Positions 1 to 64,000 of a DNA stretch of 64,000 bases are shown one piece after another. The stretch is taken from NCBI GenBank assembly GCA_024278755.1, contig JAJRSO010000062.1:1-64000 (forward strand). Direction: 5' to 3'. Position numbers and translations under genes: made by a program. Positions within the stretch are counted from its first letter, which is position 1. The number at the start of each line of letters is the position of its first letter. The notes beneath the pieces are model-generated. The model was not told the origin of the DNA. It did not search any database and saw only the letters and a list, made by a program, of their open reading frames with translations. Source of the DNA: Calditrichota bacterium (GTDB lineage: Bacteria; Calditrichota; Calditrichia; Calditrichales; Calditrichaceae).

Positions 1-283
1 CATGAGCTTGGTTTGTCATATATCAATTCTCATTATTAACGGTGCGTTGGCAAAGAATAGCTCTTTTGGTTTTTTTGAGTTTGCCTGTGTGTCGGCAAAA
101 AAACCAAATGTGCTATTTGTGCGGTGGCTTTCCATTTCAATATTTTCTTGTAGCAAATTTGTTATTCTGTTTCGTTTCTCCTGCTTGCCCCTAACGTCCC
201 AATACACTTACTACATATAATAGGACTACATTCGTTTATTCAACAATTTGTCGTATAGTATTCACTAAAAGAAAACAGCGTTC
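1..283. other. left-edge non-coding stretch
   Basis: No gene is supported here. Short open frames on both strands (up to 72 codons) overlap each other and lack a recognisable family or ribosome site. Around 190-236 the + strand has AACGTCC, an AT-rich spacer, then GGAC and CGTT, an imperfect hairpin-like arrangement that recurs at about 62613-62655. The stretch may be the end of a repeat or an attC-like site, but this is weak. Confidence 0.4.
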
Positions 284-1210
284 TTAGTTGCTGTAAAAAA
301 CCCGTATAAGCCAAAGGAGGTTTAGGAGTACCAAAATAATACCTTCCCCGCGTGAAATCTTCCAACCGGTGCGCATCATTGCCACAACAATTATGACCAG
401 TCCGAGCAGCACAAAAAGATCGCGAAAAGCCGCCGCATCCACATGCAGGGGATTTAAGAATGCGGCCAGGCCCAAAACGCCGAGCAGGTTAAACAGATTA
501 CTGCCAATCAGGTTACCGGCAGAAAGCCCATGTTTGCCTTTTACGGCGGCAACAAAAGAGGTGGCCAGTTCCGGAGTGGAAGTACCGGCTGCCACGATGG
601 TAACGGCGATAACCCATTCGGAGATGCCGAAATGTCGGGCAAGACCGGAGGCAGATTCTACCAGATAATGTCCGCCGGAGAGGATTAAAACCAGACCGCC
701 AATTAATTTTAAAATATCATACCAATGAAATTCTCCGAGCGGCACTTCTTCTTCCAGCGTTTCTTTTTTAATAAAAAGAAAAAGCAGATATGCGGCCAAC
801 AACAGGAGTAGTACAAAACCTTCCCAGCGTATCAGCGTAAGGTCCCAAAGAAATACAAGCAATAAAACAGACATAACAATCAGGATCATCCCATCCCGAT
901 ACACTAATTTAGAGGATGTTTTAACGGCCCGAATAATGGCAACGCTACCCAGGATGAAGCCGATATTAAATACATTGGAACCGACCACATTACCCACGGA
1001 CAGATTGGGCTGACCCTGAAAGGCGGCGGTAAGCGTAACCGCAAATTCGGGGGCCGACGTTCCAAAAGCGACGATAGTAAGACCGATGACCAGTTCGGAA
1101 ACCCCAAGACGCTGGGCAATATGTGAAGCGGAGTCCACCACCCAAACAGCGCCCTGCCAAAGGGCTGCGATACTGAGCAGAAGGATGATGCTGTCGTTAA
1201 GTAGTTCCAA
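284..1210 (-). CDS. calcium/sodium antiporter, CaCA family (YrbG-like)
   Basis: An inner-membrane cation exchanger expected to swap Ca2+ for Na+ or H+. The 308-residue protein is almost entirely hydrophobic with about ten membrane segments in two homologous halves. Each half carries the alpha-repeat signature: GTSAPE near residue 50 followed by GNVVGSNVFN near 73-82, and GTSTPE near 205 followed by GNLIGSNLFN. The acidic residues of these GTSxPE motifs bind the cation in the family. Length fits the YrbG group. The start is a TTG at 1210 giving MELLNDSI, with only a weak upstream GGA, so the exact start is less certain than the family. It is transcribed away from the esterase gene, with a heptamer repeat between them. 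Confidence 0.9.
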   Translation of the reverse strand: MELLNDSIILLLSIAALWQGAVWVVDSASHIAQRLGVSELVIGLTIVAFGTSAPEFAVTLTAAFQGQPNLSVGNVVGSNVFNIGFILGSVAIIRAVKTSSKLVYRDGMILIVMSVLLLVFLWDLTLIRWEGFVLLLLLAAYLLFLFIKKETLEEEVPLGEFHWYDILKLIGGLVLILSGGHYLVESASGLARHFGISEWVIAVTIVAAGTSTPELATSFVAAVKGKHGLSAGNLIGSNLFNLLGVLGLAAFLNPLHVDAAAFRDLFVLLGLVIIVVAMMRTGWKISRGEGIILVLLNLLWLIRVFYSN

Positions 1211-1261
1211 TTTTCAATTTCCGGATATTAAAACAAATTCCCAATTCCCAAAAGCAGGAGA

Positions 1262-1333
1262 TTTGTCTTTTGTCTTTTGTCTTTTGTCTTTTGTCTTTTG
1301 TCTTTTGTCTTTTGTCTTTTGTCTTTTGTCTTT
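1262..1333. repeat. 7-bp tandem repeat (TTTTGTC)n
   Basis: Nine full consecutive copies of TTTTGTC run from 1268 to 1330 with partial copies at both ends. The tract lies between the divergently transcribed antiporter (start 1210) and the alpha/beta hydrolase (start 1385), so a change in copy number would alter the spacing of any promoter there. It contains no gene; the open frame across it is only the repeat translated as FVFCLLS units. Confidence 0.95.
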
Positions 1334-1384
1334 AAATTAACCTGTAAATTACAGAAACCGTCCATTATAAGCAAAAGAACCTAA

Positions 1385-2152
1385 ATGAAACTATCTTATC
1401 GTAAATTGGGCCAGGGGCCGCCGCTTGTTATTCTGCACGGCCTGTTCGGAATGTCCGACAACTGGCTGACCATCGCCCGACGCATTGCGAAAAAGCATAC
1501 GGTCTATATTCCCGACCAGCGCAATCATGGACGATCGCCGCACAGTCCGGAGTTTAATTATTCGGTTTTAGCGGAAGATACAAGTGAATTTATTCAAACA
1601 CATATCAAAGCGCCTGTACATATAATCGGACATTCTATGGGCGGAAAAACAGGAATGCTGCTTGCCCTGACACAACCCGAACTATTAGGCAAACTGTTTG
1701 TGGTCGATATTGCGCCAAAATCCTACCATCGGCCACTGTTTAAAACTTTCTTACAACAGTTACTTACCATTGATTTAACGGGCCTGCAATCGAGGAAAGA
1801 AGCTGATGAGCGTCTATCCGAAAAAATTAAAACGCCGGCCATCCGCCAGTTCCTGTTAAAAAATTTATACCGGGGTGATGATCTACGCTTTCAATGGCGT
1901 ATCAATCTAAACAGTCTGTACCAAAATATCGACTCTATTTTATCCGGGAGCGACTTTTCCGGCCGTTACGAAAACGAGGTTTTATTTGTGCGCGGTGGAA
2001 TGTCGGATTACATTAAAGAAACGGATATGGAGCTGATTCGACGGTATTTCCCCAAAGCTCACCTGCATACGATTCCCGAAGCGACCCACTGGGTGCACGC
2101 CGATGCGCCCGATGCTCTTTGTTCGGTGCTGCGTGATTTTTTAGATGAATAA
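1385..2152 (+). CDS. alpha/beta fold hydrolase (YbfF-like esterase)
   Basis: A cytoplasmic serine hydrolase of 255 residues, probably an esterase. The oxyanion-side motif HGLFGMSDNW is at 18-27, the nucleophile elbow GHSMGG has Ser84, and the C-terminal catalytic His sits in EATHWVHAD near residue 234. The order and the HGLxG/DNW wording match the YbfF/ABHD11-type branch more than lipases. No signal peptide is visible. It stands alone, read away from the antiporter, with about 195 bp to the nitroreductase gene. The natural substrate cannot be told from sequence. Confidence 0.85.
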   Translation: MKLSYRKLGQGPPLVILHGLFGMSDNWLTIARRIAKKHTVYIPDQRNHGRSPHSPEFNYSVLAEDTSEFIQTHIKAPVHIIGHSMGGKTGMLLALTQPELLGKLFVVDIAPKSYHRPLFKTFLQQLLTIDLTGLQSRKEADERLSEKIKTPAIRQFLLKNLYRGDDLRFQWRINLNSLYQNIDSILSGSDFSGRYENEVLFVRGGMSDYIKETDMELIRRYFPKAHLHTIPEATHWVHADAPDALCSVLRDFLDE

Positions 2153-2347
2153 TATCTACCGTCGCCATGGTAGGGGAGAGATATAATTGCCTGGAAAAGG
2201 AATAAATTGAAAGCAGCTCTGTCTGTTGCCGGCCGCTGTAGCGTTTGGCATTTTTCATCAGATATCTTACTTCGTTATTCTGCAATCGTTAATCAAAATA
2301 ATTTCAGATTGAAGACTAACGATTAACAATCAAAAAAGGCATATAAA

Positions 2348-2920
2348 ATGCTAAAAGAATTAATCCTCAAAACCCGTACCTGCCGTCGTTTTGTTCAGGC
2401 AGAAAAGATTCCTAAGACCGCGCTTAAAGAGCTGGTGGATTTGGCGCGTCTTTCGGCATCTTCCGCAAACCTGCAGCCGCTGCGCTATATTTTATCCGGT
2501 GACGCGCAGATGAATAAAAAAATCTTTCCCGCGCTCGCCTGGGCCGGTTATCTGAAGGACTGGCCGGGTCCCGCGGAAGGGGAGCGTCCGCCCGCTTATA
2601 TCCTTATTCTGGCAGACCGAACGGTAAGCGAGAAAGTGAATTGCGACCACGGGATTGCCGCGCAATCCATTATGCTTGGCGCCACTGAGGCGGGATTTGC
2701 CGCTTGTACTATTTCTGCCATTAAGCGGGAACAATTACGAAAGACGTTATCCATCGCCGAGCAGTATGATATTCTACTGGTGTTGGCCATTGGCCACTGC
2801 GCCGAAACAATTAAACTGGAAACAGTAAAAGAAGACGGCCGCATCGAATACTGGCGCGAAAACGATGTGCACCATGTGCCCAAACGTTCGTTGGATGAAA
2901 TTATTATTACTACATTTTAA
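2348..2920 (+). CDS. nitroreductase family flavoprotein
   Basis: A 190-residue protein of the FMN-dependent nitroreductase superfamily, which reduces nitro, quinone or related substrates with NAD(P)H. The N-terminal FMN-phosphate region TRTCRRF is followed by SSANLQPLRY, the usual SasNxQP flavin loop. The central DHGIAAQSIMLGATEAG helix is typical of the dimer interface. ATG at 2348 has an AAAAGG about 10 bp upstream. It is shorter than the 200-220 residues of NfsB types, like the minimal nitroreductases common in anaerobes. The next gene starts 11 bp downstream, so the two are probably co-transcribed. Confidence 0.88.
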   Translation: MLKELILKTRTCRRFVQAEKIPKTALKELVDLARLSASSANLQPLRYILSGDAQMNKKIFPALAWAGYLKDWPGPAEGERPPAYILILADRTVSEKVNCDHGIAAQSIMLGATEAGFAACTISAIKREQLRKTLSIAEQYDILLVLAIGHCAETIKLETVKEDGRIEYWRENDVHHVPKRSLDEIIITTF

Positions 2921-2931
2921 ACGGAGGAACG

Positions 2932-4260
2932 ATGTTAAAATATCTCCTTTTTGTGCTGCTGCTGCAAAGTGCGCTTTCATGTAGTTCAGAAAAACCTGAA
3001 AATAGTTTTGAACAGGAGCGATTAGTGCGTCTGAAAAAAGATTTTACAAAAACAGAACAGGAAGTAAAAAAATATATTCAACAGTATATCCCGGGTGTTA
3101 ACGACGCGCAGATGCGGGAATGGGAAAAGAGCAAAGCGTTGGAAACGGCGACGATTGACGGAGAAAAAAAGTATTTTAACCGGGCCGCGCGCAACCTGTT
3201 TCGTATCGATCCTCAATGCCGCGCAATCTGGGATAACGCCCATCCGCAAACCGACGAAAAAACAGGTTTTGATTTGGATGCGCATGATTTGCAGGTAATA
3301 ACGGAAGTTACGGCAAGCGGTACTCAATATGTTAGTCCCGTCCGTTTAAAAATTACCCAAGGCCTATCCGTACAGTCCAACGCAACGCCTGCCGGAGAAA
3401 CCATCCGCTGCTGGATTCCGTTTCCGGTGGAAATTCCCGGACGGCAAACGGATATAAAAATCATTTCTACTCAACCCAAAGCGTATAAATTAGCAGCGGC
3501 GAATAGTCCGCAGCGCACCGTCTATTTCGAGCAAGAATCTGTTAAAGACTCCGTCGTCCGATTTTCGGTTACTTACGAATATACCGCTCATGCAACGTAT
3601 ACCGCCATCGATCCCGACAGAGTACAGCAGATAAAACCCGAAGACGGATTAAACGATTTTCTTACCGAGCGTCCGCCGCATATTGTGTTTACGGAAGACC
3701 TGCGCAAATTATCTCAAAAAATTGTGGGCGGCGAAACAAATCCCTACCGCATAGCGCAAAAACTATTTGCCTGGGTAGATTCCAACATTCCCTGGGCTTC
3801 GGCGCGGGAGTACTCGACCATCAAAAATATTTCGCACTATGCGTATGAAAATCGTCATGGGGATTGTGGTATTCAGACTCTGCTCTTTATTACCCTCTGC
3901 CGATTAAACGGTATTCCGGCCCGCTGGCAGTCCGGATGGGAATTTAAACCGCCGCACGACAGCATGCACGACTGGGGGATGATCTATTTTAAGCCCTATG
4001 GCTGGGTGCCGATGGATGTGACCTATGGCTTGCGAAAAAGCGCTGATGAACGGCTAAAATGGTTTTATCTGAACGGAATGGATAGTTATCGGCTGATTTT
4101 CAATGAAGATTTTTCGCAGCCCTTTTATCCCGAAAAGAAGTACATGCGTTCGGAAACGGTGGATTCCCAGCGCGGTGAGGTGGAATGGGCGGGCGGTAAT
4201 TTATACTTTGACCAATGGCGCTGGAAGCTGGACTGGGAAATATTGTCTCCTTCATTTTAG
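2932..4260 (+). CDS. transglutaminase-like domain lipoprotein
   Basis: A predicted lipoprotein of 442 residues. The N-terminal hydrophobic segment ends in a lipobox (ALSCSS, Cys17). The second half carries a transglutaminase-core domain: Cys in HGDCGIQTLL, His in HDWGMIYF and Asp in PMDVTYG form the expected Cys-His-Asp triad. Such secreted proteins act as proteases or peptide-processing enzymes, though specificity is unknown. The first half (about 20-260) shows a beta-rich region without a recognised family. A GGAGG site (ACGGAGGAACG) precedes the ATG. It follows the nitroreductase gene by 11 bp and the FAD oxidoreductase starts 43 bp after. Confidence 0.85.
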   Translation: MLKYLLFVLLLQSALSCSSEKPENSFEQERLVRLKKDFTKTEQEVKKYIQQYIPGVNDAQMREWEKSKALETATIDGEKKYFNRAARNLFRIDPQCRAIWDNAHPQTDEKTGFDLDAHDLQVITEVTASGTQYVSPVRLKITQGLSVQSNATPAGETIRCWIPFPVEIPGRQTDIKIISTQPKAYKLAAANSPQRTVYFEQESVKDSVVRFSVTYEYTAHATYTAIDPDRVQQIKPEDGLNDFLTERPPHIVFTEDLRKLSQKIVGGETNPYRIAQKLFAWVDSNIPWASAREYSTIKNISHYAYENRHGDCGIQTLLFITLCRLNGIPARWQSGWEFKPPHDSMHDWGMIYFKPYGWVPMDVTYGLRKSADERLKWFYLNGMDSYRLIFNEDFSQPFYPEKKYMRSETVDSQRGEVEWAGGNLYFDQWRWKLDWEILSPSF

Positions 4261-4303
4261 TTGTGCATCTATTAAGAGAACAGAAATTAATAAAACAGGA
4301 AAA

Positions 4304-5659
4304 ATGAGAATGCAATCAAATCAGTATGTCGCTATCTTCGGAGGAGCGGCCGCAGGGTCGGAAGCAGCCTTTCAATTAAGCGAAAAAGGAATTAACGTCG
4401 TTTTATTTGAGCAAAATGCTCTGCCTTATGGGAAAATTGAAAATGGTTTACCCAAATGGCATCACAAATTACGTGACCGTCAGGAAGCTCTGATTGATGA
4501 GCGTCTGAACCATTCCCATATTAAATTTGTTCCTAATGTCCGTCTTGGGGAGGATTTGGATATTCGTGATGTAAGTGAGAACTGGGGTTTTTCGGTTGTG
4601 CTGATGGCTACCGGCGCCTGGAAGGATCGGCCGCTTCCGGTAAAAGGTATCGATGCGTTTATTGGCCGGGAGTTTTATTATCAAAATGCGCTGAGCGACT
4701 GGTTTAATAACAATCACGATCCCAATTATAAAAAATACGATTACCATATTCCGGATGGTTCCATTGTGATCGGCGGCGGGCTGGCCTCCATCGACGTGGC
4801 AAAAATTACCATGATCGAAACAACGCGGGATGCTCTGGCCAACAGAGGCATACAGGTTGACGCTTTAACGCTGGAACGCAAAGGCGTTGTGCCGTTTTTG
4901 GAAGAGCAGGGGTTGAGTCTGGAAAAACTGGGTCTCAAAGGGAGCACGTTATACACCCGCCATCCGATTGAAGAAATGCCGCTGACACCGCTTGGAGATA
5001 ATCCCACTGCCGAAGAGCTGGAAAAGGCCGGACGTGTGCGTAGAAATATGCTGGAAAAAGTGACGGCACGTTTTGGATTCCGTGTTTTGGGAAGCCGCAA
5101 TGCGGTGGAAACTATTGTGGAAAACGGTAAACTCGTCGGGCTTGTTTTTGCGAAAGACGCCGAAACAGAGGGCGGTGAAAAAACATTTGAACAGGTATTG
5201 GCGCCGCGCATCATTTCTGCTATCGGCAGTATCCAGCAGCCGATTCCGGGCGTACCGCAATCCGGTGAGACCTATCTCGTAAAAGATTATGAAACAGGTG
5301 AACTGGAAGGTCTGCATAACGTATTTGCCTTGGGCAATGCGGTTACCGGGCGGGGGAATATACGCTATTCCCAAAGCCATAGCCGTAACGCGACCGGGAA
5401 TATCAGCGCCACTTTGATGGCATTGGAAGATTCGGACTACGAAAAGCTTTTTGTAGCCGCGGCCGAATCGGGTAAGCAGCAAATTCAGTCTCTGTTTAGT
5501 ATGATAGATGGCGGAGACCGTTGTACCTTGTCACAAATTGACGCCATTAATGCCAAAGTGGAAGAGTTGCAAAAAAAGGCCGGATTTGACGGCGACTATC
5601 AAAAATGGATAGATGCGCATCGGCCGGTTCGTTTAGAAAATATGTTGGAAAAAGAATAA
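4304..5659 (+). CDS. FAD-dependent pyridine nucleotide oxidoreductase
   Basis: A 451-residue two-dinucleotide-binding-domain flavoprotein of the glutamate synthase small subunit / ferredoxin-NADP reductase type. The FAD motif is atypical, IFGGAAAGSEAAFQL near residue 10, followed by an acidic ribose-binding Glu in VVLFEQNALPYG. The NAD(P) motif VIGGGLASID lies near 150, and the C-terminal FAD motif is ALGNAVTGRGNI. No iron-sulfur Cys cluster is seen, so it needs an electron-transfer partner that is not adjacent. Of the available starts the ATG at 4304 is preferred: it has an AGGA site, and upstream in-frame codons overlap the previous gene. The SUI1 gene starts one base after its stop. Confidence 0.8.
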   Translation: MRMQSNQYVAIFGGAAAGSEAAFQLSEKGINVVLFEQNALPYGKIENGLPKWHHKLRDRQEALIDERLNHSHIKFVPNVRLGEDLDIRDVSENWGFSVVLMATGAWKDRPLPVKGIDAFIGREFYYQNALSDWFNNNHDPNYKKYDYHIPDGSIVIGGGLASIDVAKITMIETTRDALANRGIQVDALTLERKGVVPFLEEQGLSLEKLGLKGSTLYTRHPIEEMPLTPLGDNPTAEELEKAGRVRRNMLEKVTARFGFRVLGSRNAVETIVENGKLVGLVFAKDAETEGGEKTFEQVLAPRIISAIGSIQQPIPGVPQSGETYLVKDYETGELEGLHNVFALGNAVTGRGNIRYSQSHSRNATGNISATLMALEDSDYEKLFVAAAESGKQQIQSLFSMIDGGDRCTLSQIDAINAKVEELQKKAGFDGDYQKWIDAHRPVRLENMLEKE

Positions 5660-5660
5660 G

Positions 5661-5993
5661 ATGGCGGGAGATAACCGTAATATCGTCTATTCGACCCACT
5701 CGACGCCGGAGCGAACCAAAGAGGCAGAACAAAAGAAACCGCATCCGGCGGCGCCTTCGGGCGGCGGCGTAAAAATACAGCGTGAAAAGAAAGGCCGCCG
5801 GGGTAAAACGGTAACCGTTATTTATGGTTTGAAAGGCGACCTTAGGGAACTGCAAAGCGAATTGCAGAAGTTCTGCGGAACGGGCGGATCCAGTAAAAAC
5901 GGCGCCATCGAAATCCAGGGCGATCAGGGTCCAAAGATTAAAGCCTACCTTGAGCAAAAAGGATTTAATCCTAAACTGGGTGGCGGATATTAA
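5661..5993 (+). CDS. translation initiation factor SUI1/eIF1-like (YciH)
   Basis: A 110-residue protein with a basic, low-complexity N-terminal half and a SUI1 fold C-terminal half. The core GKTVTVIYGLKGD followed by a Cys in LQKFCGTGGSSKNG and the closing IEIQGDQ match bacterial YciH/eIF1 homologues, which bind the small ribosomal subunit and affect start selection. The ATG directly follows the stop of the upstream flavoprotein gene, suggesting translational coupling without functional meaning. A strong bidirectional terminator follows at 6028. Confidence 0.92.
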   Translation: MAGDNRNIVYSTHSTPERTKEAEQKKPHPAAPSGGGVKIQREKKGRRGKTVTVIYGLKGDLRELQSELQKFCGTGGSSKNGAIEIQGDQGPKIKAYLEQKGFNPKLGGGY

Positions 5994-6027
5994 GACAACT
6001 CTGTTTTAGAAAAGTACGTATAAAAAA

Positions 6028-6055
6028 GGGAACGTAAAGATACGTTCCCTTTTTT
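6028..6055. terminator. bidirectional rho-independent terminator
   Basis: Perfect 9-bp stem GGGAACGTA/TACGTTCCC with a 4-nt loop (AAGA), six A residues before it and six T residues after it. It lies between the convergent SUI1 (+) and pyrophosphatase (-) genes and can serve both. Confidence 0.95.
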
Positions 6056-6072
6056 ATAATAAATGTGCCGGA

Positions 6073-6726
6073 TTATTTTTCATCCACAGCGCTAAAAAAT
6101 TTTTCATCATAATCCCGCCGCCCGCGCCGAATAACCTCGTAAGCTTCCTCTTTATTATAAATCTGGGTAATCTCGGCAAGATGCTGTTTTGTGCCGGGAA
6201 TGTCCTTATAGGTTAAAAAATAATGGCGCAGCCGTTCGATTAGTTTTTCCGGTACGTCAGCAATATCCTGCCATTCGCTGTAAACCATATCGCCCTTCAG
6301 AAAAGCGATGATTTTATCATCCGCTTCGTTATTATCAATCATACGGAACCCGCCGATAACGACGCCCGGAACCAGAATATTGCTGGAGGTGATCGGCCGT
6401 TCGGTTAAGATGCAAATATCTACGGGGTCGGCGTCACCGATAATATCGGTGCGTCCGGTTTTTTTGTTGCAATACTCGGCGCTGCGCGGCCCGGAATAGG
6501 TACGAGGAATAAATCCGTACAACATAGGCGGCATGGACGAAAATTTTTGCGGACGATCCACCTTTAATAATCCGGATTTTTTATCCAGTTCGTATTTTAC
6601 CGTATCGGTGGGTAGCATTTCGATGTAGGCATTTACCACTTCCGGGGCATCCACACCAATATGGACGCCGTGCCAGGGATGCGCCCGGAACTGCATGGCC
6701 GCATCCAGTATTTCTTGTGTACTCAT
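6073..6726 (-). CDS. ppa: inorganic pyrophosphatase
   Basis: A cytoplasmic family I soluble pyrophosphatase that hydrolyses PPi to phosphate using Mg2+. The active-site signature GDADPVDIC carries the three metal-binding Asp residues, and further conserved parts are YGFIPRTY and KDIPGTK. The 217-residue protein is longer than the 175-residue bacterial norm, mainly through extra N-terminal and central segments, as in some Bacteroidetes/Chlamydia-like enzymes. The ATG at 6726 (MSTQEI) has a GGAG site eight bases upstream and is preferred over the in-frame start at 6783. It converges on the SUI1 gene. Confidence 0.92.
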   Translation of the reverse strand: MSTQEILDAAMQFRAHPWHGVHIGVDAPEVVNAYIEMLPTDTVKYELDKKSGLLKVDRPQKFSSMPPMLYGFIPRTYSGPRSAEYCNKKTGRTDIIGDADPVDICILTERPITSSNILVPGVVIGGFRMIDNNEADDKIIAFLKGDMVYSEWQDIADVPEKLIERLRHYFLTYKDIPGTKQHLAEITQIYNKEEAYEVIRRGRRDYDEKFFSAVDEK

Positions 6727-6878
6727 ATTATCTCCGCATTTAATGTGTAAATTAAAGTTAATTTCTGTACACGGTAATTCCAAATAAATGAACCGATTGC
6801 CGGAAATATTATTTTATTGCCCTGCATTTACAGGAAGCCTATATTTCCCATGGGACTATTTGTGAAAAGGAGGCTTCG

Positions 6879-7697
6879 ATGCAAAAACGATATGTACGTT
6901 GGATTTTGGCTGTAATTATTACTTTAAGCGCTGCTGTTTATCAACGCCTGACCGGGCCTACGTATCCAAAGCGTATTTCGGTGGAGATGAACGGACAGAT
7001 TTATAAATATAAATTGCCGCGCAGCCATGGTGGAGACGGTGATTTGTTGATACGGGCCAGTGTTCCGGATACAAGCTATGAAGGAGATATCTTTTATCGG
7101 CGTTATAAAACGGATACCGAATGGCGGAAAGCCGAAATGAAACGGACTGACGGTGCGTTGGAAGCGTTTCTGCCGCATCAGCCGCCGGCAGGTAAGCTAG
7201 AGTATTTTATTGAATTAAAACAAAGCGGGACTAAATACGACCTGCCAAACGGAACGACTGTAGTTGTGCGTTTTAAAGGGGCGGTGCCTTCTACTGTGCT
7301 GTTTCCGCATATTTTATTCATGTTTATTGCCATGCTGCTTTCTAGTATGAGCGGGTTGGAAGCCCTTGTCTCCGGAGACCGGACAAAAAAATATGTGTTA
7401 TTTACAACAGTCGCCCTTTTTATCGGCGGGATGATTTTAGGACCGGTGGTACAAAAATTTGCCTTTGGCGCCTACTGGACAGGCGTTCCCTATGGCTGGG
7501 ATTTAACCGATAATAAGACCTTGTTAGCTATGATTGGCTGGGCGCTTGCCCTTGCGCGTGTCTGGAAAGGAAATATTCAAAAAAACCGCTGGTGGGTTGT
7601 AGCGGCGGCCATTATCCTGCTGTTAATCTATTCCATTCCGCACAGCACGATGGGATCGGAACTGGATTACAGCAAAATGGAGGTGGTTACCGGTTAA
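6879..7697 (+). CDS. conserved membrane protein of unknown function
   Basis: A 272-residue protein without a recognised family. One N-terminal membrane segment (about 7-22) is followed by a periplasmic beta-rich region (about 30-130) whose wording (GDIFYRRYKTD, GKLEYFIELK) resembles an Ig-like/Big domain. Three to four hydrophobic segments follow (about 140-260), with a charged loop SGDRTKKY. The start has an AAAAGGAGG site. It precedes the sirtuin gene by 18 bp and may be co-transcribed. No catalytic motif is visible. Confidence 0.75.
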   Translation: MQKRYVRWILAVIITLSAAVYQRLTGPTYPKRISVEMNGQIYKYKLPRSHGGDGDLLIRASVPDTSYEGDIFYRRYKTDTEWRKAEMKRTDGALEAFLPHQPPAGKLEYFIELKQSGTKYDLPNGTTVVVRFKGAVPSTVLFPHILFMFIAMLLSSMSGLEALVSGDRTKKYVLFTTVALFIGGMILGPVVQKFAFGAYWTGVPYGWDLTDNKTLLAMIGWALALARVWKGNIQKNRWWVVAAAIILLLIYSIPHSTMGSELDYSKMEVVTG

Positions 7698-7715
7698 TAA
7701 AATTTTGAATTTTAG

Positions 7716-8474
7716 ATGTTAAATTCTGAAATAAAAAAGAAAATGATGGAAGCTGCGCAGTTGATTTTGGATGCGCAACGAATAACCGCTTTTACCGGCG
7801 CCGGTATTTCTGTAGAAAGCGGGATTCCGCCGTTTCGGGGAGAAAACGGGCTATGGAACCGGTACGATCCGTCTTTTTTGGAAATGGGCTTTTTTATAGA
7901 CCGACCGGCAGAATCCTGGGCTTTGATAAAAGAAATTTTTTACGATTATTTTGGCGGGGTGACTCCCAATTTTGCGCATATTACCTTGGCCCGAATGGAA
8001 GCATCCGGTCTTCTGCAAACCATTGTTACACAAAATATTGACAATTTACACCAGCAGGCGGGAAGCCGGAATGTGCTGGAGTTTCACGGTCACTCACGTA
8101 CCCTTATCTGTTTGGACTACGGTCGTATTTATCCTGTTTCCGAAACTTTACTTAATGTCCTTCCGCCGCGCTGTGAAAAATGTGGCGGCGTTTTAAAGCC
8201 GCAATTTATCTTCTTTGGAGAAGGCATCCCTGAACCGGCCAATTCTCTGTCCTTTAAGGCGGCATGGGAAGCCGATGTTTTTATTATTGTAGGTTCTACC
8301 GGCGAGATTATGCCGGCCTCGATAATCCCTTACGAAGCAAAAGAAAAGGGCGCCGAAATCATAGAAATTAATCCTGTACCGTCAAAATATACCCGAACGC
8401 TTACGGATATATTTTTGCAGGGCCGGGCAGTGGAGGTATTTCAAAGTCTTGCGGAATATCTAAAATTAAATTAG
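7716..8474 (+). CDS. Sir2-family NAD-dependent protein deacylase
   Basis: A 252-residue sirtuin that removes acyl groups from lysines using NAD+. Motifs: GAGISVESGIPPFRG (28-42), TQNIDN (105-110), catalytic His124 in EFHGH, and the NAD-adenine end VGSTGE. The zinc module is unusual: C132 is followed three residues on by Tyr135 rather than Cys (CLDY), while the second pair C153/C156 (CEKC) is intact. The TAC codon is one base from TGC. Three ligands may still hold zinc, or the metal is lost as in some bacterial sirtuins. A small DUF2007 gene follows by 10 bp. Confidence 0.9.
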   Translation: MLNSEIKKKMMEAAQLILDAQRITAFTGAGISVESGIPPFRGENGLWNRYDPSFLEMGFFIDRPAESWALIKEIFYDYFGGVTPNFAHITLARMEASGLLQTIVTQNIDNLHQQAGSRNVLEFHGHSRTLICLDYGRIYPVSETLLNVLPPRCEKCGGVLKPQFIFFGEGIPEPANSLSFKAAWEADVFIIVGSTGEIMPASIIPYEAKEKGAEIIEINPVPSKYTRTLTDIFLQGRAVEVFQSLAEYLKLN

Positions 8475-8484
8475 GAAAAATGAA

Positions 8485-8709
8485 ATGGAAAAACTGGCTT
8501 TAATCAAAAATTTTCCAAACAGAGGATTTGCGGAGCAGGCTAAAGAACTGTTGCTGAATAATGATATCCCCAGTGTATTGAAATCACCGGATGCAGGAAT
8601 CCTTGGCACAACAACGGCTTCTCTGTTTAGCGGGGTTAATTTATATGTGGAAGAGAAAAATAATACCCGGGCATCCGAGTTACTTAATGCGCTGTTTAAC
8701 GGAATTTAA
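8485..8709 (+). CDS. DUF2007-family small protein
   Basis: A 74-residue protein matching the pattern of DUF2007 putative signal-transducing proteins: an N-terminal strand and helix (FPNRGFAEQAKELLLNNDIPSVL), a glycine-containing turn, then GVNLYVEEKNNTRASELL. The family has a PII-like ferredoxin fold in predictions, with unknown ligand. It follows the sirtuin gene closely and converges on the AP2-like gene 27 bp away, with no clear terminator between. Confidence 0.75.
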   Translation: MEKLALIKNFPNRGFAEQAKELLLNNDIPSVLKSPDAGILGTTTASLFSGVNLYVEEKNNTRASELLNALFNGI

Positions 8710-8736
8710 CGATTGCCTGCAGGAAATAGCTGTCGT

Positions 8737-9222
8737 TTATTGGTTTTCTATACTTTGTTCCGTCCGCCACTTTTTTTGTAAATCCGCTTCCTTGCTTTTC
8801 CGGTATTCAACAGCCATATGCCGGGCCTCTTCTGCAGACCGTGTTTGTGTAATATAAAACTTTTTGGATTTGGGCTTTTTATCTTCCGTCCAGGTTGCCT
8901 GAAAATAACGTACTTTACGCCCGTTTGTAATGGTATTTACTTCGTGAACACCCACAACCCCGCTGGCATTATTCTTTGGCGCTTTTTGGTAGAAGGGACG
9001 CTGGCTGAGTTTGCGCATATCCTTTTTGTTAAGATCCGCAACCATTTGTTCATGATCCCGAAATATTCGCGCGCTTTCCAGCGCTTTTTGTTTGTTCCCG
9101 TACTGTCGATCGCTGAATAATTTTGACGTATACACTCCCCCATTGCCGTAAATACGCACGTACCAGCCGTGTGTATTTCTGGAATCAATGCGGCTGATTC
9201 CCTTCATCGCTTTTTTTTTCAT
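8737..9222 (-). CDS. AP2-like DNA-binding domain protein
   Basis: A basic 161-residue protein with two related modules. The first (about 4-55) reads ISRIDSRNTHGWYVRIYGNG and ends in a helix NKQKALESARIFRD. The second (about 80-140) reads SGVVGVHEVNTI, then FQATWTED, then a helix AEEARHMAVEYRK. This W-x-x-x-I/W plus amphipathic helix pattern is that of AP2-type domains, which in bacteria often accompany homing endonucleases; no nuclease motif is seen here. The ATG at 9222 is chosen; a GTG at 9243 is possible. Neither has a strong ribosome site. No partner genes are evident. Confidence 0.65.
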   Translation of the reverse strand: MKKKAMKGISRIDSRNTHGWYVRIYGNGGVYTSKLFSDRQYGNKQKALESARIFRDHEQMVADLNKKDMRKLSQRPFYQKAPKNNASGVVGVHEVNTITNGRKVRYFQATWTEDKKPKSKKFYITQTRSAEEARHMAVEYRKSKEADLQKKWRTEQSIENQ

Positions 9223-9331
9223 TTGGTTTTCTCTGTGGGACACTGATTAAACAGTTAAATTTAATCAATAAAATAAAAGGTTTCCACTAATATTAATTTT
9301 TTAGCGGATTTCTCCACAGAGTTTTATATAA

Positions 9332-11239
9332 TCAAATATTTGTACCGGCTGCAAATCCGCTGTGAATGGCTTCGTAAATTTTAGCAGGCTGTATGGCGTC
9401 TCCGGCTGTCAGGGTACGAATCCCGGATGCTTTTAATTGTGGCAGGAGTGTATTTACACTTTCTGTACCGGTGGCGATTACCAGTAAATCCACTGCGGTA
9501 ATTAATCCGCCATGCCCGTCTTTAACAAAATGAATCTGATTTCCGTCGATTTGTTTAACTTCCGTTTCGGTGAAAATTGATATGGGAAGATCGGCAACAC
9601 GCTGCATAAGAAGTTTACGGCTGATCATTTCCATATCGCCTGCAATTTGTGGTAAGATTTAAATTACGATCGTTTCAATTTTTTGTCCGGCAATGAATTC
9701 GGCCGCTTCTACGCCAATTAAGCCGCCGCCGATTACAACCGCCTTCTTCACATTCTTCCAGTTTTTAAAAGAATAAATATTAAAACCGTTCCAATAGGAG
9801 GATGATTCCAGGCCTTCGAATGGGAAAATCTTTGGCTGCGCGCCGCAGGCCAGAATAACACTGTCCGGATTCTTTTGCTGAATTTTTTCAATAGTGATTT
9901 CGGAATTGAGATGTACCGCAACGGAGCTTTGCTCGAGATGATGCAGCAAATCGTCATGCAGAATTTTCATCCCTTGTTTTGCAGGCGCCAAAAAGGAAAG
10001 CGCGAACTGACCGCCAAGATGGTCTTCTTTTTCAAAAAGGTCAACCGTATGACCGCGGGCTTCGGCGGTTAGCGCCGCCTTAATTCCGGCCGGTCCGCCG
10101 CCGATAACTGTAACTTTTTGCGGGTTTTCAGCTGGCGATAGGCGCCATTCATTAATTTCACCCACTTCGGGATTAACCACACACTTTAAACCGTTCAGAG
10201 CTTTTACATTTAACAGGCATCCTTGCAGACAGTAGCCGCAGCGTATAACGGCGCCATCTTTCCCCGACAGCATCTTGTTAGGCAAATCCGGGTCTGCCAC
10301 AAGCGGCCGTCCTATGCCGATAAAATCAGCAGAACGGCTTTCGGCTAGCTGCCGGATTTCAGCGGGATTGCCGTTACGACCGGTCGCAATGACCGGAATG
10401 GAAACGGTTTGTTTGATGGCCTGCGCCGCTTTTATATTTTGTTGTTCGGGAAGGGCAAAAAACTGATAATAAACCGGCGGCGAGTCGCAGGCGGAACCAT
10501 TAACCACATGCAGGGCGTTTACGCCATTTTCTTCCAGCATGATTGCCAGGGTGCGCGCATCCTCCGTTGAAGTACCGTTTTGAGAAAATTCCATACCGCT
10601 TATGCGCGCAGTTATCGGGAAATCTTGCCCGATTCTATTGCGCACGGTTTTAATAAGCGTTTCGGAAAAACGCAGCGGCTCGGCCCATTCATCCTGTCGT
10701 TTATTGGTATGTGTAGAAAAAAACTGGTGGGCCAGATAACCAAGGCCAAACTGTATTTCCAATGCGTCAAAGCCTGCCTGCACCGCCCGTCGGGCGGCGT
10801 CGGCAAATTGACGGATGGTTTGTTCAATATCTTCCAAAGTCATTGCTTTTGGTGCAACGCCATGCACCGGGCAAGGAACCGCAGAAGGCGCCATGAGCAT
10901 TTTACCCGCCAGCTTTGGATTGGCCGCCCGCCCGGCGTGATTGATATGGGCGCATATTTTGGCGCCTTTTTCATGAACGGCATCGGTAAGCGATAAAAGG
11001 CCGGGAATTAATCTGTCGTCATGAATACCGATTTGTGTGGGCAGTTCTTTGCCGGAGGGATGGATAAAAAAGGGTTCGCAGATAATCATGGCCACGCCGC
11101 CTTCCGCCCGGCGCCGGTAGTAGCGGATATGCCGTTCGGTTACATCGCCGTTAAGAGTGCCGTATCCGGTTTTTACGGGAGCCATAATAAATTTGTTTTT
11201 TAGCTTCAGAGTACCGATTGCCTGTTCTGTATCTATCAT
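9332..11239 (-). pseudogene. old-yellow-enzyme/FadH-like NADH:flavin oxidoreductase with in-frame stop
   Basis: This reads as one gene of 636 codons interrupted by TAA at 9659-9661 (codon 527). The first part has an FMN-binding OYE barrel (APVKTGYGTL, INHAGRAANPK), a four-Cys iron-sulfur motif CGYCLQGC plus a later Cys before VVNPEVG, an FAD motif GGGPAGIKAALTA and the NAD motif GGGLIGVEAAEF. The same frame resumes after the stop with ILPQIAGDM and ends in the FAD-closing TAGDAIQPAKIYEAI. In this family the stop position is normally a Glu ending the Rossmann strand; GAA to TAA is one substitution. Start ATG 11239 has an AGGG site. It could be a pseudogene or a sequencing error. Confidence 0.85.
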
Positions 11240-11321
11240 AATGCCCTCATACGTTATTATAAAAATCAAAAAAACAATTTGCAAAACACAAATAAATTTC
11301 AAAACAATGTTTCAGATTTCA

Positions 11322-11474
11322 AATAATACCTAAATTGAGCGATTCTTGAGTTGCATCGCGAGTGAGCGAAGCGAACGCGGCGTTCTACGGTAAAATTGCC
11401 GCTCCCGATGCTTTGGGATCGCAATGACAGGTTCAATAACGAGCGAAAGGAATTATCGCTCAATTCAGGTAATA
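11322..11474. repeat. 153-bp element with imperfect terminal inverted repeats
   Basis: The left end (TACCTAAATTGAGCGAT, around 11327-11343) is repeated inverted at the right end (ATCGCTCAATTCAGGTA, around 11455-11471), with about four mismatches over 24 bp. Between them is GC-richer sequence including GAGTGAGCGAAGCGAACG. There is no gene. The layout resembles a MITE or a dispersed intergenic repeat; the surrounding stretch (11240-11707) holds nothing else recognised. Confidence 0.5.
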
Positions 11475-11707
11475 CTATCTCGCCTGGGCGTATGTTTTGC
11501 CTTTACAGCCGGTTATCAATGAATTTAAATAATGTCCCGCATAAACACGCGGCGGCCTGGTGATAGATAAGCGCAAATACGCAATGGAAATAAAAAGAGA
11601 ACAAACCTGCACGTAAGACATGTTGTTTATTTTTTTTGCATACTTCTCAGCTTAATAAACCGGTAGCGCTCTAATATTGCGGGACAATATGTTAAAAGAA
11701 ACAGGTT

Positions 11708-12013
11708 CTATTCTTTTTTATCACTGCTTTCAATTGCGTCTAATATTCCTTTTAGGCGATTCATTAGTGAACGGGCCTCCTGTTGCAAAGAACCGGTATT
11801 CTGTTCCGGCGGGGCAGGGGGAAGTTCTTCACGATAAAACCCGCGCCCATATCCGGCGCCTCTTCCGTATCCCATTCCGCGGCCGGCGCCTAATCCGAAG
11901 CCTGCTCCGTAACTGCGCGTAAATCCTGCGGACGGATACCCATTACAATAACCTAAGCCTCTTCCTGTTCGGGGCCCCGCTCCATTTGGACCTGTGCGAT
12001 CTCCTCTTGGCAT
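11708..12013 (-). CDS. DUF5320-type glycine/tyrosine-rich protein
   Basis: A 101-residue protein whose first half is rich in Gly, Arg and Tyr (MPRGDRTGPNGAGPRTGRG, then repeated GYGRG units) and whose last 35 residues form a predicted helix (QEARSLMNRLKGILDAIES). This is the usual composition of DUF5320 proteins, which accompany iron-molybdenum-cofactor-like NifX and Mrp-type genes in anaerobes. Function is unknown. A GAAGGAGG site precedes the ATG. It is the last gene of a three-gene reverse cluster with the NifX-like and DUF134 genes. Confidence 0.82.
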   Translation of the reverse strand: MPRGDRTGPNGAGPRTGRGLGYCNGYPSAGFTRSYGAGFGLGAGRGMGYGRGAGYGRGFYREELPPAPPEQNTGSLQQEARSLMNRLKGILDAIESSDKKE

Positions 12014-12128
12014 AATATCCTCCTTCTTTTAAATTAATAATAAATTTCCAATAACCAATTTCCAAGCAAATCAGATTAGGTAACAGTATTAACCGATGCA
12101 ATTGGCCATTGGTAATAGAAAATAGGTT

Positions 12129-12470
12129 TTATAATTCTTGTTTGGTCAATAAACCCCGTTTAAATTTTTCATAAGCTTCTTTTATGGAAGCGTAGCCGAT
12201 TCCTCCGTATACCGCCACTCCGGCTGTCTTTAAAACCCGGGCGGCATTGGGGCCGACCTTACCCGTAATCAATGCTTTGATGCCGTTATTTACAATCATT
12301 TGAGCCGAACTGGTACCGGCGCCCTGCTGCGCACTTAAATTGGCAGAATTATCGAGGTATTCCGTACGATCGGTTTCGGTATCCACCGTAAAGAAACCTT
12401 TTGCCCGGCCAAAACGAATATCAACCTGTTCGTTCCAGTTATTGCCATATGCTGTAAATGCGATTTTCAT
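12129..12470 (-). CDS. NifX/NifB C-terminal-like (dinitrogenase Fe-Mo cofactor) protein
   Basis: A 113-residue single-domain protein of the dinitrogenase iron-molybdenum cofactor family. It opens with MKIAFTAYGNNWNEQVDIRFGRAKGFFTVD, carries NGIKALITGKVGPNA in the middle and ends with GGIGYASIKEAYEKF. In nitrogen fixers relatives carry cofactor precursors; in genomes without nif genes, as appears here, they are thought to bind iron-sulfur or other metal clusters. A TGTAGGAGATAAA ribosome site precedes the ATG. It is 15 bp from the DUF134 gene, so the two are almost certainly co-transcribed. Confidence 0.88.
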   Translation of the reverse strand: MKIAFTAYGNNWNEQVDIRFGRAKGFFTVDTETDRTEYLDNSANLSAQQGAGTSSAQMIVNNGIKALITGKVGPNAARVLKTAGVAVYGGIGYASIKEAYEKFKRGLLTKQEL

Positions 12471-12485
12471 TTTATCTCCTACACC

Positions 12486-12926
12486 TTATATTTTGTTTTT
12501 TCCCCGGCCGCGATGCTGATGCCGTCTGCCTAAATCAATAATATTTCCCGAGCCGCATTCGGGACATTCAGCCAGCTCTTTTCCCAAAGGCTGTGGACTT
12601 GTATCGCCGCAATCTTCACACCGGTAAAGGTTTTGGACAAAGTCAAAATTACCGCCTGCAATGGTAAGCGTCATTCCTTCAATTAAGGCCTGCGCTACCT
12701 TGTTTCGCGCTTTTTCGATCAGACGCGAAAATGTGGGACGCGAAATACCCATCTGTTCTGCGGCATCGCTATGATCCAAACCCTGGTAATCGGCCAGACG
12801 AATACCCTCGTATTCATCAATGGTTAATACAATGCTTTGAAGGGCCCTGGCCGGAATACCGGACGGTTTAAACTGGTTGATTCGTGGCGGCCCCTGAACG
12901 AGACGCCTTCTGTATGATCCGCGCAT
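12486..12926 (-). CDS. DUF134 helix-turn-helix regulator
   Basis: A 146-residue DUF134 protein. Residues about 35-85 form a sigma-region-4-like HTH (LTIDEYEGIRLADYQGLDHSDAAEQMGISRPTF split across two helices), and the C-terminal part has a zinc-ribbon-like set of Cys residues (CEDCGD and CPECGSG). It probably represses or activates its own operon in response to a metal or redox cue; this is inferred from the fused metal-binding tail and from the paired 14-bp sites directly upstream. AAGGAGGAGC precedes the ATG. Confidence 0.85.
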   Translation of the reverse strand: MRGSYRRRLVQGPPRINQFKPSGIPARALQSIVLTIDEYEGIRLADYQGLDHSDAAEQMGISRPTFSRLIEKARNKVAQALIEGMTLTIAGGNFDFVQNLYRCEDCGDTSPQPLGKELAECPECGSGNIIDLGRRHQHRGRGKNKI

Positions 12927-12939
12927 GCTCCTCCTTAAA

Positions 12940-12987
12940 TGAGCATATGTTCAATTTGTTGAGATGAATGTAATGAGCATATGTTCA
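12940..12987 (-). promoter_or_regulatory. paired operator sites upstream of the DUF134 operon
   Basis: Two identical copies of TGAGCATATGTTCA lie at 12940-12953 and 12974-12987, 34 bp apart start to start. Each is nearly palindromic around CATATG (GAGCATATGTTC). They sit 14-61 bp upstream of the DUF134 start codon, where an autoregulator would bind. The protein assignment is inference. Confidence 0.7.
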
Positions 12988-13262
12988 TTTGTCAAGAAAA
13001 AAATATAAAGGATACTGAATAAATGATGTTTTGTCCGCAAGGTTGGTCATCTCCGAATATTCCTATCGGGGCTCTCTTCAGGCTAAAAATGGCTTCCCGT
13101 TTTCACGGGAAGGATCCGCTACTCTATGCTGTAAAACTTATCATCCCGAATATGGGAGTCCATTGATATTAAACCAGGATAATACAAATAATTGCTCAGT
13201 TTAGGTTACAGTTAATTCATTTTCCTATTCGTGATTTTTCAGCAACAAATAGCACAAAATAG
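12988..13262. other. intergenic stretch with a hairpin
   Basis: No gene is seen. A perfect 8-bp hairpin CTTCCCGT/ACGGGAAG with loop TTTC lies at 13093-13112; read on the minus strand it is followed by CCATTTTTAG, so it might end transcription of the radical SAM gene, though the T run is poor. Confidence 0.4.
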
Positions 13263-14852
13263 CTATTTGTTAACAAAGAGATATTTCATCCCAAGAAAAA
13301 ACACTTCTGCTTTAAATTTCCAGGTCGATTGGTAGTTAAGGGACATATCTACGCCGTGATGACAATGACATCTGCTCTGCCTGATTCTTTTCCTTATTAT
13401 CTTGGCGGTATTACTTTTCAGTAAATCGTGAATATTATAGTCGTAATCTCTGATGTTTCCCATCTTCCAATGGGCCTGATCGAGGCCTTCGGGGTAACCC
13501 AGATTTTCGCAGGGGAAGACGTCGCCATCGGGTGACATTACGACCCGCAGTTTTCCGGATTGACAGGGTAGATAGTATTTGGGGACTTTATAGTAGCGGG
13601 CAATCTTTTTTCGGATCGCTTCCCGATATGCTTTAATGAATACATTATGCGCAGCAAATTCGGAATGAATTTGTTGATTGATAGCGTTAAATTTTTTTAA
13701 ATCCAGATTAGGCTTATAATTTTTATGAGGCCGCACCAAAGAAAAGCTGATATCATCGGGTTTGATTTCATTTTTTACATAATTTAGCAGGTCGTCAATT
13801 TGCTTCTGGTTAAAATCATTGAAAGTGGTCAAAATTGTCAGGGAGATATTCCTGTATTTTTGTGCAATAGTTTTCACTTTTTTTACCGTTTTATCCCATC
13901 GTCGAAAAGCGTTTTTATATCCCGAAAAATCATCCATTTCTTTCCTCATCACATTTAATGAAAAATGAAAACGGAGATACTTGCTGCTATTTTGTCCAAA
14001 TAACGTAACAGTTTTTACCGCATTTTTCAGATAGGAACCATTGGTAGGCAGACAAATGGTTTGCGTATTCCAATGATTCGCAATAGTAAGGATAATCTCG
14101 GGGATGTCATTTCTTATTAAAGGCTCACCGCCACCGATATGTATGCGCTGCATGGAATGGATAAATCTTCCCATTTTTCCCACTTCTTCAGGTGATAAGA
14201 ATTGTGTTTTCTTTACATTAAGCTGATCCAGCATAAAGCAATGCTTGCACTTAAAATTACACTTGTCGGTAACAAAGAAGGTCATTTCTGTTAAACGGTT
14301 TTTAAAAATGAGCGGTATAATATTTCTGAAAATATTAAATCTATTTTTATTGGGACTGGCTTTAATTTGATTGGGATTAAGTTCTTTCTGCAGAATATGC
14401 GAAACAGCTTCTGAAAGTTTGTTGTCAAAATCTAAATCGGGGTTAAAAGAATCCGCTTGCCGAATAATTTGGGCAAGATCTGCAACATCATACACAGCCA
14501 GGATTCTGTTTTTTTGTTCAAGATATTGCACCAGTTCTGTTTGTCCCAATCCGGCGTCAAGAGCTTCCCCATGCTTTTTCAGGCGGGGCACAGCAATAAC
14601 GTTCTTTTTAAATTTCAGGCAATCGTAAATACTGCCATAGCCGCCGTGGGTGATTATCAGTCGGGCGGATTTTATCTTTTCTTCGAGTTTGTCTTTTGGT
14701 AAAAAGGTAAAGTAATTTGCATACTTCGGCAGGCTTACAGAATATCCCATCTGGATTTCAATTCTTTCATCAGTGTCCCGGGCATAGGAATCTATTGTTT
14801 TAATTAACCGGCCAAAATCATAAGGGTTGGTACCCAGTAAAACCAAAATCAT
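13263..14852 (-). CDS. Alg13-like glycosyltransferase fused to a radical SAM/SPASM domain
   Basis: A 529-residue fusion. Residues 1-160 match the catalytic C-terminal half of an Alg13/PssE/Cps14G-type glycosyltransferase: MILVLLGTNPYDFGRLI, then ITHGGYGSI (67-75) and VIAVPRLKKHGE, the sugar-nucleotide side. Residues about 188-400 are a radical SAM domain with C198, C202, C205 (CNFKCKHC) and the GGEP motif (241-244). The C-terminal part has SPASM/Twitch-like cysteines C430, C448, C495 and C497 around SPDGDVFPCEN. Its ATG overlaps the stop of the Alg14-like gene by one base (TAATG), pointing to a stoichiometric pair. Substrate is unknown: it could modify a glycan carrier or a peptide. Confidence 0.85.
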   Translation of the reverse strand: MILVLLGTNPYDFGRLIKTIDSYARDTDERIEIQMGYSVSLPKYANYFTFLPKDKLEEKIKSARLIITHGGYGSIYDCLKFKKNVIAVPRLKKHGEALDAGLGQTELVQYLEQKNRILAVYDVADLAQIIRQADSFNPDLDFDNKLSEAVSHILQKELNPNQIKASPNKNRFNIFRNIIPLIFKNRLTEMTFFVTDKCNFKCKHCFMLDQLNVKKTQFLSPEEVGKMGRFIHSMQRIHIGGGEPLIRNDIPEIILTIANHWNTQTICLPTNGSYLKNAVKTVTLFGQNSSKYLRFHFSLNVMRKEMDDFSGYKNAFRRWDKTVKKVKTIAQKYRNISLTILTTFNDFNQKQIDDLLNYVKNEIKPDDISFSLVRPHKNYKPNLDLKKFNAINQQIHSEFAAHNVFIKAYREAIRKKIARYYKVPKYYLPCQSGKLRVVMSPDGDVFPCENLGYPEGLDQAHWKMGNIRDYDYNIHDLLKSNTAKIIRKRIRQSRCHCHHGVDMSLNYQSTWKFKAEVFFLGMKYLFVNK

Positions 14853-15298
14853 TATAAAATACCAATTTGTTTTGCCCTTGGATAAAACGTTTGCAACTGT
14901 TCCGACTGAATAAAAAAATAATCCGAGAACGGGTAGAGCAGTCTTCCGGTTTTGGAGGGAAACTGAATCCTCGACCCGCTTTCAATAAAAACAGTTGTGG
15001 CGCCCATAATTTTACCGAGAATAAACAGACTTATGGAAATCCCGCCCCCGGTGGAAAGAACGATTCGGGGATTGGTTTGAAAATATATTTTTAATGCGCT
15101 TAAAAAGTTGAGAAAATATTTAAAAACATTCACATGCGGATCGATAATAAATTGCATATTAGACGGAGGCTTTTTTTTAAAATGGGGGAGCGGATTTGTT
15201 ACATAGATAATATCTGTTTCCCGGACATGTTCAAGAGCTATGTGTGCTTCGCATAAATGTCCGCCTGCGGGACACACAACCAGCACATTCTTTTTCAT
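14852..15298 (-). CDS. Alg14/PssD-like glycosyltransferase membrane-anchor subunit
   Basis: A 148-residue protein of the Alg14/PssD/Cps14F group, which binds the lipid acceptor and recruits the Alg13-type catalytic half to the membrane. Visible features are the N-terminal VLVVCPAGGHLCEA loop, a hydrophobic stretch around FLNFLSALKIYF, the TGGGISISLF segment, the FIESGSRI acceptor-side motif and the closing FYPRAKQIGIL. The gene directly precedes and overlaps the Alg13::radical-SAM gene, and together they should make one glycosyltransferase. No flippase, polymerase or other polysaccharide genes are nearby, so this is not an ordinary capsule locus. Confidence 0.85.
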   Translation of the reverse strand: MKKNVLVVCPAGGHLCEAHIALEHVRETDIIYVTNPLPHFKKKPPSNMQFIIDPHVNVFKYFLNFLSALKIYFQTNPRIVLSTGGGISISLFILGKIMGATTVFIESGSRIQFPSKTGRLLYPFSDYFFIQSEQLQTFYPRAKQIGIL

Positions 15299-15336
15299 AT
15301 AAAAATACCTTGCAATATTGCGTATACTGTTTGAAT

Positions 15337-16911
15337 TTATAATAGAAATATTTTGTTATAATTGTTTTTAAAGATAGCATTATGTTCCGCGCGGTATTTC
15401 TTTATTGCCACAGGAAGCGCATTTAAAATATCGCCGGCTATAAGCCCGTCCGGGCCGGTTTCCGCGGCGGCCAGATCCCCGGCGAAACCATGTAAAAAAA
15501 CGCCGGTGCGCACGGCCTGTTCAATAGAAAGCCCTAAACCAAACATGGCGGCAATAGCTCCGGTGAGTACATCGCCGCTGCCGGCGGTAGCCATCCCGGG
15601 GTTGCCGCTTAGATTTATGTAAACGCGTCCATCGGGCATTCCAATCAAAGAATGAGCGCCTTTCAGCACGATGACGGCATTAAATTTTCCGGCGGTTTCC
15701 TGTACAATATCAACTCTATTCGCTTCAATTTCGCTTATGGAATAGCCGCAAAGCCGGCTCATTTCACCGGGGTGGGGCGTGAGCACTGTTGCCGCTTTTC
15801 GTTCTTTAATAAGATTCACGTTCGAACGAACTGCCGTGATGCCGTCGCCGTCGATTAAAAGCGGTTTATCGATTTCAGCAATCAGTTTAGCGGTCAGTCT
15901 CTGTGTCTCTTCATTTAAAGAAAGTCCCGGGCCAATTACAACCAAATCAACGGTTGCGGTGGACCGGATTAATTTTTCTTTATTGGAACAGGCAATCGAA
16001 CCGTCGGCTGTCGCCGCCATAGGCAGAAAAACCAGCTCGCGGCATTCAGCGCCAAAGGTGGCAATGATAATCTCAGGCGCCGCCAGAAAAGACAATCCGC
16101 CGCCGGCCTTTAAAAACGCGTGTGCCGAAAACCAGGGCGCGCCGTGATAATTTGCCGCGCCGGCGATGAACAACGCTTTGCCTACGCTGCCTTTATGCGC
16201 GTTTCCTTTCCGGACAGGCAGAGGCGGGGGGGCGTTTGTTTCAATTTTCAGAGAGTCGGCGCTATGAAGCTGCAGGGGAAAGGAGATATGTGTAACGGAC
16301 AGTTGGCCGCCGTGTTCGAACCCGGGATAGAGCAGATTGCCCAATTTAGGCAGGCCGAAGGTGATGGTTTGCCGCGCTTTTACGGCTGCACCCATTAGCT
16401 GTCCGTTATCGCCGTTTATGCCGGACGGGATATCCAGGCTGAATACCGGTTTCTCCGAAGCATTGATGGTTTCGATAATTTCCCGGTACAGTCCGCCCAC
16501 TTCGCGGGCCAGTCCGGTGCCGAAGATGGCATCGATAATTACATCGGCTTTTGTTACTTCTGTTTGCGCTTCTGCAGCGGATTGAAGGCGTCGAATGGAA
16601 AGTTGTAATTTCTGCACGATTTCATAATTGAGTTTTGCGGAACCTGAAAATTTATGCGGATCGTTTAACAGAAAAATGGAAACTTTCGCTCCATTGGAAT
16701 GCAGTTTACGGGCTACTACGAGGCCGTCGCCGCCGTTATTGCCCACGCCGCAAAAAAACAGGCATTTTTTATTTTCAATCTCTATGGCGTTTTGAAGGAC
16801 AAACGCAGCCGCCTGCCCGGCGTTTTCCATCAGAATTTCCTGGGGTATGCCGAAGTCGGCAATGGCGCGGGCATCGGCGTCCCGCATTTCCTGTACGCGG
16901 CTGATTTTCAT
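15337..16911 (-). CDS. nnr: bifunctional NAD(P)HX epimerase/dehydratase
   Basis: A 524-residue metabolite-repair enzyme that restores hydrated NADH and NADPH. The N-terminal YjeF_N epimerase domain (about 1-215) carries ENAGQAAAFVL, GVGNNGGDGLVVARKL and FGTGLAREV. The C-terminal ribokinase-like dehydratase domain (about 230-515) has KGSVGKALFIAGA, the TPHPGEMSRL motif, the phosphate loop NPGMATAGSGDVLTGAI, and a closing GPDGLIAGDI. The ATG at 16911 is chosen because AAGGGG lies just upstream; an earlier in-frame start has none. It lies 39 bp upstream of the Alg14-like gene on the same strand. Confidence 0.93.
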   Translation of the reverse strand: MKISRVQEMRDADARAIADFGIPQEILMENAGQAAAFVLQNAIEIENKKCLFFCGVGNNGGDGLVVARKLHSNGAKVSIFLLNDPHKFSGSAKLNYEIVQKLQLSIRRLQSAAEAQTEVTKADVIIDAIFGTGLAREVGGLYREIIETINASEKPVFSLDIPSGINGDNGQLMGAAVKARQTITFGLPKLGNLLYPGFEHGGQLSVTHISFPLQLHSADSLKIETNAPPPLPVRKGNAHKGSVGKALFIAGAANYHGAPWFSAHAFLKAGGGLSFLAAPEIIIATFGAECRELVFLPMAATADGSIACSNKEKLIRSTATVDLVVIGPGLSLNEETQRLTAKLIAEIDKPLLIDGDGITAVRSNVNLIKERKAATVLTPHPGEMSRLCGYSISEIEANRVDIVQETAGKFNAVIVLKGAHSLIGMPDGRVYINLSGNPGMATAGSGDVLTGAIAAMFGLGLSIEQAVRTGVFLHGFAGDLAAAETGPDGLIAGDILNALPVAIKKYRAEHNAIFKNNYNKIFLL

Positions 16912-17227
16912 TTTTCCCCTTAAATTGTTTTTTTGCATAAGATAAATAAAAGAAAACATATTAACAACTGTTGAAGTGAAGGTGTTAGGTTATTCGCCGG
17001 ACTATCCGTTCATGCCCGAACCGGCGGTTCGGTTTAGTCTAATTCTAAAAAGAGTTACAGAAATATTTATCAAGCTCTTTTCTATTTACTAATCTTTGAT
17101 TACCTTCACAAAGTGTTCTGTTTTAAATACAGAAAATCGGCATTATGATAACGACTAAAGATTGTTTCGTTGTCCGGTCTTTGCCGTACATGCGCATTGA
17201 CGGTTTGATTATTTGAACGGATTTTAT
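16912..17227. other. divergent intergenic region
   Basis: This separates nnr (-) from the amidohydrolase (+) and should hold promoters for both. A 17-bp dyad, CCGAACCG-G-CGGTTCGG, lies at 17016-17032 and could be an operator or a small hairpin. No gene is seen. Confidence 0.45.
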
Positions 17228-18547
17228 ATGAATCTCTTAATTGAAAATATTCGAATATTCACCAATACACCCGATACGGAAATTCTACCCGCCCAATCGC
17301 TGGCTGTTGAAAACGACCTGATTAAAGAAACCGGTTCCGCCGTTGCGCTGCGTGCAAAATATGCCGGATTTGAAAAGCTGGACGGGCAGGGCAAATTGCT
17401 GATGCCGGGCTGGATTAATCCCCATATGCATTTTTACGGAACCTTTGCCCGCGGAATGGCTCTGCAAAAAGCGCCGCAGGGATTCAAAGAAATTCTGGAA
17501 CAGCTTTGGTGGAAACTGGACAAGGCGCTGGACGCCGAAAGCGTCTATTACAGCGCCCTGATTCCGGCCATTACGGCCATCAAAAGTGGGGTCACGTCCG
17601 TTGTCGACCACCACGCCAGCCCCAACGCCATCGACGGCAGCCTGGATCGCATCCAGCAGGCTCTCGAAATCACAGGATTGCGCGGCGTCCTCTGTTACGA
17701 AGTCAGCGACCGCGACGGGTTGCAAAAGGCCAAGGCCGGATTGGCCGAAAATGAACGTTACCTGCGCAAAACGGAAAAAGAGGCCGGCTTGTACCGGGGA
17801 ATGATTGGTCTGCACGCCGCTTTTACCCTATCGGACGAAACGCTGGCCGCCGCCGCCGATTTAGGAAAGCGCACGAAGACCGGTTTCCATATCCATCTCG
17901 CCGAAGGCAAAGAGGACGACGCCCGCCCGCAATACGGAATCAGCGCCACCGAACGTTTGCAGAAAGCAGGTATTTTAAACAGGCAGACCATCGCCGCCCA
18001 CGCCATTCATATTTCGGAAGCAGACCGGGCAATCCTTAAATCTACTGATACGATGGTGGTGCATAATCCGCAATCCAATATGAATAATGCCGTGGGCCGG
18101 GCCGACCTTTTTAACCTGTTGGGCGATGGTATTTTAACGGGACTGGGAACAGACGGAATGTCGGTTTCGTTGTTTGGCGATATGCGCGCCGCCAATCTTA
18201 TTCACAAACACGATTTACAAGATAGCCGTGCAGGCTGGACAGAGGTACAAAAGATGGTTCTGCAAAACAACGCGACCATTTATGAACGGGTAGGCGGCGT
18301 CCGGCTGGGAAAAATCGCGCCAGGCCTGACGGCCGACCTGATTTTAGTGGATTATTTTCCGCCCACGCCGCTGAACTGCGAAAACATCTGGGGACATATT
18401 TTATTTGGTATTGCCGACGCTCCGGTGGATACGACGATTATCAATGGTAAAATTGTTATGCGCGATAAAAAAATACTGACGGCTGATGAGAAGGAAGCGG
18501 CCGCTAAGGCCCGGGAATTTGCGCAACGGGTATGGGATAAAATATAG
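17228..18547 (+). CDS. SsnA-like amidohydrolase family aminohydrolase
   Basis: A 439-residue metal-dependent hydrolase of the amidohydrolase superfamily close to SsnA/TrzN-type aminohydrolases. The metal site begins with NPHMHFYG (HxH), continues with HIHLAEG and AHAIHI, and ends with the catalytic Asp in GLGTDGM. The beta-sandwich bracket uses the N-terminal IENIRIF and C-terminal LVDYFPPTPL. In E. coli ssnA lies in the purine-catabolism xdh/yge region, but the substrate is not established. The ATG at 17228 (MNLLIEN) is preferred over an in-frame start at 17213, since the AACGGA site fits. It starts a run of catabolism-flavoured genes. Confidence 0.82.
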   Translation: MNLLIENIRIFTNTPDTEILPAQSLAVENDLIKETGSAVALRAKYAGFEKLDGQGKLLMPGWINPHMHFYGTFARGMALQKAPQGFKEILEQLWWKLDKALDAESVYYSALIPAITAIKSGVTSVVDHHASPNAIDGSLDRIQQALEITGLRGVLCYEVSDRDGLQKAKAGLAENERYLRKTEKEAGLYRGMIGLHAAFTLSDETLAAAADLGKRTKTGFHIHLAEGKEDDARPQYGISATERLQKAGILNRQTIAAHAIHISEADRAILKSTDTMVVHNPQSNMNNAVGRADLFNLLGDGILTGLGTDGMSVSLFGDMRAANLIHKHDLQDSRAGWTEVQKMVLQNNATIYERVGGVRLGKIAPGLTADLILVDYFPPTPLNCENIWGHILFGIADAPVDTTIINGKIVMRDKKILTADEKEAAAKAREFAQRVWDKI

Positions 18548-18601
18548 GGAGCTGAAGCAAGTTTTGACTAAAAAAATAATGAAATAACTGTCCCCTTATA
18601 T

Positions 18602-18738
18602 ATTGTTGCAAAAAGAAGTTTTTAGACGCAAAAGCGCGCCAATAACGCGAATATACTTAAACAAACGAAATACGAAACACTGAAGGAGTTTAATCAGTGA
18701 TAATCCATGTTCTTCCGTGGCTAAAAAAGAAACTGCAA
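18602..18738 (+). repeat. intergenic repeat family X, copy 1
   Basis: This 137-bp stretch before the threonine synthase gene is clearly related to 20651-20786 before the histidine ammonia-lyase gene. Shared blocks include GCAAAAGCGCGCCAAT, AAACAAA, TTTAATCA, ATGTTC.TCCG and AGAAACTGCA. It contains no gene. The two copies keep the same orientation relative to their downstream gene. Confidence 0.7.
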
Positions 18739-18824
18739 CGGCCTCTTCTGTAGAGAGATTTGTTTATTCAAAAAGGTTCAACTGCTCATAATTTGCGAAA
18801 ATTCTGTTTTTATAAGGAAAATCA

Positions 18825-20009
18825 ATGCAAAACACCATCGACCATCTGCAATGCGTAAGCTGTAAACACACTTTTGCGGAAGATGAAATCGACTACACCT
18901 GTCCCGACTGCGGCCCGCTTAAAGGCACGCTGGATGTGCTGTACGATTTCAAACAGGTAAAAAAACAACTCAGTCGCGAAAAATTAGCGGCGAATCGGGA
19001 AGCCAGCCACTGGCGCTACCTGCCCCTGTTGCCGGTGCACAATCAGGCATTTATTCAGCCCCTGCGCGTGGGTTGGACGCCTTTGGTCCGGTCGGCGCGG
19101 TTGTCTTCCGAACTGGAACTGAAGGATCTCTATTTTAAAGACGATAGCGGCAACGCCAGCCATTCCTATAAAGATCGGGCCAGTTCGGTGGCCATCGTCA
19201 AAGCGCTGGAAAAAGGTTACCGTGGAATCGCCGCCGCATCCAGCGGTAATGCCGCCGCGTCCATTGCGGCTTTTGCGGCCAGCGCCGGATTGCCCTGCCA
19301 CATTTACGTGCCAAAATCCATTCCAAGGGCCAAGCTGGCGCAACTTAACGCGTACGGCGCCGACGTGATTTTAGTGGACGGCCCTTACGACGAGGCCTTC
19401 GATTTATGTATGCGCGAAGCGCCGAAGAACGGTTGGTATAACCGCAACACGGCCATCAATCCCTACCTAGCGGAGGGAAAAAAAACGGGGGCGCTGGAAA
19501 TTTGCGAACAATTAGACTGGAACGCCCCGCAGGTAGTTTTTGTGCCTGTGGGCGACGGCTGTATCATCAGCGGGGTTTGGAAGGGATTTAAAGATTTATA
19601 CGATTTAAAATTCATCGATTCTCTGCCCTTGCTGGTGGGCGTGCAGGCCACGGGCAGCGCGCCGCTGGTAAAGGCCTACCGGCAGGGGGCAAAAATAGCC
19701 GAAACCCAACAGGCGGCCACCATTGCCGATAGTATTTCGGTGGGCTTCCCACGCGATCAGGTGAAAGCCCTGCGCGCCGTCCACCAGTCCGGCGGAAAAT
19801 TTATCGCGGTCAGCGATGCGGAAATAATCGCCGCCCAGAAAAAACTGCCTTTATCCAGCGGTCTTTTTGTGGAACCGGCCGCGGCAACGGCATTTGCCGG
19901 TTTGCTTAAGCTACAGCGGGAAGGGAAAGTGGAAGCCAGCGATACGGTGGTGGTGATGCTGACCGGCAGCGGGTTGAAGGATATTGCGACGTTTTTGGAT
20001 AGTAGATAA
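18825..20009 (+). CDS. thrC: threonine synthase
   Basis: A 394-residue PLP enzyme, probably making threonine from O-phosphohomoserine. It has an N-terminal zinc-ribbon-like segment (CVSCKHTFAEDEIDYTCPDC), the PLP lysine in DDSGNASHSYKDRASS, the substrate-side SSGNAAASIAAF and a C-terminal glycine-rich phosphate loop MLTGSGLKDI. Length matches the short thrC class of archaea and many bacteria. Context with an SsnA-like hydrolase and a histidine ammonia-lyase leaves open that it is a related PLP lyase (for example a diaminopropionate-type enzyme) rather than the biosynthetic one. Confidence 0.85.
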   Translation: MQNTIDHLQCVSCKHTFAEDEIDYTCPDCGPLKGTLDVLYDFKQVKKQLSREKLAANREASHWRYLPLLPVHNQAFIQPLRVGWTPLVRSARLSSELELKDLYFKDDSGNASHSYKDRASSVAIVKALEKGYRGIAAASSGNAAASIAAFAASAGLPCHIYVPKSIPRAKLAQLNAYGADVILVDGPYDEAFDLCMREAPKNGWYNRNTAINPYLAEGKKTGALEICEQLDWNAPQVVFVPVGDGCIISGVWKGFKDLYDLKFIDSLPLLVGVQATGSAPLVKAYRQGAKIAETQQAATIADSISVGFPRDQVKALRAVHQSGGKFIAVSDAEIIAAQKKLPLSSGLFVEPAAATAFAGLLKLQREGKVEASDTVVVMLTGSGLKDIATFLDSR

Positions 20010-20209
20010 AAGACATAAGAGGCCAGACACAAGACAGGATATGGGTTAATAAATATATCGTATCATTTTGTAAGAGTCCCGTTACGGGAGCTAAAACGAA
20101 ATTTTAGGTACAAGTCAACAAATTTCTTTCAGGATGACGGGTTTGAATTGTATTTTTTCCTCTGTGCTCTCTGCGGCGCTAAAGTAAAACATAAAATGAG
20201 AGGTTTGCG

Positions 20210-20566
20210 ATGGATTCTAATTTGTATCTGTACAAAGCAAAAATCATTTCCGTGTACGATGGCGATACCTGTCGTGTGGATATCGATTTAGGCTTGAAAG
20301 TGTGGATTAAAAATGAGAAATTACGCCTGTTACGTATCAACGCACCCGAAATGCGCGGCGCGGAAAAGGAAGATGGAAAAAAATCCCGTGATTTTCTGCG
20401 CGGGCTGATTGACGGAAAAGAGGTTATCCTGCAAACCAAAAAAGATAGGCAGGGAAAATACGGCCGCTATCTGGCGGAAATATGGATTCAGGACGAAGAA
20501 GGAATCTGGTTTAATGTGAACGACCGGATGGTGGAAAGTGGTTTTGCCGAGTACAAGGAGTATTAA
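20210..20566 (+). CDS. staphylococcal-nuclease-like (SNase) domain protein
   Basis: A 118-residue thermonuclease-family protein. It carries ISVYDGDTCRVDI (metal Asp residues), LRLLRINAPEMRG (Arg and Glu of the active site) and KKDRQGKYGRYLAE. The catalytic Arg-Glu-Arg set appears intact. It lacks a signal peptide and is only the bare OB-fold domain, shorter than secreted nucleases, so an intracellular role is likely. The GAGAGG site precedes the ATG. It lies alone between thrC and the histidine ammonia-lyase gene; a 13-bp hairpin (TCCCGTTACGGGA) is at 20077-20089 upstream. Confidence 0.9.
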   Translation: MDSNLYLYKAKIISVYDGDTCRVDIDLGLKVWIKNEKLRLLRINAPEMRGAEKEDGKKSRDFLRGLIDGKEVILQTKKDRQGKYGRYLAEIWIQDEEGIWFNVNDRMVESGFAEYKEY

Positions 20567-20650
20567 AAATTCTATTTATTGATTAGGTAAAAACGTCGGT
20601 TCTGATTAAGTCGTATTACGATTGAATAAAAACCGTCTTCTTTATACAGG

Positions 20651-20786
20651 TGTTGTAAAAAAATAAGATGCAAAAGGCAAAAGCGCGCCAATTAACACGG
20701 ATAAAATAAACAAATGAACCAATAAGCACTAAAGGCTTTAATCAATTAAAATCGATGTTCATCCGCGACTAAAAGAGAAACTGCAC
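20651..20786 (+). repeat. intergenic repeat family X, copy 2
   Basis: The second copy of the element at 18602-18738, about two-thirds identical by eye. It lies directly upstream of the histidine ammonia-lyase gene and includes GCAAAAGCGCGCCAATTAAC and ATCGATGTTCATCCGCGAC. No gene is present. Confidence 0.7.
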
Positions 20787-20852
20787 TAACCTGATATAAG
20801 GGTGGAGCAGTAAGTGACTTATCGCAACCATAGGACTATTCCAGAGGAAACG

Positions 20853-22391
20853 ATGGCAGTGAAAAAACTTGTGATTACAGAAAAGGATTTAACCTTAGAT
20901 GATGTGCGCTTTTTTCTGCGCGAAAAGCCGCAAATTGAATTAAATGAAACGGTTGTCCGGCAAATAAATGCCAGCCGGGGAATTATCGATCAGGTGGTAG
21001 CTTCGGAGAAAACGGTTTACGGGGTTAATACCGGTTTTGGCAAATTCGCCGACGTGCGCATCAAAAAAGAAGAAACTGCCGAATTACAGCGTCGATTAGT
21101 GCTTAGCCACGCCGCGGGGGTGGGCGAACCGATGCCGCGGGATATTGTACGCCTGATGATGCTGCTGAAAATCAAAAATCTGTCCCACGGATTCAGCGGC
21201 ATCCGTTTGAAAGTGGTGCAGCTTCTTGTTGATTTATTAAATAAAAATGTTGTGCCCGTGGTTCCGCAAAAGGGTTCGGTGGGCGCCAGCGGTGACTTAG
21301 CGCCCCTGGCGCATATGGCGCTGCCGCTTCTCGGCGAAGGCGAAGCGTTTTTTGAAGGGCAGCGAATTTCCGGCGCGGAAGCCTTAAAAAGGGCGGGTCT
21401 GCGTTTCTGTGATTTGCAGGCTAAAGAAGGTTTGGCCGTTTTAAACGGCACGCAGGCCATTCAGGCTTACGGGCTGACCGCTCTGTTACAGGTTCAGACG
21501 CTGGTAAAAAGCGCGGATATCATTGGCGCAATGAGTTTGGAAGCGCTGCTGGGCACGCTCACCGCCTTCGACCCGCGCATCCACGAAGTCCGCCGCCATC
21601 CCGGGCAAAAGGACGCCGCGGCCAATGTGCGAAAAATTCTTGCAGAAAGCCCCATCGTGGAATCGCATCGTTTTTCCGACCATAAAGTACAGGACGCTTA
21701 CAGTCTGCGTTGTATTCCCCAGGTGCACGGCGCGGTGCGCGACGGCCTGGAATATGTGCAGTCCGTTTTTGAGCGCGAAATGAACGGGGTTACCGATAAC
21801 CCGTTGGTTTTCCCCGACAACGGGGATGTGCTTTCCGGCGGGAATTTTCACGGTGAACCGGTAGCTTTTGCCGCTGATCATCTCAGTTTGATTGCAGCGG
21901 AATTAGCCAATATTTCCGAGCGGCGCATCGAACATATGCTGGACCCGGCGGTCAGCGAAATGGCTGGATTCTTAACGGAAGAAGGTGGACTCAATTCCGG
22001 TTTTATGATTGCCCATGTTACCGCCGCGGCGCTGGTTTCGGAAAACAAGGTGCTGGCCCATCCTTCCAGCGTGGATTCCGTGCCCACTTCCGCCAATAAG
22101 GAAGACCACGTGAGTATGGGCACCTTTGCCGCGCGCAAAGCGCTGGAAATTGTACAAAATGTGGGTAACGTACTGGCGGTGGAGCTTATCTGTGCGGCCC
22201 AGGCGCTGGACCTGCGGGCGCCGCTGGAACCTGCTCCGGCTACGCTGGCGGCGTTAAACCTGGTGCGCGAATACATCGCCCACTGGAAAGAAGACCGCCT
22301 GATGCATGTAACCATCGAACGGGCTAACGAGATGATTGTTAGCGGTAATTTAGTTGCGCGTACAGAAAAAGAAACCGGAAGACTGAAATGA
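20853..22391 (+). CDS. hutH: histidine ammonia-lyase family enzyme (MIO)
   Basis: A 512-residue aromatic amino acid lyase. The MIO prosthetic group forms from ASG in GSVGASGDLAPLAHMAL; the family Tyr lies in VYGVNTGFG. The SHAAG motif (the His typical of histidine-specific lyases) and NKEDHVSMG (Glu rather than the Gln of phenylalanine lyases) favour histidine as substrate, giving urocanate. None of hutU, hutI or hutG lies nearby, so the hut pathway is not supported by context. ATG 20853 has GAGGA upstream; a GTG at 20814 is a possible but weaker start. Its stop overlaps the RpiB-like gene (ATGA). Confidence 0.88.
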   Translation: MAVKKLVITEKDLTLDDVRFFLREKPQIELNETVVRQINASRGIIDQVVASEKTVYGVNTGFGKFADVRIKKEETAELQRRLVLSHAAGVGEPMPRDIVRLMMLLKIKNLSHGFSGIRLKVVQLLVDLLNKNVVPVVPQKGSVGASGDLAPLAHMALPLLGEGEAFFEGQRISGAEALKRAGLRFCDLQAKEGLAVLNGTQAIQAYGLTALLQVQTLVKSADIIGAMSLEALLGTLTAFDPRIHEVRRHPGQKDAAANVRKILAESPIVESHRFSDHKVQDAYSLRCIPQVHGAVRDGLEYVQSVFEREMNGVTDNPLVFPDNGDVLSGGNFHGEPVAFAADHLSLIAAELANISERRIEHMLDPAVSEMAGFLTEEGGLNSGFMIAHVTAAALVSENKVLAHPSSVDSVPTSANKEDHVSMGTFAARKALEIVQNVGNVLAVELICAAQALDLRAPLEPAPATLAALNLVREYIAHWKEDRLMHVTIERANEMIVSGNLVARTEKETGRLK

Positions 22392-23011
22392 AAAAAATAA
22401 TCAGCGCTCAGCAGGTGCGCCAGGCGGCCAAAGGCGTCAAAGTCATTTTGCTGGAAAAAAATACGCTTATTTCGCCGTTGGCGGCGGACCTGGCCAAAGA
22501 GTTGGGCGTGCGTTTTGAAGAGAACCGTTCTGTTTTATCCACGGCCCAAACGTTTAAAGATGTGTTTCCGGTAAAAGTGGTGGCGGTGGCTTCCGACCAC
22601 GGTGGATTTGAAATGAAAAAATGGCTGATTCCTTTCCTGCGCGAGCTGGGCTACATTGCCCACGATTTGGGGCCGGCCAACGACCGGGCCTGCGACTACC
22701 CGGATTTCGCCTTTAAAGTAGCCCAAACCGTTTCCGAAGGCAAAGCCGATCGGGGCGTTATGATCGACAGCGTGGGTATCGGATCGGCTATGGCCGCCAA
22801 CCGCGTACCCGGCATTCTGGCCGCCAAGTGCAATAATACTTTCGAAGCGGCCAGCGCCCGTGAACACAATTATGCCAATGTTTTAACTTTAGGCGCTAAA
22901 ATTATCGGTTCGGAAATGGCTAAATCCATTATTAAAACCTTTCTCGAAACCCCCGGCGGAGCCGAGCGCCATAAAAACCGCATTAAAAAAATTCTCGATA
23001 AAAAAGGTTGA
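22388..23011 (+). CDS. RpiB/LacAB-family protein with EutQ-like N-terminal extension
   Basis: A 207-residue protein whose last 145 residues match ribose-5-phosphate isomerase B/LacAB: SDHGGFEMKK at 69-78, DLGPANDRACDYPDFA and SAREHNYANVLTLG. Two features are unusual. The catalytic Cys of RpiB (ICGTG) is replaced: here MIDSVGIGSAMAANR (125-139) has Asp127-Ser128. And the first 60 residues (KKIISAQQVRQAA, then LISPLAADLAKELGV) resemble the short N-terminal segment of EutQ and PduO-type microcompartment proteins. Similar variants are known to me from microcompartment-linked RpiB proteins. Translation is coupled to the histidine ammonia-lyase (4-bp overlap). The reaction is uncertain. Confidence 0.75.
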   Translation: MKKIISAQQVRQAAKGVKVILLEKNTLISPLAADLAKELGVRFEENRSVLSTAQTFKDVFPVKVVAVASDHGGFEMKKWLIPFLRELGYIAHDLGPANDRACDYPDFAFKVAQTVSEGKADRGVMIDSVGIGSAMAANRVPGILAAKCNNTFEAASAREHNYANVLTLGAKIIGSEMAKSIIKTFLETPGGAERHKNRIKKILDKKG

Positions 23012-23493
23012 TATGGCCGGGGCCTCGACACAGCTCAGTCACCGGAAAGTGATTCTGTCTAATTTTTTGAACCCGAAGCCGTTCCCTGAGCGGAATCGAA
23101 GGGGACTTCATTCAATATTATTAAATCATCCATCATGTTTTAAAATCTAATCAGACGGATTCTATCTCCCGTTCTTTTGCATTATCAGAATTCATTTTTT
23201 TGAGAAACTCCGTTGCTTACGGCGGGGATGTCCATTCTTCTTTTTCTCCCAAGCGGTTTATTATATTTTTTATTTAGAAAAATAAATTTTAGCCGATAAA
23301 AAAATATCGGATACAGAGTATTCTTAGAATAGATTTTTGTTCTGGTTTTAATAGTTCTTATTATTGTTTAGAAATATTTGCAATATATGTGAAATATACA
23401 TTTCATTTTTACGGAAAAAAGCATATATTGGAAATAACGAATTAAAAATAATGTAAAAAATGCAGTAATAGTAATTCATAGAAAGGAAAAACT
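23012..23493. other. AT-rich intergenic region upstream of glnA
   Basis: A 480-bp stretch without a gene. Near 23085-23108 is CGTTCCCTGAGCGGAATCGA, a GC-richer hairpin-prone sequence of the kind scattered between genes in many bacteria. The glnA promoter should lie in the last 200 bp, which are very AT-rich. No operator stands out. Confidence 0.5.
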
Positions 23494-24816
23494 ATGACCA
23501 GACAAGAAATTTTGAAAATTTGTAAAGATGAGGATGTTCGTTTTTTACGCCTGCAATTTAGCGATATATTTGGGGTAAACAAAAATGTGGAAATCCCTGC
23601 CTCTCAGTTTGAAAAAGCGTTAGACGGTGAAGTGATGTTTGACGGATCGTCCATCGAAGGGTTTTCGCGTATCGAAGAATCGGATCAGCTTCTGGCGCCG
23701 GATTACGAATCGTTCCGGGTCTTGCCATGGGAAAACAAACAGGGAAAAATTGCGCGTATTATTTGTGATATTCAAAATCCGGATCATACGTCTTTTGAAG
23801 GATGCGCGCGCTCTACGCTTAAACGGGTTTGCAGAAAAGCCGCAGATATGGGATACGAAATGTTTGCCGGGCCCGAAGCGGAATTTTTTCTGTTTCAGAA
23901 AAATGACAAAGGAATCCCAACCATCGATACGCATGATTTTGCCGGGTACTTTGATTTAGCGCCAATCGATCTTGGCGAAGAAGCACGGCAGGAGATTGTT
24001 AATAAATTGCAGGAACTCGGTTTTGAAGTAGAAGCGGCCCATCACGAGGTGGCGCACGGGCAGCATGAAATCGATTTTAAATATGAAAATGCGTTAACAA
24101 CTGCGGATAATATTGCCACTTTCCGTTTTGTCGTGCGTAAGGTGGCTCAGGATTATAACCTTCATGCGACCTTTATGCCCAAGCCGGTTTATGGAATTAA
24201 CGGTTCCGGGATGCATACCCATATGTCTCTCTTTAAAGGAGCGGAAAATGTGTTTTATAATGAGAAGGCCGAGTATCAATTAAGCGCCGAAGCGCGCTGG
24301 TATATCGCCGGTTTGCTGAAGCATGCCAAAGCCTATGTTGCCATTACGAATCCATTGGTAAATTCCTATAAACGCTTAGTTCCCGGATTTGAAGCACCGG
24401 TTAACATTGCCTGGTCCGAACGGAACCGGAGTCCGATGATTCGCATTCCCGCCAAACGCGGAAATAGCACACGGGCTGAAGTGCGTATGCCTGATCCTGC
24501 GGCTAATCCCTATCTCGCGCTGGCGGTTATGCTGGCTGCCGGTTTGGATGGCATCCAAAATAAAATGAGTTGTCCCGATCCGGTAAATAAAAATATTTTC
24601 ACTATGAGTCAAAGAGAACGAAGCCGCTATAAAATCGAACCGTTGCCATCTAATTTGCAAAAAGCGGTTGAAGCCTTCGAAAAAAGCAAACTCATGCGCG
24701 AAACTTTAGGCGACCATATCTTTTTCCATTACATTGAATCCAAAAAACAGGAATGGAGCGATTATATTTCCCAGGTGCATCAATGGGAATTGGATCGCTA
24801 TTTCGGATATTATTAA
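23494..24816 (+). CDS. glnA: type I glutamine synthetase (GSI-alpha class)
   Basis: A 440-residue enzyme joining ammonia to glutamate with ATP, active as a dodecamer. Motifs: MFDGSSIEGF, GPEAEFFLF (Glu metal ligands), NGSGMHTHMS (ammonia/ATP site), and PGFEAPVNIAWSERNRSPMIRIP. The adenylylation tyrosine context (NLYDLPP) of beta-type enzymes is absent; the equivalent reads NIFTMSQRERSRYKI then LPSNL, as in the alpha type, suggesting feedback inhibition rather than covalent control. GAAAGG precedes the ATG. A terminator follows at 24946. Confidence 0.95.
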   Translation: MTRQEILKICKDEDVRFLRLQFSDIFGVNKNVEIPASQFEKALDGEVMFDGSSIEGFSRIEESDQLLAPDYESFRVLPWENKQGKIARIICDIQNPDHTSFEGCARSTLKRVCRKAADMGYEMFAGPEAEFFLFQKNDKGIPTIDTHDFAGYFDLAPIDLGEEARQEIVNKLQELGFEVEAAHHEVAHGQHEIDFKYENALTTADNIATFRFVVRKVAQDYNLHATFMPKPVYGINGSGMHTHMSLFKGAENVFYNEKAEYQLSAEARWYIAGLLKHAKAYVAITNPLVNSYKRLVPGFEAPVNIAWSERNRSPMIRIPAKRGNSTRAEVRMPDPAANPYLALAVMLAAGLDGIQNKMSCPDPVNKNIFTMSQRERSRYKIEPLPSNLQKAVEAFEKSKLMRETLGDHIFFHYIESKKQEWSDYISQVHQWELDRYFGYY

Positions 24817-24921
24817 ATCCCATCCGGCTGGATTTTGTCCCCCGGCCTTTGGGTCCTGATAAAGATTCAAGTCCTTCTGGTTGCTCCGTTGCACCGATAG
24901 ACCGGTATTTTTAACCTGCGG
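24817..24921 (+). repeat. intergenic repeat family A, copy 1
   Basis: Directly after the glnA stop. It shares ordered blocks with 47073-47180 and 49076-49183: ATCCCATCCGG, GATAAAGA, a CGTTGCACCGATAGACCGGT block, then TATTTTTAACCTGCGG. All copies are in the same orientation. It has no coding content. Confidence 0.6.
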
Positions 24922-24945
24922 TGTGGTTGCTTATTTGTTTGCGAA

Positions 24946-24971
24946 AGGCGTGGGAGACCACGCCTTTTTTT
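24946..24971 (+). terminator. rho-independent terminator downstream of glnA
   Basis: Perfect 8-bp stem AGGCGTGG/CCACGCCT with loop GAGA, followed by six T residues. It lies about 130 bp after the glnA stop, after a copy of repeat family A. Confidence 0.93.
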
Positions 24972-25129
24972 ACCTTGTCTTCGCTGAAAATCCAAATATC
25001 ACAAAAGTATCACAAAGATCTCATATTTATGCAAAACGTACATTTTTTGAAAAAACGGGAATATGAGCTCCCACCATCCTGTTATAAGGGTTGAATTTAA
25101 AATACCATAACCCAACAAGGAGAATTAAC

Positions 25130-25672
25130 ATGAACAAATTGAATGTGTATTTCAAAGCTGTAGCCGGTCTGGCGATGATCGTTGCCATGGTTTTTGTATT
25201 TGGAAATACAAGTAATGCCGGTATCAGTCTGAATGACAATGGCGCATCTATCAGCTCAGAAAAAGGCGTTTCGCTGACAGCCTTAAACAGCAGTAAGTTT
25301 GAAAGCAGCGCCCGTAATGCCTGTGGCGCCGGTAAATGCGGCGCTTCAGATAAAAAAGCCGCTGTAAAAGGCAAAGCCAAGGATGCTAAAAAAGTAGCCA
25401 AAGAAATGAAAAAAGAAGGTAAATGCGGCGCCGGTAAATGTGGCGCAGGCAAATGCGGTGGTGCGGATAAAAAAGCCAACGTTAAATCTAAAGTCAAAGA
25501 TGTTAAAAATGCGGCTAAAGATGGCAAATGTGGCGATGGTAAATGCGGTGACGGCAAATGTGGCGGCGCGGATAAAAAAGCCGATGTTAAAGCAAAAGTT
25601 AAAAACGCCAAGAAAGCGGCAAAAGAGATGAAAAAAGAAGGTAAATGTGGCGCTGGTAAATGCGGTAAATAA
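25130..25672 (+). CDS. secreted GKCG-repeat peptide (HvfA-like RiPP precursor)
   Basis: A 180-residue, highly basic protein with a signal peptide (about 1-30, ending NTSNA). The mature part is a lysine/alanine-rich chain with nine GKCG motifs at 68, 97, 102, 107, 132, 137, 142, 171 and 176; several read EGKCG or DGKCG, spaced by GGADKKA and helical KVKxAKKAAKEMKKE segments. Ten cysteines lie only here. The EGKCG repeat with signal peptide is the hallmark of HvfA-type low-complexity peptides, which DUF692 (MNIO) enzymes modify to bind copper. No DUF692 or DUF2063 gene is in the window. The ATG at 25130 has AAGGAG upstream. It may also be an unmodified metal-binding protein. Confidence 0.75.
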   Translation: MNKLNVYFKAVAGLAMIVAMVFVFGNTSNAGISLNDNGASISSEKGVSLTALNSSKFESSARNACGAGKCGASDKKAAVKGKAKDAKKVAKEMKKEGKCGAGKCGAGKCGGADKKANVKSKVKDVKNAAKDGKCGDGKCGDGKCGGADKKADVKAKVKNAKKAAKEMKKEGKCGAGKCGK

Positions 25673-25700
25673 GCGTTAACAGGCCGGGGGAATTATTATT

Positions 25701-25731
25701 AGGCTTTGCGGTTTCCGCAAAGCCTTTTTTT
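25701..25731 (+). terminator. rho-independent terminator after the GKCG peptide gene
   Basis: Perfect 11-bp stem AGGCTTTGCGG/CCGCAAAGCCT with a 3-nt loop and seven T residues, starting 29 bp after the stop. It makes this gene a single-gene transcript with the glnA terminator upstream. Confidence 0.96.
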
Positions 25732-25928
25732 ATATGGATAGGTCGTTAAAAAAACCTACTGTAAATTAACTCAGATGTTCACCGACAGAACGACCGACAG
25801 AAGTAAAAACGGAATATTCCTTCGAAAGATGAATATAGGGTTGCTATTTAGTCATTGTGTTTTGAAGTGTTGAGTGTATAAAAAACAGAATCGATTAAAA
25901 CTATTTGAAATTGCTGTTTTTTTCGGTC

Positions 25929-25967
25929 TGTCTGCCAATGACATAGCAGTAAGTCGCGGCTTTTTTT
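25929..25967 (+). repeat. intergenic repeat family D, copy 1
   Basis: The sequence GTCTGCCAATGACATAGCAG, continuing to TAAGTCGCGGCTTTTTTT, closely resembles 49926-49964 (TTTGCCAACGGCATGGCGGT and so on). It is in the 350-bp gene-free gap between the peptide gene terminator and the parvulin gene; nothing else is seen in that gap. Confidence 0.6.
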
Positions 25968-26023
25968 ACTGCACCATTTGATACAGAGTCTTTTTAGTTA
26001 ACTGTTTTCAGGCATGGGATATT

Positions 26024-26299
26024 TTATCTTTGTCCTGTCTTTTTAATAATGTGCCAGCCAAATTTTGTGCGTACCAAACCGCTGATGCGGCCGTTGGACA
26101 TCTTTTTAACCGCCTGTTCGAATTCCCGTACCATCTGTCCTTCGCCAAACCATCCTAAATCGCCTCCTTTGCTTTTACTGGGACAGGTCGAAAACTCTTT
26201 GGCAAGTCCATTAAAATTTTTCCCCGATTTTAACTGTTTTAATATATGATTCGCAAGCGTGCGATCTTTTACTAAAATGTGACTGGCGCGCCATTCCAT
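26024..26299 (-). CDS. parvulin-type peptidyl-prolyl isomerase
   Basis: A single PpiC/parvulin domain of 91 residues that catalyses cis-trans isomerisation of prolyl bonds. It opens with EWRASHILVKD (active-site His), continues with FNGLAKEFSTCPS and the GGDLGWFGEGQMVREFE motif, and ends with the FGWHIIKK strand. There is no signal peptide or chaperone arm, so it resembles small cytoplasmic PpiC. It stands alone, with 240 bp to the next, divergent gene. Confidence 0.92.
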   Translation of the reverse strand: MEWRASHILVKDRTLANHILKQLKSGKNFNGLAKEFSTCPSKSKGGDLGWFGEGQMVREFEQAVKKMSNGRISGLVRTKFGWHIIKKTGQR

Positions 26300-26545
26300 A
26301 GAGTATCCTTTCGTTTAAAACAATCAAATTTAATATTAACAAGTTGCAGAATGCAAACATTTCATTTCCATATTTTCATCCGGGAGAAATAGGAAATATT
26401 TTCCGCTATTTTAAAATCCGGCTTTGCGCACATTTGTATGGAATTAGCTTAACTCTCTTATTTATAACAGGATGTAGAAAGTATATGTTTTTGGCATATT
26501 ATTTGAATTATTGAGTGCAACAGGGTAAGGAAACCAGGAGGAATT

Positions 26546-26758
26546 ATGGAACAGTATATCGATTATTCAGTTATCAGTGATACGCCGGCTATGTTAGGTA
26601 TGGTTTATATTTGTGCCTGGTGTAACCGCGTAAAAGAACCCGGCGCCGATCCGCGAAAACCAAACTCATGGAAAATAGTAGAGCGGCAGGGAAGTTTGGA
26701 TTCCCGGATATTTTTTAGCCATGGTATTTGTCCTGTTTGTAAAGCCGGTGTGGCCTAA
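26546..26758 (+). CDS. small CxxC...CxxC zinc-binding protein
   Basis: A 70-residue protein with two Cys pairs, ICAWCNRVK near 23-31 and HGICPVCKA near the C-terminus. The wording, ICxWCxRVK...W...FSHGICPxC, matches a small zinc module usually found at the C-terminus of response regulators or PAS-containing sensors. Here it is free-standing and preceded by CCAGGAGGAATT. The gap upstream (26300-26545) shows no gene. Its role is not known. Confidence 0.7.
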   Translation: MEQYIDYSVISDTPAMLGMVYICAWCNRVKEPGADPRKPNSWKIVERQGSLDSRIFFSHGICPVCKAGVA

Positions 26759-26880
26759 TGCCCGGCACACGCGTTTATTCTCCCGCAAAAAAAAATATAT
26801 TTTAATTGCACTCCCTTCTTTTCTTGATTATTCTTTATCACGGTAAACCGATTGTCAAATATTTTATAAAGGAGAACAAA

Positions 26881-27177
26881 ATGGCCGTGTTTGTATTGCT
26901 TACCAAATTATCTCCCTCAAGTATCGGCGGCGCTGAAACCCGTGAAAATATTGGACGTGAATGGTTTGATACGGTTAAAAAAAAATGTCCGGAAGTGACC
27001 TGGCTGGAGCACTATGCCTTACTTGGCGCGTATGATTTTATGGATATCTACGAAGCGCCAAATGAAGAAACGGCCGCAAAGGTCTCGATGATCACAATGC
27101 GTAAAGGCGCCGTTACAGCCGAGAGTATGCCCGCTATTCCTTATAAAAAATATCTGGAAATCATAAAAAAACTCTAA
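26881..27177 (+). CDS. GYD-domain protein
   Basis: A 98-residue protein with the GYD-domain pattern: MAVFVLLTKLSPSS, the central LLGAYDFMDIYEAPNEETAAKV (the GxYD motif that names the family), and the closing AIPYKKYLEII. The fold resembles ferredoxin-like dimeric alpha-beta barrel proteins; function is unknown. ATG at 26881 has a strong AAAGGAG site and fits the family's length better than an in-frame start at 26806. The following 285 bp hold nothing recognised. Confidence 0.82.
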   Translation: MAVFVLLTKLSPSSIGGAETRENIGREWFDTVKKKCPEVTWLEHYALLGAYDFMDIYEAPNEETAAKVSMITMRKGAVTAESMPAIPYKKYLEIIKKL

Positions 27178-27462
27178 AGCCGCAGCGCCATTCGGACGTA
27201 ACATAGTCTAAATCGGTTCCATTACAATTGATGCCGGTTTTTATTATTTCGTGTTTTAATTGCGGTGATGGAATCGTTTTGTTTTAAACAGTTCAAACGG
27301 ACATAATTCAGATGTTTGCAAATTATTCCTAAACCACTATTTTTTAATCATTCAGCCTTGTAATTAATTCCAAAATTATTAAATTAAAAAGCCATTGAAA
27401 GAGTTTAATAAATTTTTTTGTTTTATCAGTTGATATAATATTTTTTCGAGAGAAACTCTCAT

Positions 27463-28269
27463 ATGTTATCCTGCGATTTAATTCGTGAGAAGTCGGGTGC
27501 AACTATTTTTGGCAACAATGTTTTTTGCCTGATGGAAGTCGACTCGACCAATACATTTGTATTAAATATGGCCCGTTCCGGCGCGCCTGAAGGAACTCTG
27601 GCCGTTGCCGATTTTCAGCATTCCGGTCGGGGAAAAAGGGGACGGCAATGGTTTGCTCCCCGCGGAGAAAATCTCACCTTCAGCCTTTTGCTGCGTCCGC
27701 TGGTTAATATCGAATATGTTCAAAAAATTACACTCGCTGCAGCCGTTACTCTGGCCAATACAATTGAAGAGTTTTTTAGGCAAAAGGGCTGGGACTTACC
27801 GCCCATCGAACTTAAATGGCCCAATGATTTACTGGTCGACGGAAAAAAACTAAGCGGTATATTAACGGAATCTATTTTAAAGGATAAAGAGGTTTCTGCC
27901 CTTGCCGTGGGCATCGGCATTAATTTAAATACGGAAATCAGGCAGTTCCCGCAGGAACTGCAAAACAATGTCTGCTCATTAACCGATTTTGTGGGCCAAC
28001 GGATCATTCCCGAAGAACTCTTGGCGCTATTCCTGCGCAGATTTGAACAGGATTATGAAATATGGGAACGCAACGCTTACCGCGATGTGGTTACTCAGTG
28101 GAAAAATAGATGCCGTCAGTTTGGGAAAAAGATAAATGTAATAACCGCAGACGGAGAGCGGGAGGCTCTTTTTCAGGATGTGAATGATGACGGATATCTG
28201 TTATTTAAAACAGCCGATGGGAAAACCGAACGTTTAATAAGTGGTGAAATAAATGCTCTTAGCGATTGA
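27463..28269 (+). CDS. birA: biotin-[acetyl-CoA-carboxylase] ligase
   Basis: A 268-residue enzyme that activates biotin with ATP and attaches it to the carboxyl carrier protein, here probably the accB product at 44416. The biotin/ATP loop GRGKRGRQWFAPRGENL near 55-71 is intact; KWPNDLLVDGKKLSGILTE carries the catalytic Lys, and the C-terminal SH3-like domain follows. There is no N-terminal winged-helix domain, so this is a ligase only and not the biotin repressor. Its stop overlaps the coaX start by 17 bp. Confidence 0.95.
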   Translation: MLSCDLIREKSGATIFGNNVFCLMEVDSTNTFVLNMARSGAPEGTLAVADFQHSGRGKRGRQWFAPRGENLTFSLLLRPLVNIEYVQKITLAAAVTLANTIEEFFRQKGWDLPPIELKWPNDLLVDGKKLSGILTESILKDKEVSALAVGIGINLNTEIRQFPQELQNNVCSLTDFVGQRIIPEELLALFLRRFEQDYEIWERNAYRDVVTQWKNRCRQFGKKINVITADGEREALFQDVNDDGYLLFKTADGKTERLISGEINALSD

Positions 28270-29020
28270 TATTGGAAACACGCATACCGTTGCCGGTTTA
28301 TTTGAAAACGGGGCATTGAAAAGCCATTGGCGTATCTCCTCTACACTGGCACGTACGGAAGATGAAATTGCCGCGCTGCTCAGCTATTTTTTTCTGAACG
28401 AGAATACGGATGTTTCTGATTTGAGAGGGGTGGCCATCTCTTCGGTCGTACCCGATTTAACATTTGTATACGAACTCATGTGTAGCCGCTATTTTAAAAT
28501 TAAACCGCTAATAATCGGCGCCGAATCCAAACTGGATATGCAAATTAAATATGCCGATCCCTCTCTCGTTGGCGCCGACCGACTATGTAACGCCGTGGCC
28601 GGAAAAGAACAATATGGAACACCGCTTGTAGTTATTGACTTCGGAACCGCCACAACATTTGATTGTATCGATCAAAACGGAGATTATCTTGGCGGTATCA
28701 TTTCACCCGGAGTTAATACGTCCATCGACGCTCTGCATAAACATGCGGCCAGGCTTCCTAAAGTGTCTATGGATTTTCCGATGGAGCTGATTGGACGCAC
28801 AACTTCCGACAGTATTAAAAGCGGTATCTTTTTTGGAACGGTTTTTATGGTGGACGGGATGATTGAAAAACTAAAAACCGTACTTGGCGATAATACAAAG
28901 ATTGCGGCTACCGGTGGTTTGGCTCTGAAAATAGCCGGCCGGACAGAAAGGATCGAATATGTCGATTTAGACCTGAGTTTAAAAGGAATCGCCTCTATCT
29001 ATTCAAAAAATGTAAGCTAA
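28253..29020 (+). CDS. coaX: type III pantothenate kinase
   Basis: A 255-residue ASKHA-fold kinase for the first step of coenzyme A synthesis. LLAIDIGNTHTVAGLF (phosphate 1 loop), DFGTATTFDCI (phosphate 2 loop) and ATGGLALKI (adenosine) are all visible, with GADRLCNAVAGKE in between. It commonly sits beside birA, as here, and the start codon lies within the birA coding end, suggesting coupled translation. The histidine kinase gene follows by 30 bp. Confidence 0.95.
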   Translation: MLLAIDIGNTHTVAGLFENGALKSHWRISSTLARTEDEIAALLSYFFLNENTDVSDLRGVAISSVVPDLTFVYELMCSRYFKIKPLIIGAESKLDMQIKYADPSLVGADRLCNAVAGKEQYGTPLVVIDFGTATTFDCIDQNGDYLGGIISPGVNTSIDALHKHAARLPKVSMDFPMELIGRTTSDSIKSGIFFGTVFMVDGMIEKLKTVLGDNTKIAATGGLALKIAGRTERIEYVDLDLSLKGIASIYSKNVS

Positions 29021-29049
29021 CGGATCTGCTAAACCGATGGAACCAAAAC

Positions 29050-32000
29050 ATGCTTTATAAAGAAAAAATTCTGCTCCTGCACCGAAACTCCCTACTACAG
29101 GAACGTATTGCCTCGTACCTGCGTGAAAACGGCTATGCCGTGATTATGGCCAACAATGTGGATAATACGTTTAGCCTACTCGAAAGTATGAAGCCTGATT
29201 TAATTTTATGGGGTGAAACTCTAACGGCACATTCCAAAGAAGTGTTACGTAAAATTAAAAAAAGCAGACGGGGCAGGGTTATCCCCATTATCGCTTTAAT
29301 TCCGGATATGGAATTGTTTGATCGGATTGAAATTGAAAAGTCCGGCATAAGTGATATTTTGGATTCGGCTCCGAATTTTACAGAACTAAAAGTTAAAATC
29401 CGGTTTCATCTTATAAACAGAAAAAAAATTAAACTCTACCAAACCGAAATACTGCATCTGTCCGATATGTCGAAATTGCAGTACAATTTAATTCGCGTGC
29501 ACGATGTTAACCGGCTTTGCGAACTGGTTAACGATTTTATCTTTAACGCCTATAAACCCGATACGCTGATCACGGTGGTGTTTAACAAAAAAACAGGTGG
29601 TTTTGATTATAGTGGAATTTTTACTTCCGAACCTCCTTTGTCGGATACGCATGCAACCCTATTTGATTTGCCCATCTGGAAAAAATACTTTCTGGCAAAT
29701 CCGAAATTGGAAGCCGAACAAATTATTGACAATTATATTCTGGAATTTTTTGCAACTGTCAATTTGGGTTCCGATGTCTATTATCAGTTCCCGCTGCGGG
29801 CATCCAACCACCAGATCGGCTTTATTATTACCGGTTATCGCGGCAGCGTGGCCATGCGAAAAAAAGACTTTGACGAACTGATAACGTTAGCGCAGTCTTT
29901 GGCCTTTAGAGTGGTTAATAACCGACGGTTGATTACCAAAACATCAAAAGAATCGGAAGCAACATCCGAAATACACCAGTTTTTTAAACGGCTTAATGAA
30001 GATGAAATTACCAATTATTTAAGTTTACAGCTACTTAGCCATTTTAAAGCCGATACCTGTATCTATTTTAATTTTAATGAAGGTTTTAAATTCCTTTACC
30101 CTCAATATTGTTATAAAAAAGGTCAGGAACAAAATCTGTTTGAAAACGAAAAGCCGCCCGTATTAATGCTGACGGAATTTCCTGCATTTGAACAGTTTCG
30201 GGAGAGTAAACGGCCCAGCGCATATTTCAATTTAAATAAAACGCCGGCAGACGATTTATATAAAATGGCGTCTCTTGCCGGCGGAACTTACCAGTCTATT
30301 TTACTTTTTTCCGTTCAGATAGGAAACGAAGTAAAAGGATTTTTTATTGTTGCCAATGAATTAAGCCGCAAACTGTTTACCAGTCACGAAATCCATGAAG
30401 CAGAAAAGATTATCCATAAAGCGACCACCGTTCTTGTGGAAAGCCGGCTTGTAAAACAGGCTCAAAAAAATATCAAACAACTGGAACGGGTGTTTGAACT
30501 GGGCAAAGAGCTGACCCTCGATTTTGAAGTGGACGATCTGCTACAAAAAATTGCCGGAGCCCTGCGCCGTACTCTGGGCTGGAATAACGTTATTCTTGAT
30601 AAAAGAAACACCGTTTCTCGGGAATATGAAAATGTGTGTGTGCTCGGTTTAAAACCCGGTGATTATGAAAAACTGCGCCGGCAGTTTTCAGACCGCCTTT
30701 TTTCCGGTTTCCGGGAAAATTGTTTTACCATCAGTCAATCCTATTTTTGTGACCATGAATCGCTGGATGAACCGGTAAATGAACTGACCCAAAATCTCTT
30801 TTTAGCATCCATTGGCAAGGAGTGGGATGATCGCGACTGGCTAATCGTTCCTATCTTAAGCAAAGGTAAAGAGCTGGGCTATTTTGCTCTGAACGATCCG
30901 GTGGAACGTGTGCGTCCTTCCGTAGATAAGGTGCGCAGCATCGAGTATTTTGCCAACCAGGCGGCGGTTGCGCTGGAAAATGCCGGTTTGTACGAATTTT
31001 TAAAATCATCGGAAGAAAAATACCGCTTACTGGCAGAAACAATGACCATGGGGCTGGTGACCTGCGATTTCAGCGGTAAAATTGTATATGTGAATAAAAG
31101 CCTTGTGTAGATGCTGAAATATACCGACTGGAAGAGTTTGTTGGGGCAAAACCTGTACGATTTATGCTCGTTTAAAACCCGGGGCGAGGTTGAAAAATAT
31201 CTTGTTGAAATTTCCAAACAAAAAAAGACCGGCAAAGAAGAAAGCGGCGAAAGTACCGAAGGTGTGGAAATCGAATTGCTGGCCAATGACAACCACCACA
31301 TTCCCTTTAAACTCTATGTCAGTTCGCACACCGATTCTGCGACGGAAGGTGGATTTATCGGCGTATTGGCCGATCTGCGTCCCCAGCGAAAACTCGAGCG
31401 AATGCGTACCGACTTCAACTCGATGGTTGTGCATGATTTACGCTCGCCGCTGAACATCATTCAGGGGTACATCGATATTGTCCGTAGCCAGGTGGTGGGA
31501 CAGATTTCCGAAGAACAGGGCGACCTGTTGCAAATTGCCAAAGACAATGTGGATAAGGTGCTAAAGCTCGTAGACAATTTTATGATTGCTTCCAAAATTG
31601 AGAGCGGAAAATTCGATATGTCCATGGAAATCAATTCCATCAATGCGCTGATTGAGGCGGTATACGAACATAATCTTGTCCTGGCGCAAAAAAAAGATAT
31701 TCAAATGTCTCTGCATCTGGATCACAGTATTTCGCTTCAGCAATTCGATAAACTACGTATCGAGCAGGTGCTGACCAATTATCTGAGCAATGCCTTAAAG
31801 TTTACGGAAAGAGGCGGGAAGATAACGATTACCAGTAAACTGGTAAAGGGTGTAAATAAACTGACCGGCGAAGATACGATGTCGGTACATGTGGCGGTTC
31901 AGGATACGGGGGTCGGCATTAATTACGAAGAGCAAAATATGGTTTTTAATAAATACGAACAGACCGAAGCCGGAAAAGACGCCGCATTAAAAGGGACCGG

Positions 32001-32124
32001 GTTAGGGCTGGCTATTTGTAAAGAAATTATTTCCATGCACAACGGCGAAGTTTGGGTGGAAAGCGAACCGGGGCAGGGAAGTACCTTTTATTTTAGCCTG
32101 CCGATTACACAAATCCGTATTTAA
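29050..32124 (+). pseudogene. GAF/PAS sensor histidine kinase with in-frame TAG
   Basis: One frame runs from 29050 to 32124 apart from a TAG at 31108-31110 (codon 687). N-terminal receiver-like domain (about 1-120) lacks the phospho-Asp: PDLILWGET appears where a DxxM segment is expected. GAF-like regions follow (about 150-290 and 490-655), then a PAS domain split by the stop (KIVYVNKSLV * MLKYTDWKSLLG). After it lie HisKA with VVHDLRSPLN, N box NYLSNALKFT, DTGVGI and GTGLGLAICKEI. The ATG following the stop lets a 337-residue kinase be translated on its own. The stop may be a real mutation, a sequencing error or, less likely, readthrough. Confidence 0.85.
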
Positions 32125-32126
32125 TT

Positions 32127-34757
32127 ATGGCCGGCGCAAAAGCAAAAACTACCCCGTTGATGGATCAGTACCTGAGCATCAAAGCAGACTACAAAGATGT
32201 TTTGTTGCTTTACCGCATGGGCGATTTCTATGAAACCTTTTACGACGACGCCAAACTCCTTTCTAAAACCATCGGTATCGCGCTCACTAAACGAGCGCAT
32301 GGAAAGTCTGCCGATGTGCCGCTGGCCGGATTTCCCCACCATGCCCTCGATACCTATCTGCCAAAACTCTTAAATGCCGGGTTGCGAATTGCCATATGCG
32401 AGCAGGTGGAAGACCCGAAGCTGGCCAAAGGCATTGTTAAAAGAGAAGTGGTGGAAATCGCCTCGCCGGGTGCGACGCTTTCTGAGAAAATTTTAGACAG
32501 CCGGTCACATAATTTTTTAATTGCGCTCGATATCCGTGATGGCGTATGCGGAATGGCTGCCGCCGATGTTTCTACCGGTAGTTTTCAGACTTCCGAGTTC
32601 GACCCCCAAAATCTGTTGGAATATTTACAGCGCTATCAGCCTAAAGAAATTCTGATCGCAAAAAAAAAATACGAATTCCTGACAAATTTAATTCGCCAGC
32701 AAGTGAACGCGGTTGTGACAAAACGGGAAGATTGGATATTTAACCGGGAGTACACCTATGAACTGCTTACCTCTCACTTTAATACCCGTTCATTAAAAGG
32801 ATTTGGCTGCGAAGAGCTGGACGCCGGAATAACAGCGGCTGGCGTCCTTATTCATTATCTGCAGGAAAACTATAAGACCCGGTTGGAACATTTTGTACAA
32901 CTGCAGGTTAGCAATCTTTCCAATTATATGATATTGGACGAAAGTACCCGGCGCAATCTGGAAATAGCACACACTATTTCCGGGCTTCAGGGCGGCCATA
33001 CCTTGCTTACCGTTTTGGATTACACGTTAACGCCCATGGGCGCCCGGTTGTTTAAACAATGGCTGCAGCAGCCGTTGATTCGTAAAAAGGAAATTACACG
33101 GCGTTTGGATATCGTAACGGCCTTAGTGACACACCGGGAAATAAAGCAGGAAATCGCCGGACAGCTAAAAGCTATTTTTGATATGGAACGTTTGCTGGGA
33201 CGTATTGTAACCGGCCGGGCAAACGGCAGGGATATGCTTAATTTAAGGCTGTCGCTCGATGTGATTCCGCCATTGCAAAAAACTATAAAAGACAGCGCTT
33301 TAACGCCGTTGCAGCAAAGCTTTAAAAAATTTGATCCTCTCACGTCACTAACGCGTTTCATATCAAAAACAATTGTGGAAAATCCTCCGCTAACCATTCA
33401 GGAAGGCGGATTGATTCGGTCCGGTTACAATAGTGAACTGGATGAGCTGCGGGAAATTTCGGAATACGGAAAAGACTGGCTTTTAAACTATCAGGAAAAA
33501 GAACGCGGCCGAACCGGAATTACTTCGTTAAAAGTTAGCTATAATAAAGTCTTTGGATACTATCTCGAAGTGAGCAATGTGCACAAAGAAAAAGTGCCCG
33601 AAAATTATATTCGCAAGCAAACGCTGGTTAATGCCGAACGCTACATTACCCCGGACCTAAAAGAATGGGAAGAAAAAATTTTAGGCGCTGAGGATAAAAT
33701 AAAAGAACTGGAATACAGGATTTTTCAGGAAGTCCGCGAAGAAGTCGGCCGTTTTATTGTGCCCATTCAGGAAAACAGCCGGAAAATTGCCGAGCTGGAT
33801 TGCTATGTAAGCCTTGCCGAGGCCGCTCTGCTTAATAATTATGTCTGCCCGAAAATAAGCGGTGGGGAAGCGCTAAAAATTAAGGGCGGACGCCATCCCG
33901 TAGTGGAAAAAAATCTGGCGCACGGGCAGGATTTTATTGCCAACGATACTTACATGGATACAAAGAAGGAGCAAATTTGGATCATAACCGGCCCCAATAT
34001 GTCCGGTAAATCCACCTTTTTGCGTCAGACAGGGCTGATTGTGCTAATGGCCCAAATCGGTTCTTTTGTTCCTGCGGAAGAAGCCGAAATCGGAATCGTT
34101 GACCGGATTTTTACACGGGTGGGCGCCTCGGATAATTTAGCCATGGGAGAGAGTACCTTTCTTGTGGAAATGAATGAGACCGCCAATATTTTGAACAACG
34201 CCACTTCCCGCAGTTTGATTCTGCTGGATGAAATCGGTCGGGGAACAAGCACATTCGATGGCCTGTCTATCGCCTGGGCAGTGGCGGAATTTATTCATAA
34301 TGAAGACCGTCTGCATTCCAAAACCCTGTTTGCCACCCACTATCATGAACTTACGGAACTGGCTCTTTTATATCCGCGCATAAAAAATTATAATGTAGCC
34401 GTCGAAGAATGGGAAGACCAGGTTGTCTTTTTACGTAAAATAGTTCCCGGAGGCACCGATAATTCTTACGGAATCTATGTCGCAGAAATGGCCGGATTGC
34501 CGCAGCCGCTCATTGAACGAGCCCGGGAAATTCTAAATAATCTCGAAAGCAATGAGCTAAAACCGCATTCGCGTAAACCGCGCCTTGCCGCCCGCCGCTC
34601 CGGCCGAAATGTGGACCGCAATCAGTTAAGTTTGTTTACCGATAATGAGACAAAAAGAGTTAAAGAAGCCCTGGAACGAGTTGATGTAAATGCGATGACG
34701 CCGCTTGCCGCTCTGCAAAAATTAGATGAATTAAAAAAAATGCTCTCGCATAAATGA
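32127..34757 (+). CDS. mutS: DNA mismatch repair protein MutS
   Basis: A full-length 876-residue MutS1. The mismatch-binding Phe-X-Glu is at the N-terminus in GDFYETFYDDA. The ATPase has Walker A GPNMSGKST, Walker B LILLDEIGRGTSTFDG, and FATHYHEL. The C-terminal dimerisation region ends in a coil. The start ATG is 2 bp after the kinase stop. No mutL is in the window. Neighbours are a kinase and HU, so the operon context is not informative. Confidence 0.97.
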   Translation: MAGAKAKTTPLMDQYLSIKADYKDVLLLYRMGDFYETFYDDAKLLSKTIGIALTKRAHGKSADVPLAGFPHHALDTYLPKLLNAGLRIAICEQVEDPKLAKGIVKREVVEIASPGATLSEKILDSRSHNFLIALDIRDGVCGMAAADVSTGSFQTSEFDPQNLLEYLQRYQPKEILIAKKKYEFLTNLIRQQVNAVVTKREDWIFNREYTYELLTSHFNTRSLKGFGCEELDAGITAAGVLIHYLQENYKTRLEHFVQLQVSNLSNYMILDESTRRNLEIAHTISGLQGGHTLLTVLDYTLTPMGARLFKQWLQQPLIRKKEITRRLDIVTALVTHREIKQEIAGQLKAIFDMERLLGRIVTGRANGRDMLNLRLSLDVIPPLQKTIKDSALTPLQQSFKKFDPLTSLTRFISKTIVENPPLTIQEGGLIRSGYNSELDELREISEYGKDWLLNYQEKERGRTGITSLKVSYNKVFGYYLEVSNVHKEKVPENYIRKQTLVNAERYITPDLKEWEEKILGAEDKIKELEYRIFQEVREEVGRFIVPIQENSRKIAELDCYVSLAEAALLNNYVCPKISGGEALKIKGGRHPVVEKNLAHGQDFIANDTYMDTKKEQIWIITGPNMSGKSTFLRQTGLIVLMAQIGSFVPAEEAEIGIVDRIFTRVGASDNLAMGESTFLVEMNETANILNNATSRSLILLDEIGRGTSTFDGLSIAWAVAEFIHNEDRLHSKTLFATHYHELTELALLYPRIKNYNVAVEEWEDQVVFLRKIVPGGTDNSYGIYVAEMAGLPQPLIERAREILNNLESNELKPHSRKPRLAARRSGRNVDRNQLSLFTDNETKRVKEALERVDVNAMTPLAALQKLDELKKMLSHK

Positions 34758-34942
34758 AAAAAGCATAAAAAATAGTAAAGTTCAATTAATGTCCGTCGAA
34801 TACCTGAATCACGCTTTTATCAGAGCTAAGTTCAATAAAATTTGATGATTATTAATTTTTATCTTGATTCGGCGGTGTTTTAGTTTTATCTTTAATAATA
34901 ATAACAAATTAAGGCATATCGTCGTCCATAGGAGGAAGGCAA

Positions 34943-35251
34943 ATGAAAACGGTGACGAAAAAGGATGTTGCCAAGAGAACGGCTCAGGAACTCGGTGAAA
35001 AAATTTACACTGCAGAAAAATTTGTGGATCGTATTTTTATTGTCCTGCGTGAAATTTTGAGCGAAGCGGATCCCGAAGTGCGCATTGAGATTAGAGATTT
35101 TGGCGTGTTTGAAGTTAAAAAAACCAAACCCAAGCCAAAGGCTCGTAATCCGAGAACCGGTGAAATTATATATGTGCCTGCCCGCCGAAAAACCCATTTT
35201 AAAGCCGGAAAGATTTTAAAAGATGTTTTAAAGGAACCTCTTTCCGAATAA
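34943..35251 (+). CDS. HU/IHF family DNA-binding protein
   Basis: A 102-residue nucleoid protein. It opens with KTVTKKDVAKRTAQELG and carries the DNA-binding arm signature FGVFEVKKTKPKPKARNPRTG (the GF...R.ARxGRNPxTG pattern) with a proline-based arm tip. It is slightly longer than the 90-residue norm at the C-terminus (KAGKILKDVLKEPLSE). CATAGGAGGAAGG provides the ribosome site. A terminator follows at 35265, so the gene forms a single-gene unit with its own promoter after mutS. Confidence 0.93.
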   Translation: MKTVTKKDVAKRTAQELGEKIYTAEKFVDRIFIVLREILSEADPEVRIEIRDFGVFEVKKTKPKPKARNPRTGEIIYVPARRKTHFKAGKILKDVLKEPLSE

Positions 35252-35264
35252 TTCCTGCAATGCA

Positions 35265-35296
35265 GCCGTTCTCCGTTTTTCGAGAGCGGCTTTTTT
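35265..35296 (+). terminator. rho-independent terminator after the HU gene
   Basis: 9-bp stem GCCGTTCTC/GAGAGCGGC (one G-T pair) with an 8-nt loop and six T residues, starting 14 bp after the stop codon. Confidence 0.93.
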
Positions 35297-35396
35297 ATTC
35301 CGTTTTTCAATAAAGTTTTTTGTAATTTGCCTGCCTTTAATTCTTCTGTTAATTTACGGCCGTTACAAATTAAACAAAGGAATAAATAAACGCTTT

Positions 35397-35819
35397 ATGG
35401 TAGCAAAAATTATTGCACTGGATATTGGTGAAAAACGGATCGGTACCGCCGTGAGCGATGCGCTTGGGATGCTTGCCCACCCGTTAAAAACCATAGTCTG
35501 GAAAGGATACAACCGTTTTGTAGAAGAGCTTAAAGAACTTATTGCCGAGCAGGAAGCCGCTGCCCTCGTAATTGGTATGCCTTACACATTAAAAGGCACG
35601 GCGTCTAAAAAAACGGAAGAGGTTCAAAAACTGGCAGAGCAACTCCGTGCGTCTCTTAATCTGGAAATTATTGAAGAAGATGAGCGTTTAACAACTAAAA
35701 TGGCAGAAAATGCCCTGCATGCCGTGGGGAAAAAACCAAGCAGACAGCGGGAAAAAATTGATCAGATTGCGGCCGTATATATTTTACAATCATATTTGGA
35801 CCGCACACACAGAATATAA
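35397..35819 (+). CDS. ruvX: RuvX/YqgF Holliday junction resolvase-like
   Basis: A 140-residue RNase H-fold protein of the YqgF/RuvX family, involved in pre-16S rRNA 5' end maturation and described as a putative Holliday junction resolvase. ALDIGEKRIGTAVSD at the N-terminus, LVIGMPYTLKGTASKKTEEV in the middle and DERLTTKMAE near the C-terminus carry the conserved acidic residues. It starts the aromatic-synthesis run; the DAHP synthase begins 12 bp downstream. Confidence 0.93.
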   Translation: MVAKIIALDIGEKRIGTAVSDALGMLAHPLKTIVWKGYNRFVEELKELIAEQEAAALVIGMPYTLKGTASKKTEEVQKLAEQLRASLNLEIIEEDERLTTKMAENALHAVGKKPSRQREKIDQIAAVYILQSYLDRTHRI

Positions 35820-35831
35820 GGAGTAGATCGT

Positions 35832-36863
35832 ATGGTCATTATAATGGAAAAGAATGCGCAGGAAAAATTAATAGAGGATATTATAAAACGCCTCGATGAA
35901 GAAGGCTATTCTATCCACCGTTCCACCGGCGTGGAACATACGCTATTAGGAGTTATCGGAAATACTGCTAAACTGGATGTGCGGGATCTGAAAATTATGC
36001 CGGGTGTGGCGGATGCCTATCGCATTACCGCTCCTTATAAATTGGTCAGCCGGGAGTTTAAATCCGAAAATACGGTTATTAAAATTAAAGATATTGTTAT
36101 CGGCGGAAAAGAAATTGTTATTATGGCCGGTCCCTGTTCTGTAGAATCCAGAGAACAGGTAATGACCATTGCCGAACGGGTTTCCCAGGCCGGAGCAAAA
36201 ATATTACGCGGCGGCGCTTTTAAGCCGCGTACTTCCCCTTATGCTTTTCAGGGAATGGGAGAAGAGGGCCTAAAAATTCTGCGCGAAGCGGCAGATAAGT
36301 ATAATATGCTGGTTATTACCGAAGTAATGGATAAAGATCAGATTGAATTGGTCTGTCAATATAGCGATATCCTGCAGATTGGCGCCCGCAACATGCAAAA
36401 CTTTTCTTTTATGAAGGCCCTGGGGCAAACTAAAAAACCTATCTTTTTAAAGCGTGGCATTTCCGCAACAATCCAGGAATGGCTGATGTCGGCCGAGTAT
36501 ATTTTGGCCGGCGGAAACGCAAATGTTATAATGTGCGAACGCGGTATCCGTACCTTTGAGACCTATACGCGCAATACGCTGGACTTAAGCGCCATTCCGG
36601 TAATTCAGAAACTCAGCCATTTACCGGTAATGGCCGATCCATCACACGGAACGGGATTACGCAATAAGGTGCTGCCTATGGCCCGGGCTTCGGTAGCGGC
36701 CGGTGCGGACGGGATTATGATTGAAGTGCATCACGATCCGGATCATGCTTTATCCGACGGTGCGCAGTCCCTGTATCCGGATCAGTTTGATGATTTGATG
36801 AATCAGATTCGTGTCATTGCCAAAGTGATAGGAAGAAACATTGCCGAAAGAAGAGACCAGTAG
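35832..36863 (+). CDS. aroF: 3-deoxy-7-phosphoheptulonate synthase (type I beta)
   Basis: A 343-residue DAHP synthase joining phosphoenolpyruvate and erythrose 4-phosphate, the first step of aromatic synthesis. The N-terminal ferredoxin-like regulatory domain (about 1-75) precedes the barrel, which has [37 protein letters not shown] and MADPSHGTG. This is the class with a feedback-sensing N-terminal domain as in Thermotoga. AAGGAG precedes the ATG. It overlaps the prephenate dehydrogenase gene by 23 bp. Confidence 0.95.
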
Positions 36864-37944
36864 CATTAATACAATAGTTATTTCCGGCCTCGGGGTAATG
36901 GGGGCCTCCCTGGCAATGGCGGTCCGTCAAAATTGTCCGCATATAAGAATAATGGGATACGATTCGGCGGAAGTTTTGGCCGAAGCCGAACGGATGGATA
37001 TTATCGACGGGAAAATAAGAGACTGGCCCCGGGATTGTACACATGCCGATATTATTTTTCTGGCAACGCCGCTCCATATTTTAGGACAGCATTTACACGA
37101 TTTAAACGGCGTTGTTTCCGAAGAAACCATAGTAACCGACCTGGGCAGCACTAAACAGGAATTATCCGAACTTGTAGAGCAAATTGATTTTAGCGGACAA
37201 TATATCGGTGGCCACCCCATGACCGGCGCCGAAAAAAGCGGTATAAAAGCGGCTAATCCGCTTCTTTATGAAAATGCCGTTTATGTTTTAACGCCTGATG
37301 CTCATGAAAATTCTGTTCTGATGCAGAGTAAACTTATTCCCCTCTTAAATGCCATAAAAGCGCGGGTATTGTTTTTAAAACCCGATGTGCACGACACTAT
37401 TTTGGCGTCGGTAAGTCATCTGCCGCAACTGGCCGCCATTGCCCTCGTCAATTTGGCCGGCGTTCAGGACAGTCCCGACTTGCCCGTTTTAGATCTCGCC
37501 GCAGGCGGTTTTAGAGATTTAACGCGTATTGCTTCCAGCTCCATAGATATTTGGCAGGATATCATTTCATCCAATAAAGAAAACGTGCGTGAAGCGCTGA
37601 TCCGTTTTATCGGACTTCTGCAAACAGAGCTGAATATGCTTGACAATTTGAAAGAACCGTTCGAAAGCGCCAATGAATACCGCAGCAAACTGCCGAAACA
37701 AAACAAAGGCTTTTTATCGCCGTTAAGCGATATTTTGGTGTATGTAAACGACGAAATGGGTGTGGTGGCTAAAATCGCAAATGCGCTGAGCGGCCGCGGG
37801 ATAGATATTCGCGATATAGAATTACTGAAAATCCGCGAAAAAGAGGGTGGTGTGTTTCGACTCTCCCTAGCGGATGAAGCGGAAGCGGTTCAAGCCATTG
37901 AAGTATTAAATAAAATCGGATATAAAGCGTTTGTCAGGGAGTAA
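36841..37944 (+). CDS. tyrA: prephenate dehydrogenase with C-terminal ACT domain
   Basis: A 367-residue TyrA-type enzyme converting prephenate to 4-hydroxyphenylpyruvate with NAD(P)+. The Rossmann motif is ISGLGVMGASLAMAV, and the substrate site has DLGSTK and GGHPMTGAEKSG. Residues about 295-365 form an ACT domain (VYVNDEMGVVAKIANALSGR) likely to bind tyrosine for feedback. The start is the TTG at 36841, which has AGGAAGA about 6 bases before it; no in-frame ATG precedes the Rossmann motif. It is translationally coupled to aroF. Confidence 0.9.
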   Translation: MPKEETSSINTIVISGLGVMGASLAMAVRQNCPHIRIMGYDSAEVLAEAERMDIIDGKIRDWPRDCTHADIIFLATPLHILGQHLHDLNGVVSEETIVTDLGSTKQELSELVEQIDFSGQYIGGHPMTGAEKSGIKAANPLLYENAVYVLTPDAHENSVLMQSKLIPLLNAIKARVLFLKPDVHDTILASVSHLPQLAAIALVNLAGVQDSPDLPVLDLAAGGFRDLTRIASSSIDIWQDIISSNKENVREALIRFIGLLQTELNMLDNLKEPFESANEYRSKLPKQNKGFLSPLSDILVYVNDEMGVVAKIANALSGRGIDIRDIELLKIREKEGGVFRLSLADEAEAVQAIEVLNKIGYKAFVRE

Positions 37945-37948
37945 AAAA

Positions 37949-38965
37949 ATGGAACCGTTAAAAATTGCCGTCATCGGGACGGGAAGCATCGCGCAGATTG
38001 TTCACCTTCCGGTATTAAAAAATATCGACGAGGTTGCTTTAACGGCGATTTGTGATATCGACGATACCAAAATTACGCCGTTACTCGAAAAGTATGAAAT
38101 CCCGAATGGTTACCGTCAGGCAGACCGTCTGTTTAAAACGGAAAAGCTGGACGCTGTTCATATCTGTACGGCAAACCACTATCATTATCCCATGGCATAT
38201 ATGGCGCTGATGAATGATGTGAATGTGTTTATGGAAAAACCGATTGCCTTAAATGCTGCCGACGCGCAAAAACTGGATACCCTGGCCAAAGAACGAAATT
38301 TGCAGGTGCTGGTAGGTATGCAAAACCGTTTTCGGGAAGATGTTTTAATCTTAAAGGAATTTCTCGAAAAGGACGAACTGGGCGATATCTTTTATATTAA
38401 AAGCGGCTGGTTAAAACAGTACCGGCGCGAACCCTTTTCCAAATGGAAAACAATCCGCAAAAAGGCCGGAGGCGGGGTTGTGCTTGATCTTGGAAGTCAG
38501 CTCATTGATTTGGCCATGTTTTTAATGGGCATGCCCAAAATAAAATCGGTGCGACTGTACGATTACCATATTAATCCGGAATTGAATGTGGAAGACGCCG
38601 CCCTGGCCGTTATCGAAACGGAAAGCGGCGCATCGATGACCATTGAAGTGAGCTGGAAAATGCATCTGGAAAAAGATATGATTTATACCCATATTTTCGG
38701 GAAAAACGGCGCGGCCTATCTAAATCCATTGAGAATCAACAAAGAACTGCACGGGAACCTGGTCAATGTAACTCCCTACACAACGGAAAACAGCGCCGCG
38801 CGGTTTAAAAAAGCCTATGAAAATGAAATAAATCATTTTGTAAAGGTCATCCGGGGCGCAGAAGAAAATCAGTCCTCTTCTGCCGACGCCGTGCGTATTA
38901 TGCGAATTATTGACGCCCTTTATGAATCGGCCCGGCAAAAAAAACAGGTGGAAATAAACAAGTAA
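37949..38965 (+). CDS. Gfo/Idh/MocA family oxidoreductase
   Basis: A 338-residue NAD(P)-dependent dehydrogenase for sugars or sugar-like substrates. The Rossmann motif is IAVIGTGSIAQIVHLPVL; the family catalytic segment is MEKPIALNAADAQKL, with the Lys of EKP; the C-terminal domain includes GGGVVLDLGSQLIDL with DLGSQ in place of the usual DxGxH. The ATG at 37949 has AGGGAG upstream; a TTG 18 bp earlier is less good. It directly follows tyrA, though a metabolic link is not evident. Confidence 0.88.
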   Translation: MEPLKIAVIGTGSIAQIVHLPVLKNIDEVALTAICDIDDTKITPLLEKYEIPNGYRQADRLFKTEKLDAVHICTANHYHYPMAYMALMNDVNVFMEKPIALNAADAQKLDTLAKERNLQVLVGMQNRFREDVLILKEFLEKDELGDIFYIKSGWLKQYRREPFSKWKTIRKKAGGGVVLDLGSQLIDLAMFLMGMPKIKSVRLYDYHINPELNVEDAALAVIETESGASMTIEVSWKMHLEKDMIYTHIFGKNGAAYLNPLRINKELHGNLVNVTPYTTENSAARFKKAYENEINHFVKVIRGAEENQSSSADAVRIMRIIDALYESARQKKQVEINK

Positions 38966-38984
38966 CGGACGACCTCTTGTTTGT

Positions 38985-39638
38985 ATGGTTCGGATAAAGG
39001 ATAAAGATTTGCAAAAATATTTTCAGGCAGTTAAGTTAAAAGCTACGCATTTTTATGTTCTTGCAGTGTTCCTCTTTTTTGTGTTTGGCAGCGTTTCGCA
39101 GGCACAAAATAAGGGAAGCAATCTCAGCCTGGCCGATAGTGTGTATTATTCGGTGCTGGATTCGTTATTAAACGGAATACCCGAACCGGCGCTTAAAATG
39201 TACGATTCGGTTTCCGGAGATGCGGCTTTTTTGCGTTCCGGCTGGATTCATTACTGGGCAGCAGCAGACGCCATGCCATTGCGGGACAGCAGCGCCTTAA
39301 AGTTTGTAATGGATCGTTTTGAGATTACTGTTGATTATTATGAAAATAGTGGACGGCTGTTAGGCTTTAATAGAAAAATGAAACGCCGTTTTTCGTTCTT
39401 TTTGCAGGGCTGGCTGGAAGATCCAGTTTCCGGAAAGGTGGTGCGTAGCGTTTCTGTAAAAAAAATAAAAGACGATTTTATAGATGCCGGCAACCTGTCT
39501 GAAATAGAAAAAAGTCCGTTCCGTTTCACCAAAGGAACAATGAAAACAAAGTCTGTCTGGATGCGCTATATACAGCCGGGTATTTTAATAGGAGCGGTTA
39601 GCGCAATTGTGTACCTGTTTTTCAACGTGCGCACATAA
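38985..39638 (+). CDS. hypothetical protein with N- and C-terminal membrane segments
   Basis: A 217-residue protein without a recognised family. After a basic start there is a hydrophobic segment (about 20-36) ending SVSQAQ, a plausible signal peptide or anchor. A soluble region follows (about 45-190), rich in aromatic residues (HYWAAADA, FFLQGWLEDP), and a C-terminal hydrophobic segment (about 195-213). It sits immediately before bamD, so an envelope role is possible, but no motif points to a function. Confidence 0.65.
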   Translation: MVRIKDKDLQKYFQAVKLKATHFYVLAVFLFFVFGSVSQAQNKGSNLSLADSVYYSVLDSLLNGIPEPALKMYDSVSGDAAFLRSGWIHYWAAADAMPLRDSSALKFVMDRFEITVDYYENSGRLLGFNRKMKRRFSFFLQGWLEDPVSGKVVRSVSVKKIKDDFIDAGNLSEIEKSPFRFTKGTMKTKSVWMRYIQPGILIGAVSAIVYLFFNVRT

Positions 39639-39698
39639 ATTGAACTTTTTACACCGGGGATAGTTAAAATCCGCATTATAAATTCAAGGAGAAGGAAG

Positions 39699-40457
39699 TT
39701 GCTCAGAGCGGGACTCTTAATAAGCATTGTTATTTTTATTTTCAGCTGCGCGGGAACAAAACCACAGGCAAACTGGTCTGCAGCCCAGTATTATCACTAT
39801 GCATATAAATTATTCGAAGATGAAGATTACTATGAGGCGGCCAATGAATTTACCGTTGTTGTGTTGCGCTACGCGGGAACTTCCGTAGCGGACAGCGCGC
39901 AGTTTTATCTGGCGGAATCCCATTTTAAAATGGACGAATATCTGATTGCCGCAGTGGAGTATGAAAAATTGATGACCAGTATGAGCCGCAGTCCGTTAGT
40001 GCCGCGGGCCCAGTTCCAACAGGCCGAGAGTTACTATATGTTATCGCCAAGGCCGGAGCTAGAACAACAGTATACACTTAAGGCCATCCGCGCCTACCAG
40101 ACATTTATCGAAGATTATCCCACGCACGAATTAAAGCCCAAGGCCGAAAAGCGCATTTTTGAATTACGTGATAAACTGGCCGAAAAAGCGTTTGATAACG
40201 CCGAAATTTATCGTAAAATGCGCGAATACCGGGCTGCGATTATCTATTATGATATCGTTCTGGAAAAATATTACGATTCCTCCTGGGCCGACGACGCTGT
40301 TGCCGGCAAAATTGAAACCTATCTCGAAAGTAAAGATTATACCGCAGCGGCCAAAGAGATAGATAAATTTAAACAGCAATTTCCCAACAGCAATTTAAAA
40401 GAAGAAGTTCAGAAAAAAGAAGAACGGCTGGCCGAATACGAGACAGATAAAAAATGA
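39699..40457 (+). CDS. bamD: outer membrane assembly lipoprotein BamD
   Basis: A 252-residue lipoprotein (signal peptide and lipobox FSCAG near Cys17) built from TPR repeats, the BamD part of the beta-barrel assembly machinery. TPR helices appear as YYHYAYKLFEDEDYYEAANE, DSAQFYLAESHFKMDEY and similar pairs, with the typical EDYPTHELKPKAEKRI segment. The start is TTG at 39699 behind AAGGAGAAGGAAG. nadD overlaps its stop by 4 bp. No bamA is in the window. Confidence 0.9.
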   Translation: MLRAGLLISIVIFIFSCAGTKPQANWSAAQYYHYAYKLFEDEDYYEAANEFTVVVLRYAGTSVADSAQFYLAESHFKMDEYLIAAVEYEKLMTSMSRSPLVPRAQFQQAESYYMLSPRPELEQQYTLKAIRAYQTFIEDYPTHELKPKAEKRIFELRDKLAEKAFDNAEIYRKMREYRAAIIYYDIVLEKYYDSSWADDAVAGKIETYLESKDYTAAAKEIDKFKQQFPNSNLKEEVQKKEERLAEYETDKK

Positions 40458-41052
40458 ACCGGAAACCGGCCCCGAAAAAGGCGGCGCTTTTCGGCGGTAC
40501 GTTTGATCCTGTGCACCTGGGACATCTGCAAATTGCCGAATGGGTGCAAAATTTATTGCAGTTAGACCGCGTAATATTTATCCCGAACTATCTTCATCCC
40601 CTGCGTAAACGCAGAGATATTACGTCGTCGGATTTTCGTTTGCAAATGCTCAGAGCCGCATTGCAAAATTATCCTTCATTTGAGTGTGATCCCATCGAAA
40701 TTGAGCGGGGCGGTATTTCGTATACGATAGATACATTGTATTATTTTCGTAAAAAATATTCCCAAACCGAACTATTTTTTTAATCGGCGCCGATAATGTG
40801 GCCGAATTTCCTAAATGGAAAGACCCTCAAGGTATTTTAAGCCTGGCAAAAATTGTAGTTTATAACCGTATGCGCGCACAGGAATTAACAGCCTTTCCTT
40901 CCGACCGTTTTATTTTTACAAACAGTCCGCCTGTCAATATTTCCAGTACGGAAATCAGAAAACGGCTGGCTGCCGGTTTGCCCTGCGATAATATGCTGCC
41001 TGCCGCCGTTCTGCGCTTTATCAATGAAAAACAAGTCTATCGCTCCCGCTAA
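40454..41052 (+). pseudogene. nadD: nicotinate-nucleotide adenylyltransferase, frameshifted
   Basis: The gene makes deamido-NAD+ from nicotinate mononucleotide and ATP. The first 109 codons (GGTFDPVHLGHLQIAEW, the GxFxPxHxGH nucleotidyltransferase motif) end at a run of seven T (40775-40781) as ELFF then a stop. With eight T the frame reads ELFFLIGADNVAEFPKWKDP, which is the continuing NadD sequence, and goes on to the ISSTEIRKRL motif ending at 41052, for 199 residues. NadD is normally essential, so an assembly or homopolymer error, or slippage at the T run, is likelier than true loss. It overlaps bamD by 4 bp. Confidence 0.85.
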
Positions 41053-41131
41053 AGTCTGTTGAAAAGAATCATAAAAAAGTGTACATTACACTTTATAGTT
41101 TCTGAAATTTGCAGAAAACCCGGAGTTCTTA

Positions 41132-41422
41132 TTGTTTCTCGGAAAAGTGGCCGGATCGGTCTGGTCCACAAAAAAAACGGATAATTTAAAGAATCTTCGT
41201 TTTTTAATTATTCATCCGATCAACCTGAAAAAAGCCCCGTTAACAGATGTGGTAATTGCCGCAGATATTCTGGGAGCGGGCGTTGGCGAAACCGTAATTT
41301 GCGCGTACGGACACGCCGCCCGCCAGGCGATTTATCCGCAAAACCCCAATGAACTGAGTATTGAGGCAGCCGTTGTGGGTATTGTGGATCGTATGGATGT
41401 GGACGAGCGTTTATTAGACTAA
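41132..41422 (+). CDS. EutN/CcmL microcompartment pentamer protein
   Basis: A 96-residue BMC-P (EutN/CcmL) protein. Family markers are the N-terminal FLGKVAGSVWSTKK, the central DILGAGVGETVICAYGHAAR loop and the C-terminal VGIVDRMD strand. In bacterial microcompartments such proteins form pentamers at shell vertices. No hexameric shell gene (Pfam BMC domain) is seen nearby, and its neighbours are nadD and the ACT/PFL pair. The start is a TTG with CGGAG upstream. It is one of three related genes in the window. Confidence 0.92.
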   Translation: MFLGKVAGSVWSTKKTDNLKNLRFLIIHPINLKKAPLTDVVIAADILGAGVGETVICAYGHAARQAIYPQNPNELSIEAAVVGIVDRMDVDERLLD

Positions 41423-41471
41423 ACACAATTGTGGAAATACTTTTTAAGCACTAAATATAAAGAGATAAAAT

Positions 41472-41921
41472 ATGGCCGATTTAAACGAACAGGAAATACG
41501 TAAATTAGTGGAAGAAGCGGTTCAACAGCTTGGGAGCAATGTCTCCGGCGAAGCGGTTAATCAGGTTGTACGGGAGGCCGCCGCAAAAATTAACGTTCCG
41601 GTAAATACTTCCGCGCCGCAGCCGCAGATTCAGCCGTCGGCCGTTGGGCAGAACAGAATTATCGTGACCGCTTTCGGCAAAAACCGCCGGGGGATTTTAG
41701 CCGGATTAACCGGCGTCCTGTCTGAAACGGGTTGCGATATTTTAGATCTCAGTCAAAAGCTGTTGCAGGAGTTTTTTACGACCATGCTGCTGGTGGATAT
41801 TAGTGAAAGCAGTTTGCCTTTCGAAGAAATAAAAGCAAAGGTTACCGCCAAAGGAGAAGAACTGGATTTAAAAGTAATCATCCAGCACGAAGCAATTTTT
41901 AACGCAATGCACAGGGTATAA
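41472..41921 (+). CDS. ACT domain protein with N-terminal extension
   Basis: A 149-residue protein. The C-terminal 90 residues form an ACT domain of the UPF0237 type: IIVTAFGKNRRGILAGLTGVL, followed by DLSQKLLQEFFTTMLLVDI. The first 60 residues are an additional helical segment (QEIRKLVEEAVQQL, QVVREAAAKI) with a proline-rich linker; the typical family member is only about 90 residues. The gene directly precedes the PFL-family gene with a one-base gap, the standard partner for this ACT type. Ligand unknown. Confidence 0.88.
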   Translation: MADLNEQEIRKLVEEAVQQLGSNVSGEAVNQVVREAAAKINVPVNTSAPQPQIQPSAVGQNRIIVTAFGKNRRGILAGLTGVLSETGCDILDLSQKLLQEFFTTMLLVDISESSLPFEEIKAKVTAKGEELDLKVIIQHEAIFNAMHRV

Positions 41922-41922
41922 A

Positions 41923-43287
41923 ATGCCAATCGCTCTCGAAGAAATTCTGGAAACAATACGTATGACGGAAGTGGAGCATTTTGATATCCGCACCGTCACT
42001 ATGGGCATTAATCTGCTGGATTGCAGAAGTGATGACCTGAAACGGATGAAAACAAATATATATGATAAAATTATGCGCACCGCAGCCGAACATGTAGCCA
42101 CGGCGCAAAAAGTGGAATCGGATTACGGTATTTCCATTGCCAATAAACGCATCTCCATCACCCCTATGGCCATCGTTGCCGACGGGCACTATCCTGAAGA
42201 TTTTATTGAATTGGCGAAAGTGCTGGATCGGGCCGGCGACGAGCTGGGTATCGATTATCTTGGCGGCTTTTCCGCGCTGGTGCAAAAAGGATTTACCATG
42301 GGCGACCGCAGCCTGATAAAAGCCATTCCCGAAGCGTTGGCTTCGACAAAACATATCTGCTCTTCGGTAAATGTGGCTTCCACCAAAGCCGGAATCAATA
42401 TGGACGCCGTAAAAATGATGGGCGAAACCGTTAAGCTGACGGCGGAAAAAACGGCCGACCGGGATGCCATTGGCTGTGCAAAACTGGTCGTGTTCGCCAA
42501 CGTTCCCGAGGATAATCCTTTTATTGCCGGCGCTTTTCATGGCGTTTCCGAACCGGATGTGGTGATAAATGTAGGTATTTCCGGTCCGGGGGTTATCCTG
42601 CGCGCCGTAAAAGAGGCGCCAAATGATTTGGACTTTTCACAACTCGGCGAACGCATTAAAAATATGGCGTTTAAAATTACTCGTGCCGGCGAATTTATCG
42701 GTAAAAAAGTAGCTGCTATGCAAAGCATTCCCTATGGTATTGTAGATATTTCTCTGGCGCCAACGCCGCTACCCGGCGATAGTGTGGCCGATATTCTAAA
42801 AGCCATGGGGCTCGAAGATGTGGGCGCCACCGGAACAACAGCGGCCCTGGCTCTGCTGAATGATTCGGTGAAACGCGGAGGATTGATGGCCTCATCGCAT
42901 GTGGGCGGAATGAGCGGCGCTTTCATTCCGGTTTCGGAAGATGAAGGAATGATTAATGCGGCTCAGAAAGGGCATATTTCTCTTGAAAAATTAGAAGCCA
43001 TGACCAGCGTTTGCAGTGTGGGGATTGATATGGCAGCAATTCCGGGCCGTACACCCGCTTCGGTTATTTCCGGTTTAATTGCCGACGAATGTGCCATTGG
43101 GATGACCAATAATAAAACGACGGCGGTACGCATTATTCCGGTACCGGGTAAAGAAGCGGGTGATATAGTGGATTACGGCGGTTTGCTGGGCGCCGCGCCC
43201 ATTATGCCAATTTCCCAGTTAAATAACAGTATCTTTGTAGATCGCGGAGGGCGTTTACCTCCGCCTACCAAGGGAATTAATAATTAA
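41923..43287 (+). CDS. PFL-family protein (UPF0210/DUF711)
   Basis: A 454-residue protein of the PFL/DUF711 family. Features include FDIRTVTMGINLLDCRSDD at the start, the central FANVPEDNPFIAGAFHG and the closing ADECAIGMTNNKTTAVRIIPVPG. The family is nearly always coupled with an ACT-domain partner, as here, and is thought to be a metabolic enzyme related to glycyl-radical-like folds, but no reaction is established. The ATG lies one base after the ACT gene's stop. Confidence 0.9.
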   Translation: MPIALEEILETIRMTEVEHFDIRTVTMGINLLDCRSDDLKRMKTNIYDKIMRTAAEHVATAQKVESDYGISIANKRISITPMAIVADGHYPEDFIELAKVLDRAGDELGIDYLGGFSALVQKGFTMGDRSLIKAIPEALASTKHICSSVNVASTKAGINMDAVKMMGETVKLTAEKTADRDAIGCAKLVVFANVPEDNPFIAGAFHGVSEPDVVINVGISGPGVILRAVKEAPNDLDFSQLGERIKNMAFKITRAGEFIGKKVAAMQSIPYGIVDISLAPTPLPGDSVADILKAMGLEDVGATGTTAALALLNDSVKRGGLMASSHVGGMSGAFIPVSEDEGMINAAQKGHISLEKLEAMTSVCSVGIDMAAIPGRTPASVISGLIADECAIGMTNNKTTAVRIIPVPGKEAGDIVDYGGLLGAAPIMPISQLNNSIFVDRGGRLPPPTKGINN

Positions 43288-43412
43288 ACTAACAACATTC
43301 TCCAAAATTATTGTATAGAGAGATTTATTTAAGGGCTTCCCTTCTCCGGTTTTTTTAGATTGAAGCCATTTTAACTTCAATTTTGGATAGGATAGTTAAA
43401 AAAAAGATATAT

Positions 43413-44273
43413 ATGGAACGTAAAATTAAAATTGCCGCCGCCCAGATCAATTGTAAACTGGCCGATATCGACGCCAATCTTGAAAAACACTATGCGTTGA
43501 TAGAAGAAGCAATTAACCAAAAATGCAATCTGATTCAGTTTCCGGAATTATCGCTCACGGGCTATTCCTTAAAAGATGCCGTTTTCGATACGGCTTTAAT
43601 GGATTCGGATACAAAATGGAACCATCTGAAAGAGCTGAGTAAACATATTTCCATTGTCATGGGCGGAGTGGAACTCAATAAACGTTTCGAAATTTATAAT
43701 TCTCTTTTCTATTTTGAAGATGGAAGATTGCTATCCAAACACCGTAAAGTCTATCTCCCAACCTATGGACTCTTCGAAGAAAAACGCTATTTCAGTGCGG
43801 GTAACCGCTTCCGAGCATTTGACACCAAATGGGGGCGATTGGGACTACTGATCTGCGAAGATATGTGGCATCCCACATCGGGCGTTATTCTGGCACAAGA
43901 TGGCGCTTCCATTCTTCTTGTGTCTTCGGCGGGAATTTCACGGGGAATGGATAGCGAATCCCGGCCCGAAAATGTGCAGGATTGGGAAGCGCTGAATCGT
44001 TCGCTTTCCATTCAGACGACTTCTTATATGGTATTTGTTAATCGCACCGGGGTGGAAGACGGTTTAACATTTTGGGGCGGGTCGGAATTGATCGATCCGT
44101 ACGGCCGGCGTTTGGGGAAAGCCGCCTATTTTAAAGAAGAATTGCTGGTGCAAGAGATCGATTTCTTAAAACTGAAACATGCCCGTATCAATACCACGCT
44201 TTTAAGTGATGAAAAACTTACTATTGTAATAGACGAATTAAACAGAATCCGAACGGATCGTATAAATTACTGA
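43413..44273 (+). CDS. carbon-nitrogen hydrolase (nitrilase superfamily)
   Basis: A 286-residue nitrilase-superfamily amidase. The Glu-Lys-Cys triad is seen: Glu in QFPELSLTGY, Lys in KHRKVYLPTYG, and Cys in LICEDMWHP. The ATG at 43413 is chosen over an upstream in-frame TTG; an AGGATAG lies about 20 bases upstream. The ICEDMWHP wording is like the glutaminase-type amidase domain of NAD synthetase, but the synthetase part is absent, so the substrate is not certain. It is preceded by 95 bp of spacer and followed by the accB gene after about 140 bp. Confidence 0.88.
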   Translation: MERKIKIAAAQINCKLADIDANLEKHYALIEEAINQKCNLIQFPELSLTGYSLKDAVFDTALMDSDTKWNHLKELSKHISIVMGGVELNKRFEIYNSLFYFEDGRLLSKHRKVYLPTYGLFEEKRYFSAGNRFRAFDTKWGRLGLLICEDMWHPTSGVILAQDGASILLVSSAGISRGMDSESRPENVQDWEALNRSLSIQTTSYMVFVNRTGVEDGLTFWGGSELIDPYGRRLGKAAYFKEELLVQEIDFLKLKHARINTTLLSDEKLTIVIDELNRIRTDRINY

Positions 44274-44415
44274 TTGTCAAAGTTTGGAAAAATAATTTTT
44301 GCACGAAGAGGGTAAAACACATAAATTTCGAAGATAGCTGTATAGGCGGCTGTCTCTGAAAAAGAATTTAATCAGGCATAAGATACCGCGCTCCGAAAAA
44401 CAACCTGGAGGAAAG

Positions 44416-44907
44416 ATGGAACTAAAAGAAATAAAACAATTAGTGAAAATGGTAGAAACTTCCGATATCAGTGAAGTTGAGATAGAAGAAGAAGGCCGCA
44501 AAATTAGAATTACAAAGCGTTTTCCTTCGTCCAATGGTGAAGTACACTTTGTCTCCGCCCCACAGGCAGCGGCTATGCCTCCAGTGCAAATGGCTCCGCA
44601 GACCATGCCCGCCGCTCTTCCGGCAGAACCGGCTGCGCCTGCAGCAGAAGCGCCAAAGGCCGATAATTTGATAGAGGTACGTTCTCCGATGGTGGGAACC
44701 TTTTATGCCGCACCCTCTCCGGATGCCGATCCGTATACTTCAGCCGGCAGCTCCGTATCGGTTGGGCAAACGTTGTGCATTATTGAAGCAATGAAATTAA
44801 TGAATGAAATAGAATCTGAAGTTTCGGGGAAGATTAAAGAAATTTTAGTTCAGAATGCACAGCCGGTTGAATACAACCAGGTTCTGTTCCTTATTGAAAA
44901 ATCCTGA
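44416..44907 (+). CDS. accB: acetyl-CoA carboxylase biotin carboxyl carrier protein
   Basis: A 163-residue carrier for acetyl-CoA carboxylase. The N-terminal segment is helical, a Pro/Ala-rich linker runs from about 55 to 90, and the C-terminal biotinyl domain has the biotin site [10 protein letters not shown] with Lys in the AMKLM motif. The AACCTGGAGG site precedes the ATG. accC follows by 76 bp, giving the usual accBC pair, and BirA at 27463 should modify it. The carboxyltransferase genes are not in the window. Confidence 0.95.
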
Positions 44908-44983
44908 TAAATCATTTTTATATAGCCAGATGATGGGGCTCCGCCCCGTTTCTTTCCTCTGCTTTATTTTATAAGGAGGCTTT

Positions 44984-46330
44984 TTGTTTAAAAAGGTTTT
45001 AATCGCAAATAGAAGTGAAATTGCCCTGCGCATTATCCGCGCCTGCAAAGAGCTGGGCGTCGCCACGGTTGCCGTTCACTCCGAAGCAGACAGCGAATCG
45101 CTGCATGTCCGTTTTGCCGATGAGGCCGTGTGTATCGGTCCGGCGGCAAGCGCCGAAAGTTATCTGGATCCGCGGCGAATAATTGCAGCGGCAGAAATTA
45201 CCGGAGCAGACGCCATCCATCCGGGCTACGGCTTTTTAGCAGAAAATGCCGAGTTTGCCGAAATGTGTCTTGACAGCGGCATTAAGTTTATTGGCCCTAC
45301 ACCGGATATGATTCGTCAGATGGGTAATAAAGCCAAGGCAAAAGAATTGATGATAAACGCCGGCGTTCCGGTGGTTCCCGGAAGCGAAGGAGTGTTATCC
45401 AATAGTGATGAAGGACTTAAATTAGCCGAAGAAATTGGCTACCCCGTTATTTTAAAAGCAGTTTCCGGTGGCGGCGGACGCGGGATGCGAATCGTTAATA
45501 ATAGTGAAGAATTTGAAATGAACTACCAGATGGCCCAGGCAGAAGCGCAGGGCGCCTTTGGTGATCCGGATATGTATCTGGAGAAATATATTCTAAATCC
45601 CCGCCATATCGAAATTCAGTTAATGGCCGATCAATATGGTAATGCCGTTTATCTCGGCGAACGGGAATGCAGTATTCAGCGTCGTCATCAGAAGCTGCTC
45701 GAAGAATCTCCAAGCAGTGTGGTCGATGAAAATCTGCGGCGTAAAATGGGCGCTGTTTCGGTTGAAGGCGCTCTGAAAATCGGTTATGAAGGCGCGGGTA
45801 CCATTGAGTTTTTACTGGATTCCGATCATAATTTTTATTTTATGGAAATGAATACACGGATTCAGGTAGAGCATCCGGTGACGGAAATGGTTTCGAACCA
45901 GGATTTGCTGAAGGATCAAATCCGTGTTGCGGCCGGTGAAAAACTGGGATACACCCAGGAGAATATCCGGCTGGAAGGACATGCCATCGAATGCCGCATT
46001 AACGCAGAAGACGGTGAACGGAATTTTATGCCCAGCCCGGGTGAAATTAAAAGTTTTAATGTCCCCGGCGGGCCCGGGATACGTGTTGATACGCATGCCT
46101 ACGGACATTATCATATTCCGCCCTATTATGATTCACTGGTCGCAAAGCTGATTACGTACGGAAAAACACGGGAAGAAGCACTGGCGCGAATGAATCGAGC
46201 GTTGGATGAATTTATTATTGAAGGAATAAAAACAACCATTCCGTTTCATAAAAAACTAATTGCGCATCCTGATTTTATTTCCGGAAATTTTGATACCGGA
46301 TTTCTTGACAGGGTTGATTTAACAAAATAA
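44984..46330 (+). CDS. accC: acetyl-CoA carboxylase biotin carboxylase subunit
   Basis: A 448-residue ATP-grasp enzyme carboxylating biotin. [20 protein letters not shown] opens the pre-ATP-grasp domain; [10 protein letters not shown] is the flexible ATP loop; [14 protein letters not shown] holds the Mg and bicarbonate residues; and the C-terminal domain ends normally. The start is a TTG at 44984 with AAGGAGG upstream. The length is that of a single-function AccC. Confidence 0.96.
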
Positions 46331-46354
46331 ATATTTTGAAAAGCGGAGGTCTTA

Positions 46355-46732
46355 ATGAACGTACCTGCAGAACTCAAATATACCAGCGACCACGAGTGGG
46401 TTAAAGTGGAAGGCGATTTGGCGACCATCGGTATTACCGACTATGCTCAGGGCGAGCTGGGCGATGTGGTTTTTGTGGAACTGCCTGAACCGGGCACAGA
46501 AATAAATAAAGGGGAAAGCTTTGGCACTATCGAAGCGGTAAAAGCAGTTGCGGATTTGTTTTCGCCTGCCTCCGGAGAAATAACCGAGTTGAATGAAGCG
46601 CTGGAAGATGCGCCGGAAACGGTTAATCAAGACCCGTACAATGACGGCTGGATGGTTAAGGTTAAATTAAACGATCCTTCCGAACTGGACGAACTGATGG
46701 ATGCCGCTGCCTACGAACAGCATATTTCTTAA
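46355..46732 (+). CDS. gcvH: glycine cleavage system H protein
   Basis: A 125-residue lipoyl carrier. The opening [20 protein letters not shown], the lipoyl-Lys motif [15 protein letters not shown] and the tail [14 protein letters not shown] are all typical. It comes 24 bp after accC; a terminator follows at 46759. No gcvT or gcvP is in the window, so it may serve as a lipoate relay as well as in glycine cleavage. Confidence 0.96.
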
Positions 46733-46758
46733 TCAACCACTTTTTAGAGGTATAACCG

Positions 46759-46785
46759 GGGATGCGTATTTGCATCCCTTTTTTT
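46759..46785 (+). terminator. rho-independent terminator after gcvH
   Basis: 7-bp stem GGGATGC/GCATCCC, 6-nt loop and seven T residues, starting 26 bp after the gcvH stop. It ends the accB-accC-gcvH unit. Confidence 0.94.
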
Positions 46786-47377
46786 ATTTATTCTACCCGC
46801 GCAAAATAACATAGTATTTTAAATTCTAAAGTACAAATAACAAAAACCACCTTGCAGATGTTTGTTTGAAATTTAGAAGTTGGTATTTCTTAAAGTTTAC
46901 ATAGAAATTTAAGGGAGTACTTATTTTCGGTCTTTACTGCCAGAAAGCTGATGCAATAAAAATTACGGAGAACAGGGAACTGAAAGAAAAAACAATAGCT
47001 CTATTGGCCATACGTATGCTCTAATTTTAAAAATATCGATACCGGCTTTCACGGCAATACAGCGTTTTTTTAATCCCATCCGGATGTTTTTTTAGTCCCA
47101 ATCTCTGGGGCGTGATAAAGAAGCAAACCATTCCGGCTACCTCGTTGAATCCATAAATCGGTATTTTTAACTTATCACGGTGCTGTTCATTGAAATTACA
47201 TTAAAAGCGTTCGCGTTAATTTATGAGCCTTTTTCAGCGTATAAATCGTCAAACCTGTATTTCATGTCATGTTTTTATAGATGAAACATAAAAAACAGGA
47301 GTTGGCACTGTCCCTTATTTTCAAAGAAATAAAAACAGCCTCTGTTATTGATTTCAGTCACACTTTTATATGTAAAA
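46786..47377. other. intergenic region before the TrpR-like gene
   Basis: About 590 bp with no gene. It holds a copy of repeat family A (47073-47180) and, at the right end, the promoter region of the TrpR-like gene. The first 250 bp are AT-rich and show nothing recognisable. Confidence 0.5.
47073..47180 (+). repeat. intergenic repeat family A, copy 2
   Basis: It shares with copies 1 and 3 the blocks ATCCCATCCGG, GATAAAGAAGCAAACC, a CTCGTTGAATCCATAAATCG segment, and GGTATTTTTAACTTA. It is about 230 bp upstream of the TrpR-like start. Confidence 0.6.
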
Positions 47378-47397
47378 TGTTTCTATATATAGAAACA
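47378..47397 (+). promoter_or_regulatory. 20-bp perfect palindrome, likely operator of the TrpR-like gene
   Basis: TGTTTCTATATATAGAAACA is identical on both strands. It lies 16 bp before the start codon of the TrpR-like regulator, so a bound protein would cover the promoter or the leader. An autoregulatory site is the natural reading, but binding is not shown. Confidence 0.75.
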
Positions 47398-47413
47398 AGA
47401 AAAACGGAGCGCT

Positions 47414-47683
47414 ATGGAAACCAATATTGATCAAATTGCACACTATCTTTCTAAAACCGAAGATGCAAATAAAATACGTGTGTTTTTGGAAGAACTTTTT
47501 ACGCCTGCCGAAATAAAAGATATTGCCAATCGCTGGCAGATTGTCAAATTGCTGCAAAGGGGAAAAACACAACGTAAAATCGCAGCAGAACTGCATGTGA
47601 GTTTATGTAAAATTACACGTGGTTCCAAAGAGCTTAAAAAGAAAGGCTCCGTTTTAAAAGAAGCTATTACATTAATGGAATAA
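47414..47683 (+). CDS. TrpR/YerC/YecD-type HTH transcriptional regulator
   Basis: An 89-residue all-helical DNA-binding protein. [20 protein letters not shown] followed by [14 protein letters not shown] and [10 protein letters not shown] aligns closely with the E. coli TrpR core (TPDE...R..IV..LL.G..SQRE....L......ITRGSN.LK), including the ITRGS of the recognition helix. It precedes the trpB2 gene by 22 bp and lies behind a perfect palindrome, which supports control of tryptophan metabolism. GAGCGC is the weak ribosome site. Whether it binds tryptophan cannot be seen. Confidence 0.85.
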
Positions 47684-47705
47684 TTCATTAAAAAAGGAGA
47701 GATGC

Positions 47706-49070
47706 ATGCGTACAAAAATTTTATTAAACGAAGATGAAATTCCCCGGCAATGGTATAATCTAGCAGCCGACTTACCAACGCCAATGGCGCCGCCGCTGGG
47801 ACCGGACGGAAAGCCCATTAGCCCGGAAATGCTGGCTCCGGTTTTTCCTATGAATCTGATAGAGCAGGAGGTAAGTCAGGAACGTTGGATTGATATTCCG
47901 GAAGAAGTGTTACAGCTACTATATCGCTGGCGGCCGGCTCCGTTGGTACGAGCGCATGCTTTGGAAAAAGCGCTGGGAACGCCGGCCCGGATTTATTATA
48001 AAAACGAAAGTGTTTCTCCGGCGGGAAGTCATAAACCAAACACGGCTATTCCGCAGGCCTGGTACAATAAAGAGTTTGGCATAAAAAAACTAACCACCGA
48101 AACCGGGGCCGGGCAATGGGGAAGCGCCCTCTCTTTTGCAGGCGCTCTGATAGGGCTGGAAATTAAAGTGTATATGGTGCGCATCAGTTTCGATCAAAAG
48201 CCGTTCCGAAAAGTGATGATGGAAACCTGGGGCGGTAAATGTATTCCCAGTCCGAGTAACCAAACGCAGGCCGGGCGGGATGTGCTGGCAAAGGATCCCG
48301 ATACGCCGGGAAGTCTTGGTATTGCAATAAGCGAAGCCATCGAAGAGGCTGTAACCGATCCCAAGGGCGAAACTCGTTATGCGCTGGGCAGTGTTCTTAA
48401 TCATGTGATGCTCCATCAAACCATTATCGGTTTGGAAGCGAAAAAACAGCTGGAGAAAGCCGGTGAGAAAAATGTGGATGTGGTAATTGGCTGTGCCGGC
48501 GGGGGCAGTAATTTTGCCGGATTGTCATTTCCATTTATTCATGATAAAATTAACGGCGCCGATATTGATATTATTGCCGTGGAACCCGCTTCTTGTCCCA
48601 CCATGACCCGTGCGCCGTTTGCATATGACCACGGAGATGTGGCAAAAATGACGCCGCTTTTGCCCATGCATTCACTGGGACACACATTTGTTCCTGCGCC
48701 TATCCATGCCGGCGGTTTGCGATACCACGGAATTGCGCCGTTGGTTAGTGCGGCAATAAATGATAATTTGATCCGGGCAGAATCGCTGCACCAATTGGAA
48801 TGCTACCAGGCAGCCGTAACATTTGCCCGCACCGAGGGGATTATTATCGCTCCGGAAACAAGCCATGCGGTTGCTTCTGCCATTCGCGAAGCGAATAAGG
48901 CCAAAGATGAGGGGGCTGAAAAAGTGATCGTGTTTAATCTAAGCGGTCACGGACTGATGGATCTGCTGGGGTACCAAAAGTTTTTTGCCGGAGAGCTGCA
49001 TGATTATGCCATGCCCGAAGAAGAACTGCAAAAAACGGTTGCACAACTTGCAGATTATCCGAAACCATAA
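47706..49070 (+). CDS. TrpB2-type tryptophan synthase beta-like PLP enzyme
   Basis: A 454-residue PLP enzyme. The PLP lysine is in [16 protein letters not shown], the glycine-rich phosphate loop is [11 protein letters not shown], and [10 protein letters not shown] closes the active site. The 40-50 residue N-terminal extension and PAGSHK context mark the TrpB2 class rather than TrpB1. TrpB2 can condense indole with serine or phosphoserine without a TrpA partner; no trpA is in the window. It forms an operon with the TrpR-like regulator. Confidence 0.92.
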
Positions 49071-49075
49071 TTTAA

Positions 49076-49183
49076 ATCCAACCCGGGGGAGTTTCCTTTC
49101 ATACTCCAGCCGGTTCGAAATAAGTATTCAGGTCCCTACGGATAGCTCGTTGCATCGATAAACCGGTGTTTTTATCTTGCGGC
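49076..49183 (+). repeat. intergenic repeat family A, copy 3
   Basis: Directly after the trpB2 stop. Shared blocks with copies 1 and 2 include ATCCAACCCGG, a CTCGTTGCATCGATAAACCGGT segment and GTTTTTATCTTGCGG. Copies 1 and 3 both start within a few bases of a stop codon. Confidence 0.6.
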
Positions 49184-49254
49184 GGGGATTAATTATTTAA
49201 ACGACAATTCTGCGGGGTAAAATTACTCCGTGGAATTGTTTATAAGGTAAAAAA

Positions 49255-49521
49255 ATGCTGGAACAATATGATTCGGAACAGGGGTATTGCCGTAAACTCG
49301 GGCATCATTTGAATTTTCAATATTGCCGGACGGAACGAAACGGAAAACCCTGTATTAAAATTTTTGATTGCTGGTTCGAAAAATTTGATATAAAAACATT
49401 TATGCGCGAAAATTTTACGTCAGAAGAAATTGAGGCGCTAAACAGCGCTACCCCGCCAAAAACCAATACTCTTTTGAATCTGATCCAACAAGCTAAGAAT
49501 CGTCAGAAACGCGGCAATTAA
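49255..49521 (+). CDS. small cysteine-containing hypothetical protein
   Basis: An 88-residue protein. The cysteine spacing QGYCRKLGHHLNFQYCRTER then PCIKIFDCWFEKFDI is a conserved pattern in small proteins from anaerobic bacteria, suggesting a metal or zinc site formed by four Cys and two His. The C-terminal 25 residues are a basic tail. The ATG has TAAGGT upstream. No function is known to me. It follows trpB2 by about 185 bp across repeat family A copy 3. Confidence 0.65.
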   Translation: MLEQYDSEQGYCRKLGHHLNFQYCRTERNGKPCIKIFDCWFEKFDIKTFMRENFTSEEIEALNSATPPKTNTLLNLIQQAKNRQKRGN

Positions 49522-49635
49522 AACTCTAAATACTAAAGTATAAATAATAAAAATCAAACAAATATCAAACAAAAATCATCTTGCGATGCACGTTTAAATT
49601 TTAGAATTTGGCCATTATTTGTTATTTGAGGTCAT

Positions 49636-49852
49636 TAGTGTCCGGTTAAAAAATAACAAGTGTCTGGAGATTCTGTAATTCCAGGAAATTAAGGGAAATA
49701 CGAATTAATAGGACTCGATTCGGAACCCACCCCCATCCCCCTCCCTTGAAGCGTCAAGGGAGGGGACGAATCCCGTGAAATCGGGGCTCGGGGGAGAGTT
49801 TTTAAAATAATCTCTTTAACAAAGCAAATTTTCTAAATTAAACCGGACACTA
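49636..49852. mobile_element. 217-bp MITE-like element with TAGTGTCCGGTT terminal inverted repeats
   Basis: The ends are TAGTGTCCGGTTAA (49636-49649) and TTAAACCGGACACTA (49838-49852), inverted repeats with TA at the outer edges, as left by IS630/Tc1-type insertions. Inside are a C/T-rich stretch and an 8-bp hairpin (TCCCTTGA/TCAAGGGA) but no open frame. The rest of the 49522-50091 gap contains no gene. Confidence 0.7.
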
Positions 49853-49925
49853 TTGATTTGAGGCCTGTATTTTGTTGCTTTCTAAATTCCACTTTAGAAA
49901 TTTGGGTAAAGTGTTTTTTTTAAAC

Positions 49926-49995
49926 CGGTTTGCCAACGGCATGGCGGTAATCCGCGGCTTTTTTGTATCGGTCTTTCCTCCTACGAGTCGATAAA
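49926..49995 (+). repeat. intergenic repeat family D, copy 2
   Basis: TTTGCCAACGGCATGGCGGT continues to AATCCGCGGCTTTTTT (to 49964) and matches 25929-25967. The part after it, GATAAAGAAGCAAAAG, matches the middle block of repeat family A copy 2, so D and A may be parts of one larger element. Confidence 0.55.
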
Positions 49996-50091
49996 GAAGC
50001 AAAAGTTTTTTAAAAAAAGTTCTCGTTTTTTTTTTTTTTGAAGTTATGCGTCTCTTTACTAAATTTTACCAAAAGAACAAAGGGGCCGATT

Positions 50092-51000
50092 ATGGTAGAT
50101 TTCAGAGATTTTAATGAATCGTATTTTGATAAAATTCTTGATTTATTCAACCGCAATATGGATTTTGATACACTAAATGAAACATTATTACGCGAAAAAA
50201 CCATTGATGATGCGGATTTTGATCCGGAACTGATCCTAACACTTTGGGAAAACGATACCTTGCTGGCCTTCTGTTCGGGAGTTATCCGGGAGATAAATAA
50301 TGAGCGTACCGGATATATAAAGCTAATGGCTGTGGAAAAGGCCCATCGCCGGCAAGGGCTTGGTAAACGGTTATATGAAGAAATTGAAAACCGTTTTTCT
50401 GCAAAACGGGCTCAAAAAGTTCGTGTGTACGATGTACCTTTTAATTATTTTATGCCCGGTATTGATCCCCGCTATACGGAAGCATTGTCTTTCTTTGAAA
50501 CGATGGGCTTTGCCCGATTTGCAGATACTTCAAATTTAGTTGTTGATTTAACGAGTCAGGATTTTTCTACAGAAAAAGAAGAGCAGACGCTTGCCGGAGA
50601 AAATATAATCATTTCCCGTGCCGATTATGCCGACCATGAGGATGTAATGCAATTTATTGATACCTATTTTCCGCTCTGGCGAACGGAAATCTCAAATACC
50701 TATAATTCCCTCCCCGTTAGTCTGCATATTGCCCGTTTGAATGGTGAAATAAAAGCTTTTTCCGGCCATAACGGCAATAATTTTGGTACAGGATGGTTTG
50801 GTCCTATGGGAACCCATCCCGATTTGCGCGGGAAAGGAATCGGCGGAATTTTACTCAAACGCTGCCTTCAGGATATGAAAGACTGGGAACTGAAAACCTC
50901 TGTCATACCTTGGGTAGGCCCCATTCGGTTTTATTCCTATTATGCAAATGCCCGGGTGGAGCGCGTTTTTTGGCGTTACGAAAAACAAATACACCCCTAA
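50092..51000 (+). CDS. two-domain GNAT acetyltransferase
   Basis: A 302-residue protein with two GNAT folds. The first (about 1-150) has the acetyl-CoA motif VEKAHRRQGLGKRLYEE; the second (about 170-300) has THPDLRGKGIGGILLKRCL. Each Q/RxxGxG/A loop appears intact. An AAAGGGG site precedes the ATG at 50092, which is preferred over an in-frame start at 50038. Two-domain GNATs act on small molecules or proteins; substrate unknown. It is not obviously in an operon. Confidence 0.85.
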   Translation: MVDFRDFNESYFDKILDLFNRNMDFDTLNETLLREKTIDDADFDPELILTLWENDTLLAFCSGVIREINNERTGYIKLMAVEKAHRRQGLGKRLYEEIENRFSAKRAQKVRVYDVPFNYFMPGIDPRYTEALSFFETMGFARFADTSNLVVDLTSQDFSTEKEEQTLAGENIIISRADYADHEDVMQFIDTYFPLWRTEISNTYNSLPVSLHIARLNGEIKAFSGHNGNNFGTGWFGPMGTHPDLRGKGIGGILLKRCLQDMKDWELKTSVIPWVGPIRFYSYYANARVERVFWRYEKQIHP

Positions 51001-51072
51001 CAAAGAGTATGGGCCTAAATATTCGAATTAGCGCCTTTTCCGGATAACTTTTCCTCCTTTATATCCGGCAAA

Positions 51073-51121
51073 ATCTTTTGTAAAATATGAATGCGATAAA
51101 ACTTTTTATTTTACAAAAGAT
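51073..51121 (+). promoter_or_regulatory. 15-bp perfect inverted repeat upstream of the patatin-deoB-eutN operon
   Basis: ATCTTTTGTAAAATA (51073-51087) is matched exactly by TATTTTACAAAAGAT (51107-51121) with a 19-nt spacer. It is 100 bp before the patatin start and could be an operator or the stem of a leader hairpin. A second, smaller hairpin CCGGATA/TATCCGG lies at 51040-51068 just upstream, perhaps the terminator of the GNAT gene. Confidence 0.6.
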
Positions 51122-51220
51122 AAAGTAGATAAAATCAAAAAAAATCGTTACATTCCCGAATTCAAATTCAGCGGTTAATTCTATGAGTATTCCCTTTTGG
51201 CGGTACAACCAGGCAGCGCT

Positions 51221-52177
51221 ATGAAAAAACTAAAAATAGGTCTTGTTTTAGGAGGAGGAGGCGCGCGCGGCCTGGCGCATATTGGGGTTTTACAGGTTTT
51301 GCAGGCTTATGGGATTAACGTGGATTTAGTTGCCGGAACCAGTATGGGTGCGATCGTTGGCGCCGTATATGCCCAGCATCCCGATGCGGATTTTGTAGAG
51401 CGAAAATTTCGGGATTTTCTGAAAAGCGATAAATACAGTCTGCTGGGCGGCGTGCGTTTCCGAAAAGCGAACGCCTATGAGCCCGAACACCTGTTGCAGC
51501 AGCTTAGCCGGGAAATCAAACGACGCGTGGTTATCAATATGGCGGCGCAACGAAAAAGCCTGCTGAAAGCGGAACGGTTAGCCACCTTTTTGGAATATCT
51601 GATTGAGCAGCAGAATATAGAACATTTTACGCTTCCATTCGCCTGTACAGCGGTAGATTTAAATAAAGGTGAAGAAGTTATTTTTGAGGAAGGCGATATT
51701 TATCAGGCGCTGGCGGCTTCGGCTGCCATTCCCGGTTTTCTGCCCCCGGTAGAATCGAACGGACGTTTGTTGGTTGACGGATCCGTAACAAATAATTTTC
51801 CGATTGATATGATTCGGGGAATGGGCGCGGATATTGTTTTGGCCGTTAATGTCTCTACTACCTTCGATGCGGAAGAACCGGTGAATAATGTGATTGATAT
51901 TATCTTGCGTTCCAATGCAGCGGCCACGAAAAAAATCAATACCATTACCTTGCGTGGCGCGGATTTTGTTATCACACCGCCTATTGGGAAAGTACATTGG
52001 GCGGAGTTCGAAGAGATTGATTTTTTAATAGAAAAGGGAAAGGCCGAGGCCCAGCGCTCGGTTGATGCCATAAAAAAACTGATTAAAAAGAATTCCAGCC
52101 TTACCGGACGGTGGGATAAATGGCTGATGAAACAAGTGCAAAATCATATGACGCGAAGCGGAGCGGTAAACAGATGA
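51221..52177 (+). CDS. patatin-like phospholipase (RssA/YjjU-like)
   Basis: A 318-residue lipid acyl hydrolase. The glycine-rich oxyanion loop is LGGGGARGLAHIGVL, the nucleophile Ser is in GTSMGAIVG, and the catalytic Asp is in DGSVTNNFP. No signal peptide is seen, so it acts in the cytosol or at the inner membrane. The ATG at 51221 gives the family's usual MKKLKIGLVLGGGG start. Its stop overlaps the deoB start (ATGA). Confidence 0.93.
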   Translation: MKKLKIGLVLGGGGARGLAHIGVLQVLQAYGINVDLVAGTSMGAIVGAVYAQHPDADFVERKFRDFLKSDKYSLLGGVRFRKANAYEPEHLLQQLSREIKRRVVINMAAQRKSLLKAERLATFLEYLIEQQNIEHFTLPFACTAVDLNKGEEVIFEEGDIYQALAASAAIPGFLPPVESNGRLLVDGSVTNNFPIDMIRGMGADIVLAVNVSTTFDAEEPVNNVIDIILRSNAAATKKINTITLRGADFVITPPIGKVHWAEFEEIDFLIEKGKAEAQRSVDAIKKLIKKNSSLTGRWDKWLMKQVQNHMTRSGAVNR

Positions 52178-53343
52178 AACGGGCAATAGTTATTATTATA
52201 GATGGGGTTGGTATTGGCGAACTTCCGGATGCCGCTCAGTACGGCGATCAAAACAGCAACACTCTGGGAAATACGGCACGGGCGGTAAAAGGGGCTCATT
52301 TACCAAATTTACAAACATTGGGAATGGGTAAAATTGCAACTGTGTCGGGGCTTGACGATAGCGTAACGGCCATCGGAAATTACGGAAAGCTGGCGGAGAA
52401 ATCGCCGGGGAAAGATTCCACCACAGGGCACTGGGAACTGGCCGGTCTTATTTTGGAGCAGCCTTTCCCCACCTATCCCAACGGTTTTCCGAAGGAAGTT
52501 ATTGCGGAATTTACAAAACGCACCGGATATGAAATTTTGGGTAATCTGCCGGCCTCGGGTACCGAAATTATAAAGGAACTAGGCGAAGAACACCTGCGAA
52601 GCGGTAAATTAATCGTATACACTTCGGCCGATTCGGTTTTTCAGATTGCGGCACATGGCGATGTGGTCCCGCTCGAAACCCTTTACGATATCTGTCAGCA
52701 GGCCAGAGAAATGCTAACGGGTAAACATGCCGTGGCCCGCGTTATTGCTCGTCCTTTCGAAGGAACCTGCGCCGCAGATTTTAAACGAACAAAATACAGA
52801 AAAGATTTTTCGCTTGAACCATTCGGCCCCACTTTGCATCTAAACCTTAAAGAAGCCGGCTGGCAAACGGTGGGTATCGGTAAGATAAACGATTTATATG
52901 CCCTTGCCGGAATTCAAAAGAGTGTTTACACCAAAACAAATCCCGAAGGGATGCAAGCGGTTTTGGATGAACTCGACGATACAAAATCGGGATTTATAAT
53001 GGCCAATTTAGTGGATTTTGATATGCTCTACGGCCATCGCAACGATATTCCCGGTTTTTATAACGCTTTACAGGCGTTTGATAAGTGGCTTCCCGCTCTG
53101 TTGGATAAATTAAGCGGCGAAGATATGTTGATGATTACGGCCGATCACGGGAACGATCCCACAATGCCGAGCACAGATCATTCCCGTGAATACGTACCGC
53201 TTTTAATATACGGCCCTAAACTAAAACAAGATCAAAATATTGGCACGCGCGAAACATTTGCCGATTTACAGGCAACAATCGCTGAATATTTTGAAATTAA
53301 ATCAACGGGCAACGGAACAAGTTTCCTGCCTCAGATCGTATAA
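52174..53343 (+). CDS. deoB: phosphopentomutase
   Basis: A 389-residue alkaline-phosphatase-fold mutase interconverting ribose or deoxyribose 1- and 5-phosphates, a step in nucleoside catabolism. IIIDGVGIGELPDA (metal Asp), GKDSTTGHWELAG (nucleophile Thr region) and ITADHGNDPTMPSTDHSREY (metal Asp/His) are all intact. The ATG at 52174 overlaps the patatin stop; an upstream in-frame start would overlap far more. Two EutN-type genes follow directly, which raises the question of a sugar-phosphate microcompartment. Confidence 0.95.
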   Translation: MKRAIVIIIDGVGIGELPDAAQYGDQNSNTLGNTARAVKGAHLPNLQTLGMGKIATVSGLDDSVTAIGNYGKLAEKSPGKDSTTGHWELAGLILEQPFPTYPNGFPKEVIAEFTKRTGYEILGNLPASGTEIIKELGEEHLRSGKLIVYTSADSVFQIAAHGDVVPLETLYDICQQAREMLTGKHAVARVIARPFEGTCAADFKRTKYRKDFSLEPFGPTLHLNLKEAGWQTVGIGKINDLYALAGIQKSVYTKTNPEGMQAVLDELDDTKSGFIMANLVDFDMLYGHRNDIPGFYNALQAFDKWLPALLDKLSGEDMLMITADHGNDPTMPSTDHSREYVPLLIYGPKLKQDQNIGTRETFADLQATIAEYFEIKSTGNGTSFLPQIV

Positions 53344-53357
53344 CAGAGGAGTTTAAT

Positions 53358-53630
53358 GTGCTGTTAGGCAAAGTTGTAGGAACCGTTTGGGCCACCCGGA
53401 AAGACGAGAAACTGACCGGGATGAAACTGTTAGTTGTCCGGCACGTTGAATTGGATTATACGTTAAAAAACAGCTATGTAGTTGCCGTCGATACGGTGGG
53501 TGCGGGCGCAGGAGAGATTGTGATGATTACAACAGGCAGCTCGGCCCGTCAATCGGAAATGACAGAAGGGCGCCCGGTTGACGCAGTGGTTTCTGCGATA
53601 ATCGATAAGCTGGATCTGGAAAACGGATGA
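53358..53630 (+). CDS. EutN/CcmL microcompartment pentamer protein, first of a tandem pair
   Basis: A 90-residue BMC-P protein opening LLGKVVGTVWATRKDEKL, with the vertex loop VDTVGAGAGEIVMITTGSSAR and C-terminal IIDKLDLE. The GTG start at 53358 follows AGAGGAG. It lies 14 bp after deoB and its stop overlaps the next eutN by 4 bp. No hexamer shell gene is present in the operon. Confidence 0.93.
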   Translation: MLLGKVVGTVWATRKDEKLTGMKLLVVRHVELDYTLKNSYVVAVDTVGAGAGEIVMITTGSSARQSEMTEGRPVDAVVSAIIDKLDLENG

Positions 53631-53896
53631 ATTTGGCAAAGGTTATCGGCACCATTTGGGCAACTCAAAAAGATAAAAATTTGGAAGGGTTGAAGATGCA
53701 GTTAATTCAGCCGATAACTCCTGCGCATAAAAATGACGGGCGTGCTATCATTGCCGTTGATACGGTGGGCGCCGGTATCGGAGCAATTGTTTTTTATGTA
53801 ACGGCTTACGAAGCCGTGCTTCCGTTGGCGCATAAATTGTCACTGGTTGATGCCTCCATCGTGGGAATTGTGGACCGGATTGAGGATACCGTGTGA
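53627..53896 (+). CDS. EutN/CcmL microcompartment pentamer protein, second of a tandem pair
   Basis: An 89-residue BMC-P protein: LAKVIGTIWATQKDKNLEG, VDTVGAGIGAIVFYVTAYEA and VGIVDRIEDTV. The Glu after the loop glycines of its neighbour (GAGxGE) is replaced by Ala here (GAGIGA), and the Ala-Arg that follows (SSAR) reads YEAV. The two genes overlap by 4 bp, so hetero-pentamers or two vertex types are possible. The next gene also overlaps it. Confidence 0.92.
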   Translation: MNLAKVIGTIWATQKDKNLEGLKMQLIQPITPAHKNDGRAIIAVDTVGAGIGAIVFYVTAYEAVLPLAHKLSLVDASIVGIVDRIEDTV

Positions 53897-54216
53897 ATTT
53901 GTGGGAAGATATAAAAAAAGAACTTTCCGGCGGATTTCAAACAGTGGCAGATAAAACCTCGGAATATACAAAGTTAGGCCGAATAAAGATTGATGTTTTA
54001 GGACTAAAAAAAGAAATAGAAGAAAAGTTTATCGAATTAGGCGGCCGGGTTTATCAGCGTGCGATTGAAGAAAATATAAACAGTATAAACAAAGATATGC
54101 ATATAAGTCAGTTGATTTTGCAAATCAAAGAATTAGAGCAGGAGCTTAAAATCCATAAAAAGGATATGCAAAATATTAAAAATGGCGGTGGAAAAGATTT
54201 TAGCAAACGGAAATAA
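53893..54216 (+). CDS. coiled-coil hypothetical protein
   Basis: A 107-residue, mostly helical protein with no recognised family. Residues 1-40 read NLWEDIKKELSGGFQTVADKT, followed by a heptad-like region from about 60 to 95 (INKDMHISQLILQIKELEQE) that should form a coiled coil. The GTG start at 53893 overlaps the stop of the second eutN gene, tying it to the pair. It might be a shell-associated or membrane-adjacent factor, but nothing proves it. Confidence 0.7.
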   Translation: MNLWEDIKKELSGGFQTVADKTSEYTKLGRIKIDVLGLKKEIEEKFIELGGRVYQRAIEENINSINKDMHISQLILQIKELEQELKIHKKDMQNIKNGGGKDFSKRK

Positions 54217-54302
54217 GCAGGCCTTTTAACTCGTTAGTAACTGGGCTGATTTTAATGGAATAAACTAAACAAAAATATAATCATAAAAATCGAGGTGAAT
54301 TA

Positions 54303-55148
54303 GTGAGCGATTTTTTTATAAGCAAAAATCAATCATTAGAAAATTATTTAAGGGAAATCGGCGAGGTGCGGCTGCTTACCCCTGATGAAGAAATTGATTT
54401 GGCGCAACGCATTAAACAAAACGATCAACGGGCGCTTAAACGGCTGGTTAGCGCAAATTTACGATTTGTGGTGAGTGTTGCCAAATCTTACCAGAATTAC
54501 GGACTGTCATTGGAAGATCTGATTAATGAGGGAAATCTGGGATTGATGAAAGCGGCCTACCGTTTTGATGAAACCCGCGGATTTAAGTTTATTTCGTATG
54601 CTGTCTGGTGGATCAAACAATCTATTTTACAGGCGATTGCCGAACAATCACGTCTGGTTCGTCTTCCACTTAACCGCGTGGGTACACTAACAAAGATTGG
54701 AAAAGTATACAGCATGCTGGAGCAGGAATACGAACGGGAACCGACGCCGGAAGAGATTGCTGTGGTTTTGGAAGTAGACAGCGGCGACATAACCGATACC
54801 ATTAAAATGGCCACCCGTTCCGTTTCGATGGACTCGCCCTTACAGAAAAACAGCGACAGCCGTTTAATTGATATAATCCAAAACCGTCAGGATCCCGAAC
54901 CGGATTCCGAAGTGATGGGCGAATCACTCAAAGAAGAAGTGAATCATATCTTATCCACTCTTACCGCCCGTGAGGCTCGTATTCTTAAACTCTATTTCGG
55001 GCTGGATGGCGAGAAACCGCATACTCTGGAGGAAATCGGCGTAAAGTTTAAATTAACCCGCGAGCGTGTGCGACAAATTAAAGAAAAAGCCCTGCGCCGC
55101 CTGCGTCATAGTTCCCGCAGTAAAGTACTTCGTTATTATTTAGGCTAA
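54303..55148 (+). CDS. rpoD: RNA polymerase sigma-70 factor, primary-type without region 1.1
   Basis: A 281-residue sigma factor. Region 1.2 ([19 protein letters not shown]), region 2 ([33 protein letters not shown], then [15 protein letters not shown]), region 3 and region 4.2 ([19 protein letters not shown]) are complete. The lack of region 1.1 is usual in the primary factor of Bacteroidetes and Chlorobi, and group 2 factors look alike, so primary identity is likely but not certain. The GTG at 54303 has GAGGTG upstream. A terminator follows at 55176. Confidence 0.9.
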
Positions 55149-55175
55149 AAGCTTAAAATAAATGAATTTATTAAC

Positions 55176-55208
55176 AACCTCCGCTTGATCGCGGAGGTTT
55201 TCTTTTTT
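55176..55208 (+). terminator. rho-independent terminator after the sigma factor gene
   Basis: 9-bp stem AACCTCCGC/GCGGAGGTT with a 6-nt loop (TTGATC), followed by T-rich TTCTTTTTT. It starts 27 bp after the stop. Confidence 0.92.
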
Positions 55209-55326
55209 ATATTTTGTTTCAGATCACAAAACAGCGTGGTCTAACGACCAAAACTCGACCAATTTATTTGAAAAATGTAAAAAACAACCGACTATTTTTA
55301 ATCCACTTGAATCAGGGGTAGCGCTG

Positions 55327-56274
55327 ATGGGCGACGAATCACGCTTTATCTTCATCTCAAAAGACCAGAAGAACATTAAAGAGTATAAAATATCCCGTTC
55401 TAGGTTCTTAACGTATCTTTTTTCTTTTCTGTTAATACTTTCTGTTGCCGGAAAATTTGGTTTTGATTTACTTATTGATTTTAGTCATAATTCTAAAATC
55501 CAGCGTCTCGAACGTACCAACAGCGTATTGCAAACCCGGCTGGCGGAAATGAAAAATCAGATAAAAACGATTAACGGCAATATGAATCAAATCGTTAAAA
55601 AGGATGATGAATTACGCCTTGCACTGGGATTAAACAGTATTAGCTCGGAAGTACGTGAAGTTGGTATTGGTGGCGCCAAATATGATTTTACGGAGACGGA
55701 TGAAATTTCCGGTTTTGATGAAGGCCGTCAGTTGGGCAGACAATTAACCGAACTGAGCCGGCTAGAGCGTGAGGTCAATCTGGAATTTGACAGTTATCAT
55801 AAATTAATGACCACTTTTCAAAAAAAACAGGATTCGCTTGCCTACCTTCCGGCATTGCGCCCGGTTATCAAGGGTTTGATTTCCAGCCCCTTTGGCAACA
55901 GGCTTCATCCCATCTATAAAGTCCGAAAACATCATGACGGGCTGGACATCAGCGCGCCGCGAGGAACGCCCATCTATGCTTCGGCAAATGGAACCATTAA
56001 AATGGCCAGAACCGTGAGCGGTTATGGAAAAATGGTAACCGTCGATCATAAATATGGTTTTCAGACCCGCTACGGACACATGAATAAAATACTGGTTCGA
56101 GTTGGACAGATAGTAAAGCGCGGTGATAAAATTGGCGAAGTGGGCAGCACCGGTATCTCAACGGCGCCGCATTTGCACTACGAAGTTCGTTTTAAAGGAA
56201 AGGCGATAAATCCCGCTCCCTTCTTCTTTGACGACCCGGATTTAAACAAACAAATTGTCATTAATTCAAAATAG
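55327..56274 (+). CDS. M23 family metallopeptidase with N-terminal anchor and coiled coil
   Basis: A 315-residue LytM-type peptidase. A membrane segment lies at about 27-47, a coiled coil at about 60-95 (SKIQRLERTNSVLQTRLAEM), and the M23 domain from about 180. Zinc ligands are in HHDGLDISAP and the catalytic HxH in APHLHYEVR; the region NRLHPIYK begins the domain. It should cleave peptidoglycan cross-links or regulate such enzymes in the periplasm. A hairpin terminator lies directly after it. Confidence 0.93.
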   Translation: MGDESRFIFISKDQKNIKEYKISRSRFLTYLFSFLLILSVAGKFGFDLLIDFSHNSKIQRLERTNSVLQTRLAEMKNQIKTINGNMNQIVKKDDELRLALGLNSISSEVREVGIGGAKYDFTETDEISGFDEGRQLGRQLTELSRLEREVNLEFDSYHKLMTTFQKKQDSLAYLPALRPVIKGLISSPFGNRLHPIYKVRKHHDGLDISAPRGTPIYASANGTIKMARTVSGYGKMVTVDHKYGFQTRYGHMNKILVRVGQIVKRGDKIGEVGSTGISTAPHLHYEVRFKGKAINPAPFFFDDPDLNKQIVINSK

Positions 56275-56280
56275 AACATA

Positions 56281-56306
56281 AACCGCCGAAAGGCGGTTTT
56301 TTTTTA
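56281..56306 (+). terminator. rho-independent terminator after the M23 gene
   Basis: 7-bp stem AACCGCC/GGCGGTT with a GAAA tetraloop and a run of nine T residues, 7 bp after the stop. Confidence 0.95.
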
Positions 56307-56344
56307 ATACAGATATCATTTTCAATTAAAGGATCTGCTTTAAG

Positions 56345-57343
56345 ATGGCTTTGAATAGTCTAAATAGTTTAGTCCCAATTTTTTTTATGTGCGTGACTAC
56401 GCTATTTGCATTCGATGCGGACAGTAGTAAAATCACCATTAATTTTGCCGGAGACGTAACCTTTGCCAACCACTTTGAATATTATGTTGGTAACCGCTGG
56501 AACTATCCGTTTAAAAAATTTCCGGAATTTGCAAAGGCCGATCTATCCGTTGTCAATCTTGAAAATCCACTTACCCTCCGCGGAATCCCGGCGGAAAAAC
56601 AATTTAATTTCAGGGCGCGTCCCGAATACACTAAAGTGCTTAAGGCCGGCGGTGTAGATATTGTGAACCTGGCGAATAATCACATTTATGATTATTCACA
56701 GCAGGGTCTGTTTGATACGATCCATTTTTTGGAACAGGCCGGAATACGGCATATTGGCGCCGGAAGGGACCGAGACTCGGCTCGAGAGCCCGTATTGGTT
56801 CGTATTAAGGGGGTGCGAATTGCTTTTTTGGGTTATTATGGTCTGCGCCCGCATAGCGGTTCCCATCCTGCAACCGCAGACAGCGCCGGAACAGCTTTGC
56901 GCTATCTGCCTTATATTAAAGAGGATATCCATGCCATTCGGGATTCGGCAGATGTGGTTGTTATAAATTTTCACTGGGGAATTGAAAAAGAACATAAACC
57001 TGAAGACGATCAAATCTATTTTGCGCATAAAACGATTCAGTATGGAGCCGATTTAATTGTCGGGCACCACCCCCACGTTTTGCAGGGAATCGAAAAATAC
57101 AGAGATGGTCTGATTGTGTATTCGCTGGGGAACTTTATTTTTGGCGGTAATTCCCGTAAACATGAAAAGACAGCAATCCTGCAAATCCAAATCGATAGCA
57201 GTTCAAAAAGAATAATTACACATCAAATGCTTCCGGTTCAGGTGGATTATTGGCAGCCGCGCTTATTAAACGGCGTACAGAAGCAGGCCTTTCAGGATAG
57301 CCTGGCAAAATATTCCTCATATTTAAAGCAAAATAAACGTTAG
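56345..57343 (+). CDS. CapA-family protein (poly-gamma-glutamate capsule synthesis-like)
   Basis: A 332-residue metallophosphatase-like protein with a short N-terminal signal (about 1-24). Motifs are ITINFAGDVTFANHFEYYVG, VVNLENPL, NLANNHIYDYSQQG, FHWGIEKE, GADLIVGHHPHVLQG and VYSLGNFIFGG. In Bacillus CapA is needed for polyglutamate capsule; in Gram-negative bacteria similar proteins occur without a capsule locus, as here. Partner genes capB, capC and pgsE are absent. Confidence 0.88.
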   Translation: MALNSLNSLVPIFFMCVTTLFAFDADSSKITINFAGDVTFANHFEYYVGNRWNYPFKKFPEFAKADLSVVNLENPLTLRGIPAEKQFNFRARPEYTKVLKAGGVDIVNLANNHIYDYSQQGLFDTIHFLEQAGIRHIGAGRDRDSAREPVLVRIKGVRIAFLGYYGLRPHSGSHPATADSAGTALRYLPYIKEDIHAIRDSADVVVINFHWGIEKEHKPEDDQIYFAHKTIQYGADLIVGHHPHVLQGIEKYRDGLIVYSLGNFIFGGNSRKHEKTAILQIQIDSSSKRIITHQMLPVQVDYWQPRLLNGVQKQAFQDSLAKYSSYLKQNKR

Positions 57344-57490
57344 GGAAGTTTAAAATGCTAAACGTCCCATCCCATTAATCCCATCGTTCTGTGTTACGGT
57401 AGATTGTTTGTTATAAACGCCAATTTGACTTGAAATAAGAATCACTAAGTAGTAAACTATCTGTTTTAAAAATACCGGATTATTCTGATT

Positions 57491-59862
<2,372 letters not shown>

Positions 59863-59882
59863 AATCAACAGAGTTAACTCAA

Positions 59883-60857
59883 ATGGAACAAACCTATTTT
59901 CCGCATACCGTTTTATTACACCGTTCCGGGAATCCTTACTATTCTCAGTTAAAGCGGCTACTCGAAAACTGGGGGATAGAAATTTTTGAGGTTTCTGTTC
60001 TGGCGGAAATTAAGGATAAAGCCATACTTGAATCCATCCATCTGGCGCTATCTATTGTAGACGGAAACGATGTGAGCGGGATTGATTTTTTACGTTCGGT
60101 TATGCACTCCAATACATGGATTCAGCGTATTATGCTTATGCCGGAAGCAAATATGGAAATTTATGAACGGGCGGTAAACAAGGCGCACATAAATTATATG
60201 CTGCAAATCCCCCTGCCGGGCAGTAAATTAGAAACCTATTTGCGCAAAGCAGTTCGGCGTTTTGAAAATATTACAAAACCGTTTGCAAAATTCGACGCCC
60301 TCTCTTCGGTTACCGAAGAGCTTCTTGTGGAAAATGAAAAGTTTCGCATGGAAGCCACGCTCGATCCGATGACTAAACTGATGAACCGCCGTTCTTTCAA
60401 TAAAATATTGGAACGGGTTTGGCAGCGCTATAAGGAAAAGGGCATTCCATTTTCGATAGCTCTGTTTGATATTGACCATTTCAAAAAGGTAAATGATACC
60501 TACGGGCATCAGGCCGGCGATAGAGTCTTGGAACGAATTGCCGAAATAATGATCGAAAATCAACGTTTGGGAATTGATTATTCTTTTCGTTATGGCGGAG
60601 AAGAATTCGTGGTACTTTCTTCCAATACAAATGGCATGGAGATGAAACGGTATCTGGAACGGTTACTGAGACTTGTGAGCAGGACAAAGATATCCTACGA
60701 AAGTCACGAAATAAGCGTTACTTTTAGCGCCGGCGTATGCGAAGCATCGCAAAGCGAATCACCGGAATCCCTTATCGGGAAAGCCGACGCCGCCATGTAT
60801 AAAGCCAAAGAAAACGGGCGCGCTCTGGTTTTACAGTGTCCGGATAAAAATGGATAG
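59883..60857 (+). CDS. diguanylate cyclase (GGDEF) with receiver-like N-terminus
   Basis: A 324-residue protein. Residues about 1-130 form a receiver-like domain (SIVDGNDVSGIDFLRSV has an acidic pocket, but the usual Lys near residue 108 is not evident). A short coil leads to the GGDEF domain, with DIDHFKKVNDTYGHQAGD and the active site RYGGEEF; it should make cyclic di-GMP. The product-inhibition RxxD site five residues before the signature is not found (RLGID there). It follows pyrG by 20 bp. Confidence 0.92.
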   Translation: MEQTYFPHTVLLHRSGNPYYSQLKRLLENWGIEIFEVSVLAEIKDKAILESIHLALSIVDGNDVSGIDFLRSVMHSNTWIQRIMLMPEANMEIYERAVNKAHINYMLQIPLPGSKLETYLRKAVRRFENITKPFAKFDALSSVTEELLVENEKFRMEATLDPMTKLMNRRSFNKILERVWQRYKEKGIPFSIALFDIDHFKKVNDTYGHQAGDRVLERIAEIMIENQRLGIDYSFRYGGEEFVVLSSNTNGMEMKRYLERLLRLVSRTKISYESHEISVTFSAGVCEASQSESPESLIGKADAAMYKAKENGRALVLQCPDKNG

Positions 60858-60975
60858 GATTGGCGTTTATTCTTTTTGCCTCCCTGGAATAGTTCTTCAT
60901 TTTACATGATTCAAAAATACTTGTAATATTTCCGGTTAAACCTTACTTTTCCAGCAAGTTAAGCGGGGACTATCC

Positions 60976-61878
60976 ATGTCGGCGACACTTTGGGATTCAT
61001 TCGAAGATATTATATCGGAAGCGGAAGAGCATTTTTTAAATTTTCGTTTCGATAAGGCCATTCAAGCTTGGGAAAAGTATTATAAAATTACGGCAAAAAC
61101 GGAATATAAAAAAAATATTACGCAAATAACCCAAAACTGGAATGAAGAACGCTTTACGAAAATTAATAACTTATCCGGCCTCTATTCTATTTTTAACGAA
61201 CTTCAGACAAAACGCGCTCAAAATGAAATGGAGCGTTATACGTTTGAATTATATAAAAAACTGATTATACGTATTTATAATCAGCGCTTTCGCAACAACA
61301 GCCCTAACGAGGGGTTGGAAGCGGGGATTTTTGATTATCTTAGCGGAAACTTTGAACCTGCAGAAAAAAAATTACGGGCGGTTTTGGAAAAGGATATTGA
61401 AAATATTCAGGCCAGAGCTTTCCTCGGTTTCAATTACCTGGAGCAACACGATCAAAAAAAGGCTGTTTCCTGCTTAAGCGAAAACCTGTTTCTGGCTGCC
61501 AACAAACTTTCCGAAGACGCGCTCTATCTCTCTCAGTTTAAACTGTTGTTCGGAAAACTGCATTCCGACCGCGGTAACAGAGATGAGGCTGCCTGGCTGC
61601 TGACCTTCGAATCGTGGTATCGCGGTTATCTGGTATTTACCGAAAATCCTCAGTTTTTCCGTATCATGCAACAGAAAGAAAGCAATGAACGCATCATACA
61701 GGTAAAATATTATTCCCATGAACGGTACCGCCATTTTGTACGCTGCCTGTTCATTGCCGATTATTCCCGCCATTTTCAGTCCAACCAACACGGTTTGATC
61801 CGTGAACAGGAAAACTATATGCTTAAACTGGACCGCGAACTATTTGCCCGCTACCGTAAAAAACGCCGGGAATTGTGA
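60976..61878 (+). CDS. hypothetical helical repeat (TPR-like) protein
   Basis: A 300-residue protein with no named family. Long helical pairs suggest tetratricopeptide-like repeats: FRFDKAIQAWEKYYKIT, LSGNFEPAEKKLRAVL, ARAFLGFNYLEQHDQKKAVS and AANKLSEDALYLSQFKLLFG. There is no signal peptide, so it is probably a cytoplasmic adaptor. It lies between the cyclase and a HAD hydrolase whose ATG is 3 bp after its stop, giving a likely two-gene unit. Function unknown. Confidence 0.72.
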   Translation: MSATLWDSFEDIISEAEEHFLNFRFDKAIQAWEKYYKITAKTEYKKNITQITQNWNEERFTKINNLSGLYSIFNELQTKRAQNEMERYTFELYKKLIIRIYNQRFRNNSPNEGLEAGIFDYLSGNFEPAEKKLRAVLEKDIENIQARAFLGFNYLEQHDQKKAVSCLSENLFLAANKLSEDALYLSQFKLLFGKLHSDRGNRDEAAWLLTFESWYRGYLVFTENPQFFRIMQQKESNERIIQVKYYSHERYRHFVRCLFIADYSRHFQSNQHGLIREQENYMLKLDRELFARYRKKRREL

Positions 61879-61881
61879 ACG

Positions 61882-62547
61882 ATGGCTTATAAAGGAATTT
61901 TATTCGATTTTGACGGCGTGGTTGTTAAAAGTATGGAACAACATTTTGACGCCTGGCAAAAAGCCTTTGCCGAAAAAGGTGTTCATATTACCGCCGATGA
62001 ATTTTTTATTATGGAAGGGCAGGGTATTGATACCATCTCTCGAAAAATAGGCGCCGCACATGGTTTAAATGCCGCCGAAGTGGCCAAAGTAAAAACGCGC
62101 AAAGTAAGCCATTATAACCAGTACATGACCATCGAATTTTACGAATATTTTTTGCCCATGCTAAAATCCCTGCACCAAAAAGGAATTAATAAAGGCATCG
62201 TCACCGGAGGGACGCGGGATCGGGTTCTGCAAATTGTAGATAAATATTTTAACGATGAATTTTTCTGTATTGTAACGGTGGATGATGTACCGCGGGGAAA
62301 GCCGTATCCCGATCCGTTTTTAAAAGGCGCCGAACTGCTCGGTTTGGAACCGCACGAATGTATTGTTATCGAAAATGCGCCGCTGGGCATTCGGGCGGCA
62401 AAAGAAGCCGGAATGACCGTTATCGCCATTACGACAACTCTGCCGGCCCGATTTTTGGAGCAGGCCGATTATATCTACCCCGATTTTCGGGAAATCGAAC
62501 AGCAACTAAACACATTGCTGTTTCATTCTGAGGCCAATACTTTATAA
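61882..62547 (+). CDS. HAD-superfamily phosphatase (beta-phosphoglucomutase/phosphatase-like)
   Basis: A 221-residue HAD hydrolase. Motif I is FDFDGVVVKS (nucleophile Asp and acid/base Asp), motif II is GIVTGGT, and motifs III/IV are the Lys in RGKPYPDPFL and IVIENAPLGIRAAKEAG (usually EDAxxG, here ENAPLG). The small helical cap after residue 16 places it among the phosphoglycolate/PGMB-like proteins. It follows the TPR-like gene by 3 bp. Confidence 0.9.
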   Translation: MAYKGILFDFDGVVVKSMEQHFDAWQKAFAEKGVHITADEFFIMEGQGIDTISRKIGAAHGLNAAEVAKVKTRKVSHYNQYMTIEFYEYFLPMLKSLHQKGINKGIVTGGTRDRVLQIVDKYFNDEFFCIVTVDDVPRGKPYPDPFLKGAELLGLEPHECIVIENAPLGIRAAKEAGMTVIAITTTLPARFLEQADYIYPDFREIEQQLNTLLFHSEANTL

Positions 62548-63023
62548 GTAAAGTCCAGATAAAAATTCCAAAGCCAATGTTTCGCTTTATTCAGCGATTA
62601 ATTCCATAATGCAACGTCCCACTAGCCTATCATATATAGCGGGATATTCGTTCGCATCGCTTTGCTCGGCGAATGAATGGGGGCGGCTTACGCCCTGTTC
62701 CAATCTGTCGTAAAGCGACAGTTCAGAACATTCGCTAACGTCAATGACTCCTTTCAAAGCCTATCGGCTTCTCTTTCGTCACTAACTTTAGCCGCCGCCA
62801 ATAGGTTGATTTTATGTCCGTATATTCAGTAATATATTTATTTAATATACATTTTTATTTTTTTAATTTCCTCATTTTCTATACTTGGTAATTATAAAAT
62901 TGGTGCGAAAAAGATATGTAAAATATCGTAAATCGTTATTCGTTAGTTTTCTATCGTAATCAAAAAAAAAGTCAGCTTACGAGTAACAATCTGTGATTTC
63001 AAATTATTTTGGGAAGAAGCAAA
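62548..63023. other. convergent intergenic region
   Basis: About 475 bp with no gene. It includes AACGTCCC (62613-62620) and later GCGGGATATTCGTT, an imperfect hairpin similar to that at the window's left edge. A stretch rich in GCTTTGCTCGGCGAATGAATG follows, then AT-rich DNA toward the trkH stop. Confidence 0.45.
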
Positions 63024-64000
63024 CTACTTTTTCCAGAAAGCGGGAGAAAATAAAATCAATACGGTATACAGTTCGAGACGCCCGGCCAGCATCAGAAAAG
63101 ACAAAAACCATTTGCCCGCATCCGGAATAAGGGCGTAATTATCGGTGGGACCCACTGCGCCTAAGCCGGGGCCGATATTGCTGATAGTAGCGGCCACGCT
63201 TCCTGCGGCGCTGATTAAATCCAACCCCAGGGCGCTCATTACCAGAACGCCAACAACCGTTAAAGCCATATAAAAAAGAAAGAAGCCGCTGATGTTGGTA
63301 ACGATCTCGCGGGGGACGGCCAGATTACCGATGCGCACCGGCAGAACCGCCTGCGGATGAATGAGGCGTTTAAGCTCATTCAGACCGAATTTAATAAGTA
63401 TGATAATACGGATGACCTTGATTCCGCCTCCGGTTGAACCGGCGCTCCCTCCCACGAACATGAGTAAAAATAAAATAAGCTGCGAAAAAGTGGACCATCG
63501 TTCGTAATCGGCCGTACCATATCCGGTGGTGGTGATGATGGAAACCACCTGAAAAACAGAATCCCGCGCGGCTTTGGCAAGGCTCAAATCACTGTGCCGA
63601 AACACTTCCACACCGACAAGCAAAGAGGCGACGCCGATAATGCCGATAAAAACCAGCGCTTCACGATCATGCCAGTACGAAAAGAACTTGCCGCGTAAAA
63701 CCCGGTAATGCAGGGCGAAATTGGTTCCGGCAATGATCATAAAAACAATAATGATGATATCAATAGGCGCGCTGTTGTAATGGCCGATACTGGTGTTTTT
63801 TGTGGAGAATCCGCCGGTGGCCATGGTGCCGAAAGTATGGCAGACAGCGTCGAACCAGTTCATGCCGGCCAGTTTAAGCAGAATGGTTTCTACGACGGTA
63901 ATTAATACGTAAACACCCCAAAGTAATTCAGCGGTATGCTTAATACGCGGCGTCAGTTTATCGGGTGTGGGGCCCGGCACCTCGGCCTTAAACAACTGCA
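63024..64000 (-). CDS. TrkH-family potassium uptake protein, C-terminal part (cut by window end)
   Basis: At least 325 residues of a membrane potassium channel-like transporter; the frame stays open to base 64000 and the N-terminal third is outside. Three of the four selectivity-filter segments are visible: TGGFST, TTTGYGTAD and NIGPGLG. The SAGSTGGGIKVIR segment lies between membrane helices. The first filter should be upstream. The opening QLFKAEVPGP matches the mid-protein TrkH wording, so the TTG at 63995 is not a real start. trkA is not in view. Confidence 0.92.
   Translation of the reverse strand, partial: QLFKAEVPGPTPDKLTPRIKHTAELLWGVYVLITVVETILLKLAGMNWFDAVCHTFGTMATGGFSTKNTSIGHYNSAPIDIIIIVFMIIAGTNFALHYRVLRGKFFSYWHDREALVFIGIIGVASLLVGVEVFRHSDLSLAKAARDSVFQVVSIITTTGYGTADYERWSTFSQLILFLLMFVGGSAGSTGGGIKVIRIIILIKFGLNELKRLIHPQAVLPVRIGNLAVPREIVTNISGFFLFYMALTVVGVLVMSALGLDLISAAGSVAATISNIGPGLGAVGPTDNYALIPDAGKWFLSFLMLAGRLELYTVLILFSPAFWKK

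Follow-up and report, generated by a model that had tools for sequence, protein, structure and literature searches.

BtrN, HygY, and NeoN are twitch radical SAM enzymes of antibiotic pathways, and they act on sugars or cyclitols. They combine a radical SAM core with one auxiliary-cluster domain and are free-standing, without a glycosyltransferase domain. In PMC10991966, NeoN and HygY are cited as twitch radical SAM epimerases acting on aminoglycosides. Split glycosyltransferases are the other described systems closest to the locus reported here. Alg14 binds the acceptor and provides the membrane site, and Alg13 binds the UDP-sugar; EpsE/EpsF elongate lipid-linked glucose with glucose or galactose (PMC8993221). 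PssD/PssE, Cps14F/Cps14G, and EpsE/EpsF are encoded as adjacent halves, the acceptor half preceding the donor half.

The locus is on the minus strand of a Calditrichota genome, in a window of 64,000 nucleotides (the whole stretch of DNA that was analyzed), and joins features of both groups. An Alg14/PssD-like gene is followed by a gene whose product unites an Alg13/PssE-like domain, a linker, a radical SAM core, and a twitch-like auxiliary domain (Table 1). The order and lengths of the two glycosyltransferase halves are similar to those of PssD/PssE, Cps14F/Cps14G, and EpsE/EpsF, and the donor motifs are kept, whereas the donor half carries the radical SAM/twitch enzyme, the scores are just below the NCBIfam cut-offs, and no polysaccharide cluster surrounds the pair. 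As in BtrN, HygY, and NeoN, the radical SAM core is accompanied by one auxiliary-cluster domain, and the BtrN twitch was matched by the profile. Each half is of a known kind. No description of a glycosyltransferase–radical SAM combination was found in the literature searched (most subscription papers lay outside it), in agreement with the original prediction, in which no described system with such a layout was known.

Anatomy of the two genes

Table 1. Features of the Alg14-like gene and the fusion gene, with positions in the window
Feature	Position	Strand	Evidence
Alg14/PssD-like gene, 148 aa	14852..15298	-	Pfam Alg14 54.6 bits (cut-off 27); NCBIfam PssD 108.9 (cut-off 110)
TAATG stop/start overlap, Alg14-like gene to fusion	14850..14854	-	Sequence; also in L036 and L037
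Fusion gene, 529 aa: Alg13/PssE-like domain, linker, radical SAM core, twitch-like auxiliary domain	13263..14852	-	Pfam, NCBIfam, full-length homologues
Alg13/PssE-like half, residues 1-155	14388..14852	-	Glyco_tran_28_C 4-94; PssE 2-152, E 7.9e-32; alignment with stand-alone PssE proteins
Radical SAM core, residues 194-358	13779..14273	-	Pfam Radical_SAM 54.5 bits (cut-off 29.5)
CxxxCxxC motif, C198/C202/C205	14238..14261	-	Invariant in three fusions and six other relatives
Twitch-like auxiliary domain, residues 430-497	13362..13565	-	Pfam SPASM 23.2 bits (cut-off 21.5); invariant Cys C430, C448, C495, C497

An Alg13-type domain fused to a radical SAM domain with cysteines at C198/C202/C205 had been proposed from the sequence, and both Pfam and the sequence bear this out. 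The Glyco_tran_28_C match (32.8 bits) exceeds its cut-off of 22. The NCBIfam PssE score of 110.2 bits is below the equivalog cut-off of 120, so the protein is classed only as PssE-like. In the alignment with stand-alone PssE proteins, the GT, Q34, GxS, and VPR..E positions of the donor site are kept; the His of the HGG motif is replaced by Gln in the Bacteroidota copy described below (L037). The half is predicted to be a UDP-sugar-binding domain.

The acceptor subunit, which would bind the lipid-linked glycan, is predicted to be the 148-residue protein. It scores above the Pfam cut-off for Alg14 and adjoins the donor half, and it narrowly misses the PssD equivalog cut-off of NCBIfam (E value 2.7e-31). 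The sequence also confirms exactly the TAATG overlap that had been described between the two genes, and their translation is probably coupled.

The radical SAM core agrees with its superfamily in sequence motif and Pfam match, and GGEP is found at residue 241. C198, C202, and C205 are probably the ligands of the radical SAM [4Fe-4S] cluster. The best match of the core is MoaA (E 2.4e-7 in the PDB, E 7e-21 in NCBIfam), but the score is far below the MoaA cut-off, the match covers mostly the core, and the auxiliary cysteines of MoaA are different. The cysteine pattern of the C-terminal domain is C430-x12-G443-x4-C448 ... C495-x-C497. Three of the nine cysteines of the fusion are in CxxxCxxC and four in this domain, which does not contain the seven-cysteine set of SPASM proteins with two auxiliary clusters. 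The twitch arrangement, C-x(9-15)-G-x4-C with a later cysteine pair, is present, the pair being CxC and not CxxC. Because the four cysteines represent the first SPASM part and a single later pair, the domain is described as twitch-like rather than as a full SPASM domain. The "SPASM-like cysteines" of the original prediction thus hold insofar as the Pfam SPASM cut-off is passed, but the domain has a single auxiliary site of the twitch type. An AlphaFold2 model made from the three fusions was poor (mean pLDDT 52.5, pTM 0.40), with pLDDT mostly 60–85 in the Alg13-like half and below 40 in the C-terminal domain.

Recurrence, selection, and rarity of the fusion

The fusion is genuine and rare, and selection maintains it in two bacterial phyla. 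Full-length copies are found in a same-genus Calditrichota MAG (L036/L010, 74% identity) and in one Bacteroidota MAG (L037/L039, 66% identity). The reading frame is open throughout in all three assemblies, and the TAATG overlap is present at all three loci. A fusion unique to this genome, or two separate genes, had been named as the outcome that would speak against the original prediction; the two further full-length copies show neither. Across the segments for the glycosyltransferase, radical SAM, and twitch parts, the nucleotide comparison gave a dN of 0.13–0.39, and synonymous change was saturated or nearly so. This pattern indicates that purifying selection acts on each half. Conservation is higher in the radical SAM core, which has 75% identity to the Bacteroidota copy, than in the glycosyltransferase half (56%).

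The same-genus genome shares the gene order NnrD - PssD - fusion - DUF134 - NifX-like, and all genes neighboring the Bacteroidota copy differ from those of the Calditrichota loci. The DUF134, NifX-like, DUF5320, and NAD(P)H-hydrate enzyme genes are absent around that copy, and a functional link to them was ruled out. Directly past the stop codon of the Bacteroidota fusion begins a 284-residue ORF (L037:11618-12472), which matched no Pfam, NCBIfam, PHROG, or PADLOC family and is not shared by either of the two Calditrichota fusion genomes.

Between this genome and the Bacteroidota carrier, the fusion is more similar (66%) than PheS (55%). Together with the absence of the fusion from other Calditrichota and from sampled Bacteroidota, this favors horizontal transfer, although a single protein, PheS, makes a slender yardstick. 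An apparent internal stop in pheS of this genome proved to be the normal gene end.

About 850 sampled genomes yielded no further full-length fusion; the sets covered were 38 other Calditrichota genomes, about 396 Bacteroidota, 64 genomes from the order of the Bacteroidota carrier, and 399 genomes from the phylum of a Clostridia MAG. Plasmids, phages, and IMG/VR contained none either. A scan of 84,980 species returned the same-genus and Bacteroidota copies as the only matches; it used six exact peptide words, which more distant copies would escape. At 16 other loci, PssE-type genes encode ordinary proteins of 156–193 residues, nearly all beside a PssD-like gene, and within about 1.5 kb none of the 16 has a radical SAM neighbor. 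The pairing is therefore not a general one, which counts against the explanation that we prefer below.

Relatives of the radical SAM half and surroundings of the locus

The nearest stand-alone relatives of the radical SAM half have at most 30% identity to it. In the tree, the three fusions group together with good support on a long branch of their own, which marks the fused form as a distinct subfamily; the deeper order is uncertain because of long branches. Of 12 relative loci examined, 11 adjoin GT2, GT4, GT26, or GT28-type genes or Wzx flippases, and the same search at 20 loci with this genome's other radical SAM genes gave none, a contrast that is not a clean statistic because the queries were drawn from the relatives' own clusters and favor them. 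The Pfam names and deposited annotation of the relatives' neighbors are free of this bias. Relatives beside a glycosyltransferase or flippase occur in a Clostridia EPS cluster (L038), Segatella (L045), and Pseudobutyrivibrio (L046), in Parabacteroides next to a GT28/EryCIII-like transferase (L041), and in G063, G394, G028, G867, G607, G647, and one of the two loci of G388. Where such stand-alone radical SAM proteins belong to O-antigen, capsule, or EPS clusters (e.g. L038, L052, L073-L076), they have the same core, and most have the C-x12-G-x4-C ... CxC pattern. They adjoin glycosyltransferases but are separate genes with at most 30% identity to the fusion, and none is fused to a glycosyltransferase. 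The neighborhoods of these relatives support a tie between the radical SAM half and glycan assembly, as indirect evidence given the low identity and the long branch.

BtrN and cytosylglucuronate decarboxylase, the substrates of which are cyclitols or sugars, are among the PDB relatives of the radical SAM profile, as are the peptide enzymes SkfB and anSME. A pair of a radical SAM gene and a geranylgeranyl-reductase-like flavoprotein gene (Pfam GGR_cat) recurs in Calditrichota (L011-L033, e.g. L021:1426-3738); its neighborhood was read in six loci, this genome among them. A geranylgeranyl-reductase-like gene is also near the glycan-cluster relatives in G867 and G647 (L073, L075). These genes keep a lipid substrate in play.

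Around the pair itself, 16 queries including Wzx found no other glycosyltransferase or flippase gene in the 64-kb window, consistent with the earlier remark that no export genes are nearby. The pair is outside any glycan cluster in all three genomes, a point against the preferred explanation. About 42 kb from the pair are a capsule-related PGA_cap gene and a gene resembling CMP-sugar synthetase.

Several other features of the window were recorded. A FadH/OYE-like oxidoreductase gene (9332-11302, -) is interrupted by an in-frame TAA at about 9661 and may be a pseudogene, a recent nonsense change, or a sequencing error. A mycofactocin link through the OYE-like gene was ruled out, the match being far below the cut-off. 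A defense link was ruled out as well, as the pVip matches span the radical SAM core only. A repeat protein of the HvfA family (25091-25672, +; likely start near 25130) has KCGxGKCG repeats and a signal-like N terminus, and NCBIfam classes it as a precursor of an oxazolone/thioamide RiPP metallophore (30.4 bits, cut-off 19.5). Genes of the EutN/CcmL microcompartment vertex type occur at three places, scattered among housekeeping genes (41132-41422, 53358-53630, and 53627-53896, +). A perfect tandem repeat of the 7-base unit TTTGTCT, in about 10 copies (1262-1333), lies upstream of the gene at 1385 and is possibly phase-variable.

Proposed working of the pair and alternatives

Here, we propose a working of the pair based on what the analysis shows: its anatomy, the gene overlap, the recurrence in two phyla, the purifying selection, and the glycan neighborhoods of its relatives. 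The kept donor motifs and the roles of Alg14/Alg13 and EpsE/EpsF point to a lipid-linked-glycan transferase. At about an even level of confidence, we consider the pair to be a split GT-B glycosyltransferase of this kind, in which the C-terminal radical SAM/twitch enzyme of the donor subunit changes the sugar on the very intermediate that the transferase handles. At the membrane face, the Alg14-like protein would hold a lipid-linked sugar, and the Alg13-like domain would bind a UDP-sugar and transfer the sugar to that acceptor. The tethered radical SAM domain would then alter the sugar of the same intermediate via a 5'-deoxyadenosyl radical. By analogy with the twitch enzymes acting on sugars and cyclitols, epimerization or dehydrogenation would be the likeliest chemistry, the exact reaction being a guess. 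All three fusions have C267, which the other aligned relatives lack; its assignment as the hydrogen donor of an epimerase is only a guess from three close sequences. For the pair as a whole, we infer glycosyltransferase activity, membrane location, radical activity, and a shared intermediate.

The original prediction had combined sugar transfer with radical modification of the same carrier, lipid or peptide. Its link to glycans has gained from the relatives beside glycosyltransferases and its peptide option has been weakened, while action on the same molecule is only plausible. The faster evolution of the glycosyltransferase half, the His-to-Gln change in HGG of the Bacteroidota copy, the long branch and low identity that separate the radical SAM half from its relatives, the PssD and PssE scores just below the cut-offs, and the presence of the peptide-modifying SkfB and anSME among the closest PDB sequences count against our explanation.

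Alternatively, the radical SAM domain may act on the lipid carrier (a polyprenyl, another isoprenoid, or a fatty chain), to which the glycosyltransferase would then add its sugar. The geranylgeranyl-reductase-like partners of relatives across Calditrichota and near L073 and L075 suit this mechanism, as do weak NCBIfam matches to HpnH and tetraether lipid synthase and the macrocyclic archaeol synthase among the PDB relatives. However, none of the three fusions has such a reductase-like gene beside it, most glycan-cluster relatives are without an adjoining lipid gene, and ordinary polyprenyl or dolichyl carriers are usual for Alg14-type enzymes. We regard action on the carrier as unlikely. Slightly less probable still is that the Alg13-like domain has become a UDP-sugar-binding module that feeds the radical SAM domain, so that the donor undergoes the radical step while sugar transfer plays a secondary part or has been lost. 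The faster change of the glycosyltransferase half and the Gln in HGG would fit this mechanism, but the retained donor positions and the Alg14-like partner with an overlapping start at all three loci argue for a working two-part transferase.

A mycofactocin-like RiPP or protein-modification system, in which a radical SAM peptide maturase is combined with a glycosyltransferase, is the weakest of these three alternatives and very improbable. The sequence relatives do include SkfB, anSME, and further SPASM peptide enzymes, but every maturase family scores far below its NCBIfam cut-off and the partner is of the lipid-acceptor Alg14 type. The conserved small neighbor gene that the original prediction had suggested seeking was not found beside the three fusions, and no small ORF is common to the gaps of the three loci. 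The idea that the fusion arose from an error of assembly or a frameshift, or is a gene in decay, which MAG-type assemblies and the few known copies might suggest, is refuted by independent copies with an open frame, 66–74% identity, and purifying selection in three assemblies from two phyla, and its probability is negligible.

Returning to sugar transfer followed by radical chemistry, a bolder form of our proposal is tentative and somewhat doubtful: one complex would place a sugar onto a lipid carrier and then perform radical chemistry on that sugar, the two genes forming a mobile unit for a surface sugar of no known pathway. In the literature searched, no functional assignment was found for the surface-glycan radical SAM genes of several phyla. 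A known type of glycosyltransferase is here naturally fused to such an enzyme, which suggests that the radical step is part of lipid-linked glycan assembly, and the fusion may serve as a Rosetta stone for the uncharacterized radical SAM group beside glycosyltransferases. The two-gene system is small enough for expression and assay. It indicates a radical step, so far unstudied, in the making of surface sugars or glycolipids, and, if the proposal is true, radical chemistry would join the toolbox of bacterial surface-sugar synthesis.
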